Positions 1 to 64,000 of a stretch of 64,000 nucleotides of DNA are shown here, piece by piece (position 1 is the stretch's first letter; each line of letters begins with the position of its first letter). The DNA is from a virus: the IMG/VR virus record IMGVR_UViG_3300031857_000002, positions 186,001 to 250,000 of that record. One strand, given 5' to 3'. The notes beneath the pieces are model-generated. The model was not told the origin of the DNA. It saw nothing but the letters and a program-made list of their open reading frames with translations, and made no database searches. The translations under genes were made by a program, and so were the position numbers.

Positions 1-3000
1 TTGGTAGTTGCCATCAAAGTTGTTTTCTCTTGCCCACAAAGAGGCCAATTCATTGGCTTTTGCTCTAGTGTTCTCTGCAGGGCGGAAACGATATAATTCA
101 CGATTTAATCCGTCAACTATTTTCCACTGTCCAGTTGGGCTTGTGGCAGCACGGCCTTGAGCCATTGGAATGTCTATGTCAACAAGTTCAAGGCCATCGG
201 CAGTGCGCACACTATAAAAATCATCAGGATGATTGCGACGATACTGTTCAAGTCTGGCCAAAGCAGCTTCGTCATTGGGTGCTAGGAAGGCTACCGCTGT
301 ATGTTGGCTACTTGGATCAAATATTTGATATTCTCTACCAGAGCTGGTGGCACGGCCTGCTGGTTCTTGCCTGCGCACAGGCCTAATGCTAAACATACGT
401 GCGGCTTGAGTGGGTTGTAATCCGTGCGGCCCATGTTGGAAATAATCTTCAAGATGAGCAATTGCTTCTGCTTCATTGGTAACTCTGTCAGGTGCATTTT
501 CTACTGAGTTACCAGTTTGTCTGTTGTAAATTTCATATTTGGTAGTTTGTTCAGTAGGTACGTCGCCAACACGTTCTGCTGACCAACCATTGGTGCTGAA
601 AAATTCTTCCTCAGTGCGCCCACCTACGTTTAGATTCCATTTTTGTCTGGCTTTTTGCATTGCTTCGAATTCATCGGTAGCAACAACTTCTACACCCAGT
701 CTTTGATAGGGAGAACTATTACTACCATAAACTTTCCAAATGGAGGGTTTAGATTTTTCATAATAAGGACTCAATGGTTTGGCACGTAGACTGCCACGGA
801 ACTGTATAGCCTGCGGTGTGTTGGGTTCATCTGGCGCCCAATAGCTTTCGTTAAATGCTTTGTCAATGGCTTCTTCTTTGGTTGTGGCCACAACTTCCAC
901 ACGACCATTACCCCAGGACACATTCCACCAGTAGCGTTGTCCACCAGTGTCGCCCTTCTTAAGTTTGTTAGCTAGATTCTTCTGCTGGAGTTCTTGAGCA
1001 GCTACTTTTCTAAAATCTTTAATGGCCTGTTGTGTTTCTTTGCTGAGTTTGCCGCCAGCCTCTTTCCCATCGCCCTGCAACGACGTCATGTACTTGGCAA
1101 ACTCTTCGATCATATCACCGTACTCGTCTTTGATGCCATCAGGGTTCAACAACTTATACAGTTTCTTCAAGTATTCTTCACGATACATTTCAGGATTTAT
1201 GGCCGCACTCATGGCCACTGTAAAGCGCAACAAGGTGTTTTCAATCTTGTCAAAGTTTTCATCCAGCCAATCGCCACCAGGTGAACGGAATTCAATGTGT
1301 CCGTCTTTGACGTTGATACTAGTGTACTTTGTGGTCACACCTGAGTGGATGGCCTTGCTGGCTGCTGTATCCAAGTGTGTTTTCATTTTTTCTAATGCTT
1401 GTTCTACTGCTTCAGGACGACTGCGAATGTTATCACGAATCATGCCCATGGCACTTTTGGCGTAGAAAGCACCAAGTCGACCAAAGCTGTCAGACACATA
1501 CTCGTCACCCATTAAGATAGCCAACTTAACAAAGTCCAAGTTTTCTCTGCTGTAGTCAGGCACTGAAACATTGATGTGCAATCCTGTTGAATCATTGGTG
1601 TAACACCCATATGATTTGGCCCATCGCTTGACCTTGTTTAGATCATTAAGAATCACATCAATGGGCAGGGGCGGGCTCACAAACTCCAGGCCTCTGTCTC
1701 CGTAGTCGTCGCCTTCTAAACTGCCATCAGGTTCAACCACATAGTGATGCGAACTTGTACTGGGTCTATCCACACTTCCTGCGTGATAATTGGTGCTGGC
1801 TTGAACATCTGTTCCTATAGCATCTTGGAAATCGTTAGCCACATCTTCTATGCTTCTATCACCACCACCCTGTGAATACCAGTGAGGCCAATTAATATCA
1901 TAATTGCTTTCAACGTCCTGCATGGTATTGATATTATTATCTTCCAGCCATTCTGATTCTAAATCTGCATTTTGATTAAAATCTTCTTGAGCGGATTCAC
2001 GTGCCGCATCATACCAGTAGTTGCCGTAGCTTGCTTCTATGACTTTTTCTGTAGCATCGCGATATGTTTGTTGATCAACGGTGTCTGGATAATTGTCTGC
2101 GTCAAGTTCAATGCCCAATATTTCTGCAATTTCTTCTGTGCTGGCGTTTTCTTTAAGGTAGTTGTAGACAAATTCTGATTCGTCGCTGTCCCAACTGCTG
2201 TCAAACTGTTCGCTTAGCCATTCGTAGTAATCATTTTGCATCCGTTCACGCAGTCTAGTGACATCGCCACGGCTGTTGTAATCGCCATCGTAGAAGAAGT
2301 CATAAGCCTCCTGTATGCTACTAACACCTTCATCGTAACTGTAATCTGCTTCCATTTGACCGTCGTCGTCGTCGCCGCCTTCAACATTGGGCACAATCAT
2401 TTCAAATTCCATACCAGCAATGGCGCCTGTCTTGGCAGCTTCGGCTCGTAGGTTCTTGCCGGTCATTTTGATTTCAAACAGTGCAACGCCTTCGTCAAAC
2501 TGCGCAAATTCTTCGTGCAGTTGGTTGGCAAATTCTTTCATCAACAGAGCAGGACGACCTTGTGCATCTGTTTGCAGACCCATCTTGTTGGCTTCTTTGC
2601 CTGTTTGCCCGGGATGCACATCCACTGTGAGTGCTGTGCTAAAACGTTTGTCCTTGGCCTGTGCCCGAGTGGGAATGTATCCTGAGCTTTCCTCTAGCGA
2701 TACATCTTTAAACATTTCGGGATGTTCATCAGACCAATGGCGCATGATTCTACCAGCCATGGCATTAGCTTCGTCTTCCCACCAACTGCCAGTTTCGCCT
2801 GCATTATCTGGCAATCGATCTTTTTCATTCTGTTTGCAATGGGTAAGCTCATGCGCCATTGTTCTTAGGATGTCTAACACATGACGTCCACTTGTGGCAA
2901 GATGCAACACGTTGTTATCTGGATTAAATTGGCCAAAACTACCTGTGGACTCGCTCCAGTCTGTGTTGTGATGCAACACCATTTCGGGAGCATTTTCAAT

Positions 3001-3951
3001 TTCTAAAAAGTCTATGCAATTATCAAAAAATCTTGCTAGAACACTATCAATATCAGCTTCATTCAAGAACATCTGTGTTGTTGGACTCACACCGTAAGGA
3101 GATATTGTAGCATCTTCTCTCATGCTCTCGCCGCCACCCCCGTCACCTCCACCTTCGCCGGCTTCTCCACCAAACGAGAATCCTGGTGTGTAGTATCCAC
3201 CAAACCCGTATCTCACACGAGATTTTTTCTTTTTCTTGCGTTCTTGCAAACTCAACTGTTGATCTTTGGCAGCAGTGCGAGCAGTGTATAACTTTTCAAT
3301 CAGACCCTGTGTGCGTAACATTTTGTAGGCTAGATTTTCAGGACCTAGTTCACCGTTCTTGTCCAAACCTGCTTGACGCATCTGTTTGATACGTGCGGCT
3401 GTTCGAGTAAGGCGATTGATATCATTGCTGTCAATGGCAGAGTCAATACGATGCTTCATCAGTTCGTACTTGCTTTTTACAGCACCGTCATTCACTGTGC
3501 TTTCTCTCTTGCGAGGAATAGCAGTCCAGTCGTTGTTTACTACTGAATAGATGCCTTGTGAGTGATGTGTTTGATTGGCGGGCTGAACATACAACTCCAC
3601 AGGATAGCCGCCAATTGATAAGTTGTGCTCATCATTATATTGGTACTTTTTGGCATTGAACAACTCACGATAAACTTCGTCGGTTTCATTTCGTGGAACG
3701 TCTACCACAAGGTGTAGGTCAATGTCCGAGTGTGGAGTATATGTATAACCAGCGTTGCTTCCGCTGAGTGTGATGTCTTTGACTTCCAGGTCAGACAGTC
3801 CTAGACTTTGTTTGAAATCTTTGGCAATGGCCAACAGTTTTCTGCGCACTTCTGGGCGCATGCGAGAACCTTGCCAAATGCGTGGGTTAAGTTCGTCATT
3901 AAACTTAACAGCATCGGCAAGGTTATAGGAATCTAGTTCGTTGATGTTCAT
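1..3951 (-). CDS. Giant multidomain protein: nucleotidyltransferase + HExxH peptidase + amidoligase (partial)
   Basis: The frame opens at ATG 3951 and runs without a stop through base 1, so 1317 residues are visible and the C-terminus lies outside. Residues ~60-130 form a pol-beta-type nucleotidyltransferase (GSN at 64-66, then SDIDL with D76 and D78, and a later VELYV acid). A zincin-like HELTH sits at 367-371, followed by EDEAN as a likely third zinc ligand. Residues ~735-940 match the amidoligase (COOH-NH2 ligase) pattern: a GLEFVSPP start, GLHINV, and a late IEFRSPGG strand. After ~1000 come at least four loosely similar modules of roughly 70-80 residues. A glycine/acidic linker separates the peptidase part. 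The domain mix fits the phage 'polyvalent protein' concept; injection with DNA is inference. A TAAATA element lies 8 nt before the start. Confidence 0.85.
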   Translation of the reverse strand, partial: MNINELDSYNLADAVKFNDELNPRIWQGSRMRPEVRRKLLAIAKDFKQSLGLSDLEVKDITLSGSNAGYTYTPHSDIDLHLVVDVPRNETDEVYRELFNAKKYQYNDEHNLSIGGYPVELYVQPANQTHHSQGIYSVVNNDWTAIPRKRESTVNDGAVKSKYELMKHRIDSAIDSNDINRLTRTAARIKQMRQAGLDKNGELGPENLAYKMLRTQGLIEKLYTARTAAKDQQLSLQERKKKKKSRVRYGFGGYYTPGFSFGGEAGEGGGDGGGGESMREDATISPYGVSPTTQMFLNEADIDSVLARFFDNCIDFLEIENAPEMVLHHNTDWSESTGSFGQFNPDNNVLHLATSGRHVLDILRTMAHELTHCKQNEKDRLPDNAGETGSWWEDEANAMAGRIMRHWSDEHPEMFKDVSLEESSGYIPTRAQAKDKRFSTALTVDVHPGQTGKEANKMGLQTDAQGRPALLMKEFANQLHEEFAQFDEGVALFEIKMTGKNLRAEAAKTGAIAGMEFEMIVPNVEGGDDDDGQMEADYSYDEGVSSIQEAYDFFYDGDYNSRGDVTRLRERMQNDYYEWLSEQFDSSWDSDESEFVYNYLKENASTEEIAEILGIELDADNYPDTVDQQTYRDATEKVIEASYGNYWYDAARESAQEDFNQNADLESEWLEDNNINTMQDVESNYDINWPHWYSQGGGDRSIEDVANDFQDAIGTDVQASTNYHAGSVDRPSTSSHHYVVEPDGSLEGDDYGDRGLEFVSPPLPIDVILNDLNKVKRWAKSYGCYTNDSTGLHINVSVPDYSRENLDFVKLAILMGDEYVSDSFGRLGAFYAKSAMGMIRDNIRSRPEAVEQALEKMKTHLDTAASKAIHSGVTTKYTSINVKDGHIEFRSPGGDWLDENFDKIENTLLRFTVAMSAAINPEMYREEYLKKLYKLLNPDGIKDEYGDMIEEFAKYMTSLQGDGKEAGGKLSKETQQAIKDFRKVAAQELQQKNLANKLKKGDTGGQRYWWNVSWGNGRVEVVATTKEEAIDKAFNESYWAPDEPNTPQAIQFRGSLRAKPLSPYYEKSKPSIWKVYGSNSSPYQRLGVEVVATDEFEAMQKARQKWNLNVGGRTEEEFFSTNGWSAERVGDVPTEQTTKYEIYNRQTGNSVENAPDRVTNEAEAIAHLEDYFQHGPHGLQPTQAARMFSIRPVRRQEPAGRATSSGREYQIFDPSSQHTAVAFLAPNDEAALARLEQYRRNHPDDFYSVRTADGLELVDIDIPMAQGRAATSPTGQWKIVDGLNRELYRFRPAENTRAKANELASLWARENNFDGNYQ

Positions 3952-3959
3952 ACGAACTA

Positions 3960-3965
3960 TATTTA
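3960..3965 (-). promoter_or_regulatory. Late-promoter-like TAAATA element
   Basis: The TAAATA core lies 8 nt upstream of the ATG of the giant protein. It resembles the T4 late octamer TATAAATA; if used, the mRNA would be nearly leaderless. Confidence 0.4.
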
Positions 3966-3968
3966 CCG

Positions 3969-4838
3969 TCAGTCTGCGTTAGCTACTTTCTTGCTAGACG
4001 CCAACACAGTGGCTTCTACAGGCGGTGCAGGTTCAGCAGCCAGTTGATGTGGTGTTGCTGGCACAGGGTTTACAGGCACAGGCATGGACTTGGGCAAGCC
4101 GCCTGCCAAGTGCATTTCATGCAGATCTTGATAGAGTTTTTCGTGTGTGCCAAAGTCAAACACATAGGTACCTGTGTGCTTGAGCAACACACGTTTGTCC
4201 ACAAAAATCTGTCCACCTAGATCACGCCAGTTTTCACAGAATGTCCAGTCTTCTGAATAGTAGCGGCCTTCACGCACAGCAGTATCAAAGTAGGTTTTCA
4301 TGTGTACGTTGAGTGCAGGATCAAGTCCAATGTCATTGGTAAATGGCTTCACAGCAGGGTGTGCAGTGAGTTTGTCAAACACATGACGCTTCATGAGCAA
4401 GAAACCTGTGCCTGTTTTGGTAACTTCTACTAGACCACTTGGATCGTTTTCTTCTGCACCAGGAATGCCGTTCACACACCACTTGACCGGCAGGCTTTTC
4501 ATTGGATACAAACCACCAATAACGTCTTTGTCAGCATTGAGCAAGGCCAACAGGTGCCATGGCTCCCAGCCAATGTCTGCGTCAATAAACATCAGGTGTG
4601 TGCTACCTTCTGTGCAAAGGAACTTGGCAGTAAGGGTATTACGTGCTCGGCTGATCAGTGATTCATTGGTCATTGTTTCCACAGTCCAATCAATGCCCAA
4701 TTGGCGGCATGTATTGGCCCATTTAATAAAGCTCATGAATGTGGACTCAGTGAGTTGTCCGCCATAACAGGGCATGCAGATATGCACTCGTGTAGTCTTT
4801 AGATAATCAAGATTAACTTGAATTTGCTGTTCAGCCAT
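3969..4838 (-). CDS. GT-A-like glycosyltransferase
   Basis: This 289-residue protein looks like a nucleotide-sugar glycosyltransferase of the GT-A fold. It starts with a beta-strand opening (HICMPCYGG), has an early ESLISRARN helix, and a DxD-type metal motif FIDAD at about residues 84-88, followed by W-E-P-W and a glycine-rich GGLYP stretch. The ATG at 4838 is preferred over the one 12 nt upstream because GGAG lies 5-7 nt before it. The last ~40 residues are Pro/Ala-rich and probably disordered. A sigma-70-like promoter sits just upstream. The likely role is glycosylation of DNA, a virion protein or a surface glycan; the acceptor is unknown. Confidence 0.75.
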   Translation of the reverse strand: MAEQQIQVNLDYLKTTRVHICMPCYGGQLTESTFMSFIKWANTCRQLGIDWTVETMTNESLISRARNTLTAKFLCTEGSTHLMFIDADIGWEPWHLLALLNADKDVIGGLYPMKSLPVKWCVNGIPGAEENDPSGLVEVTKTGTGFLLMKRHVFDKLTAHPAVKPFTNDIGLDPALNVHMKTYFDTAVREGRYYSEDWTFCENWRDLGGQIFVDKRVLLKHTGTYVFDFGTHEKLYQDLHEMHLAGGLPKSMPVPVNPVPATPHQLAAEPAPPVEATVLASSKKVANAD

Positions 4839-4869
4839 TGGGTTCTCCATAAAATTGTGTAATATTTAC

Positions 4870-4898
4870 ATTGTAGCACAGCACTGGCAAAATTTCAA
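4870..4898 (-). promoter_or_regulatory. Sigma-70-type promoter for the glycosyltransferase gene
   Basis: TTGAAA and TACAAT are separated by exactly 17 bp. The -35 box overlaps the stop codon of the upstream radical SAM gene; the start codon is about 31 nt below the -10. Confidence 0.7.
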
Positions 4899-6013
4899 GC
4901 TCTTGTGATAAAATTGTAGAATTCTGGGTGAGTGTGTTGATAACTCTGATTGGTAATAGCATCGTAGTCTTGAATGTACTGTAAGAATGGACCATAAGGA
5001 TCGTCTACCACTGTGATATAACTACTGATATGCGCCAATTCAGGCACACAGGCAATGCGAGTTAACACAGCATCACGCACATCTGCAGTCATTGCAGTGG
5101 CCGAGCAATGTGCCCGTAATCCTGGGAACCAAGTGAACGCATTGTAATTTTTCTTTAACCAAGGAAATGTTCTATTCAGAAAGGCATCTAATTCAGCAAG
5201 ATAAAAAATGTTCAACATGCTGTAGGTAGTTTGTGCAAAGTAGTCAAAGTCTGGGCATTGTTTGCGGAACCAGTGCATGTTGTCCACAACACGAGCCCAG
5301 TCAGCACCATGGCGTTGATATTCAAATCGTTGGTCCATGTCATCAATGCTGAAGTACATGGTCACATGTTCACACTTGTTTAGAATATCCAAAAACTTTT
5401 TGTTTGGTCGTTGGGTGCCATTGGTCACAACAACAACTTCTAAATCATTGTAGTCTCGATACTTGCCCATGTTGGCAAAGAACTCTAGGTAGTTGGATTC
5501 CATAAACGGCTCGCCGCCCTGCATCTGCACAGTTTTTAGTGAGAGAAACAATTCAGGATCATCAATCACAGGTTGATTTCTAGCTTGGTATCTAGTGGCA
5601 GGATCAAAGTAATTCCATTCTGGCGGTGCAATAGCCTGCCACTTTGAACTACTCCACGGACCGCATATGGCACAGGCAAGGTTGCACAAGTTTCCCAGAT
5701 TCAAATCAATCTTGCCATTGCGAGAGCCACGTGGACGAAGGTTAGCAGTTTGCCTTGAACTTTGCAAGCCCATGCTTTCTGTGTGATAGCAAGTGTTGCA
5801 TCCTGCTACAGGACGTCCTGCCTCAGTCTCATCTCTAAGATGCTGTATCCAAGGCGCAGAGTTATGGCCATGATAGATTTGATCAAACCCTGTATTCAAC
5901 ACAGCAGTTTCTGCGCTTTGATAAAGGCAGCATGGTTTATGTGTTAACTGATCGTTGGTTTGGCTGAGATACATGCGGTCCTTAAGTTCCGCACAACGGG
6001 TATCTTGATTCAT
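4895..6013 (-). CDS. Radical SAM protein, twitch/SPASM type
   Basis: The 372-residue protein carries a radical SAM cluster motif CNLACAIC (C110, C114, C117), which binds a 4Fe-4S cluster for S-adenosylmethionine cleavage. Extra cysteines at KPCC (28-29) and GCNTC (72, 75) precede it; this N-terminal arrangement is typical of twitch-domain radical SAM proteins in marine T4-like phages. A GGEPF motif (SAM binding) follows at mid-protein. The substrate is not known. The gene sits between a nucleotidylyltransferase and a glycosyltransferase, which suggests a modification role, but that is inference. Confidence 0.85.
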   Translation of the reverse strand: MNQDTRCAELKDRMYLSQTNDQLTHKPCCLYQSAETAVLNTGFDQIYHGHNSAPWIQHLRDETEAGRPVAGCNTCYHTESMGLQSSRQTANLRPRGSRNGKIDLNLGNLCNLACAICGPWSSSKWQAIAPPEWNYFDPATRYQARNQPVIDDPELFLSLKTVQMQGGEPFMESNYLEFFANMGKYRDYNDLEVVVVTNGTQRPNKKFLDILNKCEHVTMYFSIDDMDQRFEYQRHGADWARVVDNMHWFRKQCPDFDYFAQTTYSMLNIFYLAELDAFLNRTFPWLKKNYNAFTWFPGLRAHCSATAMTADVRDAVLTRIACVPELAHISSYITVVDDPYGPFLQYIQDYDAITNQSYQHTHPEFYNFITRA

Positions 6014-6016
6014 TGT

Positions 6017-7453
6017 TTATTGTTTTTTGGCTTCGTCAATATAGTCGGCATTTTCTTTAAATGCTAACTTGTTGGTTCTCAAACGGTTGATGGCAATTTC
6101 CAGAGCACGATCCAGTTTTAGATTCAGTGCTTGATAGTTGTCAGCGGCCGCGCCACGCACCAGCAAGCGAGTGTCAAAGTCCTGTTGCATTGCTGGCGTT
6201 AACAGTCCTTTGTATTCTAGTTTTTGTGACAGAGCATCCAACTGCTGTTGCTTTTTGATAGCCTGATCCAACTGTGCAATTCTGTTTTTTAGTACAGAAT
6301 GTTTTTCGCCAGGCTGTGCCACAGGCACAGCCGGTGGATTGAATCGTTGCTTGGGTTGTTGTCCTGCTAGTTTTGTACTGTTAGCACGGAAATCCTGTTC
6401 CCATTGGTCAACTTCTTGTTGACGTTGTTGTTCAATGTTTTGCTTGGCTTGCTGTAATGCGTTGAATGCATCAGGCTTGAGTCCTTCATACGTAGCAGCC
6501 CAGCCTTGATTTTCACTAACCTTGTCCGAAGATTCAAATGAGAAATCACTTGGTTTAAACTGTGGATACTTGGCAATAACTTTGGCAATGTACCGGTCCA
6601 GGATTTCATAGGGTATATCTGTAGCAACCAATTTAGGGATCTTGCCTGATCTCACATAGATGCTGACCTTGCCTGGATGCATGATTCTTTGAACAAATGG
6701 CCCTTCTGCTACTGGCTGGTTCTCGCGACGTTGGTAACCAGCAGTCATTCCGCCTACAAAGTTTTGTGCATCCACTTCGTCCAACCCACGTTGTTTTCTT
6801 TGTTTGTGTATGCTCTTGAATTGATTACGTTTGTTCGGGCGTGGAAGGTTATCCAACGCACTCTCATCTACTACACCCATTGCTGTGTCCAACAGTTTGA
6901 CCACAGTGGCAGCTAGTTTAGGATTGGTTTGTGTCTTGGGGTACAAGCTCATTACCAGAGCTGTTTTGCGTTTTTCGTTTAGCCGGGGCCATGCACCGCG
7001 AATCTCTGTTGCTGATGTCATGCCAGGACCAAACTCCACAGTAGGCAAGTAGGTCATGTAAGCACGTTGGCTTAAAGGCTGATCGCTAGCGTCATTGTAT
7101 GGTTGTAGATAACTGGGTGTGCCATCTTTCTTAGTGCCTCCAGGACGAGGCTGTGATCCTGCGTCTTTTTCACTGCGCACAAAGATCAACTGTGTGTTGT
7201 TGGGATCGTACTTGTGTACAATTTCTTCAGCACGAAAAGGTGATTTAACCTGTGTAAATCTACCTTTTGGGACACCTGCTAGTTGTGCAAGTTTTTCTTT
7301 GACCGGGAATGGAAACGGTCGTGTGCTGGTATCATTGGTAGCAGCCACATATACATCAGCACCAGGAAATGCTTCTACGGCAGATTGATAAAGTGCGGCG
7401 TGCCCCGCATGAAAAGGGTGAAATCCCCCGGGCATGATTACTAACTGTTTCAT
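6017..7453 (-). CDS. HIGH-type nucleotidylyltransferase with long C-terminal extension
   Basis: The first ~170 of 478 residues are a nucleotidylyltransferase of the cytidylyltransferase/NMN adenylyltransferase superfamily: a beta-strand start, GGFHPFHAGH at residues 9-18 (HxGH motif), and MTSATEIR, equivalent to the ISSTxIR loop. The rest is Gln/Lys-rich, predicted helical (roughly 330-440 coiled coil) and resembles virion-associated extensions rather than an enzyme. The natural substrate cannot be read; NMN, a CTP-activated alcohol or a sugar phosphate are all possible. A TAAATA element ends 6 nt before the ATG. Confidence 0.75.
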   Translation of the reverse strand: MKQLVIMPGGFHPFHAGHAALYQSAVEAFPGADVYVAATNDTSTRPFPFPVKEKLAQLAGVPKGRFTQVKSPFRAEEIVHKYDPNNTQLIFVRSEKDAGSQPRPGGTKKDGTPSYLQPYNDASDQPLSQRAYMTYLPTVEFGPGMTSATEIRGAWPRLNEKRKTALVMSLYPKTQTNPKLAATVVKLLDTAMGVVDESALDNLPRPNKRNQFKSIHKQRKQRGLDEVDAQNFVGGMTAGYQRRENQPVAEGPFVQRIMHPGKVSIYVRSGKIPKLVATDIPYEILDRYIAKVIAKYPQFKPSDFSFESSDKVSENQGWAATYEGLKPDAFNALQQAKQNIEQQRQQEVDQWEQDFRANSTKLAGQQPKQRFNPPAVPVAQPGEKHSVLKNRIAQLDQAIKKQQQLDALSQKLEYKGLLTPAMQQDFDTRLLVRGAAADNYQALNLKLDRALEIAINRLRTNKLAFKENADYIDEAKKQ

Positions 7454-7459
7454 AGCTAG

Positions 7460-7465
7460 TATTTA
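7460..7465 (-). promoter_or_regulatory. Late-promoter-like TAAATA element
   Basis: The core lies 6 nt upstream of the nucleotidylyltransferase ATG (7453), leaving no room for a ribosome binding site. Confidence 0.4.
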
Positions 7466-7468
7466 GCG

Positions 7469-7906
7469 TTACATGTTTTCCAGCAACCAAAGATATAAAG
7501 GTGTAGTGAATTTCAAGCTAACCGTGCCGTTACAGCCCATGCTTCCAAAAAATTTATCTTCTACACTGGATTGACTGCCGTTAAAATCGTGTGTGTAAAC
7601 TGTTTTGTTAAAAAACAATTGCCCCAGATCAATTTCGTCAAATGTTATGTCACTGATAGTCAATATTACATCACGAACAATATTACCTGTGTCATCAAGT
7701 TCCGTATGTTCTGGAATCTTGTGTTTCATTACAATACGTAATTCATGATTGCCATCGTCGTCATCGAGTGTATGAGAAAAATGCACAATACGATCCACAT
7801 GTTCGACGTTAACCACGCAGATATTGTCAATCCAAACTTCGGTGCCGATGGGTATTTTTTTATCACTGGAGTCAACGAATCCAGAAATTGTAGTGGTATT
7901 TGTCAT
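7469..7906 (-). CDS. Hypothetical beta-rich protein
   Basis: I do not recognise this 145-residue protein. It is acidic and beta-rich (alternating hydrophobic strands, e.g. a stretch around VWIDNICVVNVEHV) with no catalytic motif visible. Its start overlaps the stop of the preceding gene (TAATG), so the two are translationally coupled with the small proteins upstream. Position next to other compact beta-proteins suggests a virion decoration or tail component. Confidence 0.6.
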   Translation of the reverse strand: MTNTTTISGFVDSSDKKIPIGTEVWIDNICVVNVEHVDRIVHFSHTLDDDDGNHELRIVMKHKIPEHTELDDTGNIVRDVILTISDITFDEIDLGQLFFNKTVYTHDFNGSQSSVEDKFFGSMGCNGTVSLKFTTPLYLWLLENM

Positions 7907-8274
7907 TAATAAGATATGTTAACAGAATTTATTGTACCGCCACTGAATGCTTCTACCCGCACACGCATCCAGGTAAAATTGCCGGTAATTGTGAATACTT
8001 GGTAGGATGTAAGTGGTGATGTTGAACCGTCGCCATACGTTTGGGTAGTAAACCAAGTGGCAGTTTGTGCATCTGCATCCAGTGTTGCTTCCAAAATTAT
8101 GTCGCCTTCAAACGCACTTGTACTAACCGCCAAGGTTTGTATGTTGCCCTGTCCGCGATAGTAATTGGCAGCTTTGACTCCATCACTTGCCCAGTCTTGA
8201 CTGCTGCCGTCATAGTTGCCCGAAGGCACACCATAAACAACATTAGTTAGAATAGCCTGTGTAGAGATGGTCAT
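7906..8274 (-). CDS. Hypothetical beta-sandwich structural protein
   Basis: The 122-residue product is rich in Thr, Ser, Gly and aromatic residues in alternating strands, the look of a small beta-sandwich virion or tail protein. No signal peptide or catalytic motif is seen. Its start overlaps the stop of the 57-residue gene upstream (ATGA), and its stop overlaps the next start, so it is part of a tightly coupled trio. Confidence 0.6.
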   Translation of the reverse strand: MTISTQAILTNVVYGVPSGNYDGSSQDWASDGVKAANYYRGQGNIQTLAVSTSAFEGDIILEATLDADAQTATWFTTQTYGDGSTSPLTSYQVFTITGNFTWMRVRVEAFSGGTINSVNISY

Positions 8275-8444
8275 TGATTAAGTTCAACTTCCACAATAAC
8301 TGAGTCGCCAACAAGTTCTTCAGTTACTGATGTTAGTGCTTGAACCACATCAGGAGTAGCAATGTCGCCAATCCCAATAACTTCAGTTTCTTTGATCAAC
8401 TTGTACAGTTTAATAACAATGATTTCTTCGTGTATTTTTGCCAT
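8271..8444 (-). CDS. Small hypothetical protein (57 aa)
   Basis: A 57-residue frame starts MAKIHEEIIVIKLYK and ends VEVELNQ. It is short and mixed alpha/beta, with alternating I/V strands at both ends. A TAAATA element lies 7 nt upstream of its ATG, and its stop overlaps the following start (ATGA), which supports it as a real gene. Function unknown. Confidence 0.65.
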   Translation of the reverse strand: MAKIHEEIIVIKLYKLIKETEVIGIGDIATPDVVQALTSVTEELVGDSVIVEVELNQ

Positions 8445-8451
8445 AGTGTTG

Positions 8452-8457
8452 TATTTA
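8452..8457 (-). promoter_or_regulatory. Late-promoter-like TAAATA element
   Basis: The core ends 7 nt before the ATG at 8444 and serves a likely three-gene unit. Confidence 0.4.
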
Positions 8458-9117
8458 GTTACGAGCCTGTATAGGCAGGGTCTTTCGAACCAGTTGTGGG
8501 CATGCTAGATTTATAAACAGCGCATCTTTTTCGTTGTCATGATCCACAAAGTAATTTGAAGGGATCCACATTCGTTGGCCGTTTAGTAACATTTTAAATC
8601 CTGGGCTGGGACGAAATTGATCTGCTCGTGTGAAAAAGTATTTCTTTATGAGTTCTCTTTGCGACTCATCTAGATAGCGTTCACGAAAATAGGTTCTAAA
8701 CTTGTGTTGGGGATTGTTTAGCACAACACAATCTGCGGGCAAACACACATCAGCTTGCTTGTGCTCAACTAACTTTGTGCCCGGATGTGCTACAACCGCC
8801 GCAAAATCTTCTGGAGTGTTGGTGTAGAACCACATGGTGTTGTTGCACACCACTTTCTTAAAGGGATTCTTGATGGCCAGCAAGAGATCACATACTTCGT
8901 GCAATCGTTCTTGATCACGATCTGATATAACTGTTCTAGTGCCACTGCTACGCCAATTCTGCAGATAGGTGTTACGCCAATAGATAGTGTTGTCAATACT
9001 TTTGTGGCTTAACTGGCGCATCATATTGCCTTCGGGAATCCACCATATCAAGCAGTGATAATACTGCTTGTAATATGGTTCGCTACGTTGCTCAATGTTT
9101 ACGTCAATATCAAACAT
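8455..9117 (-). CDS. Conserved phage protein of unknown function
   Basis: The 220-residue protein is given the ATG at 9117, which overlaps the last codons of clpA; a longer frame reaching 9222 would overlap clpA by more than 100 nt and is less likely. It is mixed alpha/beta and rich in Trp, Tyr and His, with no recognised motif. Because it is coupled to the unfoldase gene it is probably co-expressed with it; a functional link is untested. Confidence 0.65.
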   Translation of the reverse strand: MFDIDVNIEQRSEPYYKQYYHCLIWWIPEGNMMRQLSHKSIDNTIYWRNTYLQNWRSSGTRTVISDRDQERLHEVCDLLLAIKNPFKKVVCNNTMWFYTNTPEDFAAVVAHPGTKLVEHKQADVCLPADCVVLNNPQHKFRTYFRERYLDESQRELIKKYFFTRADQFRPSPGFKMLLNGQRMWIPSNYFVDHDNEKDALFINLACPQLVRKTLPIQARN

Positions 9118-11371
9118 CTGGGAATCGGATAATACCGTCATCGTCCACCACAGGAATGATCTGTGCCACAGATTCAAAATGTACTGCGTCGTCTTGCATT
9201 GTGACAAACACATCACAGTCACTCAGTCGATCAAACAAGATCTTTTTAGATAGTGGTACCTTGATCAGCTCGTCAATCTTACGTGCCAAGGGTCTAGCAC
9301 CCATCTTGGGATCGTAGCCCTTGTCGGCCAACATGTCTATGACCTCTTCGCTGAGTACAAGTTTGATGTGTTTTTCATCCAAACTGGCCTTGAGCTGATC
9401 TGCAAACTTGATCACAATCTTCTTGATGGCCAATCGGTCCAGCTTGTTGAATCTGCAGATTTGATCAATACGATTACGCAGTTCTGGCTTGAAGAACTCT
9501 TTCATAGCTTTGTCTTCGTTACCAGTTTTTTCCTGACTTCCAAAACCAATAGCATTGCTTTCGTTGTCTCTAGCACCCAAGTTTGAAGTCAGGATAATAA
9601 TGGTGTTCTTAACATCCACACGCTTGCCTGCTGAACTAGTGATGTGCCCTTCGTCCAGCATCTGTAGCAAGATGTTGCTGACATCAGGGTGTGCTTTTTC
9701 AATTTCATCAAACAAGATGATTGAAAAAGGGTTCTTGGTAAGATCACTGATCAGCTTGCCGCCGCCAACGTTGCCATCTTCAAAGCCCACATAGCCTGGG
9801 GGTGCACCAATCAAACTTGATACTGTGTGTTTTTCCTGGTACTCACTCATGTCGTACTTCAACAGTTTCATGTCTAGGTTATCACTCAGCAGTTTGGCCA
9901 GTTCTGTTTTGCCTGTGCCTGTTGGACCCAAGAACAAGAAACTCGCCATAGGGCGAGTTGTTGCACCAATGCCTGCAAAGTTGATGTACACACGTTCCAG
10001 CACAGCATCCACTGCTTGATCCTGTCCGTAGAGCTTTTGCTTGATGTTGCTTTCAAGATCTATAATATTTGCTGAGCGTTCGTTCTGCAGTCGGTCCATT
10101 GGAATGCCTGCTACCTTGCTGACCTGTGCCATGATCATGTCTCGAGTGACAGTTACCAGGCCAGCATCCTTCACACGCTGTCGGGCACAAGCACCATCCA
10201 ACAAGTCAATACTCTTGTCAGGATTCTTCTTGTCATGAATATAACGTCCACTCAGTTCCACAGCCGCGGCCATTGCTTCTGTGTCGATCATCACATTGTG
10301 AAACTTCTCCAGTCGCGGACTCAGGCCAATAAGGATCTGTTCTGTGGTTGACGCATTGGGCTCGTCAATGCTCAAGCGATGGAATCTGCGCATCAACGCA
10401 CGATCTTTTTCAAATGACTCGTAGTATTCTTCCCATGTTGTGCTTGCAATAACTTTGAGGTTGCCCTTGGTGATTGCAGGTTTGAGCATGTTGGCAAAGT
10501 CCAGATTGCTTGACCCCGATGATCCTGCACCCTTCATGGTGTGTGCTTCGTCCACAAACAAGATACAGTTCTTCTTGGCTTCTAGTGCGGCAATAACTTG
10601 CTTGAACTTTTCTTCAAACTCACCGCGATACTTAGATCCTGCCAGTAATGAACCAATCTCCAGTCCCCACACTTCGTGACCTTTCAAGAACTCGGGCACG
10701 TTGTTAGCATGTATTTCTTGTGCAAGTCCGTCAATGATGGCAGTTTTGCCCACGCCTGGATCACCTACCATGAGCACATTGGCCTTGAATCGACGTGCCA
10801 ACACAGTGATCATGTCTTCTAGTTCTGCATTACGACCAATCAAGGGCTCCAGTTGATTCTTTGCGGCCATTGCTGAGATGTTGGTGCAATGCTCTTCCAA
10901 GATGTCTGTGGCCTGTTGTACATTCATTTTCACACTCTCGGGCTGGTGATTGCTTTGATAGAACTCAATAAACTCGGCCTTGCGGATACCATACTTGAGC
11001 AAGAAGTAGTGTGCATGACTGTTGTTTTCGGCCATGATGCTCAAGTACACATCAATCAGGCTCATGCTTCTGCGACCTGTAAACATGACCTGTACATTGG
11101 CACGATTAAATATGCGTTCCAGAGCTTGTGTTTTACGAGGTTGTAAATTTTCTGAAGCACTGATCAAATTGATCTGGCTGTCCAAGTAAGCATTGAGCTC
11201 TGTGTCCAGCAGATCTGCATCTGCACCAAATTTGTCTACCACACGTCTGAACGGCAAGTGGCGTAGCATGCCCAACAACAAGTGTTCTGTGACCACATAT
11301 TCGTGACACTTTTCTCTGGCCAATTTAACGGCTGCTTCGACCACTTGTTCAATTTCGGGATTGTTCTGCAT
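9110..11371 (-). CDS. clpA: ClpA/ClpC-like AAA+ unfoldase
   Basis: The 753-residue protein has the full class I Clp layout. An N-domain covers residues ~1-145. AAA-1 has Walker A GDPGVGKT at 203-210 and Walker B LFVDEAH at 271-277. AAA-2 has GPTGTGKT at 482-489 and LFDEIEKAHPD from 553. The tripeptide IGF at 608-610 sits where E. coli ClpA has IGL, the loop that docks onto ClpP, and MGARPLAR follows in the C-terminal domain. So it could unfold proteins and feed host ClpP. ATG 11371 has AGGAA 8 nt upstream. It has its own sigma-70-type promoter, and the AATAAATA at the dnaJ stop may add late expression. Confidence 0.92.
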   Translation of the reverse strand: MQNNPEIEQVVEAAVKLAREKCHEYVVTEHLLLGMLRHLPFRRVVDKFGADADLLDTELNAYLDSQINLISASENLQPRKTQALERIFNRANVQVMFTGRRSMSLIDVYLSIMAENNSHAHYFLLKYGIRKAEFIEFYQSNHQPESVKMNVQQATDILEEHCTNISAMAAKNQLEPLIGRNAELEDMITVLARRFKANVLMVGDPGVGKTAIIDGLAQEIHANNVPEFLKGHEVWGLEIGSLLAGSKYRGEFEEKFKQVIAALEAKKNCILFVDEAHTMKGAGSSGSSNLDFANMLKPAITKGNLKVIASTTWEEYYESFEKDRALMRRFHRLSIDEPNASTTEQILIGLSPRLEKFHNVMIDTEAMAAAVELSGRYIHDKKNPDKSIDLLDGACARQRVKDAGLVTVTRDMIMAQVSKVAGIPMDRLQNERSANIIDLESNIKQKLYGQDQAVDAVLERVYINFAGIGATTRPMASFLFLGPTGTGKTELAKLLSDNLDMKLLKYDMSEYQEKHTVSSLIGAPPGYVGFEDGNVGGGKLISDLTKNPFSIILFDEIEKAHPDVSNILLQMLDEGHITSSAGKRVDVKNTIIILTSNLGARDNESNAIGFGSQEKTGNEDKAMKEFFKPELRNRIDQICRFNKLDRLAIKKIVIKFADQLKASLDEKHIKLVLSEEVIDMLADKGYDPKMGARPLARKIDELIKVPLSKKILFDRLSDCDVFVTMQDDAVHFESVAQIIPVVDDDGIIRFPDV

Positions 11372-11401
11372 GGGGTTCCTTTGTAAAACTATTATTGTGT
11401 T

Positions 11402-11430
11402 ATTATACTTGATGTTTTGATCACAAGCAA
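11402..11430 (-). promoter_or_regulatory. Sigma-70-type promoter for clpA
   Basis: TTGCTT and TATAAT are spaced by 17 bp. The -10 ends 30 nt before the clpA ATG, leaving a short leader with an AAAGGAA ribosome binding site. Confidence 0.75.
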
Positions 11431-11441
11431 CCAATACGAAA

Positions 11442-11449
11442 TATTTATT
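11442..11449 (-). promoter_or_regulatory. Late-promoter-like AATAAATA octamer
   Basis: AATAAATA overlaps the TAA stop of dnaJ, 70 nt upstream of clpA. It differs from the T4 late octamer at one base. Confidence 0.4.
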
Positions 11450-12227
11450 CGCGGTATTTTTCGATTGCTTCTACCAATTCAGGTGCTAGTGTGGCAGGAA
11501 TTCGAGCATTTAATTTCACAAACATGTCACCTTGTGCGCCTCTACGATCTCTGAGTCCTTGACTGCGTAGTCTCAGCACAGCATTGGCTTGACAACGCGG
11601 TGGAACCTTGACTGTGAGACTGTGCCCCAAAATGTTGTTCACTGTGATGTCTGTACCCAAAATCAAATCCCACACTGAGATGCTGTGGTCCACAGTTAGG
11701 TTAAGCCCATCACGATGCCAAGCAGGATCTGGACGTATTCTAAATGTGATCACAAGATCCTGACCTCCTGGTGCAAGTCCGCCGTATTGGATATTGTCCC
11801 CGTCATTGAGCCCTAGAGGCACATCCAGTTCTACTGTGCTTTGTCCCTGTGATGTGGCCACTGCTACTGCTTTCTTTCCACCTTGGGCCACGTCTAGTAG
11901 GGAGATGTACAAGGTCATGCGCACATGATTCCTGCGTGGGTGCTGTTGCCCAAACCCGCCGCCGCCAAACATTTGGCTAAAAATATCATTGAACTGTGGT
12001 CCACCACCAAATCCTCCAAAGCCCCCAAACTGGGGTTGTGGGTTGTCGTACTCGGCACGTTTTTGTTCGTCACCTAGCACAGCATAGGCAGCTTGGATGG
12101 CCTGGAACTTGGCAGTATCACCACCCTTGTCCGGATGATGCTGACTGGCCAGTTTTCTAAAGGCCTGTTTGATTTCAGCGGCTGTGGCAGTTCGTGGGAC
12201 GCCTAGTGCGGCGTAGTGATCGGTCAT
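11445..12227 (-). CDS. dnaJ: DnaJ/CbpA-type co-chaperone
   Basis: The 260-residue protein has an N-terminal J domain with HPD at residues 31-33 (stimulates DnaK ATPase), a Gly/Phe-rich linker (~75-97), and a C-terminal substrate-binding region ending near residue 250. The cysteine zinc-finger repeats of type I DnaJ are absent, so it is type II, like CbpA, and is shorter than CbpA (about 306 residues). It sits just upstream of clpA with a consensus sigma-70 promoter, suggesting early production of a chaperone/unfoldase pair working with host DnaK and perhaps ClpP. Confidence 0.92.
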
Positions 12228-12263
12228 AAAAAAATCCTGTACACATAATTATACAGGATTTTT
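12228..12263 (-). terminator. Intrinsic terminator, perfect 11-bp stem
   Basis: Arms 12231-12241 and 12252-12262 are perfectly complementary around a 10-nt loop and flanked by A and T runs, so it could work on both strands. On the minus strand it would stop transcripts from the upstream lipoprotein-like gene. It overlaps the dnaJ promoter -10 box. Confidence 0.75.
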
Positions 12264-12276
12264 GGGGTGGTGTCAA
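12248..12276 (-). promoter_or_regulatory. Consensus sigma-70 promoter for dnaJ
   Basis: TTGACA and TATAAT, both perfect consensus, with 17-bp spacing. The -35 abuts the stop codon of the upstream gene and the -10 lies in the loop/right arm of a terminator hairpin, so transcripts starting here carry only one arm. Confidence 0.85.
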
Positions 12277-12495
12277 TTACTTCTTCACAGGCACATCTGT
12301 ACCTTCTAGTTTTTTGTGTTGTTTGACTTCTTTGCAGTTCTGCTTGACTTTTTTGGTTTTGGGGTCTATGACTTCTCGGCCTTCTTTGTCTTTGACATCA
12401 ACACAGATTCGTTTGGTTTCTTTTGGTGGCTCTGTGGCCACTACTGGCTGTGCCAGTGTCAAACATAGTCCTGCTACAAATATAATGTTTTTCAT
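12277..12495 (-). CDS. Small exported protein
   Basis: This 72-residue protein has a typical signal peptide (Lys near the start, hydrophobic core, cleavage likely after VVA at ~20) and a Lys-rich periplasmic part with two cysteines (C31 and C53) that could form a disulfide. No lipobox is present. It ends the holin-side operon and is followed by a strong terminator. A role in lysis or periplasmic defence is possible because of position; the function is unknown. Confidence 0.6.
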   Translation of the reverse strand: MKNIIFVAGLCLTLAQPVVATEPPKETKRICVDVKDKEGREVIDPKTKKVKQNCKEVKQHKKLEGTDVPVKK

Positions 12496-12497
12496 AG

Positions 12498-13061
12498 TTA
12501 TCTTTCTGGATAGAAGTCAGGCAAAGGCGGCGCCAGTTTGCCCCCAAAGCCTGCGGTTACTTGGCCTGTGGAGCCAAAGTTGTTGCCCATTGGCGGTGTA
12601 GCACCATATCCGGGTTGATATCCGCCAGCGGCTGAAACAGGGGAGGTGCCCCAACTGGGTGCTGGTGTATAACCGGTACCGGGCTGGTTGAGGTTTGGCG
12701 AAGGTTGGCCAAATGTTGTAGTGACGCTTTGTGATACGGGTTGTAGTCCTGTGTTGGCATTGCTTGCTCCATTGAGTTTCTCTTGTGTGCGCCCATACGC
12801 ACTAACACCTAGAACAGCACCCATGGCCACATGGAACAGGCCACCGCCTTGTAGTGTAATAGGTACCCATTGACGGAATGCGTCATTGGCTGCTTGTGTT
12901 TCCCAGAACTGTACCACTGTAAACATGATGGGGAATATAAAGAAGTCGGCTAGACAACAGAACATGTACATGATGGCCATCATGGGGCGCCATTTTCTAG
13001 TCATCCAATCATCGTCGGGCTTTTTCTTTTCTACTTTTGCTTCTTTTGTTTTTGTAATCAT
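12498..13061 (-). CDS. Holin-like membrane protein (GTA-holin type)
   Basis: The 187-residue protein has a charged N-terminus, a W-M-x-R-x-W-R-P motif leading into a hydrophobic segment (~27-50), a second hydrophobic segment (~68-88) and a long Gly/Pro/Asn-rich tail. This resembles the three-transmembrane holin family of gene-transfer-agent release. It lies in the same block as the GH19 endolysin and spanins, which supports a role in permeabilising the inner membrane. The low-complexity tail of ~90 residues is unusual for a holin. Confidence 0.6.
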   Translation of the reverse strand: MITKTKEAKVEKKKPDDDWMTRKWRPMMAIMYMFCCLADFFIFPIMFTVVQFWETQAANDAFRQWVPITLQGGGLFHVAMGAVLGVSAYGRTQEKLNGASNANTGLQPVSQSVTTTFGQPSPNLNQPGTGYTPAPSWGTSPVSAAGGYQPGYGATPPMGNNFGSTGQVTAGFGGKLAPPLPDFYPER

Positions 13062-13079
13062 TACAGGCTCCTTGTTATT

Positions 13080-13631
13080 TTATAGTGGTGCCCAGAGCCA
13101 AATGGCCTGACTCATCAGCACGACAGCAAATCCGCCCACTCCCAAGCTAGTGGTAAACAAGCTGTTTTTAACAGCAAGAATGCTAGCTGTCAATAACACA
13201 ATAGCGATCTGTAACAAACTGCCTGCGTATGTGTACCAGGGTGATCGTTGCTTGGCCACAGCACGTTCTGCTTCCAGTGCTCGGGCCTTGGCCAGCAGTT
13301 CTTTCTTGCCTTCGCCTGTGGCAGGTTCGCTTTCGTAACGTGCAATTTTCTTTTCTAGTGCTTCAATTTTCTTGGTATCTTTTTTGGCCACAGCATCATC
13401 CAAGGCCATTTCTGCTAGTGTGCCTTTGATGCTCTTGGCTTGATAAAAGGCATAGGTATTGTTGGCTTCAATGGTGTTGTTTAGTACTTTGCCAGAGTTG
13501 CCACTGGCCATGTATGTGTTGATGGCCAACAAGGCAGCAAACACAACAATGACCAGGCCAGCCTTGTCTTTGATTTGTGCTTCACGCTCTGACCGTGATA
13601 GGGGTTTTGTTTCTTGTTTTTGTTCTGTCAT
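13080..13631 (-). CDS. DUF4337-like membrane protein
   Basis: The 183-residue protein has a charged N-terminus, one transmembrane segment (~25-42), a central helical domain with N-N-T-Y-A-F-Y-Q-A-K-S-I-K like the DUF4337 family signature, a coiled coil (~85-125) and two C-terminal hydrophobic segments. DUF4337 proteins are bacterial membrane proteins of unknown role. It is followed within 20 nt by the holin-like gene and has an AAGGAG site. It could modulate lysis; no direct evidence. Confidence 0.6.
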   Translation of the reverse strand: MTEQKQETKPLSRSEREAQIKDKAGLVIVVFAALLAINTYMASGNSGKVLNNTIEANNTYAFYQAKSIKGTLAEMALDDAVAKKDTKKIEALEKKIARYESEPATGEGKKELLAKARALEAERAVAKQRSPWYTYAGSLLQIAIVLLTASILAVKNSLFTTSLGVGGFAVVLMSQAIWLWAPL

Positions 13632-13650
13632 AATTGACTCCTTTTAATTT

Positions 13651-14397
13651 CTAGAACGGATTTAGTGCTGAACTGACTACACTGCCTGTGTTTACAATTG
13701 TAAGATTATTAGTTGAACTATCTTTTAAGAAATTCTCGTCGTTGGGAGTATTCAACAACAACTGTGTATTTGTAATAGCGGTGAGGTTAGTAGTAGGCGG
13801 AGTAAAGTATGTAGTACCCACAGATGTACCAAAAGCGTAAACTAATGATCCTTTTACAATTCTTATATTAGAGATATTACCATTAAATCTGTTGCTGCCG
13901 CTGTCTGAGCCAATGGTCCAAGGTAATGCACTTGACCCCATTTGTGCAGTTCCTACACCTGCACCTGTGGTGCTGGCCCTGCACACTCCATTAATAAACA
14001 AACTATAGCTAGTACCACTTCTCATAGTACAAATATGTTGCCAAGAATTTTGTGCCAGTGTTCCAGCAACTGACGTAATGCTGTTGAAAGGACTGCCTGT
14101 AGTAGGAGTATCGTTCCAGTTGGCTCGCACACGCCCGTCAGTGTTAGCTTGTCCTACAATCATGTAAGCGTTACCGTTTTGCATTACTAGCATATCGCTG
14201 GTACCACTAGCTAAGTTAGTTGGATACGCCCATAATTCTAGTGTAAAATCATTGGTGCCAAAGTTAAATCCAACGTCAGCAGGTGCTGTTAGATATTTTG
14301 CCGACGCACTACTGAATACTGCACTTCCAACTGGCACGAAGCTTTGTATTGTAATTCCTGCGCCTACTGAGATTCCTGGTCCTACTATGATTGCCAT
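13651..14397 (-). CDS. LamG/concanavalin-like virion adhesin
   Basis: The 248-residue protein begins with a short Gly/Val/Ile leader also found in the next gene upstream, followed by a LamG-type jelly roll. Visible hallmarks are FTLELWAYP, ADVGFNFGTNDF, WQHICTMR, SLFINGV, and a C-terminal SNIRIVKGSLVY, typical of laminin-G-like carbohydrate-binding domains in marine phages. It is probably displayed on the virion for receptor or polysaccharide binding. Confidence 0.75.
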   Translation of the reverse strand: MAIIVGPGISVGAGITIQSFVPVGSAVFSSASAKYLTAPADVGFNFGTNDFTLELWAYPTNLASGTSDMLVMQNGNAYMIVGQANTDGRVRANWNDTPTTGSPFNSITSVAGTLAQNSWQHICTMRSGTSYSLFINGVCRASTTGAGVGTAQMGSSALPWTIGSDSGSNRFNGNISNIRIVKGSLVYAFGTSVGTTYFTPPTTNLTAITNTQLLLNTPNDENFLKDSSTNNLTIVNTGSVVSSALNPF

Positions 14398-14400
14398 ATT

Positions 14401-15120
14401 TTAATATCCAAATCTTGATTTATATTGTGTGTACAAGCCTTGTACATCTGACAAGGTCAATACACCGTTGTAAACTTTGACAAATCCTATGTCACCAGTT
14501 TGCGCTTCTGAACCCGATGATCTGCTGAACAATCTCAAGTTGTTGAAGCCACCGCCACTGGCATTGGTCACAGCAAATGATGTGCCCACTGGCTGTGAGC
14601 TTGTTGCTGTGTACAGTTGTCCCAGACTGGTTGAAGTGTTCCAAGTAGCCCAGCCAAAGTGCCAGGCAAGGTCCGCACCCGATGCTGGCAAGTTAACTGC
14701 GTAGTTGGGAAAGAATGTATCTGGGTTGCCGTTGTAAAGTCCCATGAGCCAGTCTTTTTGTGCTTCAACCTGTGTGTTCAGCAATCTGCCTGAGGCCGCA
14801 GTTGAACGCTTGTAGGCCATAAACACTGTGTAACTTTGCCCTGTGGTCCAGTTAGGCCCACCATAGATGTAGTCTGCACTTGTGGCACCTGAACCAGTCA
14901 TTCTAAAAACGCCACCATTGTCTGAGGCCCAGGCTATCCTACTGGTAGTATTGGCCACTGACAGTGTGTAGGTGCCAGTGGCATCCTTTGTGCCGTTTAC
15001 AGGCACAGCAGAGTAGTTGGCAGCGTCTAAGTCATATACCAACGTTGCTGATGGTGAGAATCCTTGAGTGATAGTTATACCACCACCTACCTGGACTCCT
15101 GCTCCGATTACTATTGGCAT
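14401..15120 (-). CDS. LamG/concanavalin-like virion adhesin (paralogue)
   Basis: The 239-residue protein shares the N-terminal pattern (I-V-I-G-A-G-V-Q-V-G-G-G-I-T-I) with its neighbour and contains a LamG-like fold: LVYDLDAANYS, a YTVFMAYKRS strand, WHFGWATWN and a C-terminal GFVKVYNGVLTLSDVQ motif. It starts one base from the endolysin stop and has a GGGAG site. The common leader probably anchors both to the same virion structure. Confidence 0.72.
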   Translation of the reverse strand: MPIVIGAGVQVGGGITITQGFSPSATLVYDLDAANYSAVPVNGTKDATGTYTLSVANTTSRIAWASDNGGVFRMTGSGATSADYIYGGPNWTTGQSYTVFMAYKRSTAASGRLLNTQVEAQKDWLMGLYNGNPDTFFPNYAVNLPASGADLAWHFGWATWNTSTSLGQLYTATSSQPVGTSFAVTNASGGGFNNLRLFSRSSGSEAQTGDIGFVKVYNGVLTLSDVQGLYTQYKSRFGY

Positions 15121-15738
15121 TTAAACTCCCATTACATGCAGTGCATGTTCATAATGATGAATACGATCTTCTAGGCCAATGTATCCACCGTTGATGGCTC
15201 GAGTGAGTCCACGAATATCGCCTGCGTCAGCAAAGCGATTTAAATTGTTTTGTTCCCAGAACCAGCAGGCACTTTGTGCGGCGCCTTCAAATGTAGCAAG
15301 ATACTCAGCGGCTTCTTCTTCTGAAATGCCTAGACTGCCTGCAAAGAATGTGTAGTTGTCTTTGCCTGTTAACTGTATCAAGCCACGACCGCAGTAGCGC
15401 CAGCCATCTCCGGACTCTTCTGGACCGTTGCCCATGCGACTGGCATACACTCTGTTGGCAATCTTTTCTGGCTTGTTGGCATACTGTGCAGCCAAGGCAT
15501 CTGTGGGGAAATACTTGGGAAATACCTTTCGCAAACTAGCGGCTTTGTAGTTCAAGTTCTCTTTGATGAACACAAAGTTGCCTGACTCATGTGCGCACTG
15601 TGCAATAAAAGCTGCCACCCGCTGTGGTGTGTTGATTTCGTAGTCATCCAACAATTGTTCTAGTGCATCATACCAGTGATCAATGTGTGGATTTTTAACC
15701 ATTTGTTTTAGTTGTTCTCGTGTGAGTATCGTGCTCAT
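15121..15738 (-). CDS. GH19-family endolysin
   Basis: The 205-residue protein matches phage GH19 (chitinase-like) lysozymes: FIAQCAHESGNF at ~43-54 with the catalytic acid E49, NYKAASLRKVFPKYF, ANRVYASRMGNG, and a WRYCGRGLIQLTG core. It would cleave peptidoglycan glycan strands after holin opening. There is no signal peptide, consistent with holin dependence. A TAAATA element with an 18-nt gap and AAGGAG site precede the ATG. Confidence 0.92.
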   Translation of the reverse strand: MSTILTREQLKQMVKNPHIDHWYDALEQLLDDYEINTPQRVAAFIAQCAHESGNFVFIKENLNYKAASLRKVFPKYFPTDALAAQYANKPEKIANRVYASRMGNGPEESGDGWRYCGRGLIQLTGKDNYTFFAGSLGISEEEAAEYLATFEGAAQSACWFWEQNNLNRFADAGDIRGLTRAINGGYIGLEDRIHHYEHALHVMGV

Positions 15739-15756
15739 TTAACGGCTCCTTGTTTG

Positions 15757-15762
15757 TATTTA
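15757..15762 (-). promoter_or_regulatory. Late-promoter-like TAAATA element for the endolysin
   Basis: TTAAATAC with core 18 nt upstream of the endolysin ATG; the leader keeps an AAGGAG ribosome binding site. Confidence 0.5.
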
Positions 15763-15770
15763 ATCTTTTG

Positions 15771-16412
15771 TTATCTACCCATTACCCAGGGATCATTGAT
15801 AACTGGGGTACCATCTGCCCTGCGCATGAAATTACCACCATGCATATCCCAACGATATCCACGAGCTTTGCCAATTTTCATCAAGTCATCCAGAGTGGCA
15901 ACCATCTGTACCACTCCTTTGGCACCCAGTGCTTTCTCCAGTAGTGCATAATCCCCTTGTCTAAAATTTTTCAAGTATCTCACAAACGCACTCACGCTGA
16001 TACCCTTGTGTTCAATATAACTCCTAGACATCCAGCCTAGATCATCCAAGGCACGTCTCATTGGGCCTTGAGTTTTTTTTAAAGGTTCAGTACGAATCAT
16101 TAGATAGCGATTGTCATTCCACATAAAACTGTCATGACCATAAAACCTTGGCAACAAAGGATTGTCACTGTGCTTGCTACAATAATCGTACCAGGCAAAA
16201 AACATTTTTTGATCAGCACTGAAGTTTTGACGATTGCCTTGAGTGCCAAATACCTTTAGCACCAGGCCAGTACTAGGCTCCAAGTACGCAGTTTGATCCA
16301 CTCCTTTACCCAGGAATTGATAACCCTTGGCTTCTAGCTCAGATCTGATGCCTTTGTCTGTGGTTGAAAATTCTTCTAGATTTTGCTCGTCAATGAACTC
16401 CTGTGCTCTCAT
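15771..16412 (-). CDS. Kinase-fold protein with capsid-targeting-like leader
   Basis: The 213-residue protein has a protein-kinase/aminoglycoside-phosphotransferase pattern: GKGVDQ loop at 35-40, VLKVF with K53, a hinge near M105, a catalytic loop D189-M-H191-G-G-N194, and a DFG-equivalent NDPW with D207. Its length is near the minimum for a functional kinase and the C-lobe is short. The N-terminus MRAQEFIDE resembles the T4 internal-protein leader (MKTYQEFIAE) with an I-x-E cleavage site. It lies between endolysin and spanin genes. It may phosphorylate a host component or be an inactive kinase; substrate unknown. Confidence 0.72.
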   Translation of the reverse strand: MRAQEFIDEQNLEEFSTTDKGIRSELEAKGYQFLGKGVDQTAYLEPSTGLVLKVFGTQGNRQNFSADQKMFFAWYDYCSKHSDNPLLPRFYGHDSFMWNDNRYLMIRTEPLKKTQGPMRRALDDLGWMSRSYIEHKGISVSAFVRYLKNFRQGDYALLEKALGAKGVVQMVATLDDLMKIGKARGYRWDMHGGNFMRRADGTPVINDPWVMGR

Positions 16413-17032
16413 TTGGCAACACTTTCAAATATTTGTTTTTGTGCTCGATACCATTCCTGCCAGGCTTTTAGTTTTTCTGCGTTTTCGTGGCAGGCGCCGT
16501 AGTTGTCGACGACTGTTTCAAGGAGTTGACTGGCTTTAATGTCGCTGGGGGTTCCATCAACTGACTCGGCACCTCGGGCCACTTCATTACGACTGGCACT
16601 GTCGTGGAGCACGATGCTAGACTTAGGCAAAGAGCACTGGCTATCAAGCTGTGCGCCAGCAACTTCTCTAATGATTTCTCGGTTTGCATATACAGTTTCC
16701 TTTACAACTTTGATCTTGGTAACAAATTTGGTTTCAATTACGGTGTTGACTTCACGACTTCGAGCTTCGGCAATCTGAACTTTTTCTTCTAGTTCTTTGA
16801 TTTTGGCCAGCCATTTTTCTTCATTGCCGCGCCAGCCAAAAAAGTAAGCACCCACGCACAGCAGTAACACACCCACTAGTTCAGCAGGCATGCGGTACTG
16901 CATCATTATAGGAATCCAACGCACCAGCTTAGAAGCAATGTACAACAGCAAGCCTGCCGCAAATATCGCATAGGTCAACATGACAAAAATGCTGTCAGGC
17001 AACAAGCTAAACATCCACACCAACTGGTCCAT
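16409..17032 (-). CDS. Rz: i-spanin (Rz-like)
   Basis: The 207-residue protein has N-terminal hydrophobic segments (~12-36 and ~50-67) and then a charged periplasmic coiled coil (~75-125), the layout of an inner-membrane spanin subunit. It ends a few bases into the kinase-like gene (ATGA overlap). The identification is strengthened by a lipoprotein gene nested in another frame. It is longer than lambda Rz (153 residues). It would bridge to the outer membrane and complete lysis. Confidence 0.8.
   Translation of the reverse strand: MDQLVWMFSLLPDSIFVMLTYAIFAAGLLLYIASKLVRWIPIMMQYRMPAELVGVLLLCVGAYFFGWRGNEEKWLAKIKELEEKVQIAEARSREVNTVIETKFVTKIKVVKETVYANREIIREVAGAQLDSQCSLPKSSIVLHDSASRNEVARGAESVDGTPSDIKASQLLETVVDNYGACHENAEKLKAWQEWYRAQKQIFESVAK
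16468..16689 (-). CDS. Rz1: o-spanin lipoprotein (Rz1-like), nested inside Rz
   Basis: A 73-residue frame lies wholly within the Rz gene in a different frame. It has a lipoprotein signal peptide ending LASC (C27 lipidation), then a short Pro/Ser/Thr-rich mature part with MKWPEVPSQL, a hallmark of Rz1-type proteins. AAGGAAA sits 7 nt before the ATG at 16689. Nesting of o-spanin in i-spanin is the classical lambda arrangement. Confidence 0.88.
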   Translation of the reverse strand: MQTEKSLEKLLAHSLIASALCLSLASCSTTVPVVMKWPEVPSQLMEPPATLKPVNSLKQSSTTTAPATKTQKN

Positions 17033-17052
17033 ATCAGTCCTTTATATAGATG

Positions 17053-17060
17053 TATTTATT
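17053..17060 (-). promoter_or_regulatory. Late-promoter-like AATAAATA octamer for the spanin genes
   Basis: AATAAATA lies 20 nt upstream of the Rz ATG, with AAAGGA between, a typical T4-like late promoter layout. Confidence 0.55.
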
Positions 17061-17084
17061 GGATCTGTAGGTTTGATGTAGCAG

Positions 17085-17666
17085 TTAAAAGTCCATGTTA
17101 CATTGAGCTACAAGCTGCCAGTTTTTTAAATATCTGTACGCATCTGACAATCGATTGTGTTCCAGCTGATCCCGCATGAACACACTGAATTCATCAGGAT
17201 CCAAATCAATGTTGATCAGTTGATCAGCGTACCAGTCAACCCCGGTAGTAAAGTAATATTGCCAATGAAAATGCATTACCTTAATAAACACTGTGTTAAG
17301 TCCAAGATTTTCAATATCTTGCTGATGGTGCTGTACGCCGTCCACATTCCAATAACGTGCTAATGCGTCCACTAGATTGCTTTTTATCTTGATGATTTTG
17401 CGGTTGGGATATGTTTTTCTTATCAAATCTGAATTCACAGCGTGAGTATAAGCAATGGGAATACTGTCGTTGATCTCACCGTGATCACTCAGTGTTGGAT
17501 ACCGATATTGATTGGCCGGATTGTGATGTATCAAATGATCATGGCCAATCAATGGAACATTGTGATAATTGCCCTGAAGATTCAGATCAAAAGATTTGCC
17601 CAGCAAATGATGTATAAATCTAAAGCCGCCTGCTCCAGGAAAGTAACTTACAACAACAGGATCCAT
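17085..17666 (-). CDS. Sulfotransferase-like P-loop protein
   Basis: The 193-residue protein starts with a beta-strand followed by FPGAGGFRFIHHLLG, similar to the PAPS 5'-phosphosulfate-binding loop of sulfotransferases. A middle KIIKIKSNLVDALARYW segment could correspond to the 3'-phosphate-binding part. It is shorter than typical sulfotransferases (~250-300). Its start overlaps the stop of the amidinotransferase gene (TAATG). Four other proteins in the window begin in a similar way. Assignment is by pattern only; it could also be a distinct NTP-binding fold. Confidence 0.5.
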   Translation of the reverse strand: MDPVVVSYFPGAGGFRFIHHLLGKSFDLNLQGNYHNVPLIGHDHLIHHNPANQYRYPTLSDHGEINDSIPIAYTHAVNSDLIRKTYPNRKIIKIKSNLVDALARYWNVDGVQHHQQDIENLGLNTVFIKVMHFHWQYYFTTGVDWYADQLINIDLDPDEFSVFMRDQLEHNRLSDAYRYLKNWQLVAQCNMDF

Positions 17667-18724
17667 TAGTATACAAATAAATTCTGGTCACCCCGCTCGG
17701 GAAATAAATCAACTCTACTGTCATTGCGACGTATGTCCAAGGTTAGACAGTGCAGTCCACCGTCCCAGAATGTTCTTGTTCTAAATGGCATGGGGTGTGC
17801 GGTAATGCCATGCTGTTCTAGCGCACGAAATACACCTTCATTTTCCCCTACCATTAGCACGTTCTTTTCATCAATCACAAGACAGTTTAGTTCAAAGTAG
17901 GTTTCTGTGTAGTCGCCTACCCAGTCTTGTGCGTGTTTTATCACATGATCGTTAAATTTTGCCGAATTTGATACTCCGGGCAGCCACCATTTGCCGTTGT
18001 GCCATGGCCCTGTTCTACTGGATTTTTTTTTGTGGCGTAGAAATTCTGGTTGGTTTATGTTTATTTTTTCCCAGCCAGGGAATGTACGATCGTAATCGTC
18101 AAAGTACTCGCTGGTCAGTAATAATCCAGGCTTGAGCACAGCAAAACATCCATCCACATGTCCGCCATTGTTTAACATATGCAACCGATAATCTTTAAAA
18201 GTTTTTTGTATATATTCAACGTCTACATGCTCGTTGTGCCAATAACTGTCTAGGTAAAAGTCGCGACCCACACGTACAGTATTGGCACCGTTGATATGCC
18301 CGGCTCCAGGAATGTTTGGTCGATCAACTATGCGGCTGCCAAGGTCCTTGACATAGTCAGCAACAGCATCAGCCCAGGCTCTGTGATCCCAGGTTGCTCC
18401 AAACAATGTGTTGCCAAACACCAGGAAATGATCACGTGGTGTAATCATGGGCTTGCATAGTTGCCCTGCACTAGTGGGATGACCTTGCGGCATCAAAAAA
18501 TCTTCAATACGATCGTAACGGGGTCTGCGAACTTGCACACCGTGTTCTTCTAGTTTGCGTTGTATTACTGCAAGATCCTCTTGAGTCTTTTGAGTAATTT
18601 CATAAAAGATATCCTGTACTTCTGACTCTAGATGATCATAAAAATGTGCTGGATAACAGTTGCCCAACCATACTTCTTCAAGTCGGCCCCAGTTGGTGAA
18701 ACTGTTTATCTTTGGCAGCGTCAT
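17666..18724 (-). CDS. Amidinotransferase/deiminase-fold enzyme
   Basis: The 352-residue protein matches the guanidino-group modifying superfamily (glycine/inosamine amidinotransferase, arginine deiminase). It begins with NWGRLEEVWLG, has MITPRDHFLVFGN, a GGHVDGCF motif with H189 and D191, and the nucleophile C326 in DGGLHCLT near the C-terminus. Length is close to GATM (about 385). It may transfer an amidine group from arginine to an amine, or hydrolyse arginine. It overlaps the APS-kinase-like gene upstream by 4 nt and the sulfotransferase-like gene downstream, forming an operon. Confidence 0.85.
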   Translation of the reverse strand: MTLPKINSFTNWGRLEEVWLGNCYPAHFYDHLESEVQDIFYEITQKTQEDLAVIQRKLEEHGVQVRRPRYDRIEDFLMPQGHPTSAGQLCKPMITPRDHFLVFGNTLFGATWDHRAWADAVADYVKDLGSRIVDRPNIPGAGHINGANTVRVGRDFYLDSYWHNEHVDVEYIQKTFKDYRLHMLNNGGHVDGCFAVLKPGLLLTSEYFDDYDRTFPGWEKININQPEFLRHKKKSSRTGPWHNGKWWLPGVSNSAKFNDHVIKHAQDWVGDYTETYFELNCLVIDEKNVLMVGENEGVFRALEQHGITAHPMPFRTRTFWDGGLHCLTLDIRRNDSRVDLFPERGDQNLFVY

Positions 18725-19515
18725 TCTAATCCCAGTTCTTTTCTAATAGCAGTGGCCGAAATTGAATGAGTTGCAGAATCAAATGATTCTTGTTCTATCT
18801 TGTAGCCCACGTCTCGACCGTAGGTGATATTTACTATGTTGGGCACAACTTGTATTTCGTATTGACCTTGATATAACATGTCTAGATCTCTACGTATATA
18901 ATTCCTCACCTGTTCTATAGCAAAGGGATTTGATCCTTGCCAGCCTTGACAATCTCTAATTTGAATTACCACTTGACCTGTTTTTGCAATGGCACGTTCA
19001 AACAACTTGCGATGTCCTGCATGCCATGGTTGCCAACGACCTAGCATTTGCACAGTTTCTTTCTGCCAATCGAATACAGGGCGTCTGCGATTATCTAAGA
19101 TATGTGCGGCCACAAACTCGCCCCACTTCTCACCATGCTGTTCAGTGATGCGGAAATCATATTGCTCAGGCGGAACGAATGCTTTATTAGTATCTTCGTA
19201 GCGGCCCTGATCAATGGTGTCAACCCATATGGTCCAGTCTGCTTTGAAATTGTTGCGCATGTCAACCAAGGGAGCCACAAAGTCACAGATCACATAGTCT
19301 ACATCTGTCATTGCATCTGCCAGTTCGCGCATACGTAAACTCTGACGTATACGGCCTGCTTCACTGAAATCCCAGTCGTTGTATTTTTTACGTACATCGT
19401 CGGCATTTAACCAACCCACACGTTTCTTTTCTGCTTGCAAGTGGTCTACAATGTGTTGTGCCAGGTATGTTTTGCCGGCCCCTGGCAGGCCCATGATTAA
19501 AATACGTTGTGTCAT
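18721..19515 (-). CDS. APS-kinase-like P-loop kinase fused to HIGH-type nucleotidylyltransferase
   Basis: The 264-residue protein has two domains. Residues 1-~150 resemble adenylylsulfate kinase: Walker A GLPGAGKT at 9-16, ADDVR, NDWDFSEAGRIRQ, and VDYVICDFVAPL. Residues ~160-264 are a small nucleotidylyltransferase: GRWQPWHAGH (HxGH), a DCQGWQGSNPF stretch and ISATAIRKEL. The order differs from NadR (nucleotidylyltransferase first). It might supply PAPS-like donors to the nearby sulfotransferase-like proteins, or act in nucleotide-cofactor synthesis. A TAAATA element lies 5 nt before the ATG. Confidence 0.8.
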   Translation of the reverse strand: MTQRILIMGLPGAGKTYLAQHIVDHLQAEKKRVGWLNADDVRKKYNDWDFSEAGRIRQSLRMRELADAMTDVDYVICDFVAPLVDMRNNFKADWTIWVDTIDQGRYEDTNKAFVPPEQYDFRITEQHGEKWGEFVAAHILDNRRRPVFDWQKETVQMLGRWQPWHAGHRKLFERAIAKTGQVVIQIRDCQGWQGSNPFAIEQVRNYIRRDLDMLYQGQYEIQVVPNIVNITYGRDVGYKIEQESFDSATHSISATAIRKELGLE

Positions 19516-19520
19516 GCTAT

Positions 19521-19526
19521 TATTTA
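19521..19526 (-). promoter_or_regulatory. Late-promoter-like TAAATA element
   Basis: The core is 5 nt upstream of ATG 19515 in the 23-nt gap between divergent genes; no ribosome binding site fits. Confidence 0.4.
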
Positions 19527-19538
19527 CTAAGTAATTTT

Positions 19539-20666
19539 ATGAATGTATTAATTTTAACTCCGGACCGCGTTGGCAGCACTTTATTACAACGTGTGATCAC
19601 TGTGTACATGCAATCGCACACTTACAATCGCCCTGTGATTAACTTACACGAACTCACAAACGGATTAATGAAATACTACAGTCCTGTGTTCAATCAAGAA
19701 GTGCTGGGCAAACCAACTGACCGTCCTTGGGGATATTACCAGTCACTCGACGAAATACTGGAGCATTTAAACAGCACAGATCACTACAAGACCGCACGAT
19801 TGGCACATTATCATATTTTAAATCGTCAAGATCCATTGGCTAATCAGGTGCCTTTTTATCAATACCTAAATGATAACTTTTTTATAATCAGCGCCCAAAG
19901 GAAAAATCTACTAGAACATGCACTAAGTTGGTGTATTCAAGGACATTCAAAAAAGTTAAATGTTTACACACATCAAGAAAAGATTGATACATTTGCTGAC
20001 ATATATCAAAATAGAATCACAGTTGATGTGAATGTAATGATAACGTATCTCAACAAGTATGTGAACTACTTGAACTGGGTTGACAATCATTTTACAGTGA
20101 ATTCATACTTTGAATATGAAACACACATGCCTAAAATTGAAGAATATATACTGGGTTTGGATATATTTGGTGGACAACAAAAAAAATCATGGCATGACAC
20201 GTTTGGCATTGAGTTTCAAGACTGGAATCGATATCATTATCTTGCCAGTGACATGAGCGGCATAAGCAAACAGTTACCAAGTCCAGACAACTTAAAAATC
20301 ACGTTTGATTCTCAAGACCAGTTGGACAGTGTAGATCTAGTACCTGTGTTTAATAAAAATGCAATTCATAATAGTCTAAGCATTGGCGACAAACAGTTTT
20401 TAAAACAACATACTAGCAAATACATCAGCAGTTACAAAGCAATTGATGAGTTGGTTCAGCATAAGATAATGGTCACAGGCATTCCCATTAAACTGCAAAC
20501 CATGATGGAAAAAAGCCGACTGATACGCAATTTTGATCAATGCGCAGAAGCATACAATGACTGGGTCAAGCAACGTGGAATAGGCGATCCTTATACCAAT
20601 ACTGATATCAAGAAAATTGCACTAGATGAAATTAGCACCTGGCATTCGATGCCAAGGCTGGAATAA
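19539..20666 (+). CDS. Sulfotransferase-like protein
   Basis: One of only five plus-strand genes. The 375-residue protein starts at ATG 19539 (MNVLILTPDRVGSTLL); an earlier in-frame start gives only ten more residues that would overlap the divergent gene. The PDRVGSTLL loop after a first strand resembles the 5'-phosphosulfate loop of sulfotransferases, and AQRKNLLEHALSW at ~120-135 resembles the R...S 3'-phosphate motif. It converges on the SGNH gene, overlapping its end by 35 nt. A sulfate acceptor cannot be inferred. Confidence 0.65.
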   Translation: MNVLILTPDRVGSTLLQRVITVYMQSHTYNRPVINLHELTNGLMKYYSPVFNQEVLGKPTDRPWGYYQSLDEILEHLNSTDHYKTARLAHYHILNRQDPLANQVPFYQYLNDNFFIISAQRKNLLEHALSWCIQGHSKKLNVYTHQEKIDTFADIYQNRITVDVNVMITYLNKYVNYLNWVDNHFTVNSYFEYETHMPKIEEYILGLDIFGGQQKKSWHDTFGIEFQDWNRYHYLASDMSGISKQLPSPDNLKITFDSQDQLDSVDLVPVFNKNAIHNSLSIGDKQFLKQHTSKYISSYKAIDELVQHKIMVTGIPIKLQTMMEKSRLIRNFDQCAEAYNDWVKQRGIGDPYTNTDIKKIALDEISTWHSMPRLE

Positions 20667-21480
20667 TTTCGCATACTAACGCATTGCTAGTAAGAATATC
20701 ATAATGAAATCCATCACGAGCATAATCCAATTGCTCTGTCTGGATCACATTATCAAAATCTAGATTGTCCCCAGCTGGTGCCCAGGACGGAATAGCTGAA
20801 TGTACAATATTTCCCTGTAGTTGTTGCATGCACAATCGAGTATTAATAATGTCCTCGTCAGTGGTAGAATTAATGTGTTCTAACCTTAGTTCTTCACTAG
20901 ATGGGTCGATGCTTGACCAATCATGCAACTGCTTTATTTCTGTCTTTATCCAGGCCGGCAAATTATCAAAATCCTGAATACTTTTACAATCCGGCCAACT
21001 TACATCTTGTACAGATTTATAAAAATTTAAAAATCTTTCATTTAAAATGATGCTTGTGTCAAACTCTCGACGATGCATATAACTCCATTGGACTACTATA
21101 TTAGCCTGAGGAAACTGCGTTAAAATTGCAACTGCAATCCTGGCAATCCAGTTATTACTTGCTCCATCCATGCTGACATTTATTACACGACGCCTTAGGC
21201 GTTGCTGTAGCATATAAGGCCAGGTATGTTCAAGTGGGCTGCCTAGTCCCACAGTAAAACTATCTCCAACGCACCATATCACATCAGACAAATCATCAGG
21301 CCACTCTGCATCTCTAAATCCGCGACTGTTATAATGATATTCAACCTTGTGCGGGTACGACAAAAAATGTTCACGATTCAAGCACAACTCAAGACTATCC
21401 ATGCCTGACTCTAGCCAATGCTGGTTGACTCTTGACGGCAAATATAATTCAGGTAATAGACTTGGTTTTGTTATCGCCAT
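20632..21480 (-). CDS. SGNH-hydrolase-like protein
   Basis: The 282-residue protein has GDSFTVGLG with the candidate nucleophile S74, preceded by the NSRGFRD strand common to this phage family, and a C-terminal DGFH with D256 and H259. These fit block I and block V of SGNH/GDSL esterases. A GASN at ~108-111 could contribute the Asn. It may deacetylate or de-esterify a glycan. Two diverged relatives occur at 32378 and 33634. Its 3' end overlaps the convergent plus-strand gene. Confidence 0.72.
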   Translation of the reverse strand: MAITKPSLLPELYLPSRVNQHWLESGMDSLELCLNREHFLSYPHKVEYHYNSRGFRDAEWPDDLSDVIWCVGDSFTVGLGSPLEHTWPYMLQQRLRRRVINVSMDGASNNWIARIAVAILTQFPQANIVVQWSYMHRREFDTSIILNERFLNFYKSVQDVSWPDCKSIQDFDNLPAWIKTEIKQLHDWSSIDPSSEELRLEHINSTTDEDIINTRLCMQQLQGNIVHSAIPSWAPAGDNLDFDNVIQTEQLDYARDGFHYDILTSNALVCEIIPALASNARC

Positions 21481-21482
21481 TT

Positions 21483-22127
21483 TTATAATGTGCTTAAAAA
21501 TAGTTTTGTCTTGTCAGTAATAATTCCAGTGATCTGCAGAGTGGCTCGGGGCACATGTCCTGCATTGGCGGTGGCGTGCGGTACGTTGATCCAGTCAAAA
21601 GTGCTGACATCCCCGGCCTGCCACCCTGTCCATGCATAGTTGCCATAACTCCAGAAATGTCCCTGCTGCCAGTCTGTGAGCTGTACAAAATAACGCACAA
21701 CCTGAGAAGGGTCAGTAGGCATCCATTTTTCCAGCTTGTCTAAGTGTAGATTCCATACTTGCCCAGGATGTTGCACATGTATTCTAGCCATGCTTTTTTC
21801 CAGGCCAAATTGATCAGCAATGTGTTGAAACACAGGATCAAGATTGTAGTTCAAGTTAGTGACCACATAGTCACGTCCGTAACCTTGTTGCTCTAGATCG
21901 TAGTCTTCTTGATCGTATTCTTCTGTGGCACGTTTTAATGGGTCCGAGTCGCGACCACGAGTGCGCCAGGTCACAGGTGCAGATGCAGTTATAGCCGCAG
22001 ATAATTCTTCTGCCCATGTAGGTTGAATGTGTCCTAGGTGTTGTACTGTGTCCCATCGTGGATCTATTACGCTATTATCAAAATGATATTGACTTCTTTG
22101 TTGAGTTATTGCCCAAGCTGATTTCAT
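21483..22127 (-). CDS. 2-oxoglutarate/Fe(II) oxygenase-like protein
   Basis: The 214-residue protein starts at ATG 22127, overlapping the upstream stop; a longer frame is less plausible. The C-terminal half has a facial-triad pattern: H128-x-D130 (LHLD), H184 (VPHAT), and R194 (PRATLQ) ten residues later, as in 2OG oxygenases of the hydroxylase type. GDVSTFDW and WSYGNYAW strands support a double-stranded beta-helix. It could hydroxylate a protein, sugar or small molecule; partner unknown. It is within the sulfotransferase-like cluster. Confidence 0.7.
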   Translation of the reverse strand: MKSAWAITQQRSQYHFDNSVIDPRWDTVQHLGHIQPTWAEELSAAITASAPVTWRTRGRDSDPLKRATEEYDQEDYDLEQQGYGRDYVVTNLNYNLDPVFQHIADQFGLEKSMARIHVQHPGQVWNLHLDKLEKWMPTDPSQVVRYFVQLTDWQQGHFWSYGNYAWTGWQAGDVSTFDWINVPHATANAGHVPRATLQITGIITDKTKLFLSTL

Positions 22128-22744
22128 ATTACTGTTACCTTTATGTCTGACGCTGTGTAGTCTTGATAGTATTCTGTTGCTGGAACTTGAATACCAACAG
22201 TTCTGGCCAGTTGTCTGTTGGTTTCCACAACTGTGGCAGGCCATTCACGGGCCGCACGACGATTGCCCTCATTTTCTCTGCGTATGCATTCGGCCATTTG
22301 ACGCAGGTCTCGGTAATAGTCCCGGTACAATGGATATGTTATTTTAAACTCCCCACATTTGACCCACCATCCTAGGCAAGCATCATCTGTGCGATCAATC
22401 AGCACAATAGGACAATCAGGCCAGGTTTTTTTGATATAATCGATATGATATCCAAACACATGGCTTTTGATAATACGTACACCTGTGCCACTAAATGGTG
22501 CATCAAACTCTGCTTCGTTCTGTTCTCGAGTGTATTGATCCAGGTGTTCAAAATGATCACCAAATTCCATGGCTGGTCCCCAGTACACTCCCATGTGTAA
22601 CAATTCCATTGTGCCCGAAGCGTCATGACGATATGTTCTGGCTTCTGAGTAATCAGTTGAGTCTACGTCGGCGCTGTAGTAAATGTTTTTTACTACGGAA
22701 CTCCATTTAGAGCCCGGGGCTCCACTTACAAAAATATATTTCAT
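22124..22744 (-). CDS. Sulfotransferase-like protein
   Basis: The 206-residue protein starts at ATG 22744 (MKYIFVSGAPGSKWSS), overlapping the stop of the Bug gene. The GAPGSKWSS loop is placed like a sulfotransferase PSB/P-loop. A central IKSHVFGYHIDYI, then a PIVLIDRTDDACLGWW segment (R-T-D-D in place of R...S), supports the fold. Coupling to the 2OG oxygenase gene downstream suggests the two act on one substrate, but this is inference. Confidence 0.58.
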   Translation of the reverse strand: MKYIFVSGAPGSKWSSVVKNIYYSADVDSTDYSEARTYRHDASGTMELLHMGVYWGPAMEFGDHFEHLDQYTREQNEAEFDAPFSGTGVRIIKSHVFGYHIDYIKKTWPDCPIVLIDRTDDACLGWWVKCGEFKITYPLYRDYYRDLRQMAECIRRENEGNRRAAREWPATVVETNRQLARTVGIQVPATEYYQDYTASDIKVTVI

Positions 22745-23700
22745 TCTGGTCGGATCCTTCTGGCAATGGGTTGCCACGTTTGTTGTAGTCGGGCCATGCT
22801 AGCACGTACACCTGCTGGCGAGTGTTCTTCAGTGGTGATGTACATCATGTTTTCTCGAAACCTTGCTCCTGCTGCTGTTGAGCGTATGGCAGGTACAAAC
22901 TGTTCAGCATACCATTTCTGTATGTCTTGTGGAGTACCTGGTGGTAGTACCATGTTCCAGCAGCCGTGTATGCTGAGTCCTGGTGCTGCCTTGCTCATTA
23001 ACGGCGCAGATTCTAATCCTGGCAAGGGTCGTGTGTCAGCGATACCAATCAACTTGAGCTTGCCTGCAATCACATGCGGATATCCCACTGCCACAGGAGT
23101 AACGCCAAATTCCACATGCCCGCCCATGACATCTAATAGTGCCTGAGCAGGACCTTTGTACATGGCTGTTTCAACTCGATCACCGCCAGCAACATTTAGC
23201 TTGTCTTTAAGATATTCCACTGCTAATTTATGACCCCCTCCGCCAATGGCTATAGTAATGGGCCTTTCTTTCTTTCTAATGGCTGCCACCAGTTCTTCGG
23301 GCGTGTTGATACGACTGCTGGGGTGTGCCCAGAATGCTAGTGGACTACGTGCAATATTAGCAATGGGTTCTAGATCCATGGGATTATATTTAATTACCTT
23401 AGGATACCATACTTCAGGAGTGACCCAATTTGACTGACACGCAGGCACCGCAATAGTGTGTCCGTCTGCAGGTGTAGTCACAAAGTGATTGATAGCAATG
23501 TTGCCATCAGCACCCGGTCTGTGTTCAGACACAAATTTGGCACCGGTTGACTTTTCTACAATATCTGCTACAATACGAAATGATATTTCATTTCCGGCAC
23601 CTGGTCCATTGGGGAATATAACAGTGACAGGTTTGGTGGGTTGCCAGGCCCAGGCTGATGAGGCAAACAAGGCCACGGCAAGAAATTTTAGTGTACGCAT
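22741..23700 (-). CDS. Bug/TctC-family periplasmic binding protein
   Basis: The 319-residue protein has a signal peptide (~18 residues, cleavage after AWA) and the full-length pattern of tripartite tricarboxylate transporter substrate-binding proteins: KPVTVIFPNGPGAGNE, EHRPGADGNIAINH, PADGHTIAVP, TPEELVAAIRKK, and a MYKGPAQALLDVMGGHVEFG stretch. Such proteins bind carboxylates in the periplasm and abound in beta-proteobacteria. No transporter subunits are nearby, so it would serve a host TctAB system or act alone. AAAGGAG precedes the ATG. It looks like a host-derived auxiliary metabolic gene. Confidence 0.9.
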   Translation of the reverse strand: MRTLKFLAVALFASSAWAWQPTKPVTVIFPNGPGAGNEISFRIVADIVEKSTGAKFVSEHRPGADGNIAINHFVTTPADGHTIAVPACQSNWVTPEVWYPKVIKYNPMDLEPIANIARSPLAFWAHPSSRINTPEELVAAIRKKERPITIAIGGGGHKLAVEYLKDKLNVAGGDRVETAMYKGPAQALLDVMGGHVEFGVTPVAVGYPHVIAGKLKLIGIADTRPLPGLESAPLMSKAAPGLSIHGCWNMVLPPGTPQDIQKWYAEQFVPAIRSTAAGARFRENMMYITTEEHSPAGVRASMARLQQTWQPIARRIRPE

Positions 23701-23719
23701 AAGACTCCTTTAAATACAT

Positions 23720-23727
23720 TATAAATT
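23720..23727 (+). promoter_or_regulatory. Late-promoter-like TATAAATT octamer
   Basis: Seven of eight bases match the T4 late octamer TATAAATA, 24 nt upstream of the plus-strand methyltransferase start. Confidence 0.5.
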
Positions 23728-23751
23728 CTAAGTTATATATCAAAATTTACT

Positions 23752-24480
23752 ATGAACACAAAAATTTTCAACCTTTTACAAAAAAATCTACAACTTGCGT
23801 TTAATTTACCCAAGTACGCCGCAATCACAATTGACGCAGATACCAATGTACACAGCCTGCCCTGGACTCCTGCTCGCTACAGCAAGTTCAAAGACGCTGT
23901 GGAAGCAGAACTCAGTCTGCCTTGTGAGTATCGTGGCACCTTGCGAGAGATTGCGGATGACCTTAGTGAACGCTACACACATAGATTCTTTGCGGAAATA
24001 TGGAAGCCAAGAACAGGCGACTATGAACACACAGGCTGGGAACTAGCTGAAGAAATCAACAAACTGAACCCGGAACGTGTGCTTGATGTGGGCTGTGGCT
24101 ATCATCCTTTTAAAGGGCGCATTCACAATCTTGTAGGAATTGATCCTTACAATAACTGCGCAGATTATGAAGTAGACATCTTAGACTACAAGGTAAAACC
24201 ACAATCGCACGATGTGATCATTGCCCTGGGATCAATTAACTTTAATTCACGAGACGAAATCGAATCACGTTTTGCACACTGTGTTTCATTACTAAAGCCT
24301 GGCGGTAAATTCTTTTTGCGAGCCAATCCTGGCATTACCCACAAGACAGGACCTTATGTGGAGATCTTTTCGTGGACTTTTGAAGTTGTGAATGAATTTG
24401 CAGAAACATACAATTTAAATCTAGACACCTTTAAGAAAGATGCCAATGACCGATTGTATTTTGTGTATACTAAACGCTAG
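23752..24480 (+). CDS. Class I SAM-dependent methyltransferase
   Basis: The 242-residue protein has a Rossmann methyltransferase core: VLDVGCGYHPF (motif I), VGIDPYNN (acid after beta-2), HDVIIALGSINF (motif IV position) and LLKPGGKFFLRANPG (motif VI). An N-terminal ~85-residue helical part precedes it. The substrate is unknown; the context suggests a small molecule or glycan rather than DNA. Its 3' end overlaps the convergent sulfotransferase-like gene by 11 nt. Confidence 0.8.
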   Translation: MNTKIFNLLQKNLQLAFNLPKYAAITIDADTNVHSLPWTPARYSKFKDAVEAELSLPCEYRGTLREIADDLSERYTHRFFAEIWKPRTGDYEHTGWELAEEINKLNPERVLDVGCGYHPFKGRIHNLVGIDPYNNCADYEVDILDYKVKPQSHDVIIALGSINFNSRDEIESRFAHCVSLLKPGGKFFLRANPGITHKTGPYVEIFSWTFEVVNEFAETYNLNLDTFKKDANDRLYFVYTKR

Positions 24481-25357
24481 GAACCCAAGGTTCAGAATCA
24501 CAGCGTAGCAGTGCTTGTTGTATCACGGGCTGTGCATCCACTGTGCTCAAGGCAATGAATTCATCAATGGGCATTTTGAGATAGCGTTCGGCCATGGACA
24601 CATTGCGGTCATGATACTGTTGCATCATACTCACAAGATGCTGGGACGAGTCATAATCAATACCAAAGTGCTGGCACACACGAGCATGCTCTGATTCGCT
24701 GTCTCCAAACATCAATTCAGACAGATCAATGTTGAATAGTGATTGGTAGTCCAGTGGCAAAAACCAGTGCTGATACTCGTTCTGTATCCTGTTGATTACC
24801 GGGATATTTTCCTTGTGGTCACGCCAGGAGTCAACCTCAAATTGATAAAACCATTCTCGTCCGTTGATGTAGTGTTTAAAATTTTCCACGGTGTCATGGT
24901 CTTGATCAAATTGACTTGACAAGTGCTGTGCCCATCCTGATTCTGGGGCAGATGGCAAGTATCTTTCCACGGTAAATCTAAAAAGACGCATTTTGAGCCA
25001 CATCAGTACAAAAAAGAATTTCTTATGTTCGTCAGCACAGGTTATAAAGGCTTTTTGTGCTGGGTCGGCAAACACAATGCCCGAAAATGATCTATTGTCA
25101 GACTGTAAATTGCGTTGGCAGTAAGGGTGAGTGATCAGAAACAACTTGCGGTCTGTGCCCTTGGGAGAAAATTCAAATGTGTTGTTTAGTATATGAACGT
25201 ATCTGTTGTTCTTTAGTTGTTTCACAGTAGAAGGTATGCAGCCAGGATGTTGACTCAGCCAGTAGGCCATGAACTCTCCGCCAAACCCTCCAGGATAAAT
25301 CAACAAATATGCCGATTCAGGACGCACCAGTTGCGTGGTCAATTTCTGATCTAACAT
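24470..25357 (-). CDS. Sulfotransferase-like protein (low confidence)
   Basis: The 295-residue protein begins with a strand and LLIYPGGFGGEFMAYWL, echoing the loops of the other sulfotransferase-like proteins in this window, followed by a helix. A later LFLITHPYC and a long helical C-terminus are visible, but no clear 3'-phosphate motif. It lies 3 nt from the upstream 115-residue gene. Alternative: a distinct phage family with a P-loop-like opening. Confidence 0.45.
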   Translation of the reverse strand: MLDQKLTTQLVRPESAYLLIYPGGFGGEFMAYWLSQHPGCIPSTVKQLKNNRYVHILNNTFEFSPKGTDRKLFLITHPYCQRNLQSDNRSFSGIVFADPAQKAFITCADEHKKFFFVLMWLKMRLFRFTVERYLPSAPESGWAQHLSSQFDQDHDTVENFKHYINGREWFYQFEVDSWRDHKENIPVINRIQNEYQHWFLPLDYQSLFNIDLSELMFGDSESEHARVCQHFGIDYDSSQHLVSMMQQYHDRNVSMAERYLKMPIDEFIALSTVDAQPVIQQALLRCDSEPWVPSV

Positions 25358-25360
25358 GTA

Positions 25361-25708
25361 TCATTTGCCAGCGGCCCGTAAATTAGCGCCGTTGTTGAAG
25401 CTGGGGCTGTAAGGACTGTTGCCCTGTATGTTGCCTTTACGTGCTGACCATTCATAGCCTGCACGATGCCCTGAACAGTCCTTGGTACAGGGCGAGCCCA
25501 GGAAGCTGAGTTCATCCAGCTGTTCTTCCTGTAGCTTGGGACGTATTTCTACTATGGTGGCATTGTGATAGTCAGCCCAGGCACGTGCGGCTGTTTCACT
25601 AGGAAACGTTCTACGCCACTGTTCACGCTGATCTCTGCGGTTGTACGCATACCCCCAGGCTTCTACAGGCGTGCCGGCAATTTCTTCAAACAGCATCAGC
25701 AGTTCCAT
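25361..25708 (-). CDS. Small protein with C-x3-C-SGHRAGY motif and capsid-leader-like N-terminus
   Basis: The 115-residue protein starts MELLMLFEE, similar to the T4 Alt leader (MELITE) with an L-x-E site. Residues ~18-55 (Y-x-Y...W...F-x-S...A) look like one of the modules found at the end of the giant protein at 1-3951. The C-terminus carries CTKDCSGHRAGYEW, a motif I have seen in phage structural or polyvalent proteins; no function is known. It overlaps the DUF6321-type gene by 13 nt. Confidence 0.65.
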   Translation of the reverse strand: MELLMLFEEIAGTPVEAWGYAYNRRDQREQWRRTFPSETAARAWADYHNATIVEIRPKLQEEQLDELSFLGSPCTKDCSGHRAGYEWSARKGNIQGNSPYSPSFNNGANLRAAGK

Positions 25709-27153
25709 TTGCGCAGAGCCAGAGCCTTGCGTGTGGGTTTGCCATTGGGCTTTTTCATTGGACCTTTAACACCGCCCATTCTTGCGCAGAAACTCTTGCG
25801 ACGCTTGGCAGCTTTGGATCCAGGCTTGAGTTTTGAAGGCTTGGTTGTGACTGCTGTTTGTAGTTTAGAACCAGGATTCTCTCTACGATAGCTGGCCACA
25901 CCCTTGGCGTTGAGTCCGCCCTTGGCGCTCTTGCCTTCTTTACGACGCCAGGCTGCTGTTTCGTACAGCATGTGGTCATCCATGGCTTCAAATGTTTCCC
26001 ACACAAGATCAACACTTACGCCTTTCTTTCGAGCCATTTCCTCGGCTAACTGATCCATGGCTTCAAACATCTCATCCACTTCAGGATCTACTTCGTCTGA
26101 TGCTTCCTCTGAGTACATGTAATCCCACACACTAACCAACATTGACTTGGCCACTGCAATCTTTTCTTGACACCATTCAGGCAAGTTATCACCTGAGTTG
26201 ATTAGATCATCCAAGCCGTCAACTGCGCGATCAAGAGTTTCTAGGTTGTTTTCTACCATGCCTGCTTCGTCATCGTACTCGGGATTGTAGTCTTCTGCCA
26301 TGCCTTGTTGACCCGACATATCCATCAGTTGTCGAACATAGAAATTGTAATAACCACGACGGCTGTTGTATTCTCTATCGCCTAGCACAGTCTTTAATGC
26401 AGCCACAGCATCACTTGCTTCTGAACCCTGCATTATTTTTAATGCGTCAGTCACAAGTGAATCAACTCTTTGTGAACTTTCTGTCACACCTTTGTTGTGT
26501 GCTTTCCAGGCTGTGGCATAGGCAATTGATTTTTCTTTATCAGACAACTTGCCATCTTTGGCATAGCCTTTTTTGATATGCTTGACCATGCGTTCTGCTT
26601 TGGCACCTGGAGGTGCGGCTTCGTCTACACCGGCCTTTTTCTTTTTGGCAATGGCAATAGCAGCCTGTTGTGCAGGATTTGCGGCTTCCGCTACACTTTG
26701 CTTGGATTTAATAATATTTCTAATGTCTGTAGCATTTACCCAACGTTTGACTTCACTGCGTGGGTAATATGTCTTTGATCCATTGTTAGACGTAACACCT
26801 TCTAACTTTTTGGGGAAATTACCTATATGCAACACAAGTGTTCGTAATTCATTTGAAGTAATACCTAGTTTTTCTGCAATCTCTTGAAAGCTCCAGGTAG
26901 GCTCTCTCCAGTCTGGGTGTTTCATATTTCCTGGAATATGGATTCCTCTGAGCTCGGGGGTAGAATTAGTACTAGATGTAGATGGGGAATATGTACTATC
27001 AAAACCTTCTTCTACTGACTCAGCAGGCACACAGTTGTTCACACGCACACCACCCTTGACCTTGGTTTTAGGGTTGCCAATCTTTTTGCCTGTCCAACAT
27101 TTGGGATCCAAGCGGACTTTTTCTTCAGAAACAATAAAGTCATTAAATTTCAT
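25696..27153 (-). CDS. Modular head-associated protein with HTH and DUF6321-like C-terminus
   Basis: The 485-residue protein starts MKFNDFIVSEE, like T4 internal-protein leaders. It contains, in order, a K-x-CW...NNCVP motif (20-43), a short MerR/AlpA-like helix-turn-helix at about 80-140 (WSFQEIAEKLGIT ... YYPRSEVKRW), a Lys-rich KAERMVKHIKKGYAKDG block, an acidic helical region, and a basic C-terminus with RRKSFCARMGG and ALRKWNC, as in DUF6321. Basic and DNA-binding modules suggest it is packed with DNA in the head; that is inference. Confidence 0.68.
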   Translation of the reverse strand: MKFNDFIVSEEKVRLDPKCWTGKKIGNPKTKVKGGVRVNNCVPAESVEEGFDSTYSPSTSSTNSTPELRGIHIPGNMKHPDWREPTWSFQEIAEKLGITSNELRTLVLHIGNFPKKLEGVTSNNGSKTYYPRSEVKRWVNATDIRNIIKSKQSVAEAANPAQQAAIAIAKKKKAGVDEAAPPGAKAERMVKHIKKGYAKDGKLSDKEKSIAYATAWKAHNKGVTESSQRVDSLVTDALKIMQGSEASDAVAALKTVLGDREYNSRRGYYNFYVRQLMDMSGQQGMAEDYNPEYDDEAGMVENNLETLDRAVDGLDDLINSGDNLPEWCQEKIAVAKSMLVSVWDYMYSEEASDEVDPEVDEMFEAMDQLAEEMARKKGVSVDLVWETFEAMDDHMLYETAAWRRKEGKSAKGGLNAKGVASYRRENPGSKLQTAVTTKPSKLKPGSKAAKRRKSFCARMGGVKGPMKKPNGKPTRKALALRKWNC

Positions 27154-27671
27154 TATCTTGCCTTTTTGGGTTGTTGTGCAGGTTGCACAGCATGCGGTAC
27201 ATTTTTGTACACACGTCGAGCAGGATCGTACACAGTCCGTAACGGACCGGCTCCTGCTAGTTTTTTCATACGTGACAAGGCAGCATCAAATGCATCAGCA
27301 TCCATGTTGCCTACTTTTTCCTTGGACTCGTCAAACCAGTCGTCAGATTCATCGTCAGTCATGTCATCTGCTGGGTCTGAATCCGTCATGTCATCGGCAT
27401 CGCGATCATTGTAGTAGTCCCAGTCACTGTCGTAGTTTTGTGGATCGGGTGCAATGGGTGGTCGAGCGTCTTCTGGCATCATGCCGTGAGTTTTAACATG
27501 TGTATCTAGGTCATCACGCTGTTTAGACAGTTGTTGAATCAGTTGTTTGTTGCCAGTTTGTATTGCTTGTCTAAGTTTTTCTTGAATAGCATCTGCTTGA
27601 TCATGATAGTCATTCATTCGCATTGGCCCAGGAACTTTGACATCTTCGTCTATAATGTGATTGATTTTCAT
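27153..27671 (-). CDS. Hypothetical acidic protein with capsid-leader-like N-terminus
   Basis: The 172-residue protein starts MKINHIIDED (I-x-E near residue 9) and has helical N- and C-terminal parts around a very acidic Asp-rich centre (~85-120). No known domain is recognised. The start overlaps the upstream stop and its own stop overlaps the next start (TAATG), so it belongs to the head-protein operon. Confidence 0.6.
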   Translation of the reverse strand: MKINHIIDEDVKVPGPMRMNDYHDQADAIQEKLRQAIQTGNKQLIQQLSKQRDDLDTHVKTHGMMPEDARPPIAPDPQNYDSDWDYYNDRDADDMTDSDPADDMTDDESDDWFDESKEKVGNMDADAFDAALSRMKKLAGAGPLRTVYDPARRVYKNVPHAVQPAQQPKKAR

Positions 27672-29008
27672 TGTGGTAGTCCTGCTAGTTCACGCATGCG
27701 GCGTAGTTGTTGTGATTCATATGTACCAGTTCTAATTGCATCACCTTTTTGTTGAGCAGTGGCCTGACGCAGTTGATCTCTAGTGCGTCGAGCTTGGTCC
27801 AAGTCACTTACATTGGCAGGTAACGGAGGTTCTTCTTCAGCATCCACTGCACTCAGCTTGGTTGGTATGGGACTATCTGTCTTGGGCGGTGCAGGCTCAC
27901 CAAACAAGTCTGCCTGACTTTGATCCACATCAGGTTCAACAGGTTCCCCAAACTTGGCAGGCAATTCCGTGTCCTGTTGTGACACAGGCGGATTTGTAAG
28001 TGGTTGTGCCACAGGCGGATTTGTGAGTTGCTGTGTCATTTGACTCATGGCAGCACTTGTGCTAGGTTTGTCAAGTATGTCTATCGTGGGCATGGGTGCT
28101 GGTGCAGGTTTGACCATGGGTACGGTGGCGCCTAATGGTTTAAATGTACTGGAACCTGACTTGAGCTTTGCTGGCTCAGGGGCAGGTTTGCGCTGTTCAG
28201 CATCTGCGGCACGTTGTTGAGTCTTTTCTGCACGACCAGTTGATCCAACAGTTCCACTGCCATAACTTCTGGTATCTGTATCTGTGTCAGATTTTTTACT
28301 GCTGTCTGAGTCTTTCTTACGCTCAGGCTCTGCGCCTGTTTGACGATGCATGGCATCAAGCTCTCGACTGAGCTTGTCTAGTTCATCACTTAGGGCGTCG
28401 TTTTCGTCATCCAAGCTGCCTATCTTTTTGCTCTGCTGACGGTTAACATCACGCATTTGCACATCAATGTCGTCTTGGCGTTGATTGATTTTTGCTTGTG
28501 CTTGTAGTTCTTGCCCTGTGTTTTTTTGCACATCCATGTCGTACATGAGCAAGGCCTCCATGTCGCTCTGTGCCTGTGGGTACTTGGCATAGGCCTGACG
28601 TAGTGCTGTGCTCAATGCGGCACTGCGCACCGATCCACGGTCTAGATCAGAGTTTTTTTTAGAATCGCGTTCTAACAAGTTGGGCTGTTGTGCTGTGCCT
28701 GTTCTGCGACCTAGTTTTTGTAGCAATGAGTTAAACTTGTCCCCACGACTCATGACATCGTACACAAATGCATAACGATCCTGGTCTGCAGGCAAGGTAT
28801 CATAGTAGTTGGCCACTGCTTCAATATCAGCATCATCTAGTTCAATCACTTGATTGTTGCCAAAGTCCAACTGTAGGTTTCTGCTGAGTCTTGGGCGTTT
28901 GTTTACATAGGCTCTGTGTAGCAGGGCAAAGTTGCCTGTGCCCATGGCTCTACTGCCTGGTGGCCCAAACCCAAATTCCATCAGAGTGACAACGTCTGTT
29001 ATTTTCAT
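27668..29008 (-). CDS. Coiled-coil and Pro-rich head-associated protein
   Basis: The 446-residue protein starts MKITDVVTLMEFG, with L-x-E at residues 9-11 matching a gp21-type cleavage site. Residues ~15-100 look globular, ~130-230 are helical/coiled coil with Gln/Asp repeats, ~230-400 are Pro/Thr/Ser-rich with two copies of PPVAQPLTN-like units, and the C-terminal ~45 residues are helical (QLRRMRELAGLPQ). The closing RMRELAG pattern recurs in other proteins of this operon (RMKKLAG, RLSQLAG). An AATAAATA octamer lies 7 nt upstream of the ATG. Confidence 0.6.
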   Translation of the reverse strand: MKITDVVTLMEFGFGPPGSRAMGTGNFALLHRAYVNKRPRLSRNLQLDFGNNQVIELDDADIEAVANYYDTLPADQDRYAFVYDVMSRGDKFNSLLQKLGRRTGTAQQPNLLERDSKKNSDLDRGSVRSAALSTALRQAYAKYPQAQSDMEALLMYDMDVQKNTGQELQAQAKINQRQDDIDVQMRDVNRQQSKKIGSLDDENDALSDELDKLSRELDAMHRQTGAEPERKKDSDSSKKSDTDTDTRSYGSGTVGSTGRAEKTQQRAADAEQRKPAPEPAKLKSGSSTFKPLGATVPMVKPAPAPMPTIDILDKPSTSAAMSQMTQQLTNPPVAQPLTNPPVSQQDTELPAKFGEPVEPDVDQSQADLFGEPAPPKTDSPIPTKLSAVDAEEEPPLPANVSDLDQARRTRDQLRQATAQQKGDAIRTGTYESQQLRRMRELAGLPQ

Positions 29009-29015
29009 GATATGT

Positions 29016-29023
29016 TATTTATT
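29016..29023 (-). promoter_or_regulatory. Late-promoter-like AATAAATA octamer
   Basis: It ends 7 nt before the ATG at 29008, between two head-associated genes. Confidence 0.45.
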
Positions 29024-29456
29024 TGCTTTTAATTCCAGCCAGTTGACTTAGTCTTGCAAGCTCTTGATCAGTTAAGGGTTTGTCTAGCTTGGGAACTTTT
29101 GGCTTGACATTGGTGGGATAGTATGCTGACTTTGCACGATTTTTTGTGCCTAGAATCTGCTGTGCTGGCACTCGAACGCCTTCGTCTAGATTCAATTCAC
29201 TGTGCGGGAAAGCAATATAACTGTTGCCATTTTCGTCACCTGTGCGTATTACAAACACACCTGCATCGTCGTCACCAGACTCGTCTTGACCTATTTCCCA
29301 GCCCATTGCGGCCAGGGTTTGTTGTGCTCGGGCCATTTGTTGTTCTGTGCCATTCCACCATTGTGCAGCCAACTGCCGTAGAATGTGTTCTTCGTCAGGC
29401 TCACGATCGTCGCCACCAGGTGGGGCAAATTCTTTTAAAATTTGGTCAATATTCAT
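29019..29456 (-). CDS. Hypothetical protein with capsid-leader-like N-terminus
   Basis: The 145-residue protein starts MNIDQILKEF (L-x-E at 7-9). It has an acidic helical N-terminal half, a beta segment with AGVFVIRTGDENGNSYIAF, and a C-terminal RLSQLAGIKSK resembling the tails of neighbouring proteins. No catalytic motif. The start overlaps the upstream stop (TAATG). Confidence 0.6.
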   Translation of the reverse strand: MNIDQILKEFAPPGGDDREPDEEHILRQLAAQWWNGTEQQMARAQQTLAAMGWEIGQDESGDDDAGVFVIRTGDENGNSYIAFPHSELNLDEGVRVPAQQILGTKNRAKSAYYPTNVKPKVPKLDKPLTDQELARLSQLAGIKSK

Positions 29457-29995
29457 TATCGTATCCCCGCTGCCGACTGCAGAGCCAAAGTTTCGGGTGT
29501 GGGCTTGTGAACTTTCTTAGGCTCAATGCCTGCGGCTGTGCGTACTGAATTTAGATCATCTTCGTGAGTGGCACGATAATCAGCTGGGGTTAACGGCACA
29601 GTTTCGGTCATGGCTTCCACTGACCAAGGCTGTGTCTTGCCGTCATAACGCATGGTCCAGTCTTTGGCATCAAACTCTGTGAGTGTGCCTAGGTCTTCAA
29701 TCAGTGTGCCTACCTGCTTGGCCACATTGGGTCTGCGACGCAGTTCTGCGTACACTAGATATCGACTGGGTTTGATTTCGCCCGGGCTACGGTCCGCGTC
29801 CAGCACAAAATCATAGCCCTTTTCAAACCATGAAACTAGATCTTTTGCTGCCTGTAGATCACGCACAAAAAAGCTCACTACCACAATGTCATCATCGTCG
29901 CCCATTTTTGATGCAAATTCATCAATATGAACGGTGCTTTTCATTATGCCTTCTAGGTCTTTGTACTGTAGGCCTTCTAACAAGTGTCTAAACAT
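29456..29995 (-). CDS. Conserved T4-like marine-phage protein
   Basis: The 179-residue protein starts MFRHLLEGLQ with LLE|G, a fit to an L-x-E cleavage site; a second ATG 18 codons in is possible. It has an alpha/beta domain (DDIVVVSFFVRDLQAAKDLV) and a C-terminal TPETLALQSAAGI like the other LAG-type tails. I recognise it as a family of unknown function seen in marine T4-like phages, with modest confidence. Confidence 0.6.
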   Translation of the reverse strand: MFRHLLEGLQYKDLEGIMKSTVHIDEFASKMGDDDDIVVVSFFVRDLQAAKDLVSWFEKGYDFVLDADRSPGEIKPSRYLVYAELRRRPNVAKQVGTLIEDLGTLTEFDAKDWTMRYDGKTQPWSVEAMTETVPLTPADYRATHEDDLNSVRTAAGIEPKKVHKPTPETLALQSAAGIR

Positions 29996-30594
29996 TATAC
30001 TACTCCTGGTGCTGGTGCTTGTGGCTGGCCGGGCACAGCAGCCAAGTCTTGTTGTGCGTTTTCTGCCTTGGCATCGCTTTGCGTTTCTTGTTTGTCAAGA
30101 TCCTGCTCATAGGCATTGTCCAATTCTTCTAGATCAATGTCTTGATCTTCCATTTCGATTGATCCTGTTTTGATGTCGCTCATTAGGCTTTTGGGCATAA
30201 CAATCTCCACCAGCCACACAGGCTTTTTCACAATCTTGGCCTTGTGTGTGCCAGGAATATAATCCGACGGATCTGTAATCTTTATTGGGATTTTCATTTC
30301 TACTCTGCGATAATTAACTTCGCAATCAAATGGCAATAATCTTTTTCCGCCTCTGGGATCAGGCATGAGTTTTTCGGGCCACATAAATGTACAGCCCACA
30401 CGATATTTTGTTATTTCTGGACCGGCAACCAATTCACCAATCTCCCAGTTTTTAAATGCGTAGATGTCTACTTCGTCCAGCACACGCTCAAAGTCCAACA
30501 GCGTGGTGATTGAACCATCGCTCATGTAGATATCGCGGATGTTGTCGGCTACTTGCCAGTAGTCTGAGTGGTCTTTAAAGAGTTCTTTGTCCAT
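29995..30594 (-). CDS. Conserved hypothetical protein with acidic tail
   Basis: The 199-residue protein is mostly beta (residues ~40-140) with a strongly acidic, Gln/Ala-rich C-terminal tail (~145-199). No catalytic or membrane motif is apparent. It is the first gene of the head-protein operon, with TAAATA 7 nt before its ATG. The acidic tail resembles scaffold or DNA-mimic segments; function unknown. Confidence 0.6.
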   Translation of the reverse strand: MDKELFKDHSDYWQVADNIRDIYMSDGSITTLLDFERVLDEVDIYAFKNWEIGELVAGPEITKYRVGCTFMWPEKLMPDPRGGKRLLPFDCEVNYRRVEMKIPIKITDPSDYIPGTHKAKIVKKPVWLVEIVMPKSLMSDIKTGSIEMEDQDIDLEELDNAYEQDLDKQETQSDAKAENAQQDLAAVPGQPQAPAPGVV

Positions 30595-30601
30595 GGTTGT
30601 A

Positions 30602-30607
30602 TATTTA
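30602..30607 (-). promoter_or_regulatory. Late-promoter-like TAAATA element
   Basis: CTAAATATA with core 7 nt upstream of ATG 30594, in the divergent region facing phoH. Confidence 0.45.
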
Positions 30608-30714
30608 GCACAACGGGACTCAAGGTGTATTTTGCTTTCACGTTCAACAAAGCCTAATACTTATACCAATAATCCACGGAAATCTGTCCACATATCTTGA
30701 AATTTCTACACCCG

Positions 30715-30720
30715 TAAATA
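30715..30720 (+). promoter_or_regulatory. Late-promoter-like TAAATA element for phoH
   Basis: CGTAAATAA lies 38 nt upstream of the phoH start in the 164-bp divergent gap. I see no consensus sigma-70 pair in this gap. Confidence 0.4.
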
Positions 30721-30758
30721 ACAGGTCCGAGAGGACTAACCCCATAGGAGAATTACAC

Positions 30759-31499
30759 TTGAGTAGAAATCGCGCTGCGAAAGCACAAAACAAACGTATG
30801 ATACAATCTGTAGAAAACACCATCAGCTTTACCCAACAAGCACCTAGAGTGGCTAATCGCCGCATAGACCTGATCCCTCGCACACGAAATCAGGAGAAGT
30901 TGGTGTTGGCTCTACAAGATGAAAGTCAGCACATTGTGGTCACAGTAGGACCTGCAGGTACTGGTAAGACTTATCTTGCTATGCAGGCCGCTGTCAAAGC
31001 CTTGAAAGAGGGGCAATGCGATAGGATAGTAATGACACGTCCGGCCGTGGGCGTAGAAGGAGAACAACACGGATTTTTACCAGGTAACTTAGTGGCCAAA
31101 ATGGAGCCATGGACTCGTCCCTTGTTGGATGTCATGCGAGAATATTATCGCCCTCAGGACATCGTAACCATGATAGAAGATCAGGTAGTGGAGATTGCGC
31201 CTCTGGCATTCATGCGCGGCCGCACCTTTAAAAACAGTTGGATTATAGCCGATGAAATGCAAAACGCAACTCCGGCCCAGGCCAAGATGTTAATGACCCG
31301 CATAGGAACGAACAGTAAGATAGTGATCACAGGAGACGTTGAACAAGCAGACCGTTCAAACGGCGACAACGGCCTGTTGGATCTATGTGAACGATTGGCA
31401 GCTACTTCAGTAGCAGGGATTGCTGTTTGTGCTCTAGAAGCACGTGATGTACAGCGTCATAAGATAATTGGATCAGTGTTGAAATTGTACGCAGATTAG
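30759..31499 (+). CDS. phoH: PhoH-like ATPase
   Basis: The 246-residue protein is a PhoH-type P-loop NTPase: Walker A GPAGTGKT at 64-71, an EGEQHGFLPG region, Walker B-like IIADEMQNAT, and ITGDVEQAD. Such genes are common in marine T4-like phages; the cellular role is not settled (RNA handling has been proposed). A TTG start at 30759 is chosen because AGGAG lies 8 nt upstream; the first ATG is 13 codons later. The stop overlaps the convergent HAD gene by 4 bp. Confidence 0.9.
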   Translation: MSRNRAAKAQNKRMIQSVENTISFTQQAPRVANRRIDLIPRTRNQEKLVLALQDESQHIVVTVGPAGTGKTYLAMQAAVKALKEGQCDRIVMTRPAVGVEGEQHGFLPGNLVAKMEPWTRPLLDVMREYYRPQDIVTMIEDQVVEIAPLAFMRGRTFKNSWIIADEMQNATPAQAKMLMTRIGTNSKIVITGDVEQADRSNGDNGLLDLCERLAATSVAGIAVCALEARDVQRHKIIGSVLKLYAD

Positions 31500-32110
31500 G
31501 AGGTGATTATCGCGTAAATTTCCCGCCAATTTTTTACAACCGGAATTTGCTTGTTGGCATGCGACATATTATGCCCATGCTCCATAAGGATGCTACGTAG
31601 ACCCAATGCGTGACCAACTTCAGCATTTTCCGGCTTGTCTTCTACCCACCAGCAACCTGAGTCACGATACTCAGCCAGTGCTTCATGCTTGTCTGCTCCG
31701 GTGTCCAAACAAACAACCCGCTCAAACGCAGTAGGACCAAACAACTTGTTCAGGTTCATTTCGCGCAGTTTGCCTGCTGATGGGTCTAGACTCAGACTAG
31801 TGACGCAGTGGAACACATAGCCGTGTTCTTCGTGCAGGCGTTTGACCCAGTACATGGCATCACGCAAGGGAGGTAAGAACCCAATTGCAGCCGACTCATT
31901 AAAGATCTTGATCAGTTTGCGACCTTGAGGGTGGTCTATGTTGTAGCGACGTCCAATGTCGTATTCAAACTCGCTACCGGCTTGTTTTACAAATCCGTGT
32001 GTTTCCATCCAGATACTAAATGCATACTCCCAGTTAAGCAGTACGCCATCAGCATCAACTAGGATCACTTGCTGACTCAACAGCGGGTTTGGGTTCTTCA
32101 GGTTTGACAA
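31496..32110 (-). CDS. HAD-superfamily phosphatase/5'-nucleotidase-like
   Basis: The 204-residue protein has HAD motifs: DADG with D19 and D21 (nucleophile and acid), a CVTSLS motif II, a conserved Lys in GADKHEAL, and WWVEDKPENAEVG as motif IV. It likely removes phosphate from a nucleotide or other small molecule. Its ATG overlaps the 3' end of the upstream 102-residue gene by 56 nt, which is long for this genome, so a later GTG/TTG start is possible. Confidence 0.8.
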   Translation of the reverse strand: MSNLKNPNPLLSQQVILVDADGVLLNWEYAFSIWMETHGFVKQAGSEFEYDIGRRYNIDHPQGRKLIKIFNESAAIGFLPPLRDAMYWVKRLHEEHGYVFHCVTSLSLDPSAGKLREMNLNKLFGPTAFERVVCLDTGADKHEALAEYRDSGCWWVEDKPENAEVGHALGLRSILMEHGHNMSHANKQIPVVKNWREIYAIITS

Positions 32111-32363
32111 TTTCGTATCCGTTTTCGTTGAACAAGCGTTCTATGGTACTTGCGTAGTGTTGATGATAATAACCGACTACTCGATCCCAGTCACGGGGAA
32201 CAACAGTACCATTCATTGTGCATTTTACTACAGAAAGCTTCTTGAAGTCAAGTATAACGTTACAGGTTTGGAGGTCTGAATTTTTAATTTTCTTGGCCAC
32301 AGCCATTACTTCATCAATCTTGCCGCCCGGACGTGTAACATAGGTAAGTATAAGGTATCTCAT
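32055..32363 (-). CDS. Conserved small protein of marine T4-like phages
   Basis: The 102-residue protein starts at ATG 32363 (MRYLILTYVTRPGGK); a longer frame would run through the divergent gene and is rejected. It is alpha/beta with a Pro/Glu-rich tail. I recognise the family only as a conserved phage protein of unknown function, usually near replication genes. A TAAATA element is 5 nt upstream. Confidence 0.7.
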   Translation of the reverse strand: MRYLILTYVTRPGGKIDEVMAVAKKIKNSDLQTCNVILDFKKLSVVKCTMNGTVVPRDWDRVVGYYHQHYASTIERLFNENGYEIVKPEEPKPAVESASDPS

Positions 32364-32368
32364 AGGAA

Positions 32369-32374
32369 TATTTA
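32369..32374 (-). promoter_or_regulatory. Late-promoter-like TAAATA element
   Basis: The core is 5 nt before ATG 32363, in the 14-bp gap between divergent genes. Confidence 0.35.
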
Positions 32375-32377
32375 CAC

Positions 32378-33046
32378 ATGTCGTTGCCTCTGCCATTTTT
32401 TTCTCAATATGAATGCCGAAATGAAACACTAGAAGTTTTTGCATCGGACCGTCGAGGAATAGTAGAATACAAGATAAACAATCTTGGATATCGCAACAAT
32501 ATTGATTATTTAGAATCTGACACTGAAGTAGGAGCATATTTTGGATCAAGTATTACAACTGCAATTGGTGTGCCCTTGAATCATGGATTTCCTCACATTA
32601 GTGCAACCAATTTGAATTCAAAGTGTTATCAATTTGGGCAAGGTTGTATGATGGTAGACAATCAAGAAAGTCTGCGGCTTCTGAAAGAAGTGTTGTCTAG
32701 TAGCTTGAATCCTCGATATTTTGTAATACAATTTATAAATCTTGGTCGCAGATACAATTACGAAAACGGTAGAGCAACCATGGAAGACAATGCTGACGAC
32801 AATATTAAATTATTTCATCAAACATTTAAAGAAATTGAAGAACTATTGAAAAATCAACCCTGGTGTTTTATAGGCACAGACAATGCAGGAGTTGATGTTG
32901 GCGACTATATAACAAAACACGCACACTGCGTGAAGTGGAATCTAAAATTTGTTGATCTTGCTGGGGTCGGAGAACACCCAGGATTCAAATGGCATCAAAT
33001 GATTGCCGCTGGTATTGTAAATAATTTACAAAAACAATTGTCTTAA
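32378..33046 (+). CDS. SGNH-like protein (diverged)
   Basis: The 222-residue plus-strand protein aligns by eye with the minus-strand gene at 33634 and with the SGNH protein at 20632: GIVEYKINNLGYRN, then GAYFGSSITTAIG where the hydrolase has GDSFT, and a following NHGFP. The C-terminus has HPGFKWH in place of the DxxH block. The Asp before the nucleophile Ser is lost, so activity is uncertain. It overlaps the convergent gene at 33026 by 21 nt. It may bind rather than cut its ligand. Confidence 0.6.
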   Translation: MSLPLPFFSQYECRNETLEVFASDRRGIVEYKINNLGYRNNIDYLESDTEVGAYFGSSITTAIGVPLNHGFPHISATNLNSKCYQFGQGCMMVDNQESLRLLKEVLSSSLNPRYFVIQFINLGRRYNYENGRATMEDNADDNIKLFHQTFKEIEELLKNQPWCFIGTDNAGVDVGDYITKHAHCVKWNLKFVDLAGVGEHPGFKWHQMIAAGIVNNLQKQLS

Positions 33047-33655
33047 TCGATCATTCTTGCTGATCCATAGGTCGTAACCTGCTGCCAGTTTCTCATAATC
33101 TTTAACTTTACACTGACACACAGTTTCAACTATGTTGTAAAAAATTGATCGGTCAAACAGATCTTGTAGGTATAGTGGTTCTAGCAGAGTATTATTCCTC
33201 CAAGACCTTATATTTTTTGTCCAGTTTATTTCACAAGCATCAACTATGTTACTTGCATTTAACTTAGATTGTATAGGTTCTGTGTACGATGATTTCATAA
33301 AGTCTGCCATTCGCACCCGATCATTGGCAAATCTTTTAAACAAAAAAATATCCACGATGTCACGTGACATCGCATCTGGATAATCTATATAATATAGTTT
33401 ATGTGCAATCTTTGGGTAATAATCTAAATAATAATGCGTATTTTCAACCGGCAAGGTGTTAGATGAATCAACTGAGGCATTGCTGTTAAAGTAGTCTGCC
33501 TTGGTAATATGTTTAAATGTACTTGATAACTCTACCACTCCGTTGTTGCGTATTGTATAAGCAGACGACCCTGATAGTTGGTCCGAGCAAATGCCTGCTA
33601 AAAAATCGCCGGCACTTCCGCCATTGAAACAAATTATTGCTTGAATAGTTTGCAT
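33026..33655 (-). CDS. Sulfotransferase-like protein (low confidence)
   Basis: The 209-residue protein begins with IICFNGGSAGDFLAGIC, the same strand-loop-helix opening as the other sulfotransferase-like proteins here. No firm second motif is visible. It overlaps the SGNH-like gene at 33634 by 22 nt, so a sulfotransferase-like/SGNH-like pair is repeated away from the main cluster. Confidence 0.45.
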   Translation of the reverse strand: MQTIQAIICFNGGSAGDFLAGICSDQLSGSSAYTIRNNGVVELSSTFKHITKADYFNSNASVDSSNTLPVENTHYYLDYYPKIAHKLYYIDYPDAMSRDIVDIFLFKRFANDRVRMADFMKSSYTEPIQSKLNASNIVDACEINWTKNIRSWRNNTLLEPLYLQDLFDRSIFYNIVETVCQCKVKDYEKLAAGYDLWISKNDRLRQLFL

Positions 33656-34185
33656 AACAACTTGTATGTAATTAGATGTGTACTAATACCCATGTGTGTG
33701 TTGCTAACGTCGGTATCAACATTAGGAACACCCGAAAAACAATTTTTATAAGACATTTTGTCTCCGCAAAATGCCTGTATAAATCCCAACTTGCTTAGTT
33801 GTCTGCTATAAAGATCTAGAGATTCGGTATTTCTGTTAACCCAGTATACAAATTTTTTTGTTGCCTTGTTAAAAGCAGAAGAGTGCAGATAATTGTCAAC
33901 GATTAAAAACACATCATCGTTATTGTAAATCCCAGCTAACCCATAATTGTGGGACAAAGGAAACATGGACGGAAATATATAATTGTGTGCTACTCCAATG
34001 CCAAATACTGAACTACACCCAAAAAACGCATGATCGGGCACAAAGTCAAAATCCACCAACGAGCGAAACCCTTGTTGGTTAAATTGATAATCAATTATTC
34101 CAGTCTGATCCAAACCAAATTGATTAACAGTTTGGCCTTGACAGCGAATCATTCCCGGAACATGGTTGGTTACCCAAGTTGACAT
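33634..34185 (-). CDS. SGNH-like protein (diverged, short)
   Basis: The 183-residue protein shares GIIDYQFNQQGFRS and AFFGCSSVFGIGV with the proteins at 32378 and 20632. The catalytic block reads GCSS, again without the Asp, and the C-terminus has NTHMG. Catalysis is doubtful. It overlaps the clamp-loader gene by 16 nt, and so seems inserted into the replication block. Confidence 0.55.
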   Translation of the reverse strand: MSTWVTNHVPGMIRCQGQTVNQFGLDQTGIIDYQFNQQGFRSLVDFDFVPDHAFFGCSSVFGIGVAHNYIFPSMFPLSHNYGLAGIYNNDDVFLIVDNYLHSSAFNKATKKFVYWVNRNTESLDLYSRQLSKLGFIQAFCGDKMSYKNCFSGVPNVDTDVSNTHMGISTHLITYKLLCKLFKQ

Positions 34186-35093
34186 AGTTCAATCAAGGTA
34201 GCACTCAAGTTGATTTCTGTATCTGCTACAGAGTTGTTGTTTACTAGCCCATTGCGAATAATCACAATAGCTTGGTCTTGGCGTTCAGGAGTGTCTCCCC
34301 ACAATTCCAAATTGTCATACATCCAGCGAAACACATCTTCTGCTTCTTCAGGATTGGAGTTCTGACACAGCACCGTTCGGGCTTCACGTACCTTGCCACG
34401 CTTGAACAAATCCACACATTCCAGTCGCCAGTCTCTAGCACTCTTGTCTGCGGCACTGGGTTGTTTGAGCTCACCTGTCTGACTGTTCAACTGCACAAGA
34501 TTCAAACACTTGCGAAGGTCAGGGTATGTGGCCTTGATGTAACTGTCTAGAACATCTGCAGAAAATGTAACTTTTTCATTGTCAAGTACATGGACCACCC
34601 TACCAAAAAAATCTATATGATCTGTCTTTACAATGTGGAATCCTTGGCATCTGCTGTGGATTGGGGCAATGATTTTGTGTGGGTAGTTACAAGTAAGAAT
34701 AAAGCGCACAGTCTGCGAATAGTCTTCCATCAAGTTACGCAAGGCAGGCTGCACTGAATCTTTGTTCATGTAGTCTGCTTCATCAATCAGCACGACCTTG
34801 AACTTGCCAAACGGCATGGTCTGACAAAAGCCAATCAGCTTGTCTACCCATTCAATCTTGCGAGCTTCTTTAGAACCATTGGCCCACATAACGTCATATT
34901 CATCCACGCCTAGCTCGTTGATCAACAGCTTGGCCAATGTGGTCTTGCCTGTGCCTGCTGAGCCACTCAACATCAAATGCGGAATTGATCCGTCTTTGAT
35001 CCACTGTTGTACTTGCTCACGCTGTGATTGGTCTACAAACACATAACCGTCCACTGTGTTGGGACGGTACTTCTCTACCCATAACTCTTTCAT
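34170..35093 (-). CDS. Sliding-clamp loader ATPase (T4 gp44-like)
   Basis: The 307-residue protein is a clamp-loader AAA+ subunit: EKYRPNTVDGY start, Walker A GSAGTGKT at 44-51, DEAD box at 104-107, and the SRC motif in IHSRCQGF, whose Arg acts in trans. Length and order match T4 gp44 (319). It would load the phage sliding clamp onto primer-template DNA with a gp62-like partner, not seen in this window. It overlaps the next gene by 4 nt. Confidence 0.92.
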   Translation of the reverse strand: MKELWVEKYRPNTVDGYVFVDQSQREQVQQWIKDGSIPHLMLSGSAGTGKTTLAKLLINELGVDEYDVMWANGSKEARKIEWVDKLIGFCQTMPFGKFKVVLIDEADYMNKDSVQPALRNLMEDYSQTVRFILTCNYPHKIIAPIHSRCQGFHIVKTDHIDFFGRVVHVLDNEKVTFSADVLDSYIKATYPDLRKCLNLVQLNSQTGELKQPSAADKSARDWRLECVDLFKRGKVREARTVLCQNSNPEEAEDVFRWMYDNLELWGDTPERQDQAIVIIRNGLVNNNSVADTEINLSATLIELCQLG

Positions 35094-35281
35094 GTTCTTC
35101 CTTGTGGAATGTTTTTGCCTAGGTGTCGTTCAAAAGAGCTCTCAATGTTTTGCATGTCCTCCGGAAGTGGTGGCGGAACATAACGAGGCTTGGGCTCTTT
35201 CTTGCCAAAGATCTCACTATGTCTAGCTGCCAATTCTTCTTGACTAACAATTGATGGACGTGGTCTTGAACCTTTACTCAT
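35090..35281 (-). CDS. Small hypothetical protein
   Basis: The 63-residue protein is basic and Pro-rich (PKPRYVPPPLPEDM) with helical ends and no recognised motif. It overlaps the clamp-loader start by 4 nt, which supports it as a translated gene and a possible small partner of the replication set. Confidence 0.55.
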   Translation of the reverse strand: MSKGSRPRPSIVSQEELAARHSEIFGKKEPKPRYVPPPLPEDMQNIESSFERHLGKNIPQGRT

Positions 35282-35282
35282 T

Positions 35283-35534
35283 TTACACTAACTCCTCAAC
35301 AATTCCAAGTATTTCGGCAAGAATCAAAAATGTTCCTGCCATCCATAAATTTCCTAGCACTAAATTGCCGCCGGCAACGATGCGTAATGCGCTTTTGGCC
35401 AGGCTCACATAAAAGTGACCCCGACTGGTATCTTTTGGTTGTATTTCTATCATAGGTGGGTGGTGCGGGCAACGGCCCTGTTTATAGTCACAGTCAGGAG
35501 TGTATTCCTTCCTGCAGATGTTACACTTTGTCAT
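35283..35534 (-). CDS. Small membrane protein with Cys-rich zinc-binding head
   Basis: The 83-residue protein starts at ATG 35534. The N-terminus has CNIC, C (DCDYK) and CPHH, a likely zinc ribbon, followed after SRGHFYVSL by a hydrophobic segment of one or two membrane helices at ~50-80. The start lies within the preceding gene. Function unknown. Confidence 0.6.
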   Translation of the reverse strand: MTKCNICRKEYTPDCDYKQGRCPHHPPMIEIQPKDTSRGHFYVSLAKSALRIVAGGNLVLGNLWMAGTFLILAEILGIVEELV

Positions 35535-35769
35535 TGAGCGTTCTCCAGACTTGTGCTTTGTCACGCTCTAGTTGCTGTTCCTCTAGCCACTGATCTTCAG
35601 GAGCATAAGTTGGGCAATTCTTTAACATGCGTTCTAGTGCAAATTGTACACGATACAAGTCTTGTTTGCAAGCCCAAGTGGTGTAACCGTCCATCCTGGG
35701 ATCTGTTGTGGCAAAGTAAATTTTTTGTAATTCGCTGATGATTTCACCAGCATTCCAATTGCGTATCAA
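35521..35769 (-). CDS. Small helical conserved protein
   Basis: The 82-residue protein is helical and carries WNAGEI, TTWACKQDLYRVQFAL and a Glu/Gln-rich C-terminus. I recognise it only as common in marine T4-like phages. Start and stop both overlap neighbours, in line with coupled translation. Confidence 0.6.
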   Translation of the reverse strand: MIRNWNAGEIISELQKIYFATTDPRMDGYTTWACKQDLYRVQFALERMLKNCPTYAPEDQWLEEQQLERDKAQVWRTLNDKV

Positions 35770-36170
35770 TTGTGTTGCATCCAGTCGGGTTTGGCCTCCA
35801 CATGGATAGCATCCGAGAATGTGGTATCCTGCGGTTCGTCATCTGATTCCATCATGATGTCTTTGGGATCAACTCTGCGTAGAGTTTGTTTTCCACTTTC
35901 ATCTTCGATATCAATACCACGAGTCCAGCGTCCGTGTTCAACACAGATCCATGTGCCCACTTTGATATCTTTCTGATCAGGCCCCACAGCATACACCCGC
36001 CCCCACCGAGGACGAATGCCTGAACTTTTGCCGTTGTCGGTGGGCAGGATAAGACCCCCACGACTGATACGTTCTTTAAAATTCATATCGCTCACAATCA
36101 CAGCGTCCCGTAAGGGCTTTAGTTGTTCGCGATCAATGCGGTGGGGTTCAAATGCTGCTTTTGCCGTCAT
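35766..36170 (-). CDS. GroES/gp31-like co-chaperonin
   Basis: The 134-residue protein has the GroES beta-barrel pattern: LKPLRDAVIVSD at ~18-29, a mobile-loop equivalent rich in Gly and Ser (SRGGLILPTDNGKSSG), GRVYAVGP, and VGTWICVEHG. The extra 30-residue acidic tail is longer than GroES (97) and T4 gp31 (111). It would cap host GroEL for folding phage proteins such as the major capsid protein. Confidence 0.82.
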   Translation of the reverse strand: MTAKAAFEPHRIDREQLKPLRDAVIVSDMNFKERISRGGLILPTDNGKSSGIRPRWGRVYAVGPDQKDIKVGTWICVEHGRWTRGIDIEDESGKQTLRRVDPKDIMMESDDEPQDTTFSDAIHVEAKPDWMQHN

Positions 36171-36173
36171 AGA

Positions 36174-36377
36174 TTACTTTCTGGGTGCGGTTTGTTTGTT
36201 GTATTGTTTGTTGACTTGATCGTTTTTGCTACTGATCACACGATTCATATCGTCAACCATGTCGCCACGTGCATTGACTTTCATGTTGCCTACTGCACGA
36301 ACTTTTTCGTGTTGTAACATAAGTTTGCCCATGTCAACTGGTTTGCCCAGTGCGGTTTTGTAAATTTTTCCTGCCAT
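36174..36377 (-). CDS. Conserved small phage protein (VRAVGNM motif)
   Basis: The 67-residue protein contains EKVRAVGNMKVNARGD, a strongly conserved stretch I know from marine T4-like phage genomes, with no assigned function. It has a Lys-rich tail. TTAGGAG sits before the ATG and a TAAATA element 18 nt upstream. Confidence 0.7.
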   Translation of the reverse strand: MAGKIYKTALGKPVDMGKLMLQHEKVRAVGNMKVNARGDMVDDMNRVISSKNDQVNKQYNKQTAPRK

Positions 36378-36395
36378 GATATTCTCCTAAACTAA

Positions 36396-36401
36396 TATTT
36401 A
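36396..36401 (-). promoter_or_regulatory. Late-promoter-like TAAATA element
   Basis: TTAAATAT with the core 18 nt upstream of ATG 36377, followed by a TTAGGAG ribosome binding site. Confidence 0.5.
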
Positions 36402-36911
36402 ACGTAAAAATTCTTCCACGTCTAAATCATAGAACATTGAGTCAATTCTATGTATACCCAGTTTATACAGCACATAACTGCTGACACTTGATCCTCGACC
36501 CACACCCCATATCACATGATTCTCACGCATGACATCCACTAGATATGTCAGGAATCGCAACAGATCAAACAAGCCACGTTCTTGATACAGCATGAGTTCA
36601 TGCCCACAGCGTTGTAGTTCTGCGTCTGTGGTACACAGCGTCAACACATGTTCTGCAATGTCCAATTGTTTGTACTGGTCGGGCATGTGCCATTGCTGTT
36701 GCTGTATGGCATCAAATGATTCCTGATTTAATGGTTCCGTCCAATAGGTAAACGCTGGTACATATTCCAACCAAAAGGCTGCCGCTTCTAGATCCACAGA
36801 GCCATCAACAATCATGGTTTCGCTGATGCTTTCAAGATCGCGATCACACATGATCATACTGATCAAGTCGTTTTCGTCTAGTACAATTTGTCCTACTGTG
36901 TCAGTTTTCAT
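36399..36911 (-). CDS. DnaE-like fragment (family C polymerase motif)
   Basis: The 170-residue protein ends with VIWGVGRGSSVSSYVLY, LGIHRIDSMFYDLDVEEFLR, which matches the GxGRGS ... ERFL region of bacterial DNA polymerase III alpha. In the host enzyme the catalytic aspartates lie just after ERFL; here the protein stops at EEFLR. So it is a palm-side piece lacking the catalytic Asp pair. It overlaps the upstream gene (ATGA). It might modify or bind host replicase, or complement a separate subunit. Confidence 0.7.
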   Translation of the reverse strand: MKTDTVGQIVLDENDLISMIMCDRDLESISETMIVDGSVDLEAAAFWLEYVPAFTYWTEPLNQESFDAIQQQQWHMPDQYKQLDIAEHVLTLCTTDAELQRCGHELMLYQERGLFDLLRFLTYLVDVMRENHVIWGVGRGSSVSSYVLYKLGIHRIDSMFYDLDVEEFLR

Positions 36912-37498
36912 TTTTTAGGAAAGTTTCCAAATACCACTGTGTTGCCTGTTTCGGTTGCTTCGCCAGGCCAGGCCAGGCCATATTCTGTCCAGGCGTCGGG
37001 TACAACTTTGACTATGTTGGCGTCAACATTGTTGACGTCCACAGTATTGTGCTTTACGCCCGAATCATGCCACCATCCATCTTGTGCAAAAGGTCCTGCT
37101 GAATCTTCGTCATCATGTTGATACCACACTGAGTCTCCGAGACTAGAACTGATATCCAAACTGCGAACAATCATACGACCTTCCATGATAGAATTTAGCT
37201 TGTAGTATAGCATCATACCTATGATCTGGTCAACAGGTTCTTCGGGCAAGGTGGTAACATTTATGCCCATTAGGTGCATGAGTTCAGCACGTTCTCTTTG
37301 TGCAACATTTATAAACACTGAATGTTCTAGCTCACCAAACACAAATGCCTTTATTCGATCCATAGCAATGTTGGTATCTGTGGGGTCGGCTGTGCCAGTG
37401 ACCAAATTCAAACTCACGGAATAGTGATTCATTTGCATTTGCTCTTCAAAATAAATGCCGCCTAAAAACTCTAGGTCGTATTGTAGTCTAACGTTCAT
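36908..37498 (-). CDS. Conserved hypothetical phage protein
   Basis: The 196-residue protein is mixed alpha/beta, with a ...GELEHSVFINVAQ segment, a helical MHLMGINVTTLPEEPVDQII part and an acidic, aromatic C-terminus. I do not recognise a fold. It is coupled at both ends to neighbours and precedes the DnaE-like fragment, so it might be part of the same replication-associated unit. Confidence 0.6.
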   Translation of the reverse strand: MNVRLQYDLEFLGGIYFEEQMQMNHYSVSLNLVTGTADPTDTNIAMDRIKAFVFGELEHSVFINVAQRERAELMHLMGINVTTLPEEPVDQIIGMMLYYKLNSIMEGRMIVRSLDISSSLGDSVWYQHDDEDSAGPFAQDGWWHDSGVKHNTVDVNNVDANIVKVVPDAWTEYGLAWPGEATETGNTVVFGNFPKK

Positions 37499-37725
37499 TG
37501 GATGTCAATCTTATCTTCAAAGGTGGATCCGCTGCCTTTGCGGGCGTCAGTGAGTTTTTGTTGGTATTTGCTTTGAAAACTTTCCAGAGCCATGCGTATC
37601 TGATTGCACATGTGTCCGTTGCCAGAGCGGATGGCCATGTTTAGTTTTCGGTTGAGTTCGTTGATTTTCTCACTGAGTTGGTCCTCAGTGAGATGATCGA
37701 TGTTGCCTATTAGTGGGTGCTCCAT
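37495..37725 (-). CDS. Small coiled-coil protein
   Basis: The 76-residue protein is almost all helix, with heptad-like Leu/Ile spacing from LTEDQLSEKINELNRKLNM on, and a basic C-terminal region. A sigma-70-type promoter ends 6 nt before the ATG, so its mRNA is predicted to be leaderless. Function unknown. Confidence 0.65.
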   Translation of the reverse strand: MEHPLIGNIDHLTEDQLSEKINELNRKLNMAIRSGNGHMCNQIRMALESFQSKYQQKLTDARKGSGSTFEDKIDIQ

Positions 37726-37731
37726 ACTGTA

Positions 37732-37760
37732 ATTATAATACAGTTAATCAGCAAAGTCAA
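37732..37760 (-). promoter_or_regulatory. Sigma-70-type promoter, leaderless, with a dyad over the -10
   Basis: TTGACT and TATAAT, 17-bp spacing. An inverted repeat (ACTGTA at 37726-37731 and TACAGT at 37739-37744) is centred on the -10 box and could be an operator. The ATG follows 6 nt after the -10. Confidence 0.8.
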
Positions 37761-37769
37761 ACGGTTTGG

Positions 37770-39290
37770 TTAATTCCAATTTCCAACTGAAGTTACTGCG
37801 CTGGTGCCAACCGGTGTAAATTTGATATAACTGTTGGTCAACACAGTTGAAACGCCGCCAGGTGCCGCGGCGTTGTATTGAATAAGTGGAGCAACATTAC
37901 CAGCAGAATTGGTTCGTATAGTTCCTCTTAGTGCCACAGAAATATACTCATTGGCAGTAGTTGTGCCTGTGGGAGTAATCTGTGTGGCAGTAACTGATGA
38001 AGATGCTGATCTTGAAAGTGTAGTTGCTCCAGCATTGGGAGCACCTGAGGATGTGGTAACATCAGCCACATAGGCAATATTGGTCACAGGATTTTCAGGA
38101 GTAAACAATATGCTCACGCTGTGTGCTGTTGATGGCGATGCTGTGTTGTTGATCAAGTATAAGCCTTCAAAAAAGTATGTGGTACTGGCGCTGAGTCTTA
38201 TCTGGCCATTGGCTACCACATTGTCAAACACTGGTTGTGCAGATGTGCTTTGTGTGAGTGTGTTAGTAGAGCCAGTGACTATGAACTGTGTTGCCGGAAC
38301 AACACCGCGTTGGTTGGCCAAAGGAGTAAAATACAACGATGTTGTGTCAAACTCGACTGTACCAGCTGTGGCAGTGGTCAGTAAATCACCTGCTACAAAT
38401 TGTAATCCTGGTAACGAACTTGTGCCAATGGTGGGACGTATTCTGGAATTGACATATTGACTGTTAACGCTGTCGTTGCTGATTACGTTGCCCACAGCAC
38501 TCAATACAGTGGCACTGAGTACCGCGCCAGATGCGCTTACAGTTCCAGTGGTTCGTAGATTGCCGCCTGACACATTTCCTGTGGCAATCACTTGTTGTCC
38601 AGCAACCACATTGCCTGTGGCTTGAACATAGCCAGTTCCGCCAAATCCTGCAATTAAATTACCTGTGGCAGTTACGTCGTCAACTTCTAGATCGGCTGCA
38701 GTGAAGTTTGTGAGCGCACGATTCAAGTCAAATATGGTGATTGTGGTGCCACCATCATAGGTGCCAAACGCAAACTCAAATGTTCCTGTGGCACCAAACG
38801 TGATTGTGCCTGCATTGTAGCCTTGCAAGCCACTGGTTCCCAGGGTAACACTTGCTGGCAGTGTAACTGTGTGTGCAATATTGGTGATGTTAAGTTGCAG
38901 TTTGATATAACCGTATGTGGTAGATGTAGGAAAGTTGGTAAAACTCAGTGTAATACTAGCAGTGGTGCTGAGACTCTGATAATGCCCGTTGGCGTAGTTA
39001 ACAGAAACTGCTCCGCCGACACTGCCAATGGTGACCTTGGACGCACTGAAATCTCTAATTAATGCGGCATACAACAAGGTATCATTCATGTTGTTGTTGG
39101 GCGTACCATCAACCCCGGGCAAGGCGCCTTTTAAAATCACCTGGTCTTGTAGGTCTGTAATCTCTTGCTCGGCATATTGAAAGTTAACTTTAGTGTTGGT
39201 GAAGTTGTCACGAAAACCTTGTGAGTTATTGTCTTGTCCGGCAACTGGATAGCCGCCATCGATATTGTTAGGGTTAATTAAACTGGTCAT
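37770..39290 (-). CDS. Tail-fibre/adhesin protein with glycine-rich repeats
   Basis: The 506-residue protein starts with YPVAGQDNNSQGFRDNF, a leader shared with the next gene upstream. The middle has several TGN(V/L) repeats like those of the 870-residue fibre, and the C-terminal ~200 residues form an Ala/Thr/Ser/Val-rich beta region (FIVTGSTNTL, YFFEGLYLINN) typical of marine-phage fibre tips. Few Cys and no enzyme motif. Confidence 0.78.
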   Translation of the reverse strand: MTSLINPNNIDGGYPVAGQDNNSQGFRDNFTNTKVNFQYAEQEITDLQDQVILKGALPGVDGTPNNNMNDTLLYAALIRDFSASKVTIGSVGGAVSVNYANGHYQSLSTTASITLSFTNFPTSTTYGYIKLQLNITNIAHTVTLPASVTLGTSGLQGYNAGTITFGATGTFEFAFGTYDGGTTITIFDLNRALTNFTAADLEVDDVTATGNLIAGFGGTGYVQATGNVVAGQQVIATGNVSGGNLRTTGTVSASGAVLSATVLSAVGNVISNDSVNSQYVNSRIRPTIGTSSLPGLQFVAGDLLTTATAGTVEFDTTSLYFTPLANQRGVVPATQFIVTGSTNTLTQSTSAQPVFDNVVANGQIRLSASTTYFFEGLYLINNTASPSTAHSVSILFTPENPVTNIAYVADVTTSSGAPNAGATTLSRSASSSVTATQITPTGTTTANEYISVALRGTIRTNSAGNVAPLIQYNAAAPGGVSTVLTNSYIKFTPVGTSAVTSVGNWN

Positions 39291-39305
39291 TTGTTGTCCT
39301 TGTGA

Positions 39306-40211
39306 TTATGCAAACACGCAACCGTTGTTGCCAATGCAGAACCATTTTGAGTTGATGTATTTCAATGTGCAGGCATCACCAATGGTATCAAACGTAATAG
39401 AACCTGTGCCAGAGGATTTCCAACCTGCATTTGTGACTGTGATAACCATATCGCCCCCGTCTGCTAACATAGCCAAAACTTTCACTTGTCCGTTGACTCC
39501 TGCTGGTAATGTAGCAGTTTCTGCGGTACTTGTGCTGAAGTAGCTGTCGCTTACTCCCAGATTAACTACTGCAACATTGGCTACATCTTCAGACGATGCA
39601 TTAAACGGCTGAGTGTTTGTGCTCAATGGAGTAACTGTAAAAGTACCGCCTTGATCTGATGTTATTAATTGATAGGTATGAACGCCTGCAATATTGCTAT
39701 TGGTTCTTGGAAAGCTAAATGTGTTTCCAGACAATCCTATTATGCCTGTGTTGGTATTACCTGCGTTGACATTTGCAATACTTACTGAATATGGTGTTGC
39801 AGTTGTGTTGGCAGCAGTGGCGTTGATACTTAGTGTAAGTACCGCAGTATTATTAGCAATTGGTAGTCCTACCAAATTAATAGCAGTGTTGGCTGTAGGA
39901 TTTAATGTTTGATATGTTGCCACTGTGTAATTAACGTTTGCAGTATTAGCAACATTACCTAGTGGAATATGTGAATATGATTGGTTTTGTAACTTGGCTT
40001 CATAGAGCACAGCACCATTAAGGTCGTTAAACACGTTTCCGCCTGCCTGCACAGTATTTGTTTGCAGGGCAGTGATTTCGTCTTTGGCATATTGTAAATT
40101 TTGCTGGATAGATGCAAAGTTTTGGCGGAAGCCAATGGTGTTGTTGTCCTGTCCTGCTACAGGATACTCGGCATCATAGTTGTTTGATTCTGGATTGATC
40201 TGGCTTGTCAT
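39306..40211 (-). CDS. Tail-fibre-like protein (shared leader)
   Basis: The 301-residue protein shares its first ~50 residues by pattern with the downstream fibre (YPVAGQDNNTIGFRQNF, then a Q-Y-A helix), implying the same attachment site on the virion. The rest is beta-strand repeats rich in Asn, Thr, Val and Ala, ending with LKYINSKWFCIGNNG, a motif of tail/baseplate proteins of T4-like marine phages. Confidence 0.75.
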   Translation of the reverse strand: MTSQINPESNNYDAEYPVAGQDNNTIGFRQNFASIQQNLQYAKDEITALQTNTVQAGGNVFNDLNGAVLYEAKLQNQSYSHIPLGNVANTANVNYTVATYQTLNPTANTAINLVGLPIANNTAVLTLSINATAANTTATPYSVSIANVNAGNTNTGIIGLSGNTFSFPRTNSNIAGVHTYQLITSDQGGTFTVTPLSTNTQPFNASSEDVANVAVVNLGVSDSYFSTSTAETATLPAGVNGQVKVLAMLADGGDMVITVTNAGWKSSGTGSITFDTIGDACTLKYINSKWFCIGNNGCVFA

Positions 40212-40222
40212 TTTTGTCCTTG

Positions 40223-43200
40223 TTACACCAAAATGTTGGTCTTGGGAAATACCAGATATTTATCGTTAGAATCGCCCGGGTTGTACATATCAACTGGTTC
40301 AATGAACTCAACACTGCCGCCATCAAACAAAGTTTCAATAGAATTAGCTGTACCGTTGCCTGTACCTGCACCTGTGGCTGTGAAAATTACACCAACCACA
40401 TTTGCACTGGCTCCAATTGCTACCCAGTTTGTTGTCCCCACTGTAACAATTTGATATCTAGTTCCGATAGTATAAGGAGGAGTGGCTCCAGTTGTGATTA
40501 ATGGCAACCAGCTTATTCTAGTTAATCCTTCGCCAGCAATTGTTGGTCGATATAACTGCGCACTTCTATATTGAGTGCCGCGACTTATTTGCACATATTC
40601 ATTGCTGGCAGTTTGATCAACCAAGGTCAGCGCAACAAGCTCTGTTACAGGGTCCACATTGATTTGATATATTGCCATGCGTTCATTATAGGTGGTTGCA
40701 GTCATGGAACCTGAAGATACAGTAGTTAGATCTATGGTGGTACCGTACATGAGACACGATCCTGAACCTGTGGTCAACGTTTGTGTTACCCCACTAGGAG
40801 CAAGTGATACTGTGATCTGAGCTGTGGTACCCGATATTATGGACACGGTCAAGATGTAGTAAGTGGTGCCTTCAACCAAGCTGCCAAATGTGGTTTGATA
40901 GAACTGTACCGCATCTCCTACATTAAATCCAGTGATGTTAGTCACCGTGATCAAGTTAGTGCTGGCTTCTGTAGCAGTCATCGGTGTGGCCTTGGCCACA
41001 GTGAATGTGGTATTATTTGGCGCAGTAAGAGCCACATACAATCCTGCGGTTATACCGCCAAACACTGATCCGCTGAATGTTACTGGCAATCCAGGGTATA
41101 TCTTGGGCGATCCTGATGTATTTGTATAGGTTATTGTGTTGGTAACGCCATCAGATGCAGTACACGTTAATATGTCGCCACCAGATATTGTGAAACTTTC
41201 GTCAAATGCTGCGCCATCTGCAGAATAAGGACTTTCTCCGTAGAGCACTTCATAGTCCTGAAAGGCAGCATCAGCAGTAGGATAGTTGCTGCCTGGCGGG
41301 CCGTTGAATTCTTCTTGCTTGACAAATATCAGAGTATTGCCATCAATATTCAAAATTTGCCCATCTAGTCCGCCCAGCTCGCTAATGTAAGTTAGAGTTT
41401 TTTGGTTCACATCACTGTAGGCCAAGTTGGTGGCAATACTAACGTTGCCAATGAATGTATTAACTCCAGTGTCAAATCGATCAAATGTGGTGAGATTAGG
41501 TTGCGGTGTCCAGTCCTGTGTGGTTGTGTCCCAGTTTATAGTTAAACTACGATCTAGGATGTAACGATCAACCTTGAAGTCAACTTTGTTCAGTTGCTCG
41601 CCAAACTGATTGTTGAGATAGTAGGCAACTTGTGCACCACGCCCAGGGTTCACATATGAAATTACCCAAGCAGGGGTGAATCCCAACACACGACCATTGG
41701 CTTGTTTGGACGTCATCCACAAGGGTAATCCAGTTGATATCTGACCCACTGTGTCAATAACTTGATCACGCATGTTGTCCAAGCTGTTGGGATACACTTG
41801 AGTTACTACTGTGCTGCCGTCAGCAGGATCAATGATTTCATAAGGTAAATTTACAATTTTGCTCACACTCTCGCCTGCGTTGTTAACCAGGTTGTCAACA
41901 ATACGGCTGTATACCACTTCGTAAATGATGTTGTCGTTGGCATCACGAGCCACGGCAGTTTCTACCTGCCCTAACACTAGATTTTTCCAGTAGTGATTGA
42001 GATACAAACTTTCTACATAAACATCCAGGGCATCAGGGGCTAATCCAAATGCATGCTGATATACCACCTGTGTGCTCTTGCCAAAATTGGGATCTGTGGG
42101 ACGGAAAATGTATTCAGGTACAAAGATGTTGTCGTTGCTGAGCAAGCTGTCAATCAGCTCGCGGTCGTTCTGTGGCGGCATGGCCTGCACATATAAATTC
42201 TGATACGGTGCATTGTACTCGCGGACCACACGCACAGTAAATGTCTTGAACACGCTGACCACGTCTCGTGTGCCAGTGGCTTCCATTACAACCTCAAATA
42301 CAGCATCTGTGGTTGGGGAAGGGCCGGAGACCTTAACCAGTGTAGGAGCATTGGCTGATCCAGTATCACCAGTATATCCTGCACCTCGGTTGGCCACAGC
42401 AACGTTTGTAATTGCACCGCCAACAATAGTTATTGCACCCACCGTGGCCTGTACTGCACTGGCGCCAATGGGAACCGGTAAGAATTGTAACACTGGCGGA
42501 TTGCCGCTGTCATATCCACTTCCGCCATTGATAATGTTTATTTCGCTAACATTGTACAAGATTTGGCGTGTATCTGGGGCAAAGGCGTTGGCAGTAAAGG
42601 TAAACTCGCTGTCCCAAGTGGTGGTGTTATCATCAATAGTAGTAGCACCAAGGTCAATAGCAAAAGTGTTAAAAGTCACACGTCCTGCAATGTCACCTGA
42701 TAGCAATAATTCAAGTCCTTGCGGCAAACTGTTGTACTCACCAGATGCCAGTTGATACTGTAGTTCTCTGCCGCCTCGATTCACAGCTTCAACTCTTAGC
42801 AAACTGGTTTCACCATTGATCAAGGTGCCAAGGTCGGCGTCCGTAAGCCAGGTAATTTCTGTGTCCACAGCACCCACAATGGTCATGGTAAACGGATACG
42901 GTTCGCTGGCCACTATAATTGTACCAGTCATTGATCCTGCACTGGTGGTCAACTCTACCGCAGCGGTTGTGGTAGGATTGGCTGCCACTGTAAATTGTGT
43001 GCCGTTGATTACCGCCAGAACATAATACAAAGTATTGGCATCAGTACTGAGTCCACCTAGCCCTGTGCCAGAAAATTTGATTGGTTGACCAACTCCTAGT
43101 TCAGATGTGCTAGCACAGGTAATTATGTTTGTGGTTGTGGTAGTTGCTGTGCATGTCACAGGAGTACCAATGCCTATGGTCTGGTACACACTGATGTTGA

Positions 43201-44167
43201 AGCTGTACTCTACTTCTGTGGTGCCTTGATCTGGAATATTGCCATAGAACCAGCCTGTGGTTGCATCTAACACCAATCCAGGAGGTAATCCATTACCTTC
43301 ATTTACAGAGATAGCATAGGATATATTTGTAGTGTCATAATCGTTGCCCAGAAATTCATAGGCAAAATAATTGCTACTGCGAATTCTACCAAGATCGCTG
43401 GGACTAGCATTGGTCAAGAATGGTGCGCGGTTGTTGGTTTCGTCTGCTGTTACTTGAGTGTTGTCTGTTGTGATCTGTGTGGTGTCTGCAGTCATTTCAT
43501 TTCGTGCATACACAAACATAGTAAATGTTCTTAGGTCGTTGCTCTTGCCATCTGTAACTTCCAAGGTAAACTGATAAGTTCTGCTTTGGTATTGAGTCAC
43601 AAAGTCGTATGGCTCGGCACTGACGGCTGTTTCGTCATACCCAGGAGTTTGATCAATGGGATTGGCTGGCTCAATATAACCTGTTATAAGACCAGTAGCA
43701 CTGAGTGTAAGCCCGCCAGGTAATGCGCCTGCGGCCAGCGATACTACTGTTACATCAGTTGGGTCCGCATCACTGTATTGTATTTGTATGTTGACTTCGC
43801 CGCCATCGTAAAATGTTCCAATACTGCCAGCTGGAGTAATAAACTGTGGTACATCATTGCCAGTTACTGTGAGCTCAAATGTTCTGTCAGCAATGCGTCC
43901 TGTGGCTGTGGCACGAATAACAAACTTGCTGATCACGTCCTGATTTACAGAAACTGGAACACCTTGAATGCTGGCTGCTGCCTGCGGCACTCCAACAATT
44001 TGTCCTGTTGTGGTACATTGTATACCAGCAGGCAAAGTACCAGCAATCACAGCATAAGTCACAGGGCCTAGATCAGGATCCGTAGCCACAAGATTTTGCT
44101 GATAAAACACGCCTTCGGGTATGACCCCTAGACTCCCAGCCGCAGTTTGCCAAATAGGTTGTGCCAT
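40223..44167 (-). CDS. Giant fibre with putative Ig-like (He_PIG) repeats
   Basis: The 1314-residue protein contains repeated Ig-like elements of the type G-T-L-P-A-G-I-x-C...G-x-I-x-G-V-P (seen near residues 40-60 and 155-175 and again later). There are long beta-rich stretches with VGVIFTATGAGTGNGT near the C-terminus. It is large enough to be a long tail fibre or capsid-decoration adhesin. No enzyme motif is seen. Confidence 0.75.
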   Translation of the reverse strand: MAQPIWQTAAGSLGVIPEGVFYQQNLVATDPDLGPVTYAVIAGTLPAGIQCTTTGQIVGVPQAAASIQGVPVSVNQDVISKFVIRATATGRIADRTFELTVTGNDVPQFITPAGSIGTFYDGGEVNIQIQYSDADPTDVTVVSLAAGALPGGLTLSATGLITGYIEPANPIDQTPGYDETAVSAEPYDFVTQYQSRTYQFTLEVTDGKSNDLRTFTMFVYARNEMTADTTQITTDNTQVTADETNNRAPFLTNASPSDLGRIRSSNYFAYEFLGNDYDTTNISYAISVNEGNGLPPGLVLDATTGWFYGNIPDQGTTEVEYSFNISVYQTIGIGTPVTCTATTTTTNIITCASTSELGVGQPIKFSGTGLGGLSTDANTLYYVLAVINGTQFTVAANPTTTAAVELTTSAGSMTGTIIVASEPYPFTMTIVGAVDTEITWLTDADLGTLINGETSLLRVEAVNRGGRELQYQLASGEYNSLPQGLELLLSGDIAGRVTFNTFAIDLGATTIDDNTTTWDSEFTFTANAFAPDTRQILYNVSEINIINGGSGYDSGNPPVLQFLPVPIGASAVQATVGAITIVGGAITNVAVANRGAGYTGDTGSANAPTLVKVSGPSPTTDAVFEVVMEATGTRDVVSVFKTFTVRVVREYNAPYQNLYVQAMPPQNDRELIDSLLSNDNIFVPEYIFRPTDPNFGKSTQVVYQHAFGLAPDALDVYVESLYLNHYWKNLVLGQVETAVARDANDNIIYEVVYSRIVDNLVNNAGESVSKIVNLPYEIIDPADGSTVVTQVYPNSLDNMRDQVIDTVGQISTGLPLWMTSKQANGRVLGFTPAWVISYVNPGRGAQVAYYLNNQFGEQLNKVDFKVDRYILDRSLTINWDTTTQDWTPQPNLTTFDRFDTGVNTFIGNVSIATNLAYSDVNQKTLTYISELGGLDGQILNIDGNTLIFVKQEEFNGPPGSNYPTADAAFQDYEVLYGESPYSADGAAFDESFTISGGDILTCTASDGVTNTITYTNTSGSPKIYPGLPVTFSGSVFGGITAGLYVALTAPNNTTFTVAKATPMTATEASTNLITVTNITGFNVGDAVQFYQTTFGSLVEGTTYYILTVSIISGTTAQITVSLAPSGVTQTLTTGSGSCLMYGTTIDLTTVSSGSMTATTYNERMAIYQINVDPVTELVALTLVDQTASNEYVQISRGTQYRSAQLYRPTIAGEGLTRISWLPLITTGATPPYTIGTRYQIVTVGTTNWVAIGASANVVGVIFTATGAGTGNGTANSIETLFDGGSVEFIEPVDMYNPGDSNDKYLVFPKTNILV

Positions 44168-44177
44168 GGTTTAAAAA

Positions 44178-46790
44178 TTAATTGAGAGCTAACCAGCTAG
44201 TACCTGTGCTAACATATACTCTGCTGTTGAATTGACTGAATACCAGTGCTCCTTGTATTGCTGACCCTGGAGTAGCTGGATTTGTTGGAATACCAGCCAC
44301 CACAGGAATACTCAATATGTTGACACCAGTAATGTTTGCCCCTGTGATATTACCCGTGACATTCAATGCACTAATCACGTTGCCACTTAAACTCAGCCCA
44401 ACAGCGTTAACGTTACCACTGGTGATATTACCTCCAGCACTAATCAAACCTGTGGTAGTAACATTGCCAGCTATGACATTGCCAACCGCTGTGATATTAC
44501 CTCCAGCAGTCACAGTCAGAGATGCATTGAGTGCAGATATAATGTTGCCTGTTAAACTCAATATTCCTGTGTTAACATTGCCTGCAACAACATTGCCTGT
44601 GGCACTCACAATGCCTGGGGTATTGATATTGCCACCAGTTACGTTGCTTGTGACGTTGAGCAAGGACAACACATTTCCGCTTAGACTCAATCCAGCAGTG
44701 TTAACGTTGCCACTTGTGACATTCCCTGTAACACTTACTGTAGTACCTGTGTGTGTTGTGGCATTGACATTGGCACCTCCTAAGATATTACCACCTGTAA
44801 TGTTGCCAGTAGCCGTGATCAATCCTGCAGTAATATAATTTGCACCTGTGATGTTGCCTGCGGCGCTGATGGTGCTTGGAGTAGTAATGCTTCCGCCAGC
44901 AATAGCACCAGTGACATTTAGGTTGCCTATCACATTACCAATCAAGCTCAAACTAGTGGTAATAATGTTGCCACCTGTGATGTTGCCCCCAGCTGACACT
45001 ATGCCGGTGGTCCGTATGTTGCCACCTGCTACATTGGCAGCTGACGTAATATTGCCTGTGGCACTGATGTTTACGTTTGCAGTGAGATATTCTGATTCAA
45101 TGTTGCCTAGAACAATGTTGCCTAGTAAGGTAGTAGTAACAACTTCACCTACAACACTTACTTGTGTAGCAGCCATTAGTTTTCCAACATTGGCAATATA
45201 CCCAATAAATGAAGATTTTTCAAAAGAGTCAAAATACCATAATTGCTCTCCACGGGATTTGCCGTCGTTGGTAGTGAGTGGAGTGTTGTTGGGGCCACGA
45301 CCAAGACCAATAATTGGATCTTCAACTTCTAGTGTGTCTACGTTGACATAACTCAAGTTGCCATTAACAGTTAAGTTACCGCCAATCACAGCATCGCCAG
45401 TTGCGTTGATTGACCCAATGCTGATGTTGCCACCAGCAATGTTGCCAGCCGCTGTGATGTTACCTGCTGATGATATTGCACCAGTAGAACTAATAATACC
45501 ACCAGTGATCAAGTTACCGCCTGTGATGTTGGCAGTTACTGAAACTGTGGTACCTGTATGTGTTGTGGCATTGACATTGGCACCGCCTAGTACATTACCC
45601 CCAGAAATATTACCAGTAACGTTGACATTACCAGCAGTGTTAACATTGCCACCAACAACGTTGCCTGTGGCGCTGACTAGTCCAGCCGTGTTAATGTTTC
45701 CGCCATCAACGTTGCCTGTAGCTGATACTGCGGTACCTTGCACCAGGGACAATGATATAACATTGCCGCCTGTGATGTTGCCACTAGCACTGACCACTGC
45801 TCCAGATATGGCGCTAACAACAGCAATATTGCCACCACCAATGTTGCCTGTTCCTACACTTAAACTAGCACCAGTAACTGCACCAGCAGCACTGATAGTA
45901 CCGCCTACATTGGCATAGCCCACTGTGATCAAGTTACCGCCAGTTACGTTACCCAGGGCACTGACAATGCCGCCTGTGGTCATGTTACTGGCTTCTACAT
46001 TGCCATTTCCTCCAGAAGCATTGGCCACCACAAGATAGTTTAGTGTGCCAACTGTGGTCAATGAACTGTTTAATACGGTGGCAGCAAGAGTAGCACCGGT
46101 CAATGCGTTAGCAGAAGTTGTTGCAGTTACTCCAGTTAGTGCGCTGCCGTTGCCATTGAAGAATAGTGCAGAGACGTTGCCTGATGATGTGATTGAGCCA
46201 AATGCACTAACGGCTCCAGCTGTGGTTAAATTACCACCAACTACGTTGCCTGTTGCAGTTACTAACCCAACTGTGCCTAGATTCTGTGCAGTAATATTAC
46301 CCGAAGCTGATAATATCCCTGGCGTAATTAAATTGCCGCCAGTGATGTTTCCTGACGCAGATAAGTTGGCCAACACACCAACTTTTGTTAAACTGCTCAA
46401 AGTCACATTGGCGCTGAGTGTATTTCCTATTAAGTCTGCGGCATTTGTAGTTCCTGGCACGTTGGTTAACAATGCACCATTTCCAATAAACAACCCGCCC
46501 GAAACAATATTACCCACAGCACTGATCACGTTGGCCACTGTGGTCCCTACTATTGTAACTCCTGTACCTGTTACAGTTACAACGTTGGCCACGTTAGCAC
46601 TGCTCATGCGGATCGGGCCACTAAGTGCAATTTGAATGTTGCTGGTGCCGTTAGCAATACCCGAAACCCCAGCTTGGTTTTCAAGTAATCCAAAATTGCT
46701 GTTGATAATTTGGAAAGCTGTTCGTAAGGGATCACCGGTGCCGTCGTTAGCAGTGTTTCCTACGTTGATTTGCTCAAGTGTAATTGCCAT
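44178..46790 (-). CDS. Repeat-rich tail fibre (SATGNITGGN repeats)
   Basis: The 870-residue protein has a short leader (ITLEQINVGNTANDGTG, TAFQIINSNF) and then tens of imperfect units of about 18-25 residues with core S-A-x-G-N-(I/V)-x-G-G-N, interrupted around residues 480-545 by a non-repetitive VEDPIIGLGRGPN island. The C-terminus (QFNSRVYVSTGTSW) is a tip-like segment. It probably forms a trimeric beta-solenoid fibre. Confidence 0.82.
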   Translation of the reverse strand: MAITLEQINVGNTANDGTGDPLRTAFQIINSNFGLLENQAGVSGIANGTSNIQIALSGPIRMSSANVANVVTVTGTGVTIVGTTVANVISAVGNIVSGGLFIGNGALLTNVPGTTNAADLIGNTLSANVTLSSLTKVGVLANLSASGNITGGNLITPGILSASGNITAQNLGTVGLVTATGNVVGGNLTTAGAVSAFGSITSSGNVSALFFNGNGSALTGVTATTSANALTGATLAATVLNSSLTTVGTLNYLVVANASGGNGNVEASNMTTGGIVSALGNVTGGNLITVGYANVGGTISAAGAVTGASLSVGTGNIGGGNIAVVSAISGAVVSASGNITGGNVISLSLVQGTAVSATGNVDGGNINTAGLVSATGNVVGGNVNTAGNVNVTGNISGGNVLGGANVNATTHTGTTVSVTANITGGNLITGGIISSTGAISSAGNITAAGNIAGGNISIGSINATGDAVIGGNLTVNGNLSYVNVDTLEVEDPIIGLGRGPNNTPLTTNDGKSRGEQLWYFDSFEKSSFIGYIANVGKLMAATQVSVVGEVVTTTLLGNIVLGNIESEYLTANVNISATGNITSAANVAGGNIRTTGIVSAGGNITGGNIITTSLSLIGNVIGNLNVTGAIAGGSITTPSTISAAGNITGANYITAGLITATGNITGGNILGGANVNATTHTGTTVSVTGNVTSGNVNTAGLSLSGNVLSLLNVTSNVTGGNINTPGIVSATGNVVAGNVNTGILSLTGNIISALNASLTVTAGGNITAVGNVIAGNVTTTGLISAGGNITSGNVNAVGLSLSGNVISALNVTGNITGANITGVNILSIPVVAGIPTNPATPGSAIQGALVFSQFNSRVYVSTGTSWLALN
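44300..46650 (-). repeat. Degenerate tandem repeats within fibre gene
   Basis: On the DNA level many copies of an imperfect unit with cores like GGTAACATTAC... and GGTGGCAAT... recur every ~55-75 bp. They arise from the encoded S-A-T-G-N-x-x-G-G-N units and are likely sites for copy-number change by recombination or slippage. Confidence 0.7.
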
Positions 46791-46808
46791 AATCTAATCC
46801 TGTTGGAG

Positions 46809-46814
46809 TATTTA
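46809..46814 (-). promoter_or_regulatory. Late-promoter-like TAAATA element
   Basis: GGTAAATAC with core 18 nt upstream of the 870-residue fibre ATG. Confidence 0.45.
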
Positions 46815-46853
46815 CCAAAAACTTTGTACCTGGCTACACAGTTTGGTTTGTGC

Positions 46854-46859
46854 TAAATA
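46854..46859 (+). promoter_or_regulatory. Late-promoter-like TAAATA element
   Basis: GCTAAATATG with core 19 nt upstream of the plus-strand fibre ATG and TTGGAG in between. Confidence 0.5.
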
Positions 46860-46878
46860 TGAACAGTTGGAGTGATCA

Positions 46879-49557
46879 ATGTCATATATTATCAATAATA
46901 GTCGTGGAAACATCGTAGCAGTAATACCTGATGGTTCAGTAAACACCAGTACAAGTTTGACCCTGATTGGGCAAGGTGTAACCAATTACGGTACTGACCA
47001 AAATGAAAACTTGGTATATTTACTGGAAAACTTTGCTAGTCCTACTGCACCTAGCACACCTATTTTAGGGCAATTATGGTACAATTCTAGTTCAGATTCC
47101 CTGTACTCATATAGCAGTGCAAATGTCTGGGTGGTGTTGGCCAATGACACTTATGTGCAAGCTCAAAAGGTTAGTCCGGTATTTACTGGTATACCCACAG
47201 CACCCACAGCCACATCAGGCACAGCCAACACACAGATTGCTACCACAGCCTTTGTAACCAACAGCCCTGCGCTAAGTGGCGTGCCTACAGCACCCACAGC
47301 AGCCAATGGCACTAGCACCACGCAGATTGCTACCACTGCTTTTGTAAGAAATGCCACTCTTGGACTAGGCACAATGAGCCAACAAAATGCCAGTGCAGTC
47401 ACAATCACTGGTGGCACCATTACCGGGCTGAGTTCTGCACTACCTGTAGCAAGCGGAGGCACTGGAGGCAATACTGCTGCCACAGCAAGAACAAATCTTG
47501 GATTAGGCGACATTGCTACACAAAACGCCAATGCAGTAGCATTCACTAGCGGGACTATTAGTGGACTGACTTCATTGGCAGTTGCTAATACCACATCTGG
47601 GCCTGTGGTTAGTACCAGCGGGGTGTTGTCTGCTATAGCGGCGCTGCCAGTAAATCAAGGTGGAACTGGTGCAACCGATGCTGCCACAGCAAGAACTAAT
47701 CTAGGACTAGGGTCAGGTGCCACTGCTAATGTAGGTACTATTGCCACTCAAGACGCCAATGCAGTCACAATCACTGGTGGAACCATAACTGGACTCTCGT
47801 CAGCGTTGCCTGTAGCATCGGGCGGTACTGGGGGCAACACTGCCGCTACCGCAAGATCGGCACTGTCAGCAGCCGCTTCAGGCAACAACTCTGATATCAC
47901 ACAGATTTCAGGATTGACCACCGCACTGAGCCCAGTGTTTGGTGGCACAGGACAAACAACATTCACAGCAGGCGCAGTACTATTGGGTGCTGGCAATGGA
48001 CCGATTGCCACAGTAGCACCAGGCACATCAGGCAACATTCTTCGCAGTAATGGATCAGCTTGGGTAAGTGAAAACGTACCCGACGGCGGAGGCACAGTGA
48101 CCAGCGTGGCACTTGCAGGAGGTACAGGCATCAGTGTTAGTGGTAGTCCTATTCTAAGTTCAGGCACTATCACTGTGACCAACACAGGTATTACATCTAT
48201 TACAGGCCCCACAGATGGTCCACAAACTGGCGCTATTACATTTACCGGTTCAGGCGTGACCAAAAATGGAAACGTTTATACATTCAGTAGCATAGGTGCT
48301 ACTGGACCACAAGGGCCTGCCGGTCCTGCCGGTACTAACGGCACAAATGGTACCAATGGTACCAATGGTATCAACGGAGCAACAGGTCCTGCTGGCCCAC
48401 AAGGCCCACAAGGTATTCAAGGCACCCCCGGGGCTGGCGGCGATGTATATCTAGCTAACAATCAGGTGTTTACTGGTACTAATGGATTCAGTGCAACCGT
48501 TACGCTATCTAATGTTGTCCGAGTAAACAACGACAACACAGGTGGTGCTGCCAATTCAGGTTTTATAAATTTTGGCAACCCTGGAGGTTGGACCGTGGGC
48601 AAGAGCGTGTATTCAGGTGTTACTGCTTTGGCCTTGCGAGCAGGTACTTCGGGCGCATTATATATTTCTGGCACTCAAACAGATTTGATCACTAACCGAT
48701 TTATTTGTTCGGGATTAGGAGGATTCAGCTCGTCTACAGAATCTGCCTTGTACGGATCATGTTCTTCATTAGGTGCCGCTGGTGCCATTGGTTTATACAC
48801 TCTGGCCACGCCGGGACTGGGCATTGGTGTACGTGGCGAAGGAACTTCATCAGGGTTTGGAGGAGATCTATTACAAGCTGTCACTGCAAGAAGTTCAAGC
48901 ACAGCATTTGACTTTATTGAAGGTTGGGCAGCTGATGCGTCCGTTTGGAAAGTTACAGGACAAGGAAAATTTATTACTGCCTACTCTGGCGCTGACTATG
49001 CTGAATACTTTGAGAGCGCCACAGGTGTTGCGTTAGAAGTAGGTGCCACTGTGGTTTTAGATAACGGGCTAGTTCGTGTTGCTACTGATACTGATGCTGT
49101 AGGAGATATCATTGGTGTAGTTCGTCCCAAAGAAGAAGGCAGAACCACTGCCATGATTGGCAATGAATCTGAACTGCATTGGAATCAACGCTGGATCACT
49201 GATGACTTTGGTAGATTTATCAAAGATACACACGAAATCATTGAATGGCAAACAGTAGATGACACAGGGCAAACTAAGTATCACTCTTATGAAAGTCATG
49301 CTATACCTGCTGATATAGTGATACCCAATCATGCGGTACGTCAATCGCACGACACAGACGGTAATGCCTATCATCACTATCGTGAAAATCCTTCATACGA
49401 TGCTGATGCGACGTATGTACCACGCAGTCAGCGTGATGAGTGGGTGATTGTTGGTATGGTAGGACAGGTTCCTGTACTAAAGGGCCAACCTGTAAATCCT
49501 TCCTGGCGCAAGATGAAAGCGATCAGTTCCGCAGTTGAACTGTGGTTTATACGCTAA
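46879..49557 (+). CDS. Collagen-repeat tail fibre with Peptidase_G2-like C-terminus
   Basis: The 892-residue plus-strand protein has, after a beta-rich start, repeats of the TAPTA(T/A)NGT and [17 protein letters not shown] type (phage tail repeats), a collagen-like Gly-x-y run ([13 protein letters not shown] ... GPQGIQG) at about 475-520, then a jelly-roll part and a C-terminal ~170 residues beginning [10 protein letters not shown], like the Peptidase_G2 IMC autoprocessing domain. It is likely a self-trimming trimer. Its 3' end overlaps the IscA gene by 11 bp in convergent orientation. Confidence 0.85.
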
Positions 49558-49867
49558 AACTTGAACCACATCCGCAAGTGGTTTGAGCTTGCGGATTATT
49601 GATTACAAAACTAGATCCCATATCTGAATCGTTATATTTGATCTCTGCGTTTTGTAAGTATTGCATGCTCATGGCATCCACTAACACTGTGACATCTTCA
49701 TAAACAAAATCAAAGTCGTCTTCGTTCTTTGTTTCTTCCAATGTAAATCCATATTGCATACCTGAGCAACCTCCACCTTGCACAAACACACGGAGTTTGG
49801 CATTGGGGTTGTTCTCTTCTGCTAAGATGTCTCTTAACTTGGTAACTGCGCTTGTGTCTAATTTCAT
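49547..49867 (-). CDS. A-type Fe-S carrier protein (IscA/ErpA-like)
   Basis: The 106-residue protein (start ATG 49867) has the three family cysteines: C34 in [10 protein letters not shown] and C98/C100 in [11 protein letters not shown]. These bind Fe or a 2Fe-2S cluster and pass it to target proteins. Its start overlaps the stop of the superoxide dismutase gene, so the two are coupled. It could support the phage radical SAM enzymes or repair damaged host clusters. Confidence 0.92.
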
Positions 49868-50415
49868 TATAGTCTTTCGTTGCAAACGTCCCAGTCAATG
49901 ATCTTCCAGATATTGTCTAGGTAACGTTCTTTGTCTGCTTGGTAATCCAAGGCCCAGGCGTGTTCCCACCAGTCCACTAACACACAGATGTCTGTGCGAA
50001 CAGCATGGTTAGCAATGGTTTTAATGTCACCACCAGTGCTCAAATAAACCCAACCAGATCCTTGAATCTTCATTGCGGCTTGTTTGAATTCTTCTTTGAA
50101 ATCTTCCCAGGTTTCAAAGTGTTCTTCTATCAGCGCAAGTACTGCACCTCGGGGCCGGTTGGCGCCTTTGGGAGGCCTAAGCTGAGGGAAAAACTTGTTG
50201 TGTAAAAAACTGCCAGCACGATTAAAATCCGCATTGCCTTCTCCTGCATTGTAGCGTTTGGCATAGCCTTTGGCCAAATGCTCAAAATGATAGTCTATAG
50301 TTTCCTTGCTCATTATGGGTTCAAGGTCTTTGATACCATAAGGTAAAGGCGTGGTTTCCAGTTTTGCCGGACGGGTGCTTGCTTCTACAAGATTGATGTG
50401 GTCGCGTAGTTCCAT
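49867..50415 (-). CDS. sod: Fe/Mn superoxide dismutase with a capsid-leader-like N-terminus
   Basis: The 182-residue protein has SOD features: [23 protein letters not shown] with H43, [11 protein letters not shown] with H72, GSGWVYLS, and [12 protein letters not shown] with D148 and H152, all four metal ligands present. The second-shell Gln that tunes the metal seems replaced (ANHAV, H137). The first residues [12 protein letters not shown] resemble T4 capsid-targeting leaders with L-V-E|A. AATAAATA ends 4 nt before the ATG, and no ribosome binding site is visible. It detoxifies superoxide in host or particle. Confidence 0.88.
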
Positions 50416-50419
50416 GTTG

Positions 50420-50427
50420 TATTTATT
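50420..50427 (-). promoter_or_regulatory. Late-promoter-like AATAAATA octamer for sod
   Basis: It ends 4 nt before the sod ATG (50415), predicting a leaderless sod-iscA mRNA. Confidence 0.45.
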
Positions 50428-50641
50428 TGCGACGAGTGATACGTCCCTTGGAGAGATCGTAAGGACTAAACTCTAGTTCAACCCTGTCTCCTAGCAACAC
50501 CTTGATGTTGTTCTTGCGCATACGTCCAGATAAGTGTGCTACAACCAAGTTTGGTAAATTGTCTAATTTAATGCGGAACATGGCAGCGGGTAAAACTTCT
50601 TCTACTCGACCTTCCATGTTGATAATATCTTCTTTTGCCAT
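50423..50641 (-). CDS. infA: Translation initiation factor IF-1
   Basis: The 72-residue protein is as long as E. coli IF-1 and follows it closely by pattern: [13 protein letters not shown], an OB-fold with MFRIKLDN and [11 protein letters not shown], and a C-terminal [15 protein letters not shown]-1 binds the A site during initiation. The ATG at 50641 is chosen over one two codons upstream. It lies in a phage operon directly upstream of sod, which shows it is a phage gene and not host DNA. Confidence 0.93.
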
Positions 50642-50651
50642 AAGCAATTAC

Positions 50652-51074
50652 TTATTCGAACGTCAATTCCGCAGTGATCTTCTTTAATCGATCCATTCGG
50701 AAACTGCGCCAGGCTTGAGCTTCTAGATCAAACACCTTGATCACAGCAGGATCTGATTCCTTCCGGGGTTTTTTGGATTCGGTTACCAGCCCGTCCACAC
50801 GTCCCACAATGGAAGCACTGTATGACATAACCGCCATTGGGGGGTTTTCAGGAATCAAGTCCCAGTTTAAGGTACACTTCATGTCACGTTCGGTGCCGTC
50901 TGCTTTGGTAAAGCGTATGGTGATTTCTTGTTTGTTCAACAAGCTCTTGACCCAGTCACGCATGATGGTCTTGTTGACATCATCTGCTTCTTGGTACATT
51001 GTGCCTGGAGCTCCTTTGAGAAGTCGTACAACTTCTTGTTTTTCCCACATATCGGTACTCATAATTCCATCCAT
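50652..51074 (-). CDS. Conserved phage protein, SH3-like fold
   Basis: The 140-residue protein (ATG 51074; GTG 51113 also possible) has a beta-rich C-terminal half (EITIRFTKADGTERDM ... AWRSFRMDRLKKI) similar to small SH3-barrel DUF2693-type domains of T4-like phages, preceded by a helical VVRLLKGAPGTMYQ segment. A role in DNA or protein binding is plausible. GAGAA lies upstream of the chosen ATG. Confidence 0.6.
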   Translation of the reverse strand: MDGIMSTDMWEKQEVVRLLKGAPGTMYQEADDVNKTIMRDWVKSLLNKQEITIRFTKADGTERDMKCTLNWDLIPENPPMAVMSYSASIVGRVDGLVTESKKPRKESDPAVIKVFDLEAQAWRSFRMDRLKKITAELTFE

Positions 51075-51109
51075 AATAATTTCTCTATTGGTTAACAAAC
51101 GTTTCTTAA

Positions 51110-51388
51110 TCACGGCCAGACTGACTTAAACACCAGCATGTCTTGCTCATCCCCAAAGCAAACTTTGTATTTTTTAGATTTGGTAAGTTTCTCATTGATC
51201 AGGGTTTGAGTATCTTCGTCATGTCCTCCCCAGATCATGGTCCAACGTCCTTCGCGATTGTTGAATGGTTCCCAGGGATGGCCAAACTGTTGTTCACACC
51301 ATTTGTGAACCTGCAGTCGTTTGGGCATGTCAATAAAGGTTTCATGCACCAGGCCATTAAATGATGCTGAATGAACAAGATGTTTCAT
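51110..51388 (-). CDS. Small hypothetical protein
   Basis: The 92-residue protein is alpha/beta with aromatic stretches (WEPFNNREGRWTMIWGG) and no recognised motif. AGAGGATA precedes the ATG. It lies between the SH3-like gene and the next gene, whose stop overlaps its start. Confidence 0.6.
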   Translation of the reverse strand: MKHLVHSASFNGLVHETFIDMPKRLQVHKWCEQQFGHPWEPFNNREGRWTMIWGGHDEDTQTLINEKLTKSKKYKVCFGDEQDMLVFKSVWP

Positions 51389-51783
51389 TATCCTCTCCTC
51401 ATTGTGGCAATGTCATGTGCCTCTTCATCCGAGAACACAGGCACAGCGTTGGATTTATGCATGGTACCAATGCCCAAGATCTTGGTGCCTGTGTACCGCG
51501 GAATATCTTTTGTGCGTACGGCACCTGCGTGTCCTGTGTCGCGACTGGGGATGTGAGCAGTCTCGCGGCCCACAGGTGTGGTCAAGTTGTAGGTCAGCGG
51601 TTCGGCACTCATGGCCCGACGACGGCGACGTTCATCTTGTTCAATGCCTTGAGTTTTCAACAGCTCTTTCCAACTGGTGTCCAGATCGCGGGCACGTTGT
51701 GCTTCTGCGGCATTACGAAATTTGACCTTGCCACGCTTTTTGCCGTTGAGGCTCAAGCTAGGGTGATGTAGGTGCATGCTCAT
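51388..51783 (-). CDS. Conserved phage protein (ILGIGTMHKSNAVPVF motif)
   Basis: The 131-residue protein has a helical Arg-rich N-terminal half, then RETAHIPSRDTG, YTGTKILGIGTMHKSN and SDEEAHDIATMRR, a combination I recognise from many tailed phages of aquatic bacteria, function unknown. It has a perfect-consensus promoter and a TTGGAG ribosome binding site. Confidence 0.72.
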   Translation of the reverse strand: MSMHLHHPSLSLNGKKRGKVKFRNAAEAQRARDLDTSWKELLKTQGIEQDERRRRRAMSAEPLTYNLTTPVGRETAHIPSRDTGHAGAVRTKDIPRYTGTKILGIGTMHKSNAVPVFSDEEAHDIATMRRG

Positions 51784-51807
51784 TCAGTATCTCCAAAGTA
51801 TGTGTGT

Positions 51808-51836
51808 ATTATAACATGCCCAAATTTATTTGTCAA
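51808..51836 (-). promoter_or_regulatory. Perfect-consensus sigma-70 promoter
   Basis: TTGACA, 17 bp, TATAAT; the -35 covers the last codons of the upstream gene. It drives the gene ending at 51388 and probably those downstream. Confidence 0.85.
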
Positions 51837-51981
51837 CTACTGGCCGTTCTGGACGATTGATACAGTATTCACAAGTGGGATCATCACACTTGGATTCGGT
51901 CCACTCGTTGGTTGTTTGGTTGTAGTAGGCATCATGCTCTTCAGAGTACTTGAGGTCAACAGGGTCTTGATACGTAATCAT
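51826..51981 (-). CDS. Small Cys/Asp-rich protein (51 aa)
   Basis: The 51-residue protein (ATG 51981, overlapping the upstream stop) has DAYYNQTTNEWTES and C-x5-C-x2-C (KCDDPTCEYC), a likely small zinc- or disulfide-bearing fold. Seen in marine phage genomes; role unknown. Confidence 0.62.
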   Translation of the reverse strand: MITYQDPVDLKYSEEHDAYYNQTTNEWTESKCDDPTCEYCINRPERPVVDK

Positions 51982-52208
51982 TTTCGTAATAACTCCATGG
52001 TATATTCGGTGTCTCTCATGTAGGCCACAGGTTTTAGCCACCCTGCGGTGATCGCAGTGACCAAAATACTCTTGTATTCAGCAGGACAGTTGTTGCTAAT
52101 TTCAAATGCCGCACGTGACACCAGTTGAATGCCATCGGGAGAAAACGTGAAATCTGGATCTCCGGGACGCAGAGTTTTAACAGATCGACTTGTAGTAATC
52201 TTAAACAT
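51978..52208 (-). CDS. Conserved small phage protein
   Basis: The 76-residue protein (ATG 52208) has FKITTSRSVK, PGDPDFTFSPDG, RAAFEIS, CP and GWLKPVA, a pattern common in aquatic phages. A promoter -10 box ends 6 nt before the ATG, so a leaderless mRNA is predicted. Function unknown. Confidence 0.7.
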   Translation of the reverse strand: MFKITTSRSVKTLRPGDPDFTFSPDGIQLVSRAAFEISNNCPAEYKSILVTAITAGWLKPVAYMRDTEYTMELLRK

Positions 52209-52214
52209 GCTAGT

Positions 52215-52243
52215 ATTATAGCATAACAAGATTTAGTGGTCAA
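52215..52243 (-). promoter_or_regulatory. Sigma-70-type promoter, leaderless
   Basis: TTGACC, 17 bp, TATAAT, then six bases and the ATG at 52208. Confidence 0.82.
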
Positions 52244-52246
52244 CTG

Positions 52247-52543
52247 TTACTTGAACAAGATCAAGGCCATTAGCACAGCCTGCACAATAAAGCCCATGCC
52301 AATGGTCACAATGTTTAGGATGTCTTTGAGCACCACAGCACGGAAGAACATGAGCACCAGGCCTGCCCAGGCAAACAGCACAATGTCCAAATTTGGTGTG
52401 CGATCACTCAGTCCGGTCATCAAGGCCAGCAAGGTGGGAACAGTTGCGGCATGAATCACAATGGCTGCCAACCAACCCAGGGTTTCTGCAGAGATTTTGG
52501 TAAGGGTAGTTGAAAGAAAGTTGCGTACTGCTTCGATGTTCAT
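52247..52543 (-). CDS. Small membrane protein
   Basis: The 98-residue protein has two to three hydrophobic segments (~22-42, ~54-70, ~75-97) and ISAETLGWLAAIV and TVPTLLALMTGL motifs that I recognise from aquatic phage genomes. It overlaps the SleB-like gene by 4 nt. It may assist lysis or exclude other phages; no direct evidence. Confidence 0.65.
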   Translation of the reverse strand: MNIEAVRNFLSTTLTKISAETLGWLAAIVIHAATVPTLLALMTGLSDRTPNLDIVLFAWAGLVLMFFRAVVLKDILNIVTIGMGFIVQAVLMALILFK

Positions 52544-53118
52544 TTGCGTTCTCCGTAAAAAATGTGACGTCCAATTTTTTCAATTTTGGGATGATTCCAT
52601 CCTGGGTTTACATAGTCTGCATGATAGTAAAGTGCTTTCTGCAAACTGGGCAATCTAAAGCCTTCCAGCAGGACCTTCTTGGCCACTTCTTCTGATTCAC
52701 GCCACATGGGTTTGTGTACTGGTTTGACTTTGTGATTGTTTTCGCAGTACCATGAGAATTGGCATACTACTTTTTCGTAGAACACATTTTTCTGATGCAC
52801 CACACCGCAAACTGAATTGGCAAACTTGCCCGATTGCATGCGATTCATTGTGACCTGGGCCACTGCTACTTTGCCTTCAAACGGCTCACTTGCGGCTTCC
52901 CAGTAGATGTTGCGTGTTAGACATTCCAGCTGACGTGTTTGTTCTGCGGCAGTGACATATCCCTCAGGCATGCCCAAGCGAACATTGCGTAGACTATCAA
53001 GGCGAGCATCACAAACTGCTACCACTGCTATTGCCACTGCCACAAATCCCACAGTCTTGAGAACACGCGAGATCCAAGGTACGAAGTCAATATTTTTTAA
53101 AGTTAGGTTTGTTTCCAT
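52540..53118 (-). CDS. SleB/CwlJ-type cell-wall hydrolase, membrane-anchored
   Basis: The 192-residue protein has one N-terminal transmembrane helix (~19-37), then a Hydrolase_2 domain: LTRNIYWEAASEP with catalytic E74, GKVAVAQVTMNRM, FSWYC and ALYYHADYVNPGW, KIGRHIFY. It would cleave peptidoglycan from the periplasmic side. With its own promoter and position among early genes, it may not be the main lysis enzyme. Confidence 0.85.
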   Translation of the reverse strand: METNLTLKNIDFVPWISRVLKTVGFVAVAIAVVAVCDARLDSLRNVRLGMPEGYVTAAEQTRQLECLTRNIYWEAASEPFEGKVAVAQVTMNRMQSGKFANSVCGVVHQKNVFYEKVVCQFSWYCENNHKVKPVHKPMWRESEEVAKKVLLEGFRLPSLQKALYYHADYVNPGWNHPKIEKIGRHIFYGERK

Positions 53119-53231
53119 AGGCTTTTACTTACTCAGATGGGTTGATATTCCGGAAAGACCGGGCCAAAATGAAGCATTATTACCATTAAGTAGGTAGTTA
53201 TCCTACTCAATGTATTATACAACAGATGCAG
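53119..53231 (-). other. Intergenic leader of the SleB-like gene
   Basis: About 95 nt of leader follow the promoter. A short dyad (TAGG ... CCTA around 53190-53205) could form a small hairpin. No other gene is visible. Confidence 0.4.
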
Positions 53232-53242
53232 TTATTTGTCAA
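53214..53242 (-). promoter_or_regulatory. Perfect-consensus sigma-70 promoter for the SleB-like gene
   Basis: TTGACA, 17 bp, TATAAT. The -35 overlaps the end of nadE. Confidence 0.85.
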
Positions 53243-54047
53243 CTCTGCACACAGGAATTGGTTCCATTTTGTGCAAGTTACGGGTACGAATAGCACGATA
53301 AGTTTTGAGTTGTGCTCGTTCTTCTTTGCTCATTTGGATTGGCAATGTATTGTACACACACTCTCGATCCAGTCGATCATTGGTCATGGCACGTTCCAAA
53401 TCTGGATAGCTCATGCCCAGTTGATCTTCATCTGTGCGGTCATCTGTCCATAAGCCATCGGTTGGTGCAGCGTCAATGATCTCTTGCGGCAAGCCAAATT
53501 CTCTGCCCATATCCCAGACCTCGGTTTTCAAGCAGTCGCCAACGGGGCTGATGTCCACGCCACCATCCCCGTATTTGGTAAAGAAACCCACACCAAAGTC
53601 TTCTACCTTGTTTCCTGTACCTACCACAATACCACCATGACTTTGTGCAATTTGGTACAAGGTCATCATGCGTAAACGAGCACGTGAGTTGGCAAATGCC
53701 AGTTGCTCTTGGGCATCGGGTTCTTGCTCTGTGGAGCAGAATGGTCCAACTTTCTTTTCAAACGCTGTGAAAACTGGAGTCAAATCCATGCTCATATGGG
53801 TAACATTATCCTTATATCGTTCCAACAACCACCCTGCCTGCATACTACTGCGATTGTCCAGTTTTTTGTTCTGGCGGATTGGCATTTGAACCACAATGGT
53901 TTTCAGTCCAGTTTCGGCACACAAGGCACTCACAACCGAGCTGTCAATCCCGCCTGATATGCCCACCACAAGAGTTGAGATCTTGTGTTTGGTGGCATAT
54001 GATCGAATCCATTTGGTGATGTGTTTGATTCTTTGTTTAGATGTCAT
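53232..54047 (-). CDS. nadE: NAD+ synthetase
   Basis: The 271-residue protein has the ATP-pyrophosphatase loop SGGIDSS at 31-37, VGTGNKVEDFGVGFFTKYGDGG, and PTDGLW, the hallmark sequences of NadE; length matches bacterial NH3-dependent enzymes (275). It makes NAD+ from deamido-NAD+. ATG 54047 overlaps the upstream stop. It could offset NAD+ loss caused by host defence or support metabolism. Confidence 0.93.
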   Translation of the reverse strand: MTSKQRIKHITKWIRSYATKHKISTLVVGISGGIDSSVVSALCAETGLKTIVVQMPIRQNKKLDNRSSMQAGWLLERYKDNVTHMSMDLTPVFTAFEKKVGPFCSTEQEPDAQEQLAFANSRARLRMMTLYQIAQSHGGIVVGTGNKVEDFGVGFFTKYGDGGVDISPVGDCLKTEVWDMGREFGLPQEIIDAAPTDGLWTDDRTDEDQLGMSYPDLERAMTNDRLDRECVYNTLPIQMSKEERAQLKTYRAIRTRNLHKMEPIPVCRVDK

Positions 54048-54568
54048 AAGTTTATGTTTGGTTTGGGCATGGACTTGAGTTTGTTCCACATTTCTGCTTT
54101 TTCTTTGCACTTGGCTTCTAGCTTGCGATAGCGATTGCCTAATCGGCGCAAGTCGTCCCATTCTTTTTCAAGTTCAGGATTTGGTACCAGCATGTTGAGT
54201 CGTTCTTCTAGTGCTTCAAGAGTTTTCATCAAGCTCTTGCCATTGATGTCAATGTCAGCGTTGGTACCTTGTAAACTGAGTTTACCAGATTGATTTAGAT
54301 CCATAGCACTTGTGCCATTGAAACCTGATGTGCCTGTGGTCCACATGGTGTTGGCGTATGTCCCACTAGAACCACCAGCACCGCCACCACCAATTGTTAT
54401 TGTTGGTGCACTTATTGTCGGTGCACTTGATATAGTAAACACTGGACTGGCCATTGTGATACTACTACTAAGATCTATTGTACTGAGATCTACTGTTTGA
54501 AAATCGTAGTCTTGTGAGGAAATTGTGTCTTCTAGGTTTGAGAAGGAGATATCTTTCGAATCAGCCAT
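54044..54568 (-). CDS. Conserved phage protein, Gly/Ser/Thr-rich then coiled coil
   Basis: The 174-residue protein has an acidic/Ser-rich N-terminus, a Gly-rich segment (~58-72), then GKLSLQGTNADIDINGKSL and a helical C-terminus ending EMWNKLKSM. The ADIDINGKSL ... PNPELEKEW pattern occurs in many tailed phages, probably as a structural or scaffold component; role not established. Confidence 0.65.
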   Translation of the reverse strand: MADSKDISFSNLEDTISSQDYDFQTVDLSTIDLSSSITMASPVFTISSAPTISAPTITIGGGGAGGSSGTYANTMWTTGTSGFNGTSAMDLNQSGKLSLQGTNADIDINGKSLMKTLEALEERLNMLVPNPELEKEWDDLRRLGNRYRKLEAKCKEKAEMWNKLKSMPKPNINL

Positions 54569-54705
54569 GAGCCGTCCTTGTTGTCTTGCCAGTCAAGTGT
54601 GTCGCCTTCTTGCCAGCCAAGCTCGGCGCACAACTCGATACCCAGATCCAGCATTAACTCGCCGGTGTCTGGGTCTTCAACTACGTTCACAATCTTTGTG
54701 GTCAT
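54532..54705 (-). CDS. Small conserved protein (57 aa)
   Basis: A 57-residue frame from ATG 54705 to TAG 54532 reads MTTKIVNVVEDPDTGE and ...GWQEGDTLDWQDN. The pattern is that of a small AbrB/SpoVT-like swapped-hairpin (L-D-L-G-x-E-L...G-D-T-L) and is common in phages. It overlaps both neighbours. Confidence 0.62.
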   Translation of the reverse strand: MTTKIVNVVEDPDTGELMLDLGIELCAELGWQEGDTLDWQDNKDGSWLIRKISPSQT

Positions 54706-54832
54706 TGGTTTTTAAATGCTGGTACCAGGCAGCAAGTCTTGCAACCTTTTCTTTAAGCAGTTGCTCTCTCTGTTCTGGTGTAAGCACAATGGGCCAGTCA
54801 GTTTGATGTAGTTGACTATCTTTTACAATCAT
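54677..54832 (-). CDS. Small hypothetical protein (51 aa)
   Basis: A 51-residue helical frame starts MIVKDSQLHQTDWPIVLTP and has WYQHLK near its end. It overlaps the start of the 57-residue gene by 29 nt and the upstream gene by 4 nt, so it fits the coupled operon, but coding evidence is otherwise slight. Confidence 0.45.
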   Translation of the reverse strand: MIVKDSQLHQTDWPIVLTPEQREQLLKEKVARLAAWYQHLKTNDHKDCERS

Positions 54833-55020
54833 TTTGCGGCTGTGGCCAATGCTTCTTTTTCTGCTGTGATTTCCTTGCGGCGTTCCTTGATGCCCTTGCT
54901 CATTTCTTGCAATGCCTTACGAGCACGAGCTGCCGCTGCCTTCACACCCTTGGCTGTGAATTTTTCATTTTCCGCGATATATGATTCGTATGCGGCCACG
55001 ATTTGTTCATGTTGTGTCAT
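54829..55020 (-). CDS. Small basic histone-like phage protein
   Basis: The 63-residue protein (ATG 55020) is helical, Ala/Lys-rich (GVKAAAARARKALQEMSK, IKERRKEI), like small histone-H1-like phage proteins that may bind nucleic acid. AAAGGAA is at its start and a perfect promoter lies upstream. DNA binding is inferred only from composition. Confidence 0.6.
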   Translation of the reverse strand: MTQHEQIVAAYESYIAENEKFTAKGVKAAAARARKALQEMSKGIKERRKEITAEKEALATAAK

Positions 55021-55048
55021 GTTGTTTCCTTTGTTAATAACAATAGTA

Positions 55049-55077
55049 ATTATACACGCCTGTAGAGGCGATGTCAA
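55049..55077 (-). promoter_or_regulatory. Perfect-consensus sigma-70 promoter with dyad in the spacer
   Basis: TTGACA, 17 bp, TATAAT. The spacer holds the inverted repeat CGCCT-ctac-AGGCG, a possible operator. Confidence 0.82.
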
Positions 55078-55106
55078 TAAAAAGCCTGGATTTTAGCACT
55101 CCAGGT
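55078..55106 (-). terminator. Intrinsic terminator after gene 55106-55354
   Basis: CCTGGA (55085-55090) pairs with TCCAGG (55100-55105) around a 9-nt loop, followed on the minus strand by TTTTTATT. It lies between the stop codon and the next promoter. Confidence 0.65.
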
Positions 55107-55354
55107 TAGTCTAAATATATGTGTCTACGATTCCAAGTGTCCCAGATTGTGATGCTGTCCACATCATGTTTCCAGGTAACTCTAAACTGCTCAAATCCAC
55201 GTTGATCGTGCAACATCATTCGGTTACCAGTTATGTTGGCATGCTCAACACGATTGCTTTTGACCCAGGCCTTGAGCAGGGTTTCAGCTTGATTGTTGTT
55301 TCGTATGGTAACAATGTACAGTGGTTCTACTGCACGATATGAGGTTATGGACAT
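55106..55354 (-). CDS. Small hypothetical protein
   Basis: The 82-residue protein is beta-rich (YIVTIRNNNQAE, FRVTWKHDVDSITIW) with a basic surface. No motif recognised. The start overlaps the upstream stop (TAATG) and a terminator follows. Confidence 0.6.
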   Translation of the reverse strand: MSITSYRAVEPLYIVTIRNNNQAETLLKAWVKSNRVEHANITGNRMMLHDQRGFEQFRVTWKHDVDSITIWDTWNRRHIYLD

Positions 55355-55602
55355 TAATGGAAAGTGGTGCCCGATGGGATATTAATTGGCACTGGTCTAT
55401 TTAATTTGGTAATCAACTCACCAAATTTTTCATCCAACACCACACTCTCATCATCGTGTTTTGCGGCACTGTCCTCATCCACCCCCAACAACCTCATCAT
55501 GGCACCCATGTGCGCTTCTTTGATACCGTGTTCATATAACACAATCATGATGTCAATCATGATCTCTTTGATGCGTTTTTGTAGTTGGTCTTCATCTGAC
55601 AT
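55354..55602 (-). CDS. Small acidic helical protein
   Basis: The 82-residue protein (ATG 55602, since the frame's earlier start is a TTG without a binding site) has a long helix (DEDQLQKRIKEIMIDIMIVL), GIKEAHMGAMMRLLGV and an acidic middle, with a PVPINIPSG tail. I recognise it only as a common phage gene. A terminator lies just upstream, so it depends on read-through or an unseen promoter. Confidence 0.6.
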   Translation of the reverse strand: MSDEDQLQKRIKEIMIDIMIVLYEHGIKEAHMGAMMRLLGVDEDSAAKHDDESVVLDEKFGELITKLNRPVPINIPSGTTFH

Positions 55603-55620
55603 ATTATTAGTTATCTCGGT

Positions 55621-55651
55621 CAAAAGAAAAGCGGCCCAAAAGAGCCGCTTT
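55621..55651 (-). terminator. Strong intrinsic terminator
   Basis: Arms 55628-55635 (AAAGCGGC) and 55644-55651 (GCCGCTTT) around an 8-nt loop, then TTTTCTTTT on the minus strand. It ends the transcript of gene 55672-56031. Confidence 0.85.
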
Positions 55652-55671
55652 GTTGGGAGGTTGGTTTTTTA

Positions 55672-56031
55672 TTACAGAGGTGCATCCTCTGCGGCTGCCA
55701 ACAAGTCCTCAGCAGTTACCTTGGACTTGGAAACTTTGGCACCCTTGGCAGAGACCTTGACTTCGCTTTTCTTAGCGACCTTGGTCTTCTCTGCCAGTTT
55801 GTTTGCTACAGCATAACTGGCGTCACCAGTGTAGCCTTGCGTGTCTTGCAAGAACTGCAGGGCTTGCAGTTTGGTCATGGGCGAGGGAAGCTCTACCAAA
55901 TTAATGGCTGTGCATCCTGCCTTGTTGAGGATCTTAATGCGAGCGACGAGGTCGTTTGCAAAGCGAGCTTTAGTGGTACCGTCTGCGTTAGTTGCGGTGC
56001 CTGCTACTGTAAAGAGTTTAGATTCTGACAT
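55672..56031 (-). CDS. Lys/Ala-rich conserved phage protein
   Basis: The 119-residue protein has a structured N-terminus (KLFTVAGTATNADGTTKARF, ...LVELPSPMTKLQAL) and a Lys/Ala-rich, histone-tail-like C-terminal part (~80-105). Common in aquatic phages. It has its own promoter and a strong terminator, so it is a single-gene early transcript, possibly made in large amounts. Confidence 0.7.
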   Translation of the reverse strand: MSESKLFTVAGTATNADGTTKARFANDLVARIKILNKAGCTAINLVELPSPMTKLQALQFLQDTQGYTGDASYAVANKLAEKTKVAKKSEVKVSAKGAKVSKSKVTAEDLLAAAEDAPL

Positions 56032-56102
56032 TGTGTTGCCTTTCGGTGTTGCCTGTTAAGTTAAAGTTAAAATACATGTTGCTTGTCACACAACATATCA
56101 AT

Positions 56103-56131
56103 ATTATAGCAAAAGAACAGTTTATGGTCAA
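56103..56131 (-). promoter_or_regulatory. Sigma-70-type promoter
   Basis: TTGACC, 17 bp, TATAAT; about 70 nt of leader before ATG 56031. Confidence 0.8.
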
Positions 56132-56167
56132 GTCTTTTTGCAATAATTTTGATTGGGTTTGCCCGTT

Positions 56168-56296
56168 TCACTGGGCCAATTCTTTGCTGTGGTTTTGGAT
56201 GGTTTGGACGCCCTTGTCAAACATTCGAGCAATGCCCGAGAATCCAACCGAACTGACCACCAGACCCAAAACGAATCCGATTACTATGTTGCGCAT
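56168..56296 (-). CDS. Tiny membrane protein (42 aa)
   Basis: A 42-residue frame starts MRNIVIGFVLGLVVSSVG, one transmembrane helix, followed by a polar tail ending KELAQ. It begins at the TAATG overlap with the lipoprotein gene, a pairing I recognise from Pelagibacter-type phage genomes. Function unknown. Confidence 0.6.
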   Translation of the reverse strand: MRNIVIGFVLGLVVSSVGFSGIARMFDKGVQTIQNHSKELAQ

Positions 56297-56445
56297 TATT
56301 TCTTCTCCCGGAGATTGATGTTGGACTTGGGTTCGACCCATTTGCCCACGTCTTGCAAATCTTGCCCGGCACCTTTGAGGGTACCAGCCACGGTGCCACA
56401 GGCACTTAGTGTTATAGCAGTTAAAATAACCATTAATGTTTTCAT
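56296..56445 (-). CDS. Entericidin-like lipoprotein (49 aa)
   Basis: A 49-residue frame starts MKTLMVILTAITLSACGTV; the lipobox LSAC places lipidation at C16. The mature part (GTVAGTLKGAGQDLQDVG) resembles entericidin peptides. It may alter the host envelope or act as a toxin/antitoxin-like peptide; unknown. Coupled by TAATG to the tiny membrane protein. Confidence 0.62.
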   Translation of the reverse strand: MKTLMVILTAITLSACGTVAGTLKGAGQDLQDVGKWVEPKSNINLREKK

Positions 56446-56454
56446 GCTGTTTCC

Positions 56455-57225
56455 TTAAACAATTTTAACACGGTTAAGTTGAGTCTTACCATCGCGGTGT
56501 GCCTTGACGGTGCCTCGGATTGTGATCCATGATCCTGTTGTCAATTTAGATCTGTAGCTGAAGAACACAGCTTGGTTGTCTGATGTGATTGCAGTGACCC
56601 AAAAGATACCATAAGATTGACTGTAATTGGCACTGACAACTTCTACGTCCAAATCAATCTTGGCATCTGGTGCACCCACATAGCCGCCTGCGGTCTGGCG
56701 TACACGGCTGTCAACTTCTTGACGATCCAAGCTACGTTGATGGCTTGCAGGTAAACTAGCAACCACTGCCAGTTCGTATTTGTGCGTGACTGTGTCGAAT
56801 TCTTCTGACACAGCAACGGTCTTGCTGATGGCAGTATCAAACTCTGTGAGCCGGCCTTTGAGACCACGCAAGGTAATGTCTTGTTCTAAGAACTTTCGGC
56901 ACGCCTGACCCAGTGCAATATCTTCCACTGTGAGTACAGCAGGGTTGGCAAGGATGTCTGTCATGATGTCGCGATTGCGTTGTTTCACAACCACCGTGGT
57001 GTTGGTGTCCTCATCAAAACGATGCTGAGTTTCTTTTACGTAGGAGCCATTGATGCGTTGAGCCGCACATGCCGCACCCCAGACATTGTCCACAGAGTGC
57101 TTGACACCTGCGGGCTTGGCCCGGGGCTTCCACGTTTGGCGTGGAGTCTCATAGTCGTCATCCATTTGGCCCATGCGTTTGATTTCCTGGGCTGTCATGT
57201 TGCTTACGTCTACAAATCCTGGCAT
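56455..57225 (-). CDS. Conserved phage protein, OB-fold-like C-terminus
   Basis: The 256-residue protein has a helical N-terminal two thirds, then VVSANYSQSYGIFWVTAI, FFSYRSKL, WITIRGTVKAHRDGKTQLNR, an OB-fold-like stretch that recurs in many aquatic phages. Nucleic-acid binding is a fair guess from the fold. AGGAG precedes the ATG and it has its own promoter. Confidence 0.66.
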   Translation of the reverse strand: MPGFVDVSNMTAQEIKRMGQMDDDYETPRQTWKPRAKPAGVKHSVDNVWGAACAAQRINGSYVKETQHRFDEDTNTTVVVKQRNRDIMTDILANPAVLTVEDIALGQACRKFLEQDITLRGLKGRLTEFDTAISKTVAVSEEFDTVTHKYELAVVASLPASHQRSLDRQEVDSRVRQTAGGYVGAPDAKIDLDVEVVSANYSQSYGIFWVTAITSDNQAVFFSYRSKLTTGSWITIRGTVKAHRDGKTQLNRVKIV

Positions 57226-57256
57226 GTTGGTCTCCTAATTAATTTACAATACAAGT

Positions 57257-57285
57257 ATTATAGCAAATCGGCAATTAAAGGTCAA
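57257..57285 (-). promoter_or_regulatory. Sigma-70-type promoter (repeated block, variant)
   Basis: TTGACC, 17 bp, TATAAT, then ATACTTGTAT at the predicted transcription start; similar to three downstream copies. Confidence 0.82.
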
Positions 57286-57772
57286 CCGTTTCCCATGTCT
57301 TTGCAACAGGTGCCAGGGCAGTTGCCAAGGGCACAAGAGCATCTCCTTCGCCGGGGCAACCTGTGTACCATACGCCATCCTTCATGATGTAGTAGTACTC
57401 TGCGCCACAGTTCTCAACCTGTACCATGAAGTCTGCAAAGGTCATAGCTGACTTAAACTCTGTACCTTGCTCACCACGGTCACGACCGTAGAATGTGGTC
57501 CAACCTTCTTTTTCTGCTTGCTCGTGCGTTGCCATGAGCTTGGCAAAATCTGGCGACTCATTGCTGATCTCAAACTTTGAGAAAGGATGTGCGTCACCAA
57601 TCTTTACACCCAGTGAACTGATGTCGCCTAGTGCCACAAGATGGTTGGCTCGAGCCGAGTCATAGTGCTCTTGCAAGATGCGACCATTGTGGTCCAGATA
57701 GCCATCCCAGTGGCAGTAAACTGATTTGCAGACATCACCGTGCATGACACCAATTCTTGAACGTGTACCCAT
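57275..57772 (-). CDS. Conserved phage protein (MGTRSRIGV family)
   Basis: The 165-residue protein starts MGTRSRIGVMHGDVCKSVYC and has HWDGYLDHNG, GRILQEHY, and an AEYYYIMKDGVWY segment. I recognise this family from many aquatic phages and some bacteria; no function is established. AAAAAGGAG precedes the ATG. Confidence 0.72.
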   Translation of the reverse strand: MGTRSRIGVMHGDVCKSVYCHWDGYLDHNGRILQEHYDSARANHLVALGDISSLGVKIGDAHPFSKFEISNESPDFAKLMATHEQAEKEGWTTFYGRDRGEQGTEFKSAMTFADFMVQVENCGAEYYYIMKDGVWYTGCPGEGDALVPLATALAPVAKTWETVDL

Positions 57773-57802
57773 TTTGAGCTCCTTTTTAATTACTATACAA
57801 GT

Positions 57803-57831
57803 ATTATAACAGTTTGGGATTTATTGGTCAA
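57803..57831 (-). promoter_or_regulatory. Sigma-70-type promoter (repeated block)
   Basis: TTGACC, 17 bp, TATAAT. The following 23 nt are identical to two other promoters (58212, 58555). Confidence 0.84.
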
Positions 57832-58181
57832 TCTAAACGTGAACCTGCGTAAACGCGATCCAGGCCCAGTTTATCTTTCAGGACCTGAGCGTAGGCTTCT
57901 GCACCTGCTTCCAAGATGCTGATGCTTTGTGTAGGGAAACCACTGGGGTTCCAGATGCATAACGAGCCGGTGTAGTCTTTGCGGAAGCCTTGAGCTTGCA
58001 GGGCTTTGCCGATCTTGCTGTTGGAGCGAACACCCCAGACATTGACCCAGGCAAATCCGCAGGCATCGCGATCACCATGCTTTTCAAAAAAGTCCCTGGC
58101 TGCCGCACGGGCTTCTAGGCCAGCTTCTTGACAAGCCAATTGAACTGCTTCTGGGGTCACTACTGTTGCGATTGCTTTCAT
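57828..58181 (-). CDS. Conserved small phage protein
   Basis: The 117-residue protein (ATG 58181) has an Ala-rich helix, a CGFAWVNVWGVRSNS strand and a FRKDYTGSLCIWNPSG region. Common among aquatic phages, function unknown. AAAAAGGA precedes the start. Confidence 0.7.
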   Translation of the reverse strand: MKAIATVVTPEAVQLACQEAGLEARAAARDFFEKHGDRDACGFAWVNVWGVRSNSKIGKALQAQGFRKDYTGSLCIWNPSGFPTQSISILEAGAEAYAQVLKDKLGLDRVYAGSRLD

Positions 58182-58211
58182 TTCGGAATCCTTTTTAATT
58201 ACTATACAAGT

Positions 58212-58240
58212 ATTATAACAAATTGGGAATTTCTGGTCAA
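58212..58240 (-). promoter_or_regulatory. Sigma-70-type promoter (repeated block)
   Basis: TTGACC, 17 bp, TATAAT, with the shared downstream block 58189-58217. Confidence 0.84.
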
Positions 58241-58524
58241 CCGTTTTCGCGGTCCATGATGTACTCAAAAAGCACAAATTTTGCACGATTTAACAGTTGA
58301 CGCTGGGCTTCAATGGTTACAAAACCGGGCTGTTCGTAGGCCATCATCTCTTGTGCATCACTCATCATGCTGGCCACAATCATTGCAGGACCCGAGGTTC
58401 TGAATGTGATTGAAGATTCAACGCTGTCACGAAGATCTGCTTCGGTGCAACCGTACATGTTGATCTGACGTTGACGTTGCATGTCGTTGCCGACTGCGGT
58501 GCGGATTGATGCTGTTGCTGTCAT
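58237..58524 (-). CDS. Small helical phage protein
   Basis: The 95-residue protein (ATG 58524) is helical with SSITFRTSGPAMIVASMMSD and QRQLLNRAKFVLFEYIMD. No motif of known function. It has the same promoter and ribosome binding block as its two neighbours, so the three early genes are independently transcribed from near-identical promoters. Confidence 0.66.
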   Translation of the reverse strand: MTATASIRTAVGNDMQRQRQINMYGCTEADLRDSVESSITFRTSGPAMIVASMMSDAQEMMAYEQPGFVTIEAQRQLLNRAKFVLFEYIMDRENG

Positions 58525-58554
58525 TTCCAAGTCCTTTTTAATTACTATACAAGT

Positions 58555-58583
58555 ATTATAGCAAATTGGGAATATTGGGTCAA
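58555..58583 (-). promoter_or_regulatory. Sigma-70-type promoter (repeated block)
   Basis: TTGACC, 17 bp, TATAAT, with the shared downstream block 58532-58560. Confidence 0.84.
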
Positions 58584-58626
58584 CCGTTTTGTTCTGCTTA
58601 AAAAACAGGCAAATTTAGTGTTGTTT

Positions 58627-58860
58627 TTATACAACAAGGTATTTGTACGCAAGACCCGCAAGTCCTGTGGCCAGCATAACCCCATTGGTCACAATCAAGC
58701 TGGCTTCACGCCAACGGATGCTGACAACAAGCCAAATTAACCCGCCAACGGCCAGGGTTATTGGTCCTTCGGGATAGTAGCCCAGAGAGTTGATTGCAGT
58801 TCCTGCAATAAGGATCACTGTGGCGATCCACTTCAGATACCAGTTTAGATCTTTTTTCAT
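58627..58860 (-). CDS. Small membrane protein
   Basis: The 77-residue protein has three hydrophobic stretches (~10-28, ~32-48, ~55-75) with Trp/Arg at the interfaces, an integral inner-membrane protein. A promoter ends 6 nt before its ATG, so it is probably made early from a leaderless mRNA. Function unknown; a host-takeover or exclusion role is plausible. Confidence 0.65.
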   Translation of the reverse strand: MKKDLNWYLKWIATVILIAGTAINSLGYYPEGPITLAVGGLIWLVVSIRWREASLIVTNGVMLATGLAGLAYKYLVV

Positions 58861-58866
58861 ACCCTA

Positions 58867-58895
58867 ATTATAGCAGTTTAGGAATATTCGGTCAA
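58867..58895 (-). promoter_or_regulatory. Sigma-70-type promoter, leaderless
   Basis: TTGACC, 17 bp, TATAAT, then six bases (TAGGGT) and the ATG at 58860. Confidence 0.82.
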
Positions 58896-60854
58896 CCGGC
58901 ACCAGTTGCCTTGTTTTTCCCAGTTGAGTTTGAATCCGTAATGAAACCCATCCATGGTGGGGTTGCCATTGGGTCCGTTGCCTTTAAGGTCATAGTCAAA
59001 AACTGCATGCCAGTCACCTTGAGCATCAATTTTAAACTGGTGTCTAGCTCGGTATTCTGTGTACTGATCGTTGGGACACTTGTCAGGACCAAACTCGGCC
59101 ATGTCCAAGTCAGGATCAAACCGCAGATCAATTTCAAATGCACCCACGGCCAAGTGCAACACTCTCAACAAAGGCCATATCTCGTTGATCAAACTGTCAG
59201 CTACAGGATTGATAGATGTTTTGATAATATCATAATCAAAATTGTCATCGTAAGGGATCATGTCTTGAATGCTGTCAGGCTGGTAGGTCAGTGTGTAGTG
59301 ATTTTCTACCCCAGCTCTTTCTTGGGCATAGTAAATATGCTCAGACACACTACCATTGTATCCAGGCATATGTCGGCGAAGATGATTCAGCAGGATGTTT
59401 ACTGTTTTGTATCTTACCAGGCGATGTATGATTGTGTTGGTGTAGTCTTCTGTGACCCAGTGTGCGGCATAGTGCCCATGACTCATACCAAACTTTTCAC
59501 GCTCGTTGTGCAAGGGCGTATCAAGGTTTACGTTGCATACTGTAAAACTCCAGCCGTTGAGACTGGTTTTTCTTGTGCGCCACAGCAGAGTCATTGTGTG
59601 TGCCATGTCTACTGGCTGTTCACCAGGAAACCCCACAAACCAGTTGGAATGTGCCTGTATGCCCACCTTGGTCATGTCAAACAAGTTTTGCTCTATGTGT
59701 TCAATTTTGACATTTTTCTTCATGAGATCCAGCACTTTTTGTGAACCAGATTCAATGCCCAAATTTAACACATTGCACCCACCATCTTTGAGGTCTTGTA
59801 AATATTCAATGTCCATGCGTCCGTCACATCGGGCATAGCCTAGCCAGGCTATTTTGATATCACGCTCTACTAGACCCCGGGAAAATGCACGTAGTTCTTT
59901 GAGATTGCCATTGACCAAGCTGTCAATAAACCACACCGCTTCTATGCCATAGGTACGATACTGATATTCAATCTCGTCCACAATGTTGCCTGCAAGACGT
60001 CCACGATAACGCCAGAATGTGGTTTCACTGCAGAACTGGCACTTGGCCACACACCCGCGACTGATCTCAGAACTAACGCCTGTGCCCATGCTGTACAGGC
60101 TCAAGTCAAAGTCCGAATAGTCAGGCCAGGGCATACTGTCAAGATCTACTCGCACAGCCTTGTCATGGTACAACACACGTTCAGGAATCTCAATACCTGC
60201 TTCGTGCTTTTCCAGAATGTCTAAGAAGATCAACTCACCTTCACCTACCACAAGATGATTGTATAGTTCGGGCTCTTTGACTTTTTCCTGGATGGCTTGC
60301 GGGCCACCGCCAATGATTTTTACCGCGGGCAGGAGTTGTTTAATTTCACGTATGATCCAGTTGGTGCAGTCATTGTTGGTGTAGTATAGAGTAAAGCCTA
60401 TGATATCTGGGGCAAATGCCACAATCTTGTCCACCCATTCGCGTAGGCAAGGCTCAATGATGTGATGCACCTGCTCGTGATAACACATGCTCCACTTCCA
60501 ATCAAGATATCCATCCCACAAGGTTTTGTCTGTGGCTTGGTAGGCAGCAATGTTGATATCGAACGCTCGAGTAGCAAATCCACTGCCTTTGGCAAGAGCT
60601 GTTAATCTAGCCACATTATACGGAGCAATGTATGCACCCCACTCAGGTGCAATCACCATGGCCACTCGTGTGCGACGTGTGACTTCAGGTTGATTCAGCA
60701 CCACTGCTGTGACGTTCTTTTGTGAGACAGGCCTGCTCAACTCTTTCATGACTTCAAGCATCACAAGATGCTTGTCGTCGGTTACAGATATTTCTTGTTC
60801 TGCAGGAGCAGGAGTATTGCTACTTTGTATAGCAATAATTTTTGGTATGGTCAT
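58878..60854 (-). CDS. B12-binding-type radical SAM enzyme
   Basis: The 658-residue protein has an N-terminal B12-binding-like Rossmann domain (~60-215, VAFAPDIIGFTLYY, KIIGGGPQA, VVGEGE), then a radical SAM domain with RGCVAKCQFC (C268, C272, C275), FIDSLVNG, LNLGIESGS and a long C-terminal extension (~500-658). The usual DxHxxG cobalamin motif is not obvious. Related enzymes catalyse methylations or thiomethylations; the substrate is unknown. It is the largest enzyme in the right arm. Confidence 0.85.
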   Translation of the reverse strand: MTIPKIIAIQSSNTPAPAEQEISVTDDKHLVMLEVMKELSRPVSQKNVTAVVLNQPEVTRRTRVAMVIAPEWGAYIAPYNVARLTALAKGSGFATRAFDINIAAYQATDKTLWDGYLDWKWSMCYHEQVHHIIEPCLREWVDKIVAFAPDIIGFTLYYTNNDCTNWIIREIKQLLPAVKIIGGGPQAIQEKVKEPELYNHLVVGEGELIFLDILEKHEAGIEIPERVLYHDKAVRVDLDSMPWPDYSDFDLSLYSMGTGVSSEISRGCVAKCQFCSETTFWRYRGRLAGNIVDEIEYQYRTYGIEAVWFIDSLVNGNLKELRAFSRGLVERDIKIAWLGYARCDGRMDIEYLQDLKDGGCNVLNLGIESGSQKVLDLMKKNVKIEHIEQNLFDMTKVGIQAHSNWFVGFPGEQPVDMAHTMTLLWRTRKTSLNGWSFTVCNVNLDTPLHNEREKFGMSHGHYAAHWVTEDYTNTIIHRLVRYKTVNILLNHLRRHMPGYNGSVSEHIYYAQERAGVENHYTLTYQPDSIQDMIPYDDNFDYDIIKTSINPVADSLINEIWPLLRVLHLAVGAFEIDLRFDPDLDMAEFGPDKCPNDQYTEYRARHQFKIDAQGDWHAVFDYDLKGNGPNGNPTMDGFHYGFKLNWEKQGNWCRLTEYS

Positions 60855-60862
60855 ACCAATAC

Positions 60863-61087
60863 TTATTCACGGAACTTTTTATTCCCGAATTCTTTGTTCA
60901 CATAGTACTGAATCAGTCTGCGCTGGATCATGGTCACCAAGTCACCATTGTCATCTTCTATGAGAAATCTCACAGGGCAGTTGCCCCATTTGGCACTGGC
61001 GTTGAATTCAGCAAACCAAGTGCGGTGGTCCTTGTTGGCAGGATCAAACACCACGAAGGGGCGACTGTGTAATGCTAAACGGCTCAT
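60863..61087 (-). CDS. Small conserved phage protein
   Basis: The 74-residue protein contains FVVFDPANKDHRTWFAEF and GNCPVRFLIEDDNGDLV, a pattern common in aquatic phages, function unknown. It overlaps the upstream gene by 4 nt. Confidence 0.65.
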   Translation of the reverse strand: MSRLALHSRPFVVFDPANKDHRTWFAEFNASAKWGNCPVRFLIEDDNGDLVTMIQRRLIQYYVNKEFGNKKFRE

Positions 61088-61659
61088 TTATTAACTCCAA
61101 AAAATTCATAATGTTTACCCAAGGTCCACGTGTGTGGATCTGCGATTGCTTGCCCATTAAACGTTTCATACTGGGCACTAAACACTCCGGTGTAGCGATC
61201 AAAAAAGTTCCAATAACTCGGAGTCTTGTTATTGAACCCACTCTTGCTCAATTGAGCATCGTGTTCTTTGCTGATCAAACAGGTTGGGGGATTCATGGCC
61301 TGTTTGATACTGATGCGGTCTTGTATTAGTAAATCTCGTATGCGACTCTGCGGAATCATGTGCTCAAATATACAATTGGCAAGATCCACGCCAACTTCGC
61401 GATAGTGAGATCCTATGCTGCCTTCAATGGTATAACCATGTCCTCTACGTAGATACAAGTCAATGCCGTCACGAATTAGTCGAGCACGTTGATCCAGCAC
61501 AGTTAAATTCTTGTACATTTCTACCAGTCTCGACACTTCGCCACGAACAAACTCTTCGGTAATGCGATAAGCATCCTGGTTGCGTTCCACCATGACCTGT
61601 CGATAATTGATTTCTTCAAAGCCTTCGACTGACTCTTTAAGTTGGTCAATCTTGTTCAT
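61084..61659 (-). CDS. Hypothetical protein, possible nuclease-like
   Basis: The 191-residue protein has a helical N-terminal half, a RRGHGYTIEGSIGSHYREVG region and a C-terminal IFEHMIP ... LISKEHDAQLSKSG segment with clustered His, Glu and Asp. This faintly resembles HNH-type or restriction-like folds, but I cannot assign a family. It is coupled to a ParB-like gene upstream, as are some modification-system genes. Confidence 0.55.
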   Translation of the reverse strand: MNKIDQLKESVEGFEEINYRQVMVERNQDAYRITEEFVRGEVSRLVEMYKNLTVLDQRARLIRDGIDLYLRRGHGYTIEGSIGSHYREVGVDLANCIFEHMIPQSRIRDLLIQDRISIKQAMNPPTCLISKEHDAQLSKSGFNNKTPSYWNFFDRYTGVFSAQYETFNGQAIADPHTWTLGKHYEFFGVNK

Positions 61660-62762
61660 GGTGCGACCTTAGGTGCCTTGTATAACTTAGAATGGTTGGG
61701 AATTAGTGTACCATCAACCCACAGCCCTTTGTCAAGCTCAAAGTCAGCACCGTCGCTGGGAATAGACAGTGCGCCGCCGTTGAGTTTGTACACTTCTCGC
61801 ATGAACTTGAACATACCTTCGGGCACGTTCCAGGTGTTGCTACGACTGATCCATTTGGCATGCCGACTTGCTGATGTTTCCACGTGCTCACTGTTGGCAA
61901 AACTCTGTGACACACCCTTACAAACCTGTAGCATCCAGTCCCGGGGCATTTTCTTGCCCAAGCTGTTGACCACAGTATTCATGTGATACAGGCCAATGTA
62001 AATGCCGTTTTGAATTTTAGATTGCTTGGGCCAAGTTTTGATAATGGCTTCAAGAATCTGTCCGGCTACTTTACCAGTTTTATCTGCGCCCATGGGCTTG
62101 TAAGCATAGTCAAAGTGACTCATGTAAAAGTCTTGACGCTCGGCAGTAGGAATCATTTCTGGTTTTTCTACCAGGTCAATCTTGAGACGATTAAACTGTT
62201 CTTGTAGGTTGTAGGCCGGAATAGTTTCCTCGTCCTGTACACCCAAGGTGTACAAACGAATGTTGTTGCGGTGGAAATCTGGCTTGCCAATTTTCTTGAC
62301 CACACTGTTGCTGGTGCGGAATGCGTAGCTGGGAAATTTAGGATCATCGTCCACAACCACAGTGACATAGATCTCGTCAAAGCCCAGGATGGCCAGGGTC
62401 ACACAACGATGTTGGGCATCGTACACAAACAGTCGTTTGAACTTGTAAATGTGTTTGACAGTATCTACCAGTTCTACCAAATCTGGGTAGGTGTTACAAG
62501 CCGCTGGCTGGCAGATGCGATTGTCCCACTTGGCCAGTAGTGCCAAAATTGTTTTGATAATGACGTCTCGTTGTACTTCGTAGTCAATCCAGATAATTGA
62601 TACGGGTACCCGGATTCCGCCTAATGGGAATCCATATCCTGAGTTAAAAACACGGCTTCGCAGTTGTGCGAGTTGTTGGTCAGTGACGCCATGTTCGTTC
62701 TTGAGCTTGTCAAGAATTTCTACAGCAACATCTGACAGAGAGCGCGAAATTCGCTTTATCAT
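61656..62762 (-). CDS. ParB/DGQHR-like protein
   Basis: The 368-residue protein has an N-terminal region similar to ParB-N/DGQHR domains: SIIWIDYEVQRDVI, WDNRICQPAACNTYPD, LFVYDAQHRCVTLAILG, with AQHR in place of GQHR. The C-terminal half is helical. Such proteins bind DNA or act in modification systems. A long leader with a small hairpin separates it from its promoter. Confidence 0.7.
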   Translation of the reverse strand: MIKRISRSLSDVAVEILDKLKNEHGVTDQQLAQLRSRVFNSGYGFPLGGIRVPVSIIWIDYEVQRDVIIKTILALLAKWDNRICQPAACNTYPDLVELVDTVKHIYKFKRLFVYDAQHRCVTLAILGFDEIYVTVVVDDDPKFPSYAFRTSNSVVKKIGKPDFHRNNIRLYTLGVQDEETIPAYNLQEQFNRLKIDLVEKPEMIPTAERQDFYMSHFDYAYKPMGADKTGKVAGQILEAIIKTWPKQSKIQNGIYIGLYHMNTVVNSLGKKMPRDWMLQVCKGVSQSFANSEHVETSASRHAKWISRSNTWNVPEGMFKFMREVYKLNGGALSIPSDGADFELDKGLWVDGTLIPNHSKLYKAPKVAP

Positions 62763-62812
62763 ATGTGAGTTCCAAGTTGGTTAATAATGTGTAGCGTTAG
62801 GCTACATGATGA
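62763..62812 (-). promoter_or_regulatory. 5' leader with stem-loop
   Basis: In the transcript, GTAGC and GCTAC pair around a CTAAC loop (62791-62805 in plus coordinates), directly below the promoter. It might affect mRNA stability or translation. Confidence 0.45.
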
Positions 62813-62841
62813 ATTATACTTGAACTAGGAATTGTTGTCAA
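62813..62841 (-). promoter_or_regulatory. Perfect-consensus sigma-70 promoter
   Basis: TTGACA, 17 bp, TATAAT; the -35 overlaps the stop of the methyltransferase gene. It drives the ParB-like gene and those below. Confidence 0.85.
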
Positions 62842-63737
62842 GCAGTTTCGTACTCAAATAATCTCTCAGCAGGAGGTGCGTTATCATAGTGATCCTCAAT
62901 GCGACGACGACTGATATCAACATAGTGCTGGCTCATGTCAATTCCAACAAAGTTACAGCCTTCTTTTAAAGAACCAATGCCAGTGGATCCAGATCCCATA
63001 AACGGATCTAGTACTAGGCCGCCTTTTGGGGCATATACCCTGGCCAAGTATCTCATGAGGTCAATGGGTTTGGGAGTGGGATGGTCATTGTATTCGCCTC
63101 GTTCCTTGCGTGTGGCACGTGGCGCATAAAAGTATTTTTGGTGGTCAGGTTCATCAAAGTGGCCAATAATATTACTAGGGTATCTGCCGTTGGGGTTGGC
63201 ATCTTCAGTTTCTTTCACAGCCTGTTCAGATGCCTTGGCTACGTCACCACCAAATGCTCTACGTTTGCTACCGCCCTTGACCCAACCTGTAGGAGGCTTG
63301 CCGTCCCACGGCACCCGTGTTGTAGTTGTATTAATTTGACCACATCCCCATTTCTCAAAGTTGGCTTTGATAGATCCTTCTAGTGGCTTTTGTGCTACAA
63401 AGATAGGTTCGTGTGCGGGTTTGAGTCGATTGGCTTTGGCCATCTTGGTAGTGACCATCCATACCACCATGTCAAGTGGTCGGAAGCCTGCATCCTCAAC
63501 GTTCACTGCCATACGGTGATAGAATTCTGGAGCACAGAATGACAACACAAACGCACCCGGCTTGAGCACTCGGTAAACTTCCTGCCAAGTTTCAACTGGT
63601 GGCACGTCATGATCCCAACCTACACCAGCAATTTCCATTCCGTAAGGTGGATCCGTGATGCAGGCGTCAATAGAATTTTCTGCCATGGTTTGCATGGCTG
63701 TGATGTTGTTGGAGCAGATTAAGTTGTATGTGTTCAT
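62838..63737 (-). CDS. DNA N6-adenine/N4-cytosine methyltransferase
   Basis: The 299-residue protein has DPPYG at 29-33 (motif IV) near the N-terminus and LDPFMGSGSTG near residue 248 (motif I), the order of the beta class (N6_N4_Mtase). HPTPKPIDLMRYL also fits. It would protect phage DNA or alter regulation; the target sequence cannot be predicted. TAAATA ends 4 nt before its ATG. Confidence 0.9.
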   Translation of the reverse strand: MNTYNLICSNNITAMQTMAENSIDACITDPPYGMEIAGVGWDHDVPPVETWQEVYRVLKPGAFVLSFCAPEFYHRMAVNVEDAGFRPLDMVVWMVTTKMAKANRLKPAHEPIFVAQKPLEGSIKANFEKWGCGQINTTTTRVPWDGKPPTGWVKGGSKRRAFGGDVAKASEQAVKETEDANPNGRYPSNIIGHFDEPDHQKYFYAPRATRKERGEYNDHPTPKPIDLMRYLARVYAPKGGLVLDPFMGSGSTGIGSLKEGCNFVGIDMSQHYVDISRRRIEDHYDNAPPAERLFEYETA

Positions 63738-63741
63738 ATGT

Positions 63742-63747
63742 TATTTA
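63742..63747 (-). promoter_or_regulatory. Late-promoter-like TAAATA element
   Basis: The core is 4 nt before the methyltransferase ATG and overlaps the end of the preceding gene. Confidence 0.3.
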
Positions 63748-63996
63748 CAGATTTTTAAGAATGTTGATTACATTTTGTTCACGGCGGGTACGATCAAGAC
63801 CGTTGCAGGTCTTTCTGTACCAATCATTGTTGCCTTTGCCCCATCCAACGATACCTCGCAAACTAGGTCGGCTGGCACATTCTTGAACATCTTTGTCATA
63901 CCCATCAACGGTGCGAATTTCTTTCACAAACTCGGCGTACTTTGCTAAAACTTTGTTGTAGTAATTGTAGGTTTTGTCATTCATCAGGTCTGCCAT
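63745..63996 (-). CDS. Small hypothetical protein
   Basis: The 83-residue protein starts at ATG 63996 (a second ATG lies four codons in). It is basic and polar, with NNDWYRKTCNGLDRTRR near its end. No family recognised. The sequence upstream is outside the window. Confidence 0.5.
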   Translation of the reverse strand: MADLMNDKTYNYYNKVLAKYAEFVKEIRTVDGYDKDVQECASRPSLRGIVGWGKGNNDWYRKTCNGLDRTRREQNVINILKNL

Positions 63997-64000
63997 TTGA

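Follow-up and report, generated by a model that had tools for sequence, protein, structure and literature searches.

The window analysed here, a stretch of 64,000 nucleotides, covers positions 186001-250000 of a virus record of 320,175 bases. The record is that of a giant (jumbo) freshwater phage whose lineage is known here only from metagenomes, and no near-DNA match to it was present among 50,697 named phage records. At 17.1-25.4 kb the window contains an island, flanked by a spanin/endolysin/DnaJ/Clp block on one side and a PhoH/clamp-loader block on the other (Table 1). The ten open reading frames of the initial annotation are all real and located where it had placed them, with slightly corrected starts for P4 (19539), the 2OG oxygenase (22127) and ST22 (22744). 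Its statement that genes overlap by a few bases was likewise borne out: four-base overlaps couple Bug, ST22 and the 2OG oxygenase, as well as P3 and the amidinotransferase (AmT). P4 and P5 are convergent and overlapping, a layout that recurs identically in the second SGNH/ST-like set. Within the island, TctC/Bug and the APS kinase domain score above the Pfam cut-off, the other genes giving weak matches.

Table 1. Features of the island and its surroundings, in window coordinates; "core" marks genes assigned to the putative core module.
Feature	Position	Strand	Evidence
Rz-like inner spanin of the phage backbone, next to the island	16409..17032	-	PHROG Rz-like spanin, 1e-5
P1, ST-like ORF of P-loop type, partner of the amidinotransferase	17085..17666	-	no Pfam support
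AmT, pentein-fold amidinotransferase relative, accessory	17666..18724	-	PDB SxtG, AGAT, StrB
P3, fusion of an APS-kinase-like domain with a small nucleotidylyltransferase domain	18721..19515	-	APS_kinase, E 3.5e-11
P4, Stf0-like sulfotransferase	19539..20666	+	Foldseek top matches Stf0 1tex
P5, SGNH-like hydrolase, second mobile pair	20632..21480	-	Lipase_GDSL_2, E 6e-4, below cut-off
P6, 2OG-Fe(II) oxygenase, core	21483..22127	-	invariant HxD..H..R
ST22, divergent sulfotransferase-like, core	22124..22744	-	Sulfotransfer_3 in 37/51 members
Bug/TctC periplasmic carboxylate-binding protein with signal peptide, core	22741..23700	-	Pfam TctC, E 1.7e-23
MT, class I SAM methyltransferase, core, divergent from the other core genes	23752..24480	+	motif VLDVGCGYHPFKG
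P10, ST-like ORF	24470..25357	-	relatives not found
Second SGNH(+)/ST-like(-)/SGNH(-) set, outside the core	32378..34185	mixed	G+C 37%

The ten genes had been proposed to act together. As a single system this is ruled out by the neighbourhood counts, which resolve the island into three layers: a core module, a separate mobile SGNH-sulfotransferase pair, and accessories, namely AmT with its ST-like neighbour, and P3. What stood of the proposal is the joint occurrence of MT, Bug, ST22 and the 2OG oxygenase across different backbones. We regard these four genes as a putative core module, with MT on the strand opposite to Bug-ST22-2OG and MT(-) / Bug, ST22, 2OG as the usual order. The glycosyltransferase and radical SAM genes reported at 4-6 kb exist but are unlinked to the conserved module, and the SGNH/sulfotransferase pair at 32-34 kb, equally real, lies outside it.

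At least 567 viral contigs match the ST22 profile. In the best 80 ST22 loci the 2OG oxygenase is present in 78, MT in 63 and Bug in 60. Dereplication at 90% ST22 identity gave 87 groups, from which 51 loci with adequate flanks were kept; summed across three genomic settings, these contain MT in 51/51, the 2OG oxygenase in 44/51 and Bug in 43/51. A second sulfotransferase gene (f158) occurs in 29 of the same loci, P3 in 27, a diiron protein gene in 14 and an amidinotransferase in just 6, so that a role of the amidinotransferase as key gene was ruled out. With MT as reciprocal anchor, Bug was found in 58/58 loci, and ST22 and the 2OG oxygenase in 53/58 each. These counts lean to near relatives because they rest on the best 80 loci per scan, with genes called mechanically. 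Core co-occurrence is far beyond chance, and the core families, checked as the initial annotation had suggested, do not scatter independently across phages.

The core was found in at least three settings, namely the PhoH/lysozyme/DnaJ site, a position beside a gene that we read from its sequence as a family B DNA polymerase, and others. About 25 loci with the PhoH-lysozyme-spanin-DnaJ-Clp backbone have an empty site without the module, and the island is thus optional. Many accessory genes come and go at the core loci, among them peptidase C26/GATase and diiron genes, which accompany the module in some phages.

Inheritance was assessed by a Mantel-type comparison of pairwise identities, in which backbone genes correlate mutually at 0.5-0.85. 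Correlations within the core are weak (ST22-MT 0.40, 2OG-Bug 0.32, MT-Bug 0.27, 2OG-MT 0.25, ST22-2OG 0.20), and that of ST22 with Bug (0.04) is not significant. Against the endolysin the core genes show a correlation of about 0; against PhoH, MT reaches 0.44 and the 2OG oxygenase 0.25. Weak congruence combined with near-constant co-occurrence suggests that the core genes were swapped separately yet retained jointly, which argues for a joint function. The core is mobile between phage backbones. The core was absent from the sequenced phage isolates in the collection searched and was therefore missed by isolate-based work; among named phages, only partial matches to module proteins were obtained, in marine SAG virus AG-345-D19 and in S-SCSM2R.

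Turning to the individual core proteins, signal-like N-termini are present in nearly all Bug relatives inspected. The permease TctA occurs in 9/87 dereplicated ST22 loci; it adjoins Bug in locus L409 (E 4.6e-94), is carried by other module copies as well, and was not found in the sequence of the window phage. MT retains a conserved SAM motif I, VLDVGCGYHPFKG. In the 2OG oxygenase, H129xD131, H185 and R195 are invariant in 25 sequences, leaving the HxD...H motif and the 2OG-binding Arg intact. Matches to Sulfotransfer_3 were obtained for 37/51 members of the ST22 family (best E 1.9e-6; window member 0.027). PGSxWS, K93, H95 and R118 are invariant in 51 ST22 sequences, and we take them, from family knowledge, to be the 5'-PSB loop, the catalytic K-x-H and the 3'-phosphate Arg. 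Profile searches of PDB with ST22 and the 2OG oxygenase gave no significant match. The structure search proposed earlier produced a mixed outcome: the predicted fold of P4 resembles Stf0 sulfotransferase, whereas the ST22 AlphaFold model (pLDDT 94.8) has sulfotransferases as its best PDB neighbours, yet at a non-significant E of 0.05 and a TM of about 0.4. From its motifs and family matches, ST22 is predicted to be a divergent member of the PAPS-dependent sulfotransferase superfamily.

For the P4 model (pLDDT 85.6), Foldseek retrieved 1tex (Stf0) with probability 1.00 and E 1.8e-4, followed by 3rnl (0.98) and 1bo6 (0.97), with TM-scores of merely 0.3-0.5; by predicted fold, P4 thus resembles an Stf0-like sulfotransferase. 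Its partner P5 contains the SGNH blocks GDSF (block I GDS) and DGFH (block V DxxH). An SGNH gene is adjacent in 63/68 P4 loci, while ST22 is nearby in just 25, and the two genes form a separate mobile pair. Four sulfotransferase-like proteins had been claimed for the island. P4 and ST22 are supported as such; P1 and P10 are plausible, since they show only a P-loop-like N-terminus and family support is absent. P1 homologues adjoin AmT in L005 and L018/L019, whereas P10 has no Pfam or PHROG match and no phmmer relatives. The ST-like ORF at 33 kb likewise has no family support beyond a P-loop-like N-terminus.

Relatives of AmT in PDB (E ~1e-11) are SxtG, the best match, AGAT and StrB. R97-D98, H189, D191 and C326 are kept in 108-110 of 110 sequences, the catalytic Cys/His and guanidinium-binding Asp pair (C326, H189, D98, D191) in 109-110/110. 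The equivalent of AGAT Asp254 (position 145) is mostly N/S/P/C, with D in 13/110, and we therefore term AmT a putative amidinotransferase relative. The family is present in 457 viral contigs, and most of its 66 dereplicated contexts have neighbours other than the core; a frequent companion set consists of DUF6875-like, ATE_C-like and DUF6614 genes. The window phage encodes two further amidinotransferases and this companion set elsewhere in its genome.

P3 matches PF01583 with 43.8 bits (cut-off 21.1) and conserves the APS-kinase motif DD.R..FS..R. Instead of an ATP-sulfurylase domain, which is absent, it carries a small NMNAT-like C-terminal domain with the motif LGRxQPWHxGH, whose PDB matches are NMN adenylyltransferases. 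P3 divergence follows that of the endolysin (Mantel-type r 0.63), so that P3 seems to be resident in the phage lineage. Phages of Stenotrophomonas, Xanthomonas and Clavibacter encode homologues, and the module was absent from the one region inspected. PAPS supply by P3 as a function of the module is unsupported, as P3 tracks the phage backbone and, in that one region, a homologue occurs without the module.

Outside the viral contigs, ST22 matched just four genome contigs. Two of them, L408 (MT, diiron, GATase, cupin, f158, ST22, 2OG) and L409 (TctA, Bug, ST22, 2OG, MT), are, judged by gene content, probably phage contigs inside MAGs. The remaining pair are long contigs of bacterial origin. On one strand, Tahibacter aquaticus encodes a diiron protein (PaaA_PaaC, E 1e-7), two sulfotransferases (1.7e-35 and 9e-6), a pentein (ADI, 1.5e-12), a sulfatase-like protein (1e-15), ST22 and MT, and a MATE exporter gene adjoins this operon. 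Massilia atriviolacea has a 2H protein, a sulfatase-like protein, ST22 and MT, with a diiron protein and also f158 no further than 8 kb away. MT directly follows ST22 in both, and ST22-MT is also found in a second genome of Massilia's family (G329); altogether ST22 is rare, occurring in 3/628 genomes of the two bacterial families. Bug and 2OG genes were not found near ST22-MT in the bacterial copies. The Tahibacter pentein shows no significant similarity to the phage amidinotransferase profile, which suggests independent recruitment or deep divergence. Both operons resemble natural-product clusters.

A gene set that is conserved and moves among hundreds of uncultured phages, with counterparts in bacterial operons, makes it appear that phages carry an uncharacterised chemical pathway. 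Our preferred reading, tentative and with slightly less than even confidence, is that the core represents a metabolic module which moves among phages and serves to take up and tailor a small carboxylate. In the periplasm, Bug, joined by TctA in some phages, would bind a small compound bearing a carboxylate, which would then be imported. In the cytoplasm, the 2OG oxygenase would hydroxylate this compound, ST22, frequently together with another ST-like protein, would add or handle a sulfo group, and MT would methylate it. AmT and the SGNH/Stf0-like pair may serve as optional decorations in some phages, the window phage included. Gene content, coupling, co-occurrence, mobility, motifs and bacterial counterparts are what the sequences provide. 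From these we infer that import would feed the enzymes, that the product would be a small molecule and that ST22 would use PAPS; the order of steps, transport direction, substrate and sulfation chemistry are put forward in the same conditional sense. Several observations speak against import and tailoring: Bug is exported, yet the enzymes look cytoplasmic; most phages have no TctA, and TctB did not turn up; the ST22 fold match is non-significant; P3, the candidate PAPS source, follows the backbone; core correlations are weak; and the bacterial copies have neither Bug nor 2OG nearby. A wider version is possible but on the doubtful side. It holds that a widespread virus-borne specialised-metabolite pathway imports a carboxylate via its own Bug/TctA and yields a sulfated, hydroxylated and methylated molecule, guanidinated in some phages, with enzymes common to rare bacterial natural-product-like operons.

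The main rival, which we consider rather unlikely, is surface or glycan decoration: host LPS/capsule or virion glycans would be modified by sulfation, methylation, guanidino groups and O-acyl change by SGNH, resulting in a superinfection block or altered adsorption. SGNH and Stf0-like sulfotransferases often act on sugars or lipids, and the island also carries AmT as an accessory. Two amidinotransferases of cyanophage S-SCSM2R adjoin 2OG oxygenases among glycosyltransferases and KdsA/KdsB, and the amidinotransferase of Campylobacter phage CP220 lies among radical SAM and sugar-transferase genes. Against it, no glycosyltransferase or sugar-nucleotide gene is conserved at the core loci inspected, Bug/TctA serve the transport of small molecules, and what surrounds the bacterial copies is a MATE exporter, a diiron protein and a pentein, not sugar genes. 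On account of these bacterial counterparts and the TctA/TctC partners, we favour a small-molecule target over the glycan, tail fibre, DNA or surface molecule of the initial annotation.

TctA/TctC import carboxylates, and auxiliary nutrient scavenging, in which Bug (with TctA) raises the uptake of a C, N or S source that the enzymes degrade or mobilise, would fit the peptidase C26/GATase and diiron genes that join some module copies, as well as the tctA and 2OG oxygenase genes listed, with unknown role, among the AMGs of SUP05 phages (PMC4164917). It is improbable, as genes of the sulfotransferase-like and methyltransferase kinds belong to biosynthesis and an exporter stands beside the ST22-MT pair in Tahibacter. 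Quite improbable is a hot spot for host-derived cargo that co-travels by proximity alone, with no common function; variable accessory genes and weakly congruent divergences would agree with it, whereas near-constant co-occurrence despite that weak congruence and the ST22-MT adjacency recurring in bacterial chromosomes do not. Finally, modification of phage DNA or virion proteins is most improbable: nucleobases and proteins are possible targets of hydroxylases, methyltransferases and guanidino enzymes, but the core includes a periplasmic binding protein, no conserved nucleotide-modifying gene lies beside it at the loci inspected, and the island moves between backbones.

Among known systems, the tripartite tricarboxylate transporter shares Bug (TctC) and, in some modules, TctA, with the differences that TctC is here embedded in a phage enzyme operon and that no TctB was seen. 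Saxitoxin-type clusters, cyanobacterial clusters for guanidino/sulfated alkaloids, have the same kinds of enzymes: amidinotransferase, sulfotransferase, APS kinase, oxygenase, methyltransferase and MATE exporter (the latter in Tahibacter only). The phage amidinotransferase is just an accessory and a polyketide-synthase core is absent, with no ORF >774 aa at 1-40 kb of the window; the resemblance is in kind and not one of membership. The operons of Tahibacter and Massilia have homologous ST22 and MT adjacent with a diiron protein nearby; they differ by the missing Bug and 2OG and by additional sulfatase-like and 2H proteins in both, and Tahibacter adds a pentein and the MATE exporter to the phage core. 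These bacterial counterparts are workable in the laboratory.

Campylobacter phages CP220 and CPt10 possess an interchangeable radical SAM and amidinotransferase module; there too, biosynthetic enzymes that include an amidinotransferase are exchanged as a cassette, in a T4-like phage (PMC2853527). Unlike the present island, this module has radical SAM and not sulfotransferase/2OG/Bug, and the amidinotransferase family alone, at ~21% identity, is common to both. Aquatic phages commonly carry sulfotransferase and 2OG-oxygenase genes; sulfotransferase family, 2OG-FeII oxygenase and tctA genes have been catalogued, with unknown role, among the AMGs of phages of OM43, SUP05 and estuaries (PMC10580990, PMC4164917, PMC12285232), and what the sulfotransferases do is acknowledged to be an open question (PMC10580990). 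In the open-access literature searched we found no paper describing the module. The published AMGs are single genes and already known as such, whereas the present genes co-occur as a multi-gene module that includes a methyltransferase. With one sulfotransferase-like family locked into a transferable four-gene module, the question of the sulfotransferase role becomes testable.

Across phages, genes coding for DUF6875-like, ATE_C-like and DUF6614 proteins recur as neighbours of the amidinotransferase (loci L030, L031, L039, L050, L057, L075 and others), being found near it in 25, 23 and 14, respectively, of the 66 dereplicated contexts. The window phage also carries this set elsewhere in its own genome; with the amidinotransferase, the set has the look of a further biosynthetic cassette, separate from the first.

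The two pairs of SGNH-like and sulfotransferase-like genes in the window are unrelated to each other but arranged alike: in both, the genes converge and their 3' ends overlap by 20-35 bases. The 32-34 kb stretch has a G+C content of 37%, compared to 45% in its surroundings. A PP-loop-like protein (motif SAGRDS) is paired with a second binding protein of TctC or DctP type; two DctP-like copies inspected seem to lack a signal peptide.

Features and their locations (L-numbers, compared loci; L420-L431, pieces of the window phage genome)
Feature	Window	Other loci
SGNH/sulfotransferase-like pairs	19539-21480; 32378-33655	
TctC-/DctP-type binding protein and PP-loop-like protein		L424:7934-9990; L006; L010; L096; L108
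DUF6875-like/ATE_C-like/DUF6614 set		about 50.8-52.1 kb of the window phage genome (L420:10796-12062)
Amidinotransferase overlapping 2OG oxygenase		L429:11153-12178
ORFs with short N-terminal peptide	15771-16412; 25696-27153	L004:1070-6170; L007:11520-12245

A short N-terminal peptide resembling 'M[KR].x[ED]FI.E' is found in many ORFs and recalls the capsid-targeting sequence of T4; these ORFs may encode internal head proteins. One of them has a weak protein-kinase-like match (PHROG 15752).

Radical SAM relatives number about 16 in the window phage genome (L420-L431), which also carries several SGNH-like ORFs and two additional amidinotransferases. One of these amidinotransferases overlaps a 2OG oxygenase ORF, an arrangement much like that in cyanophage S-SCSM2R, where amidinotransferases adjoin 2OG oxygenases.
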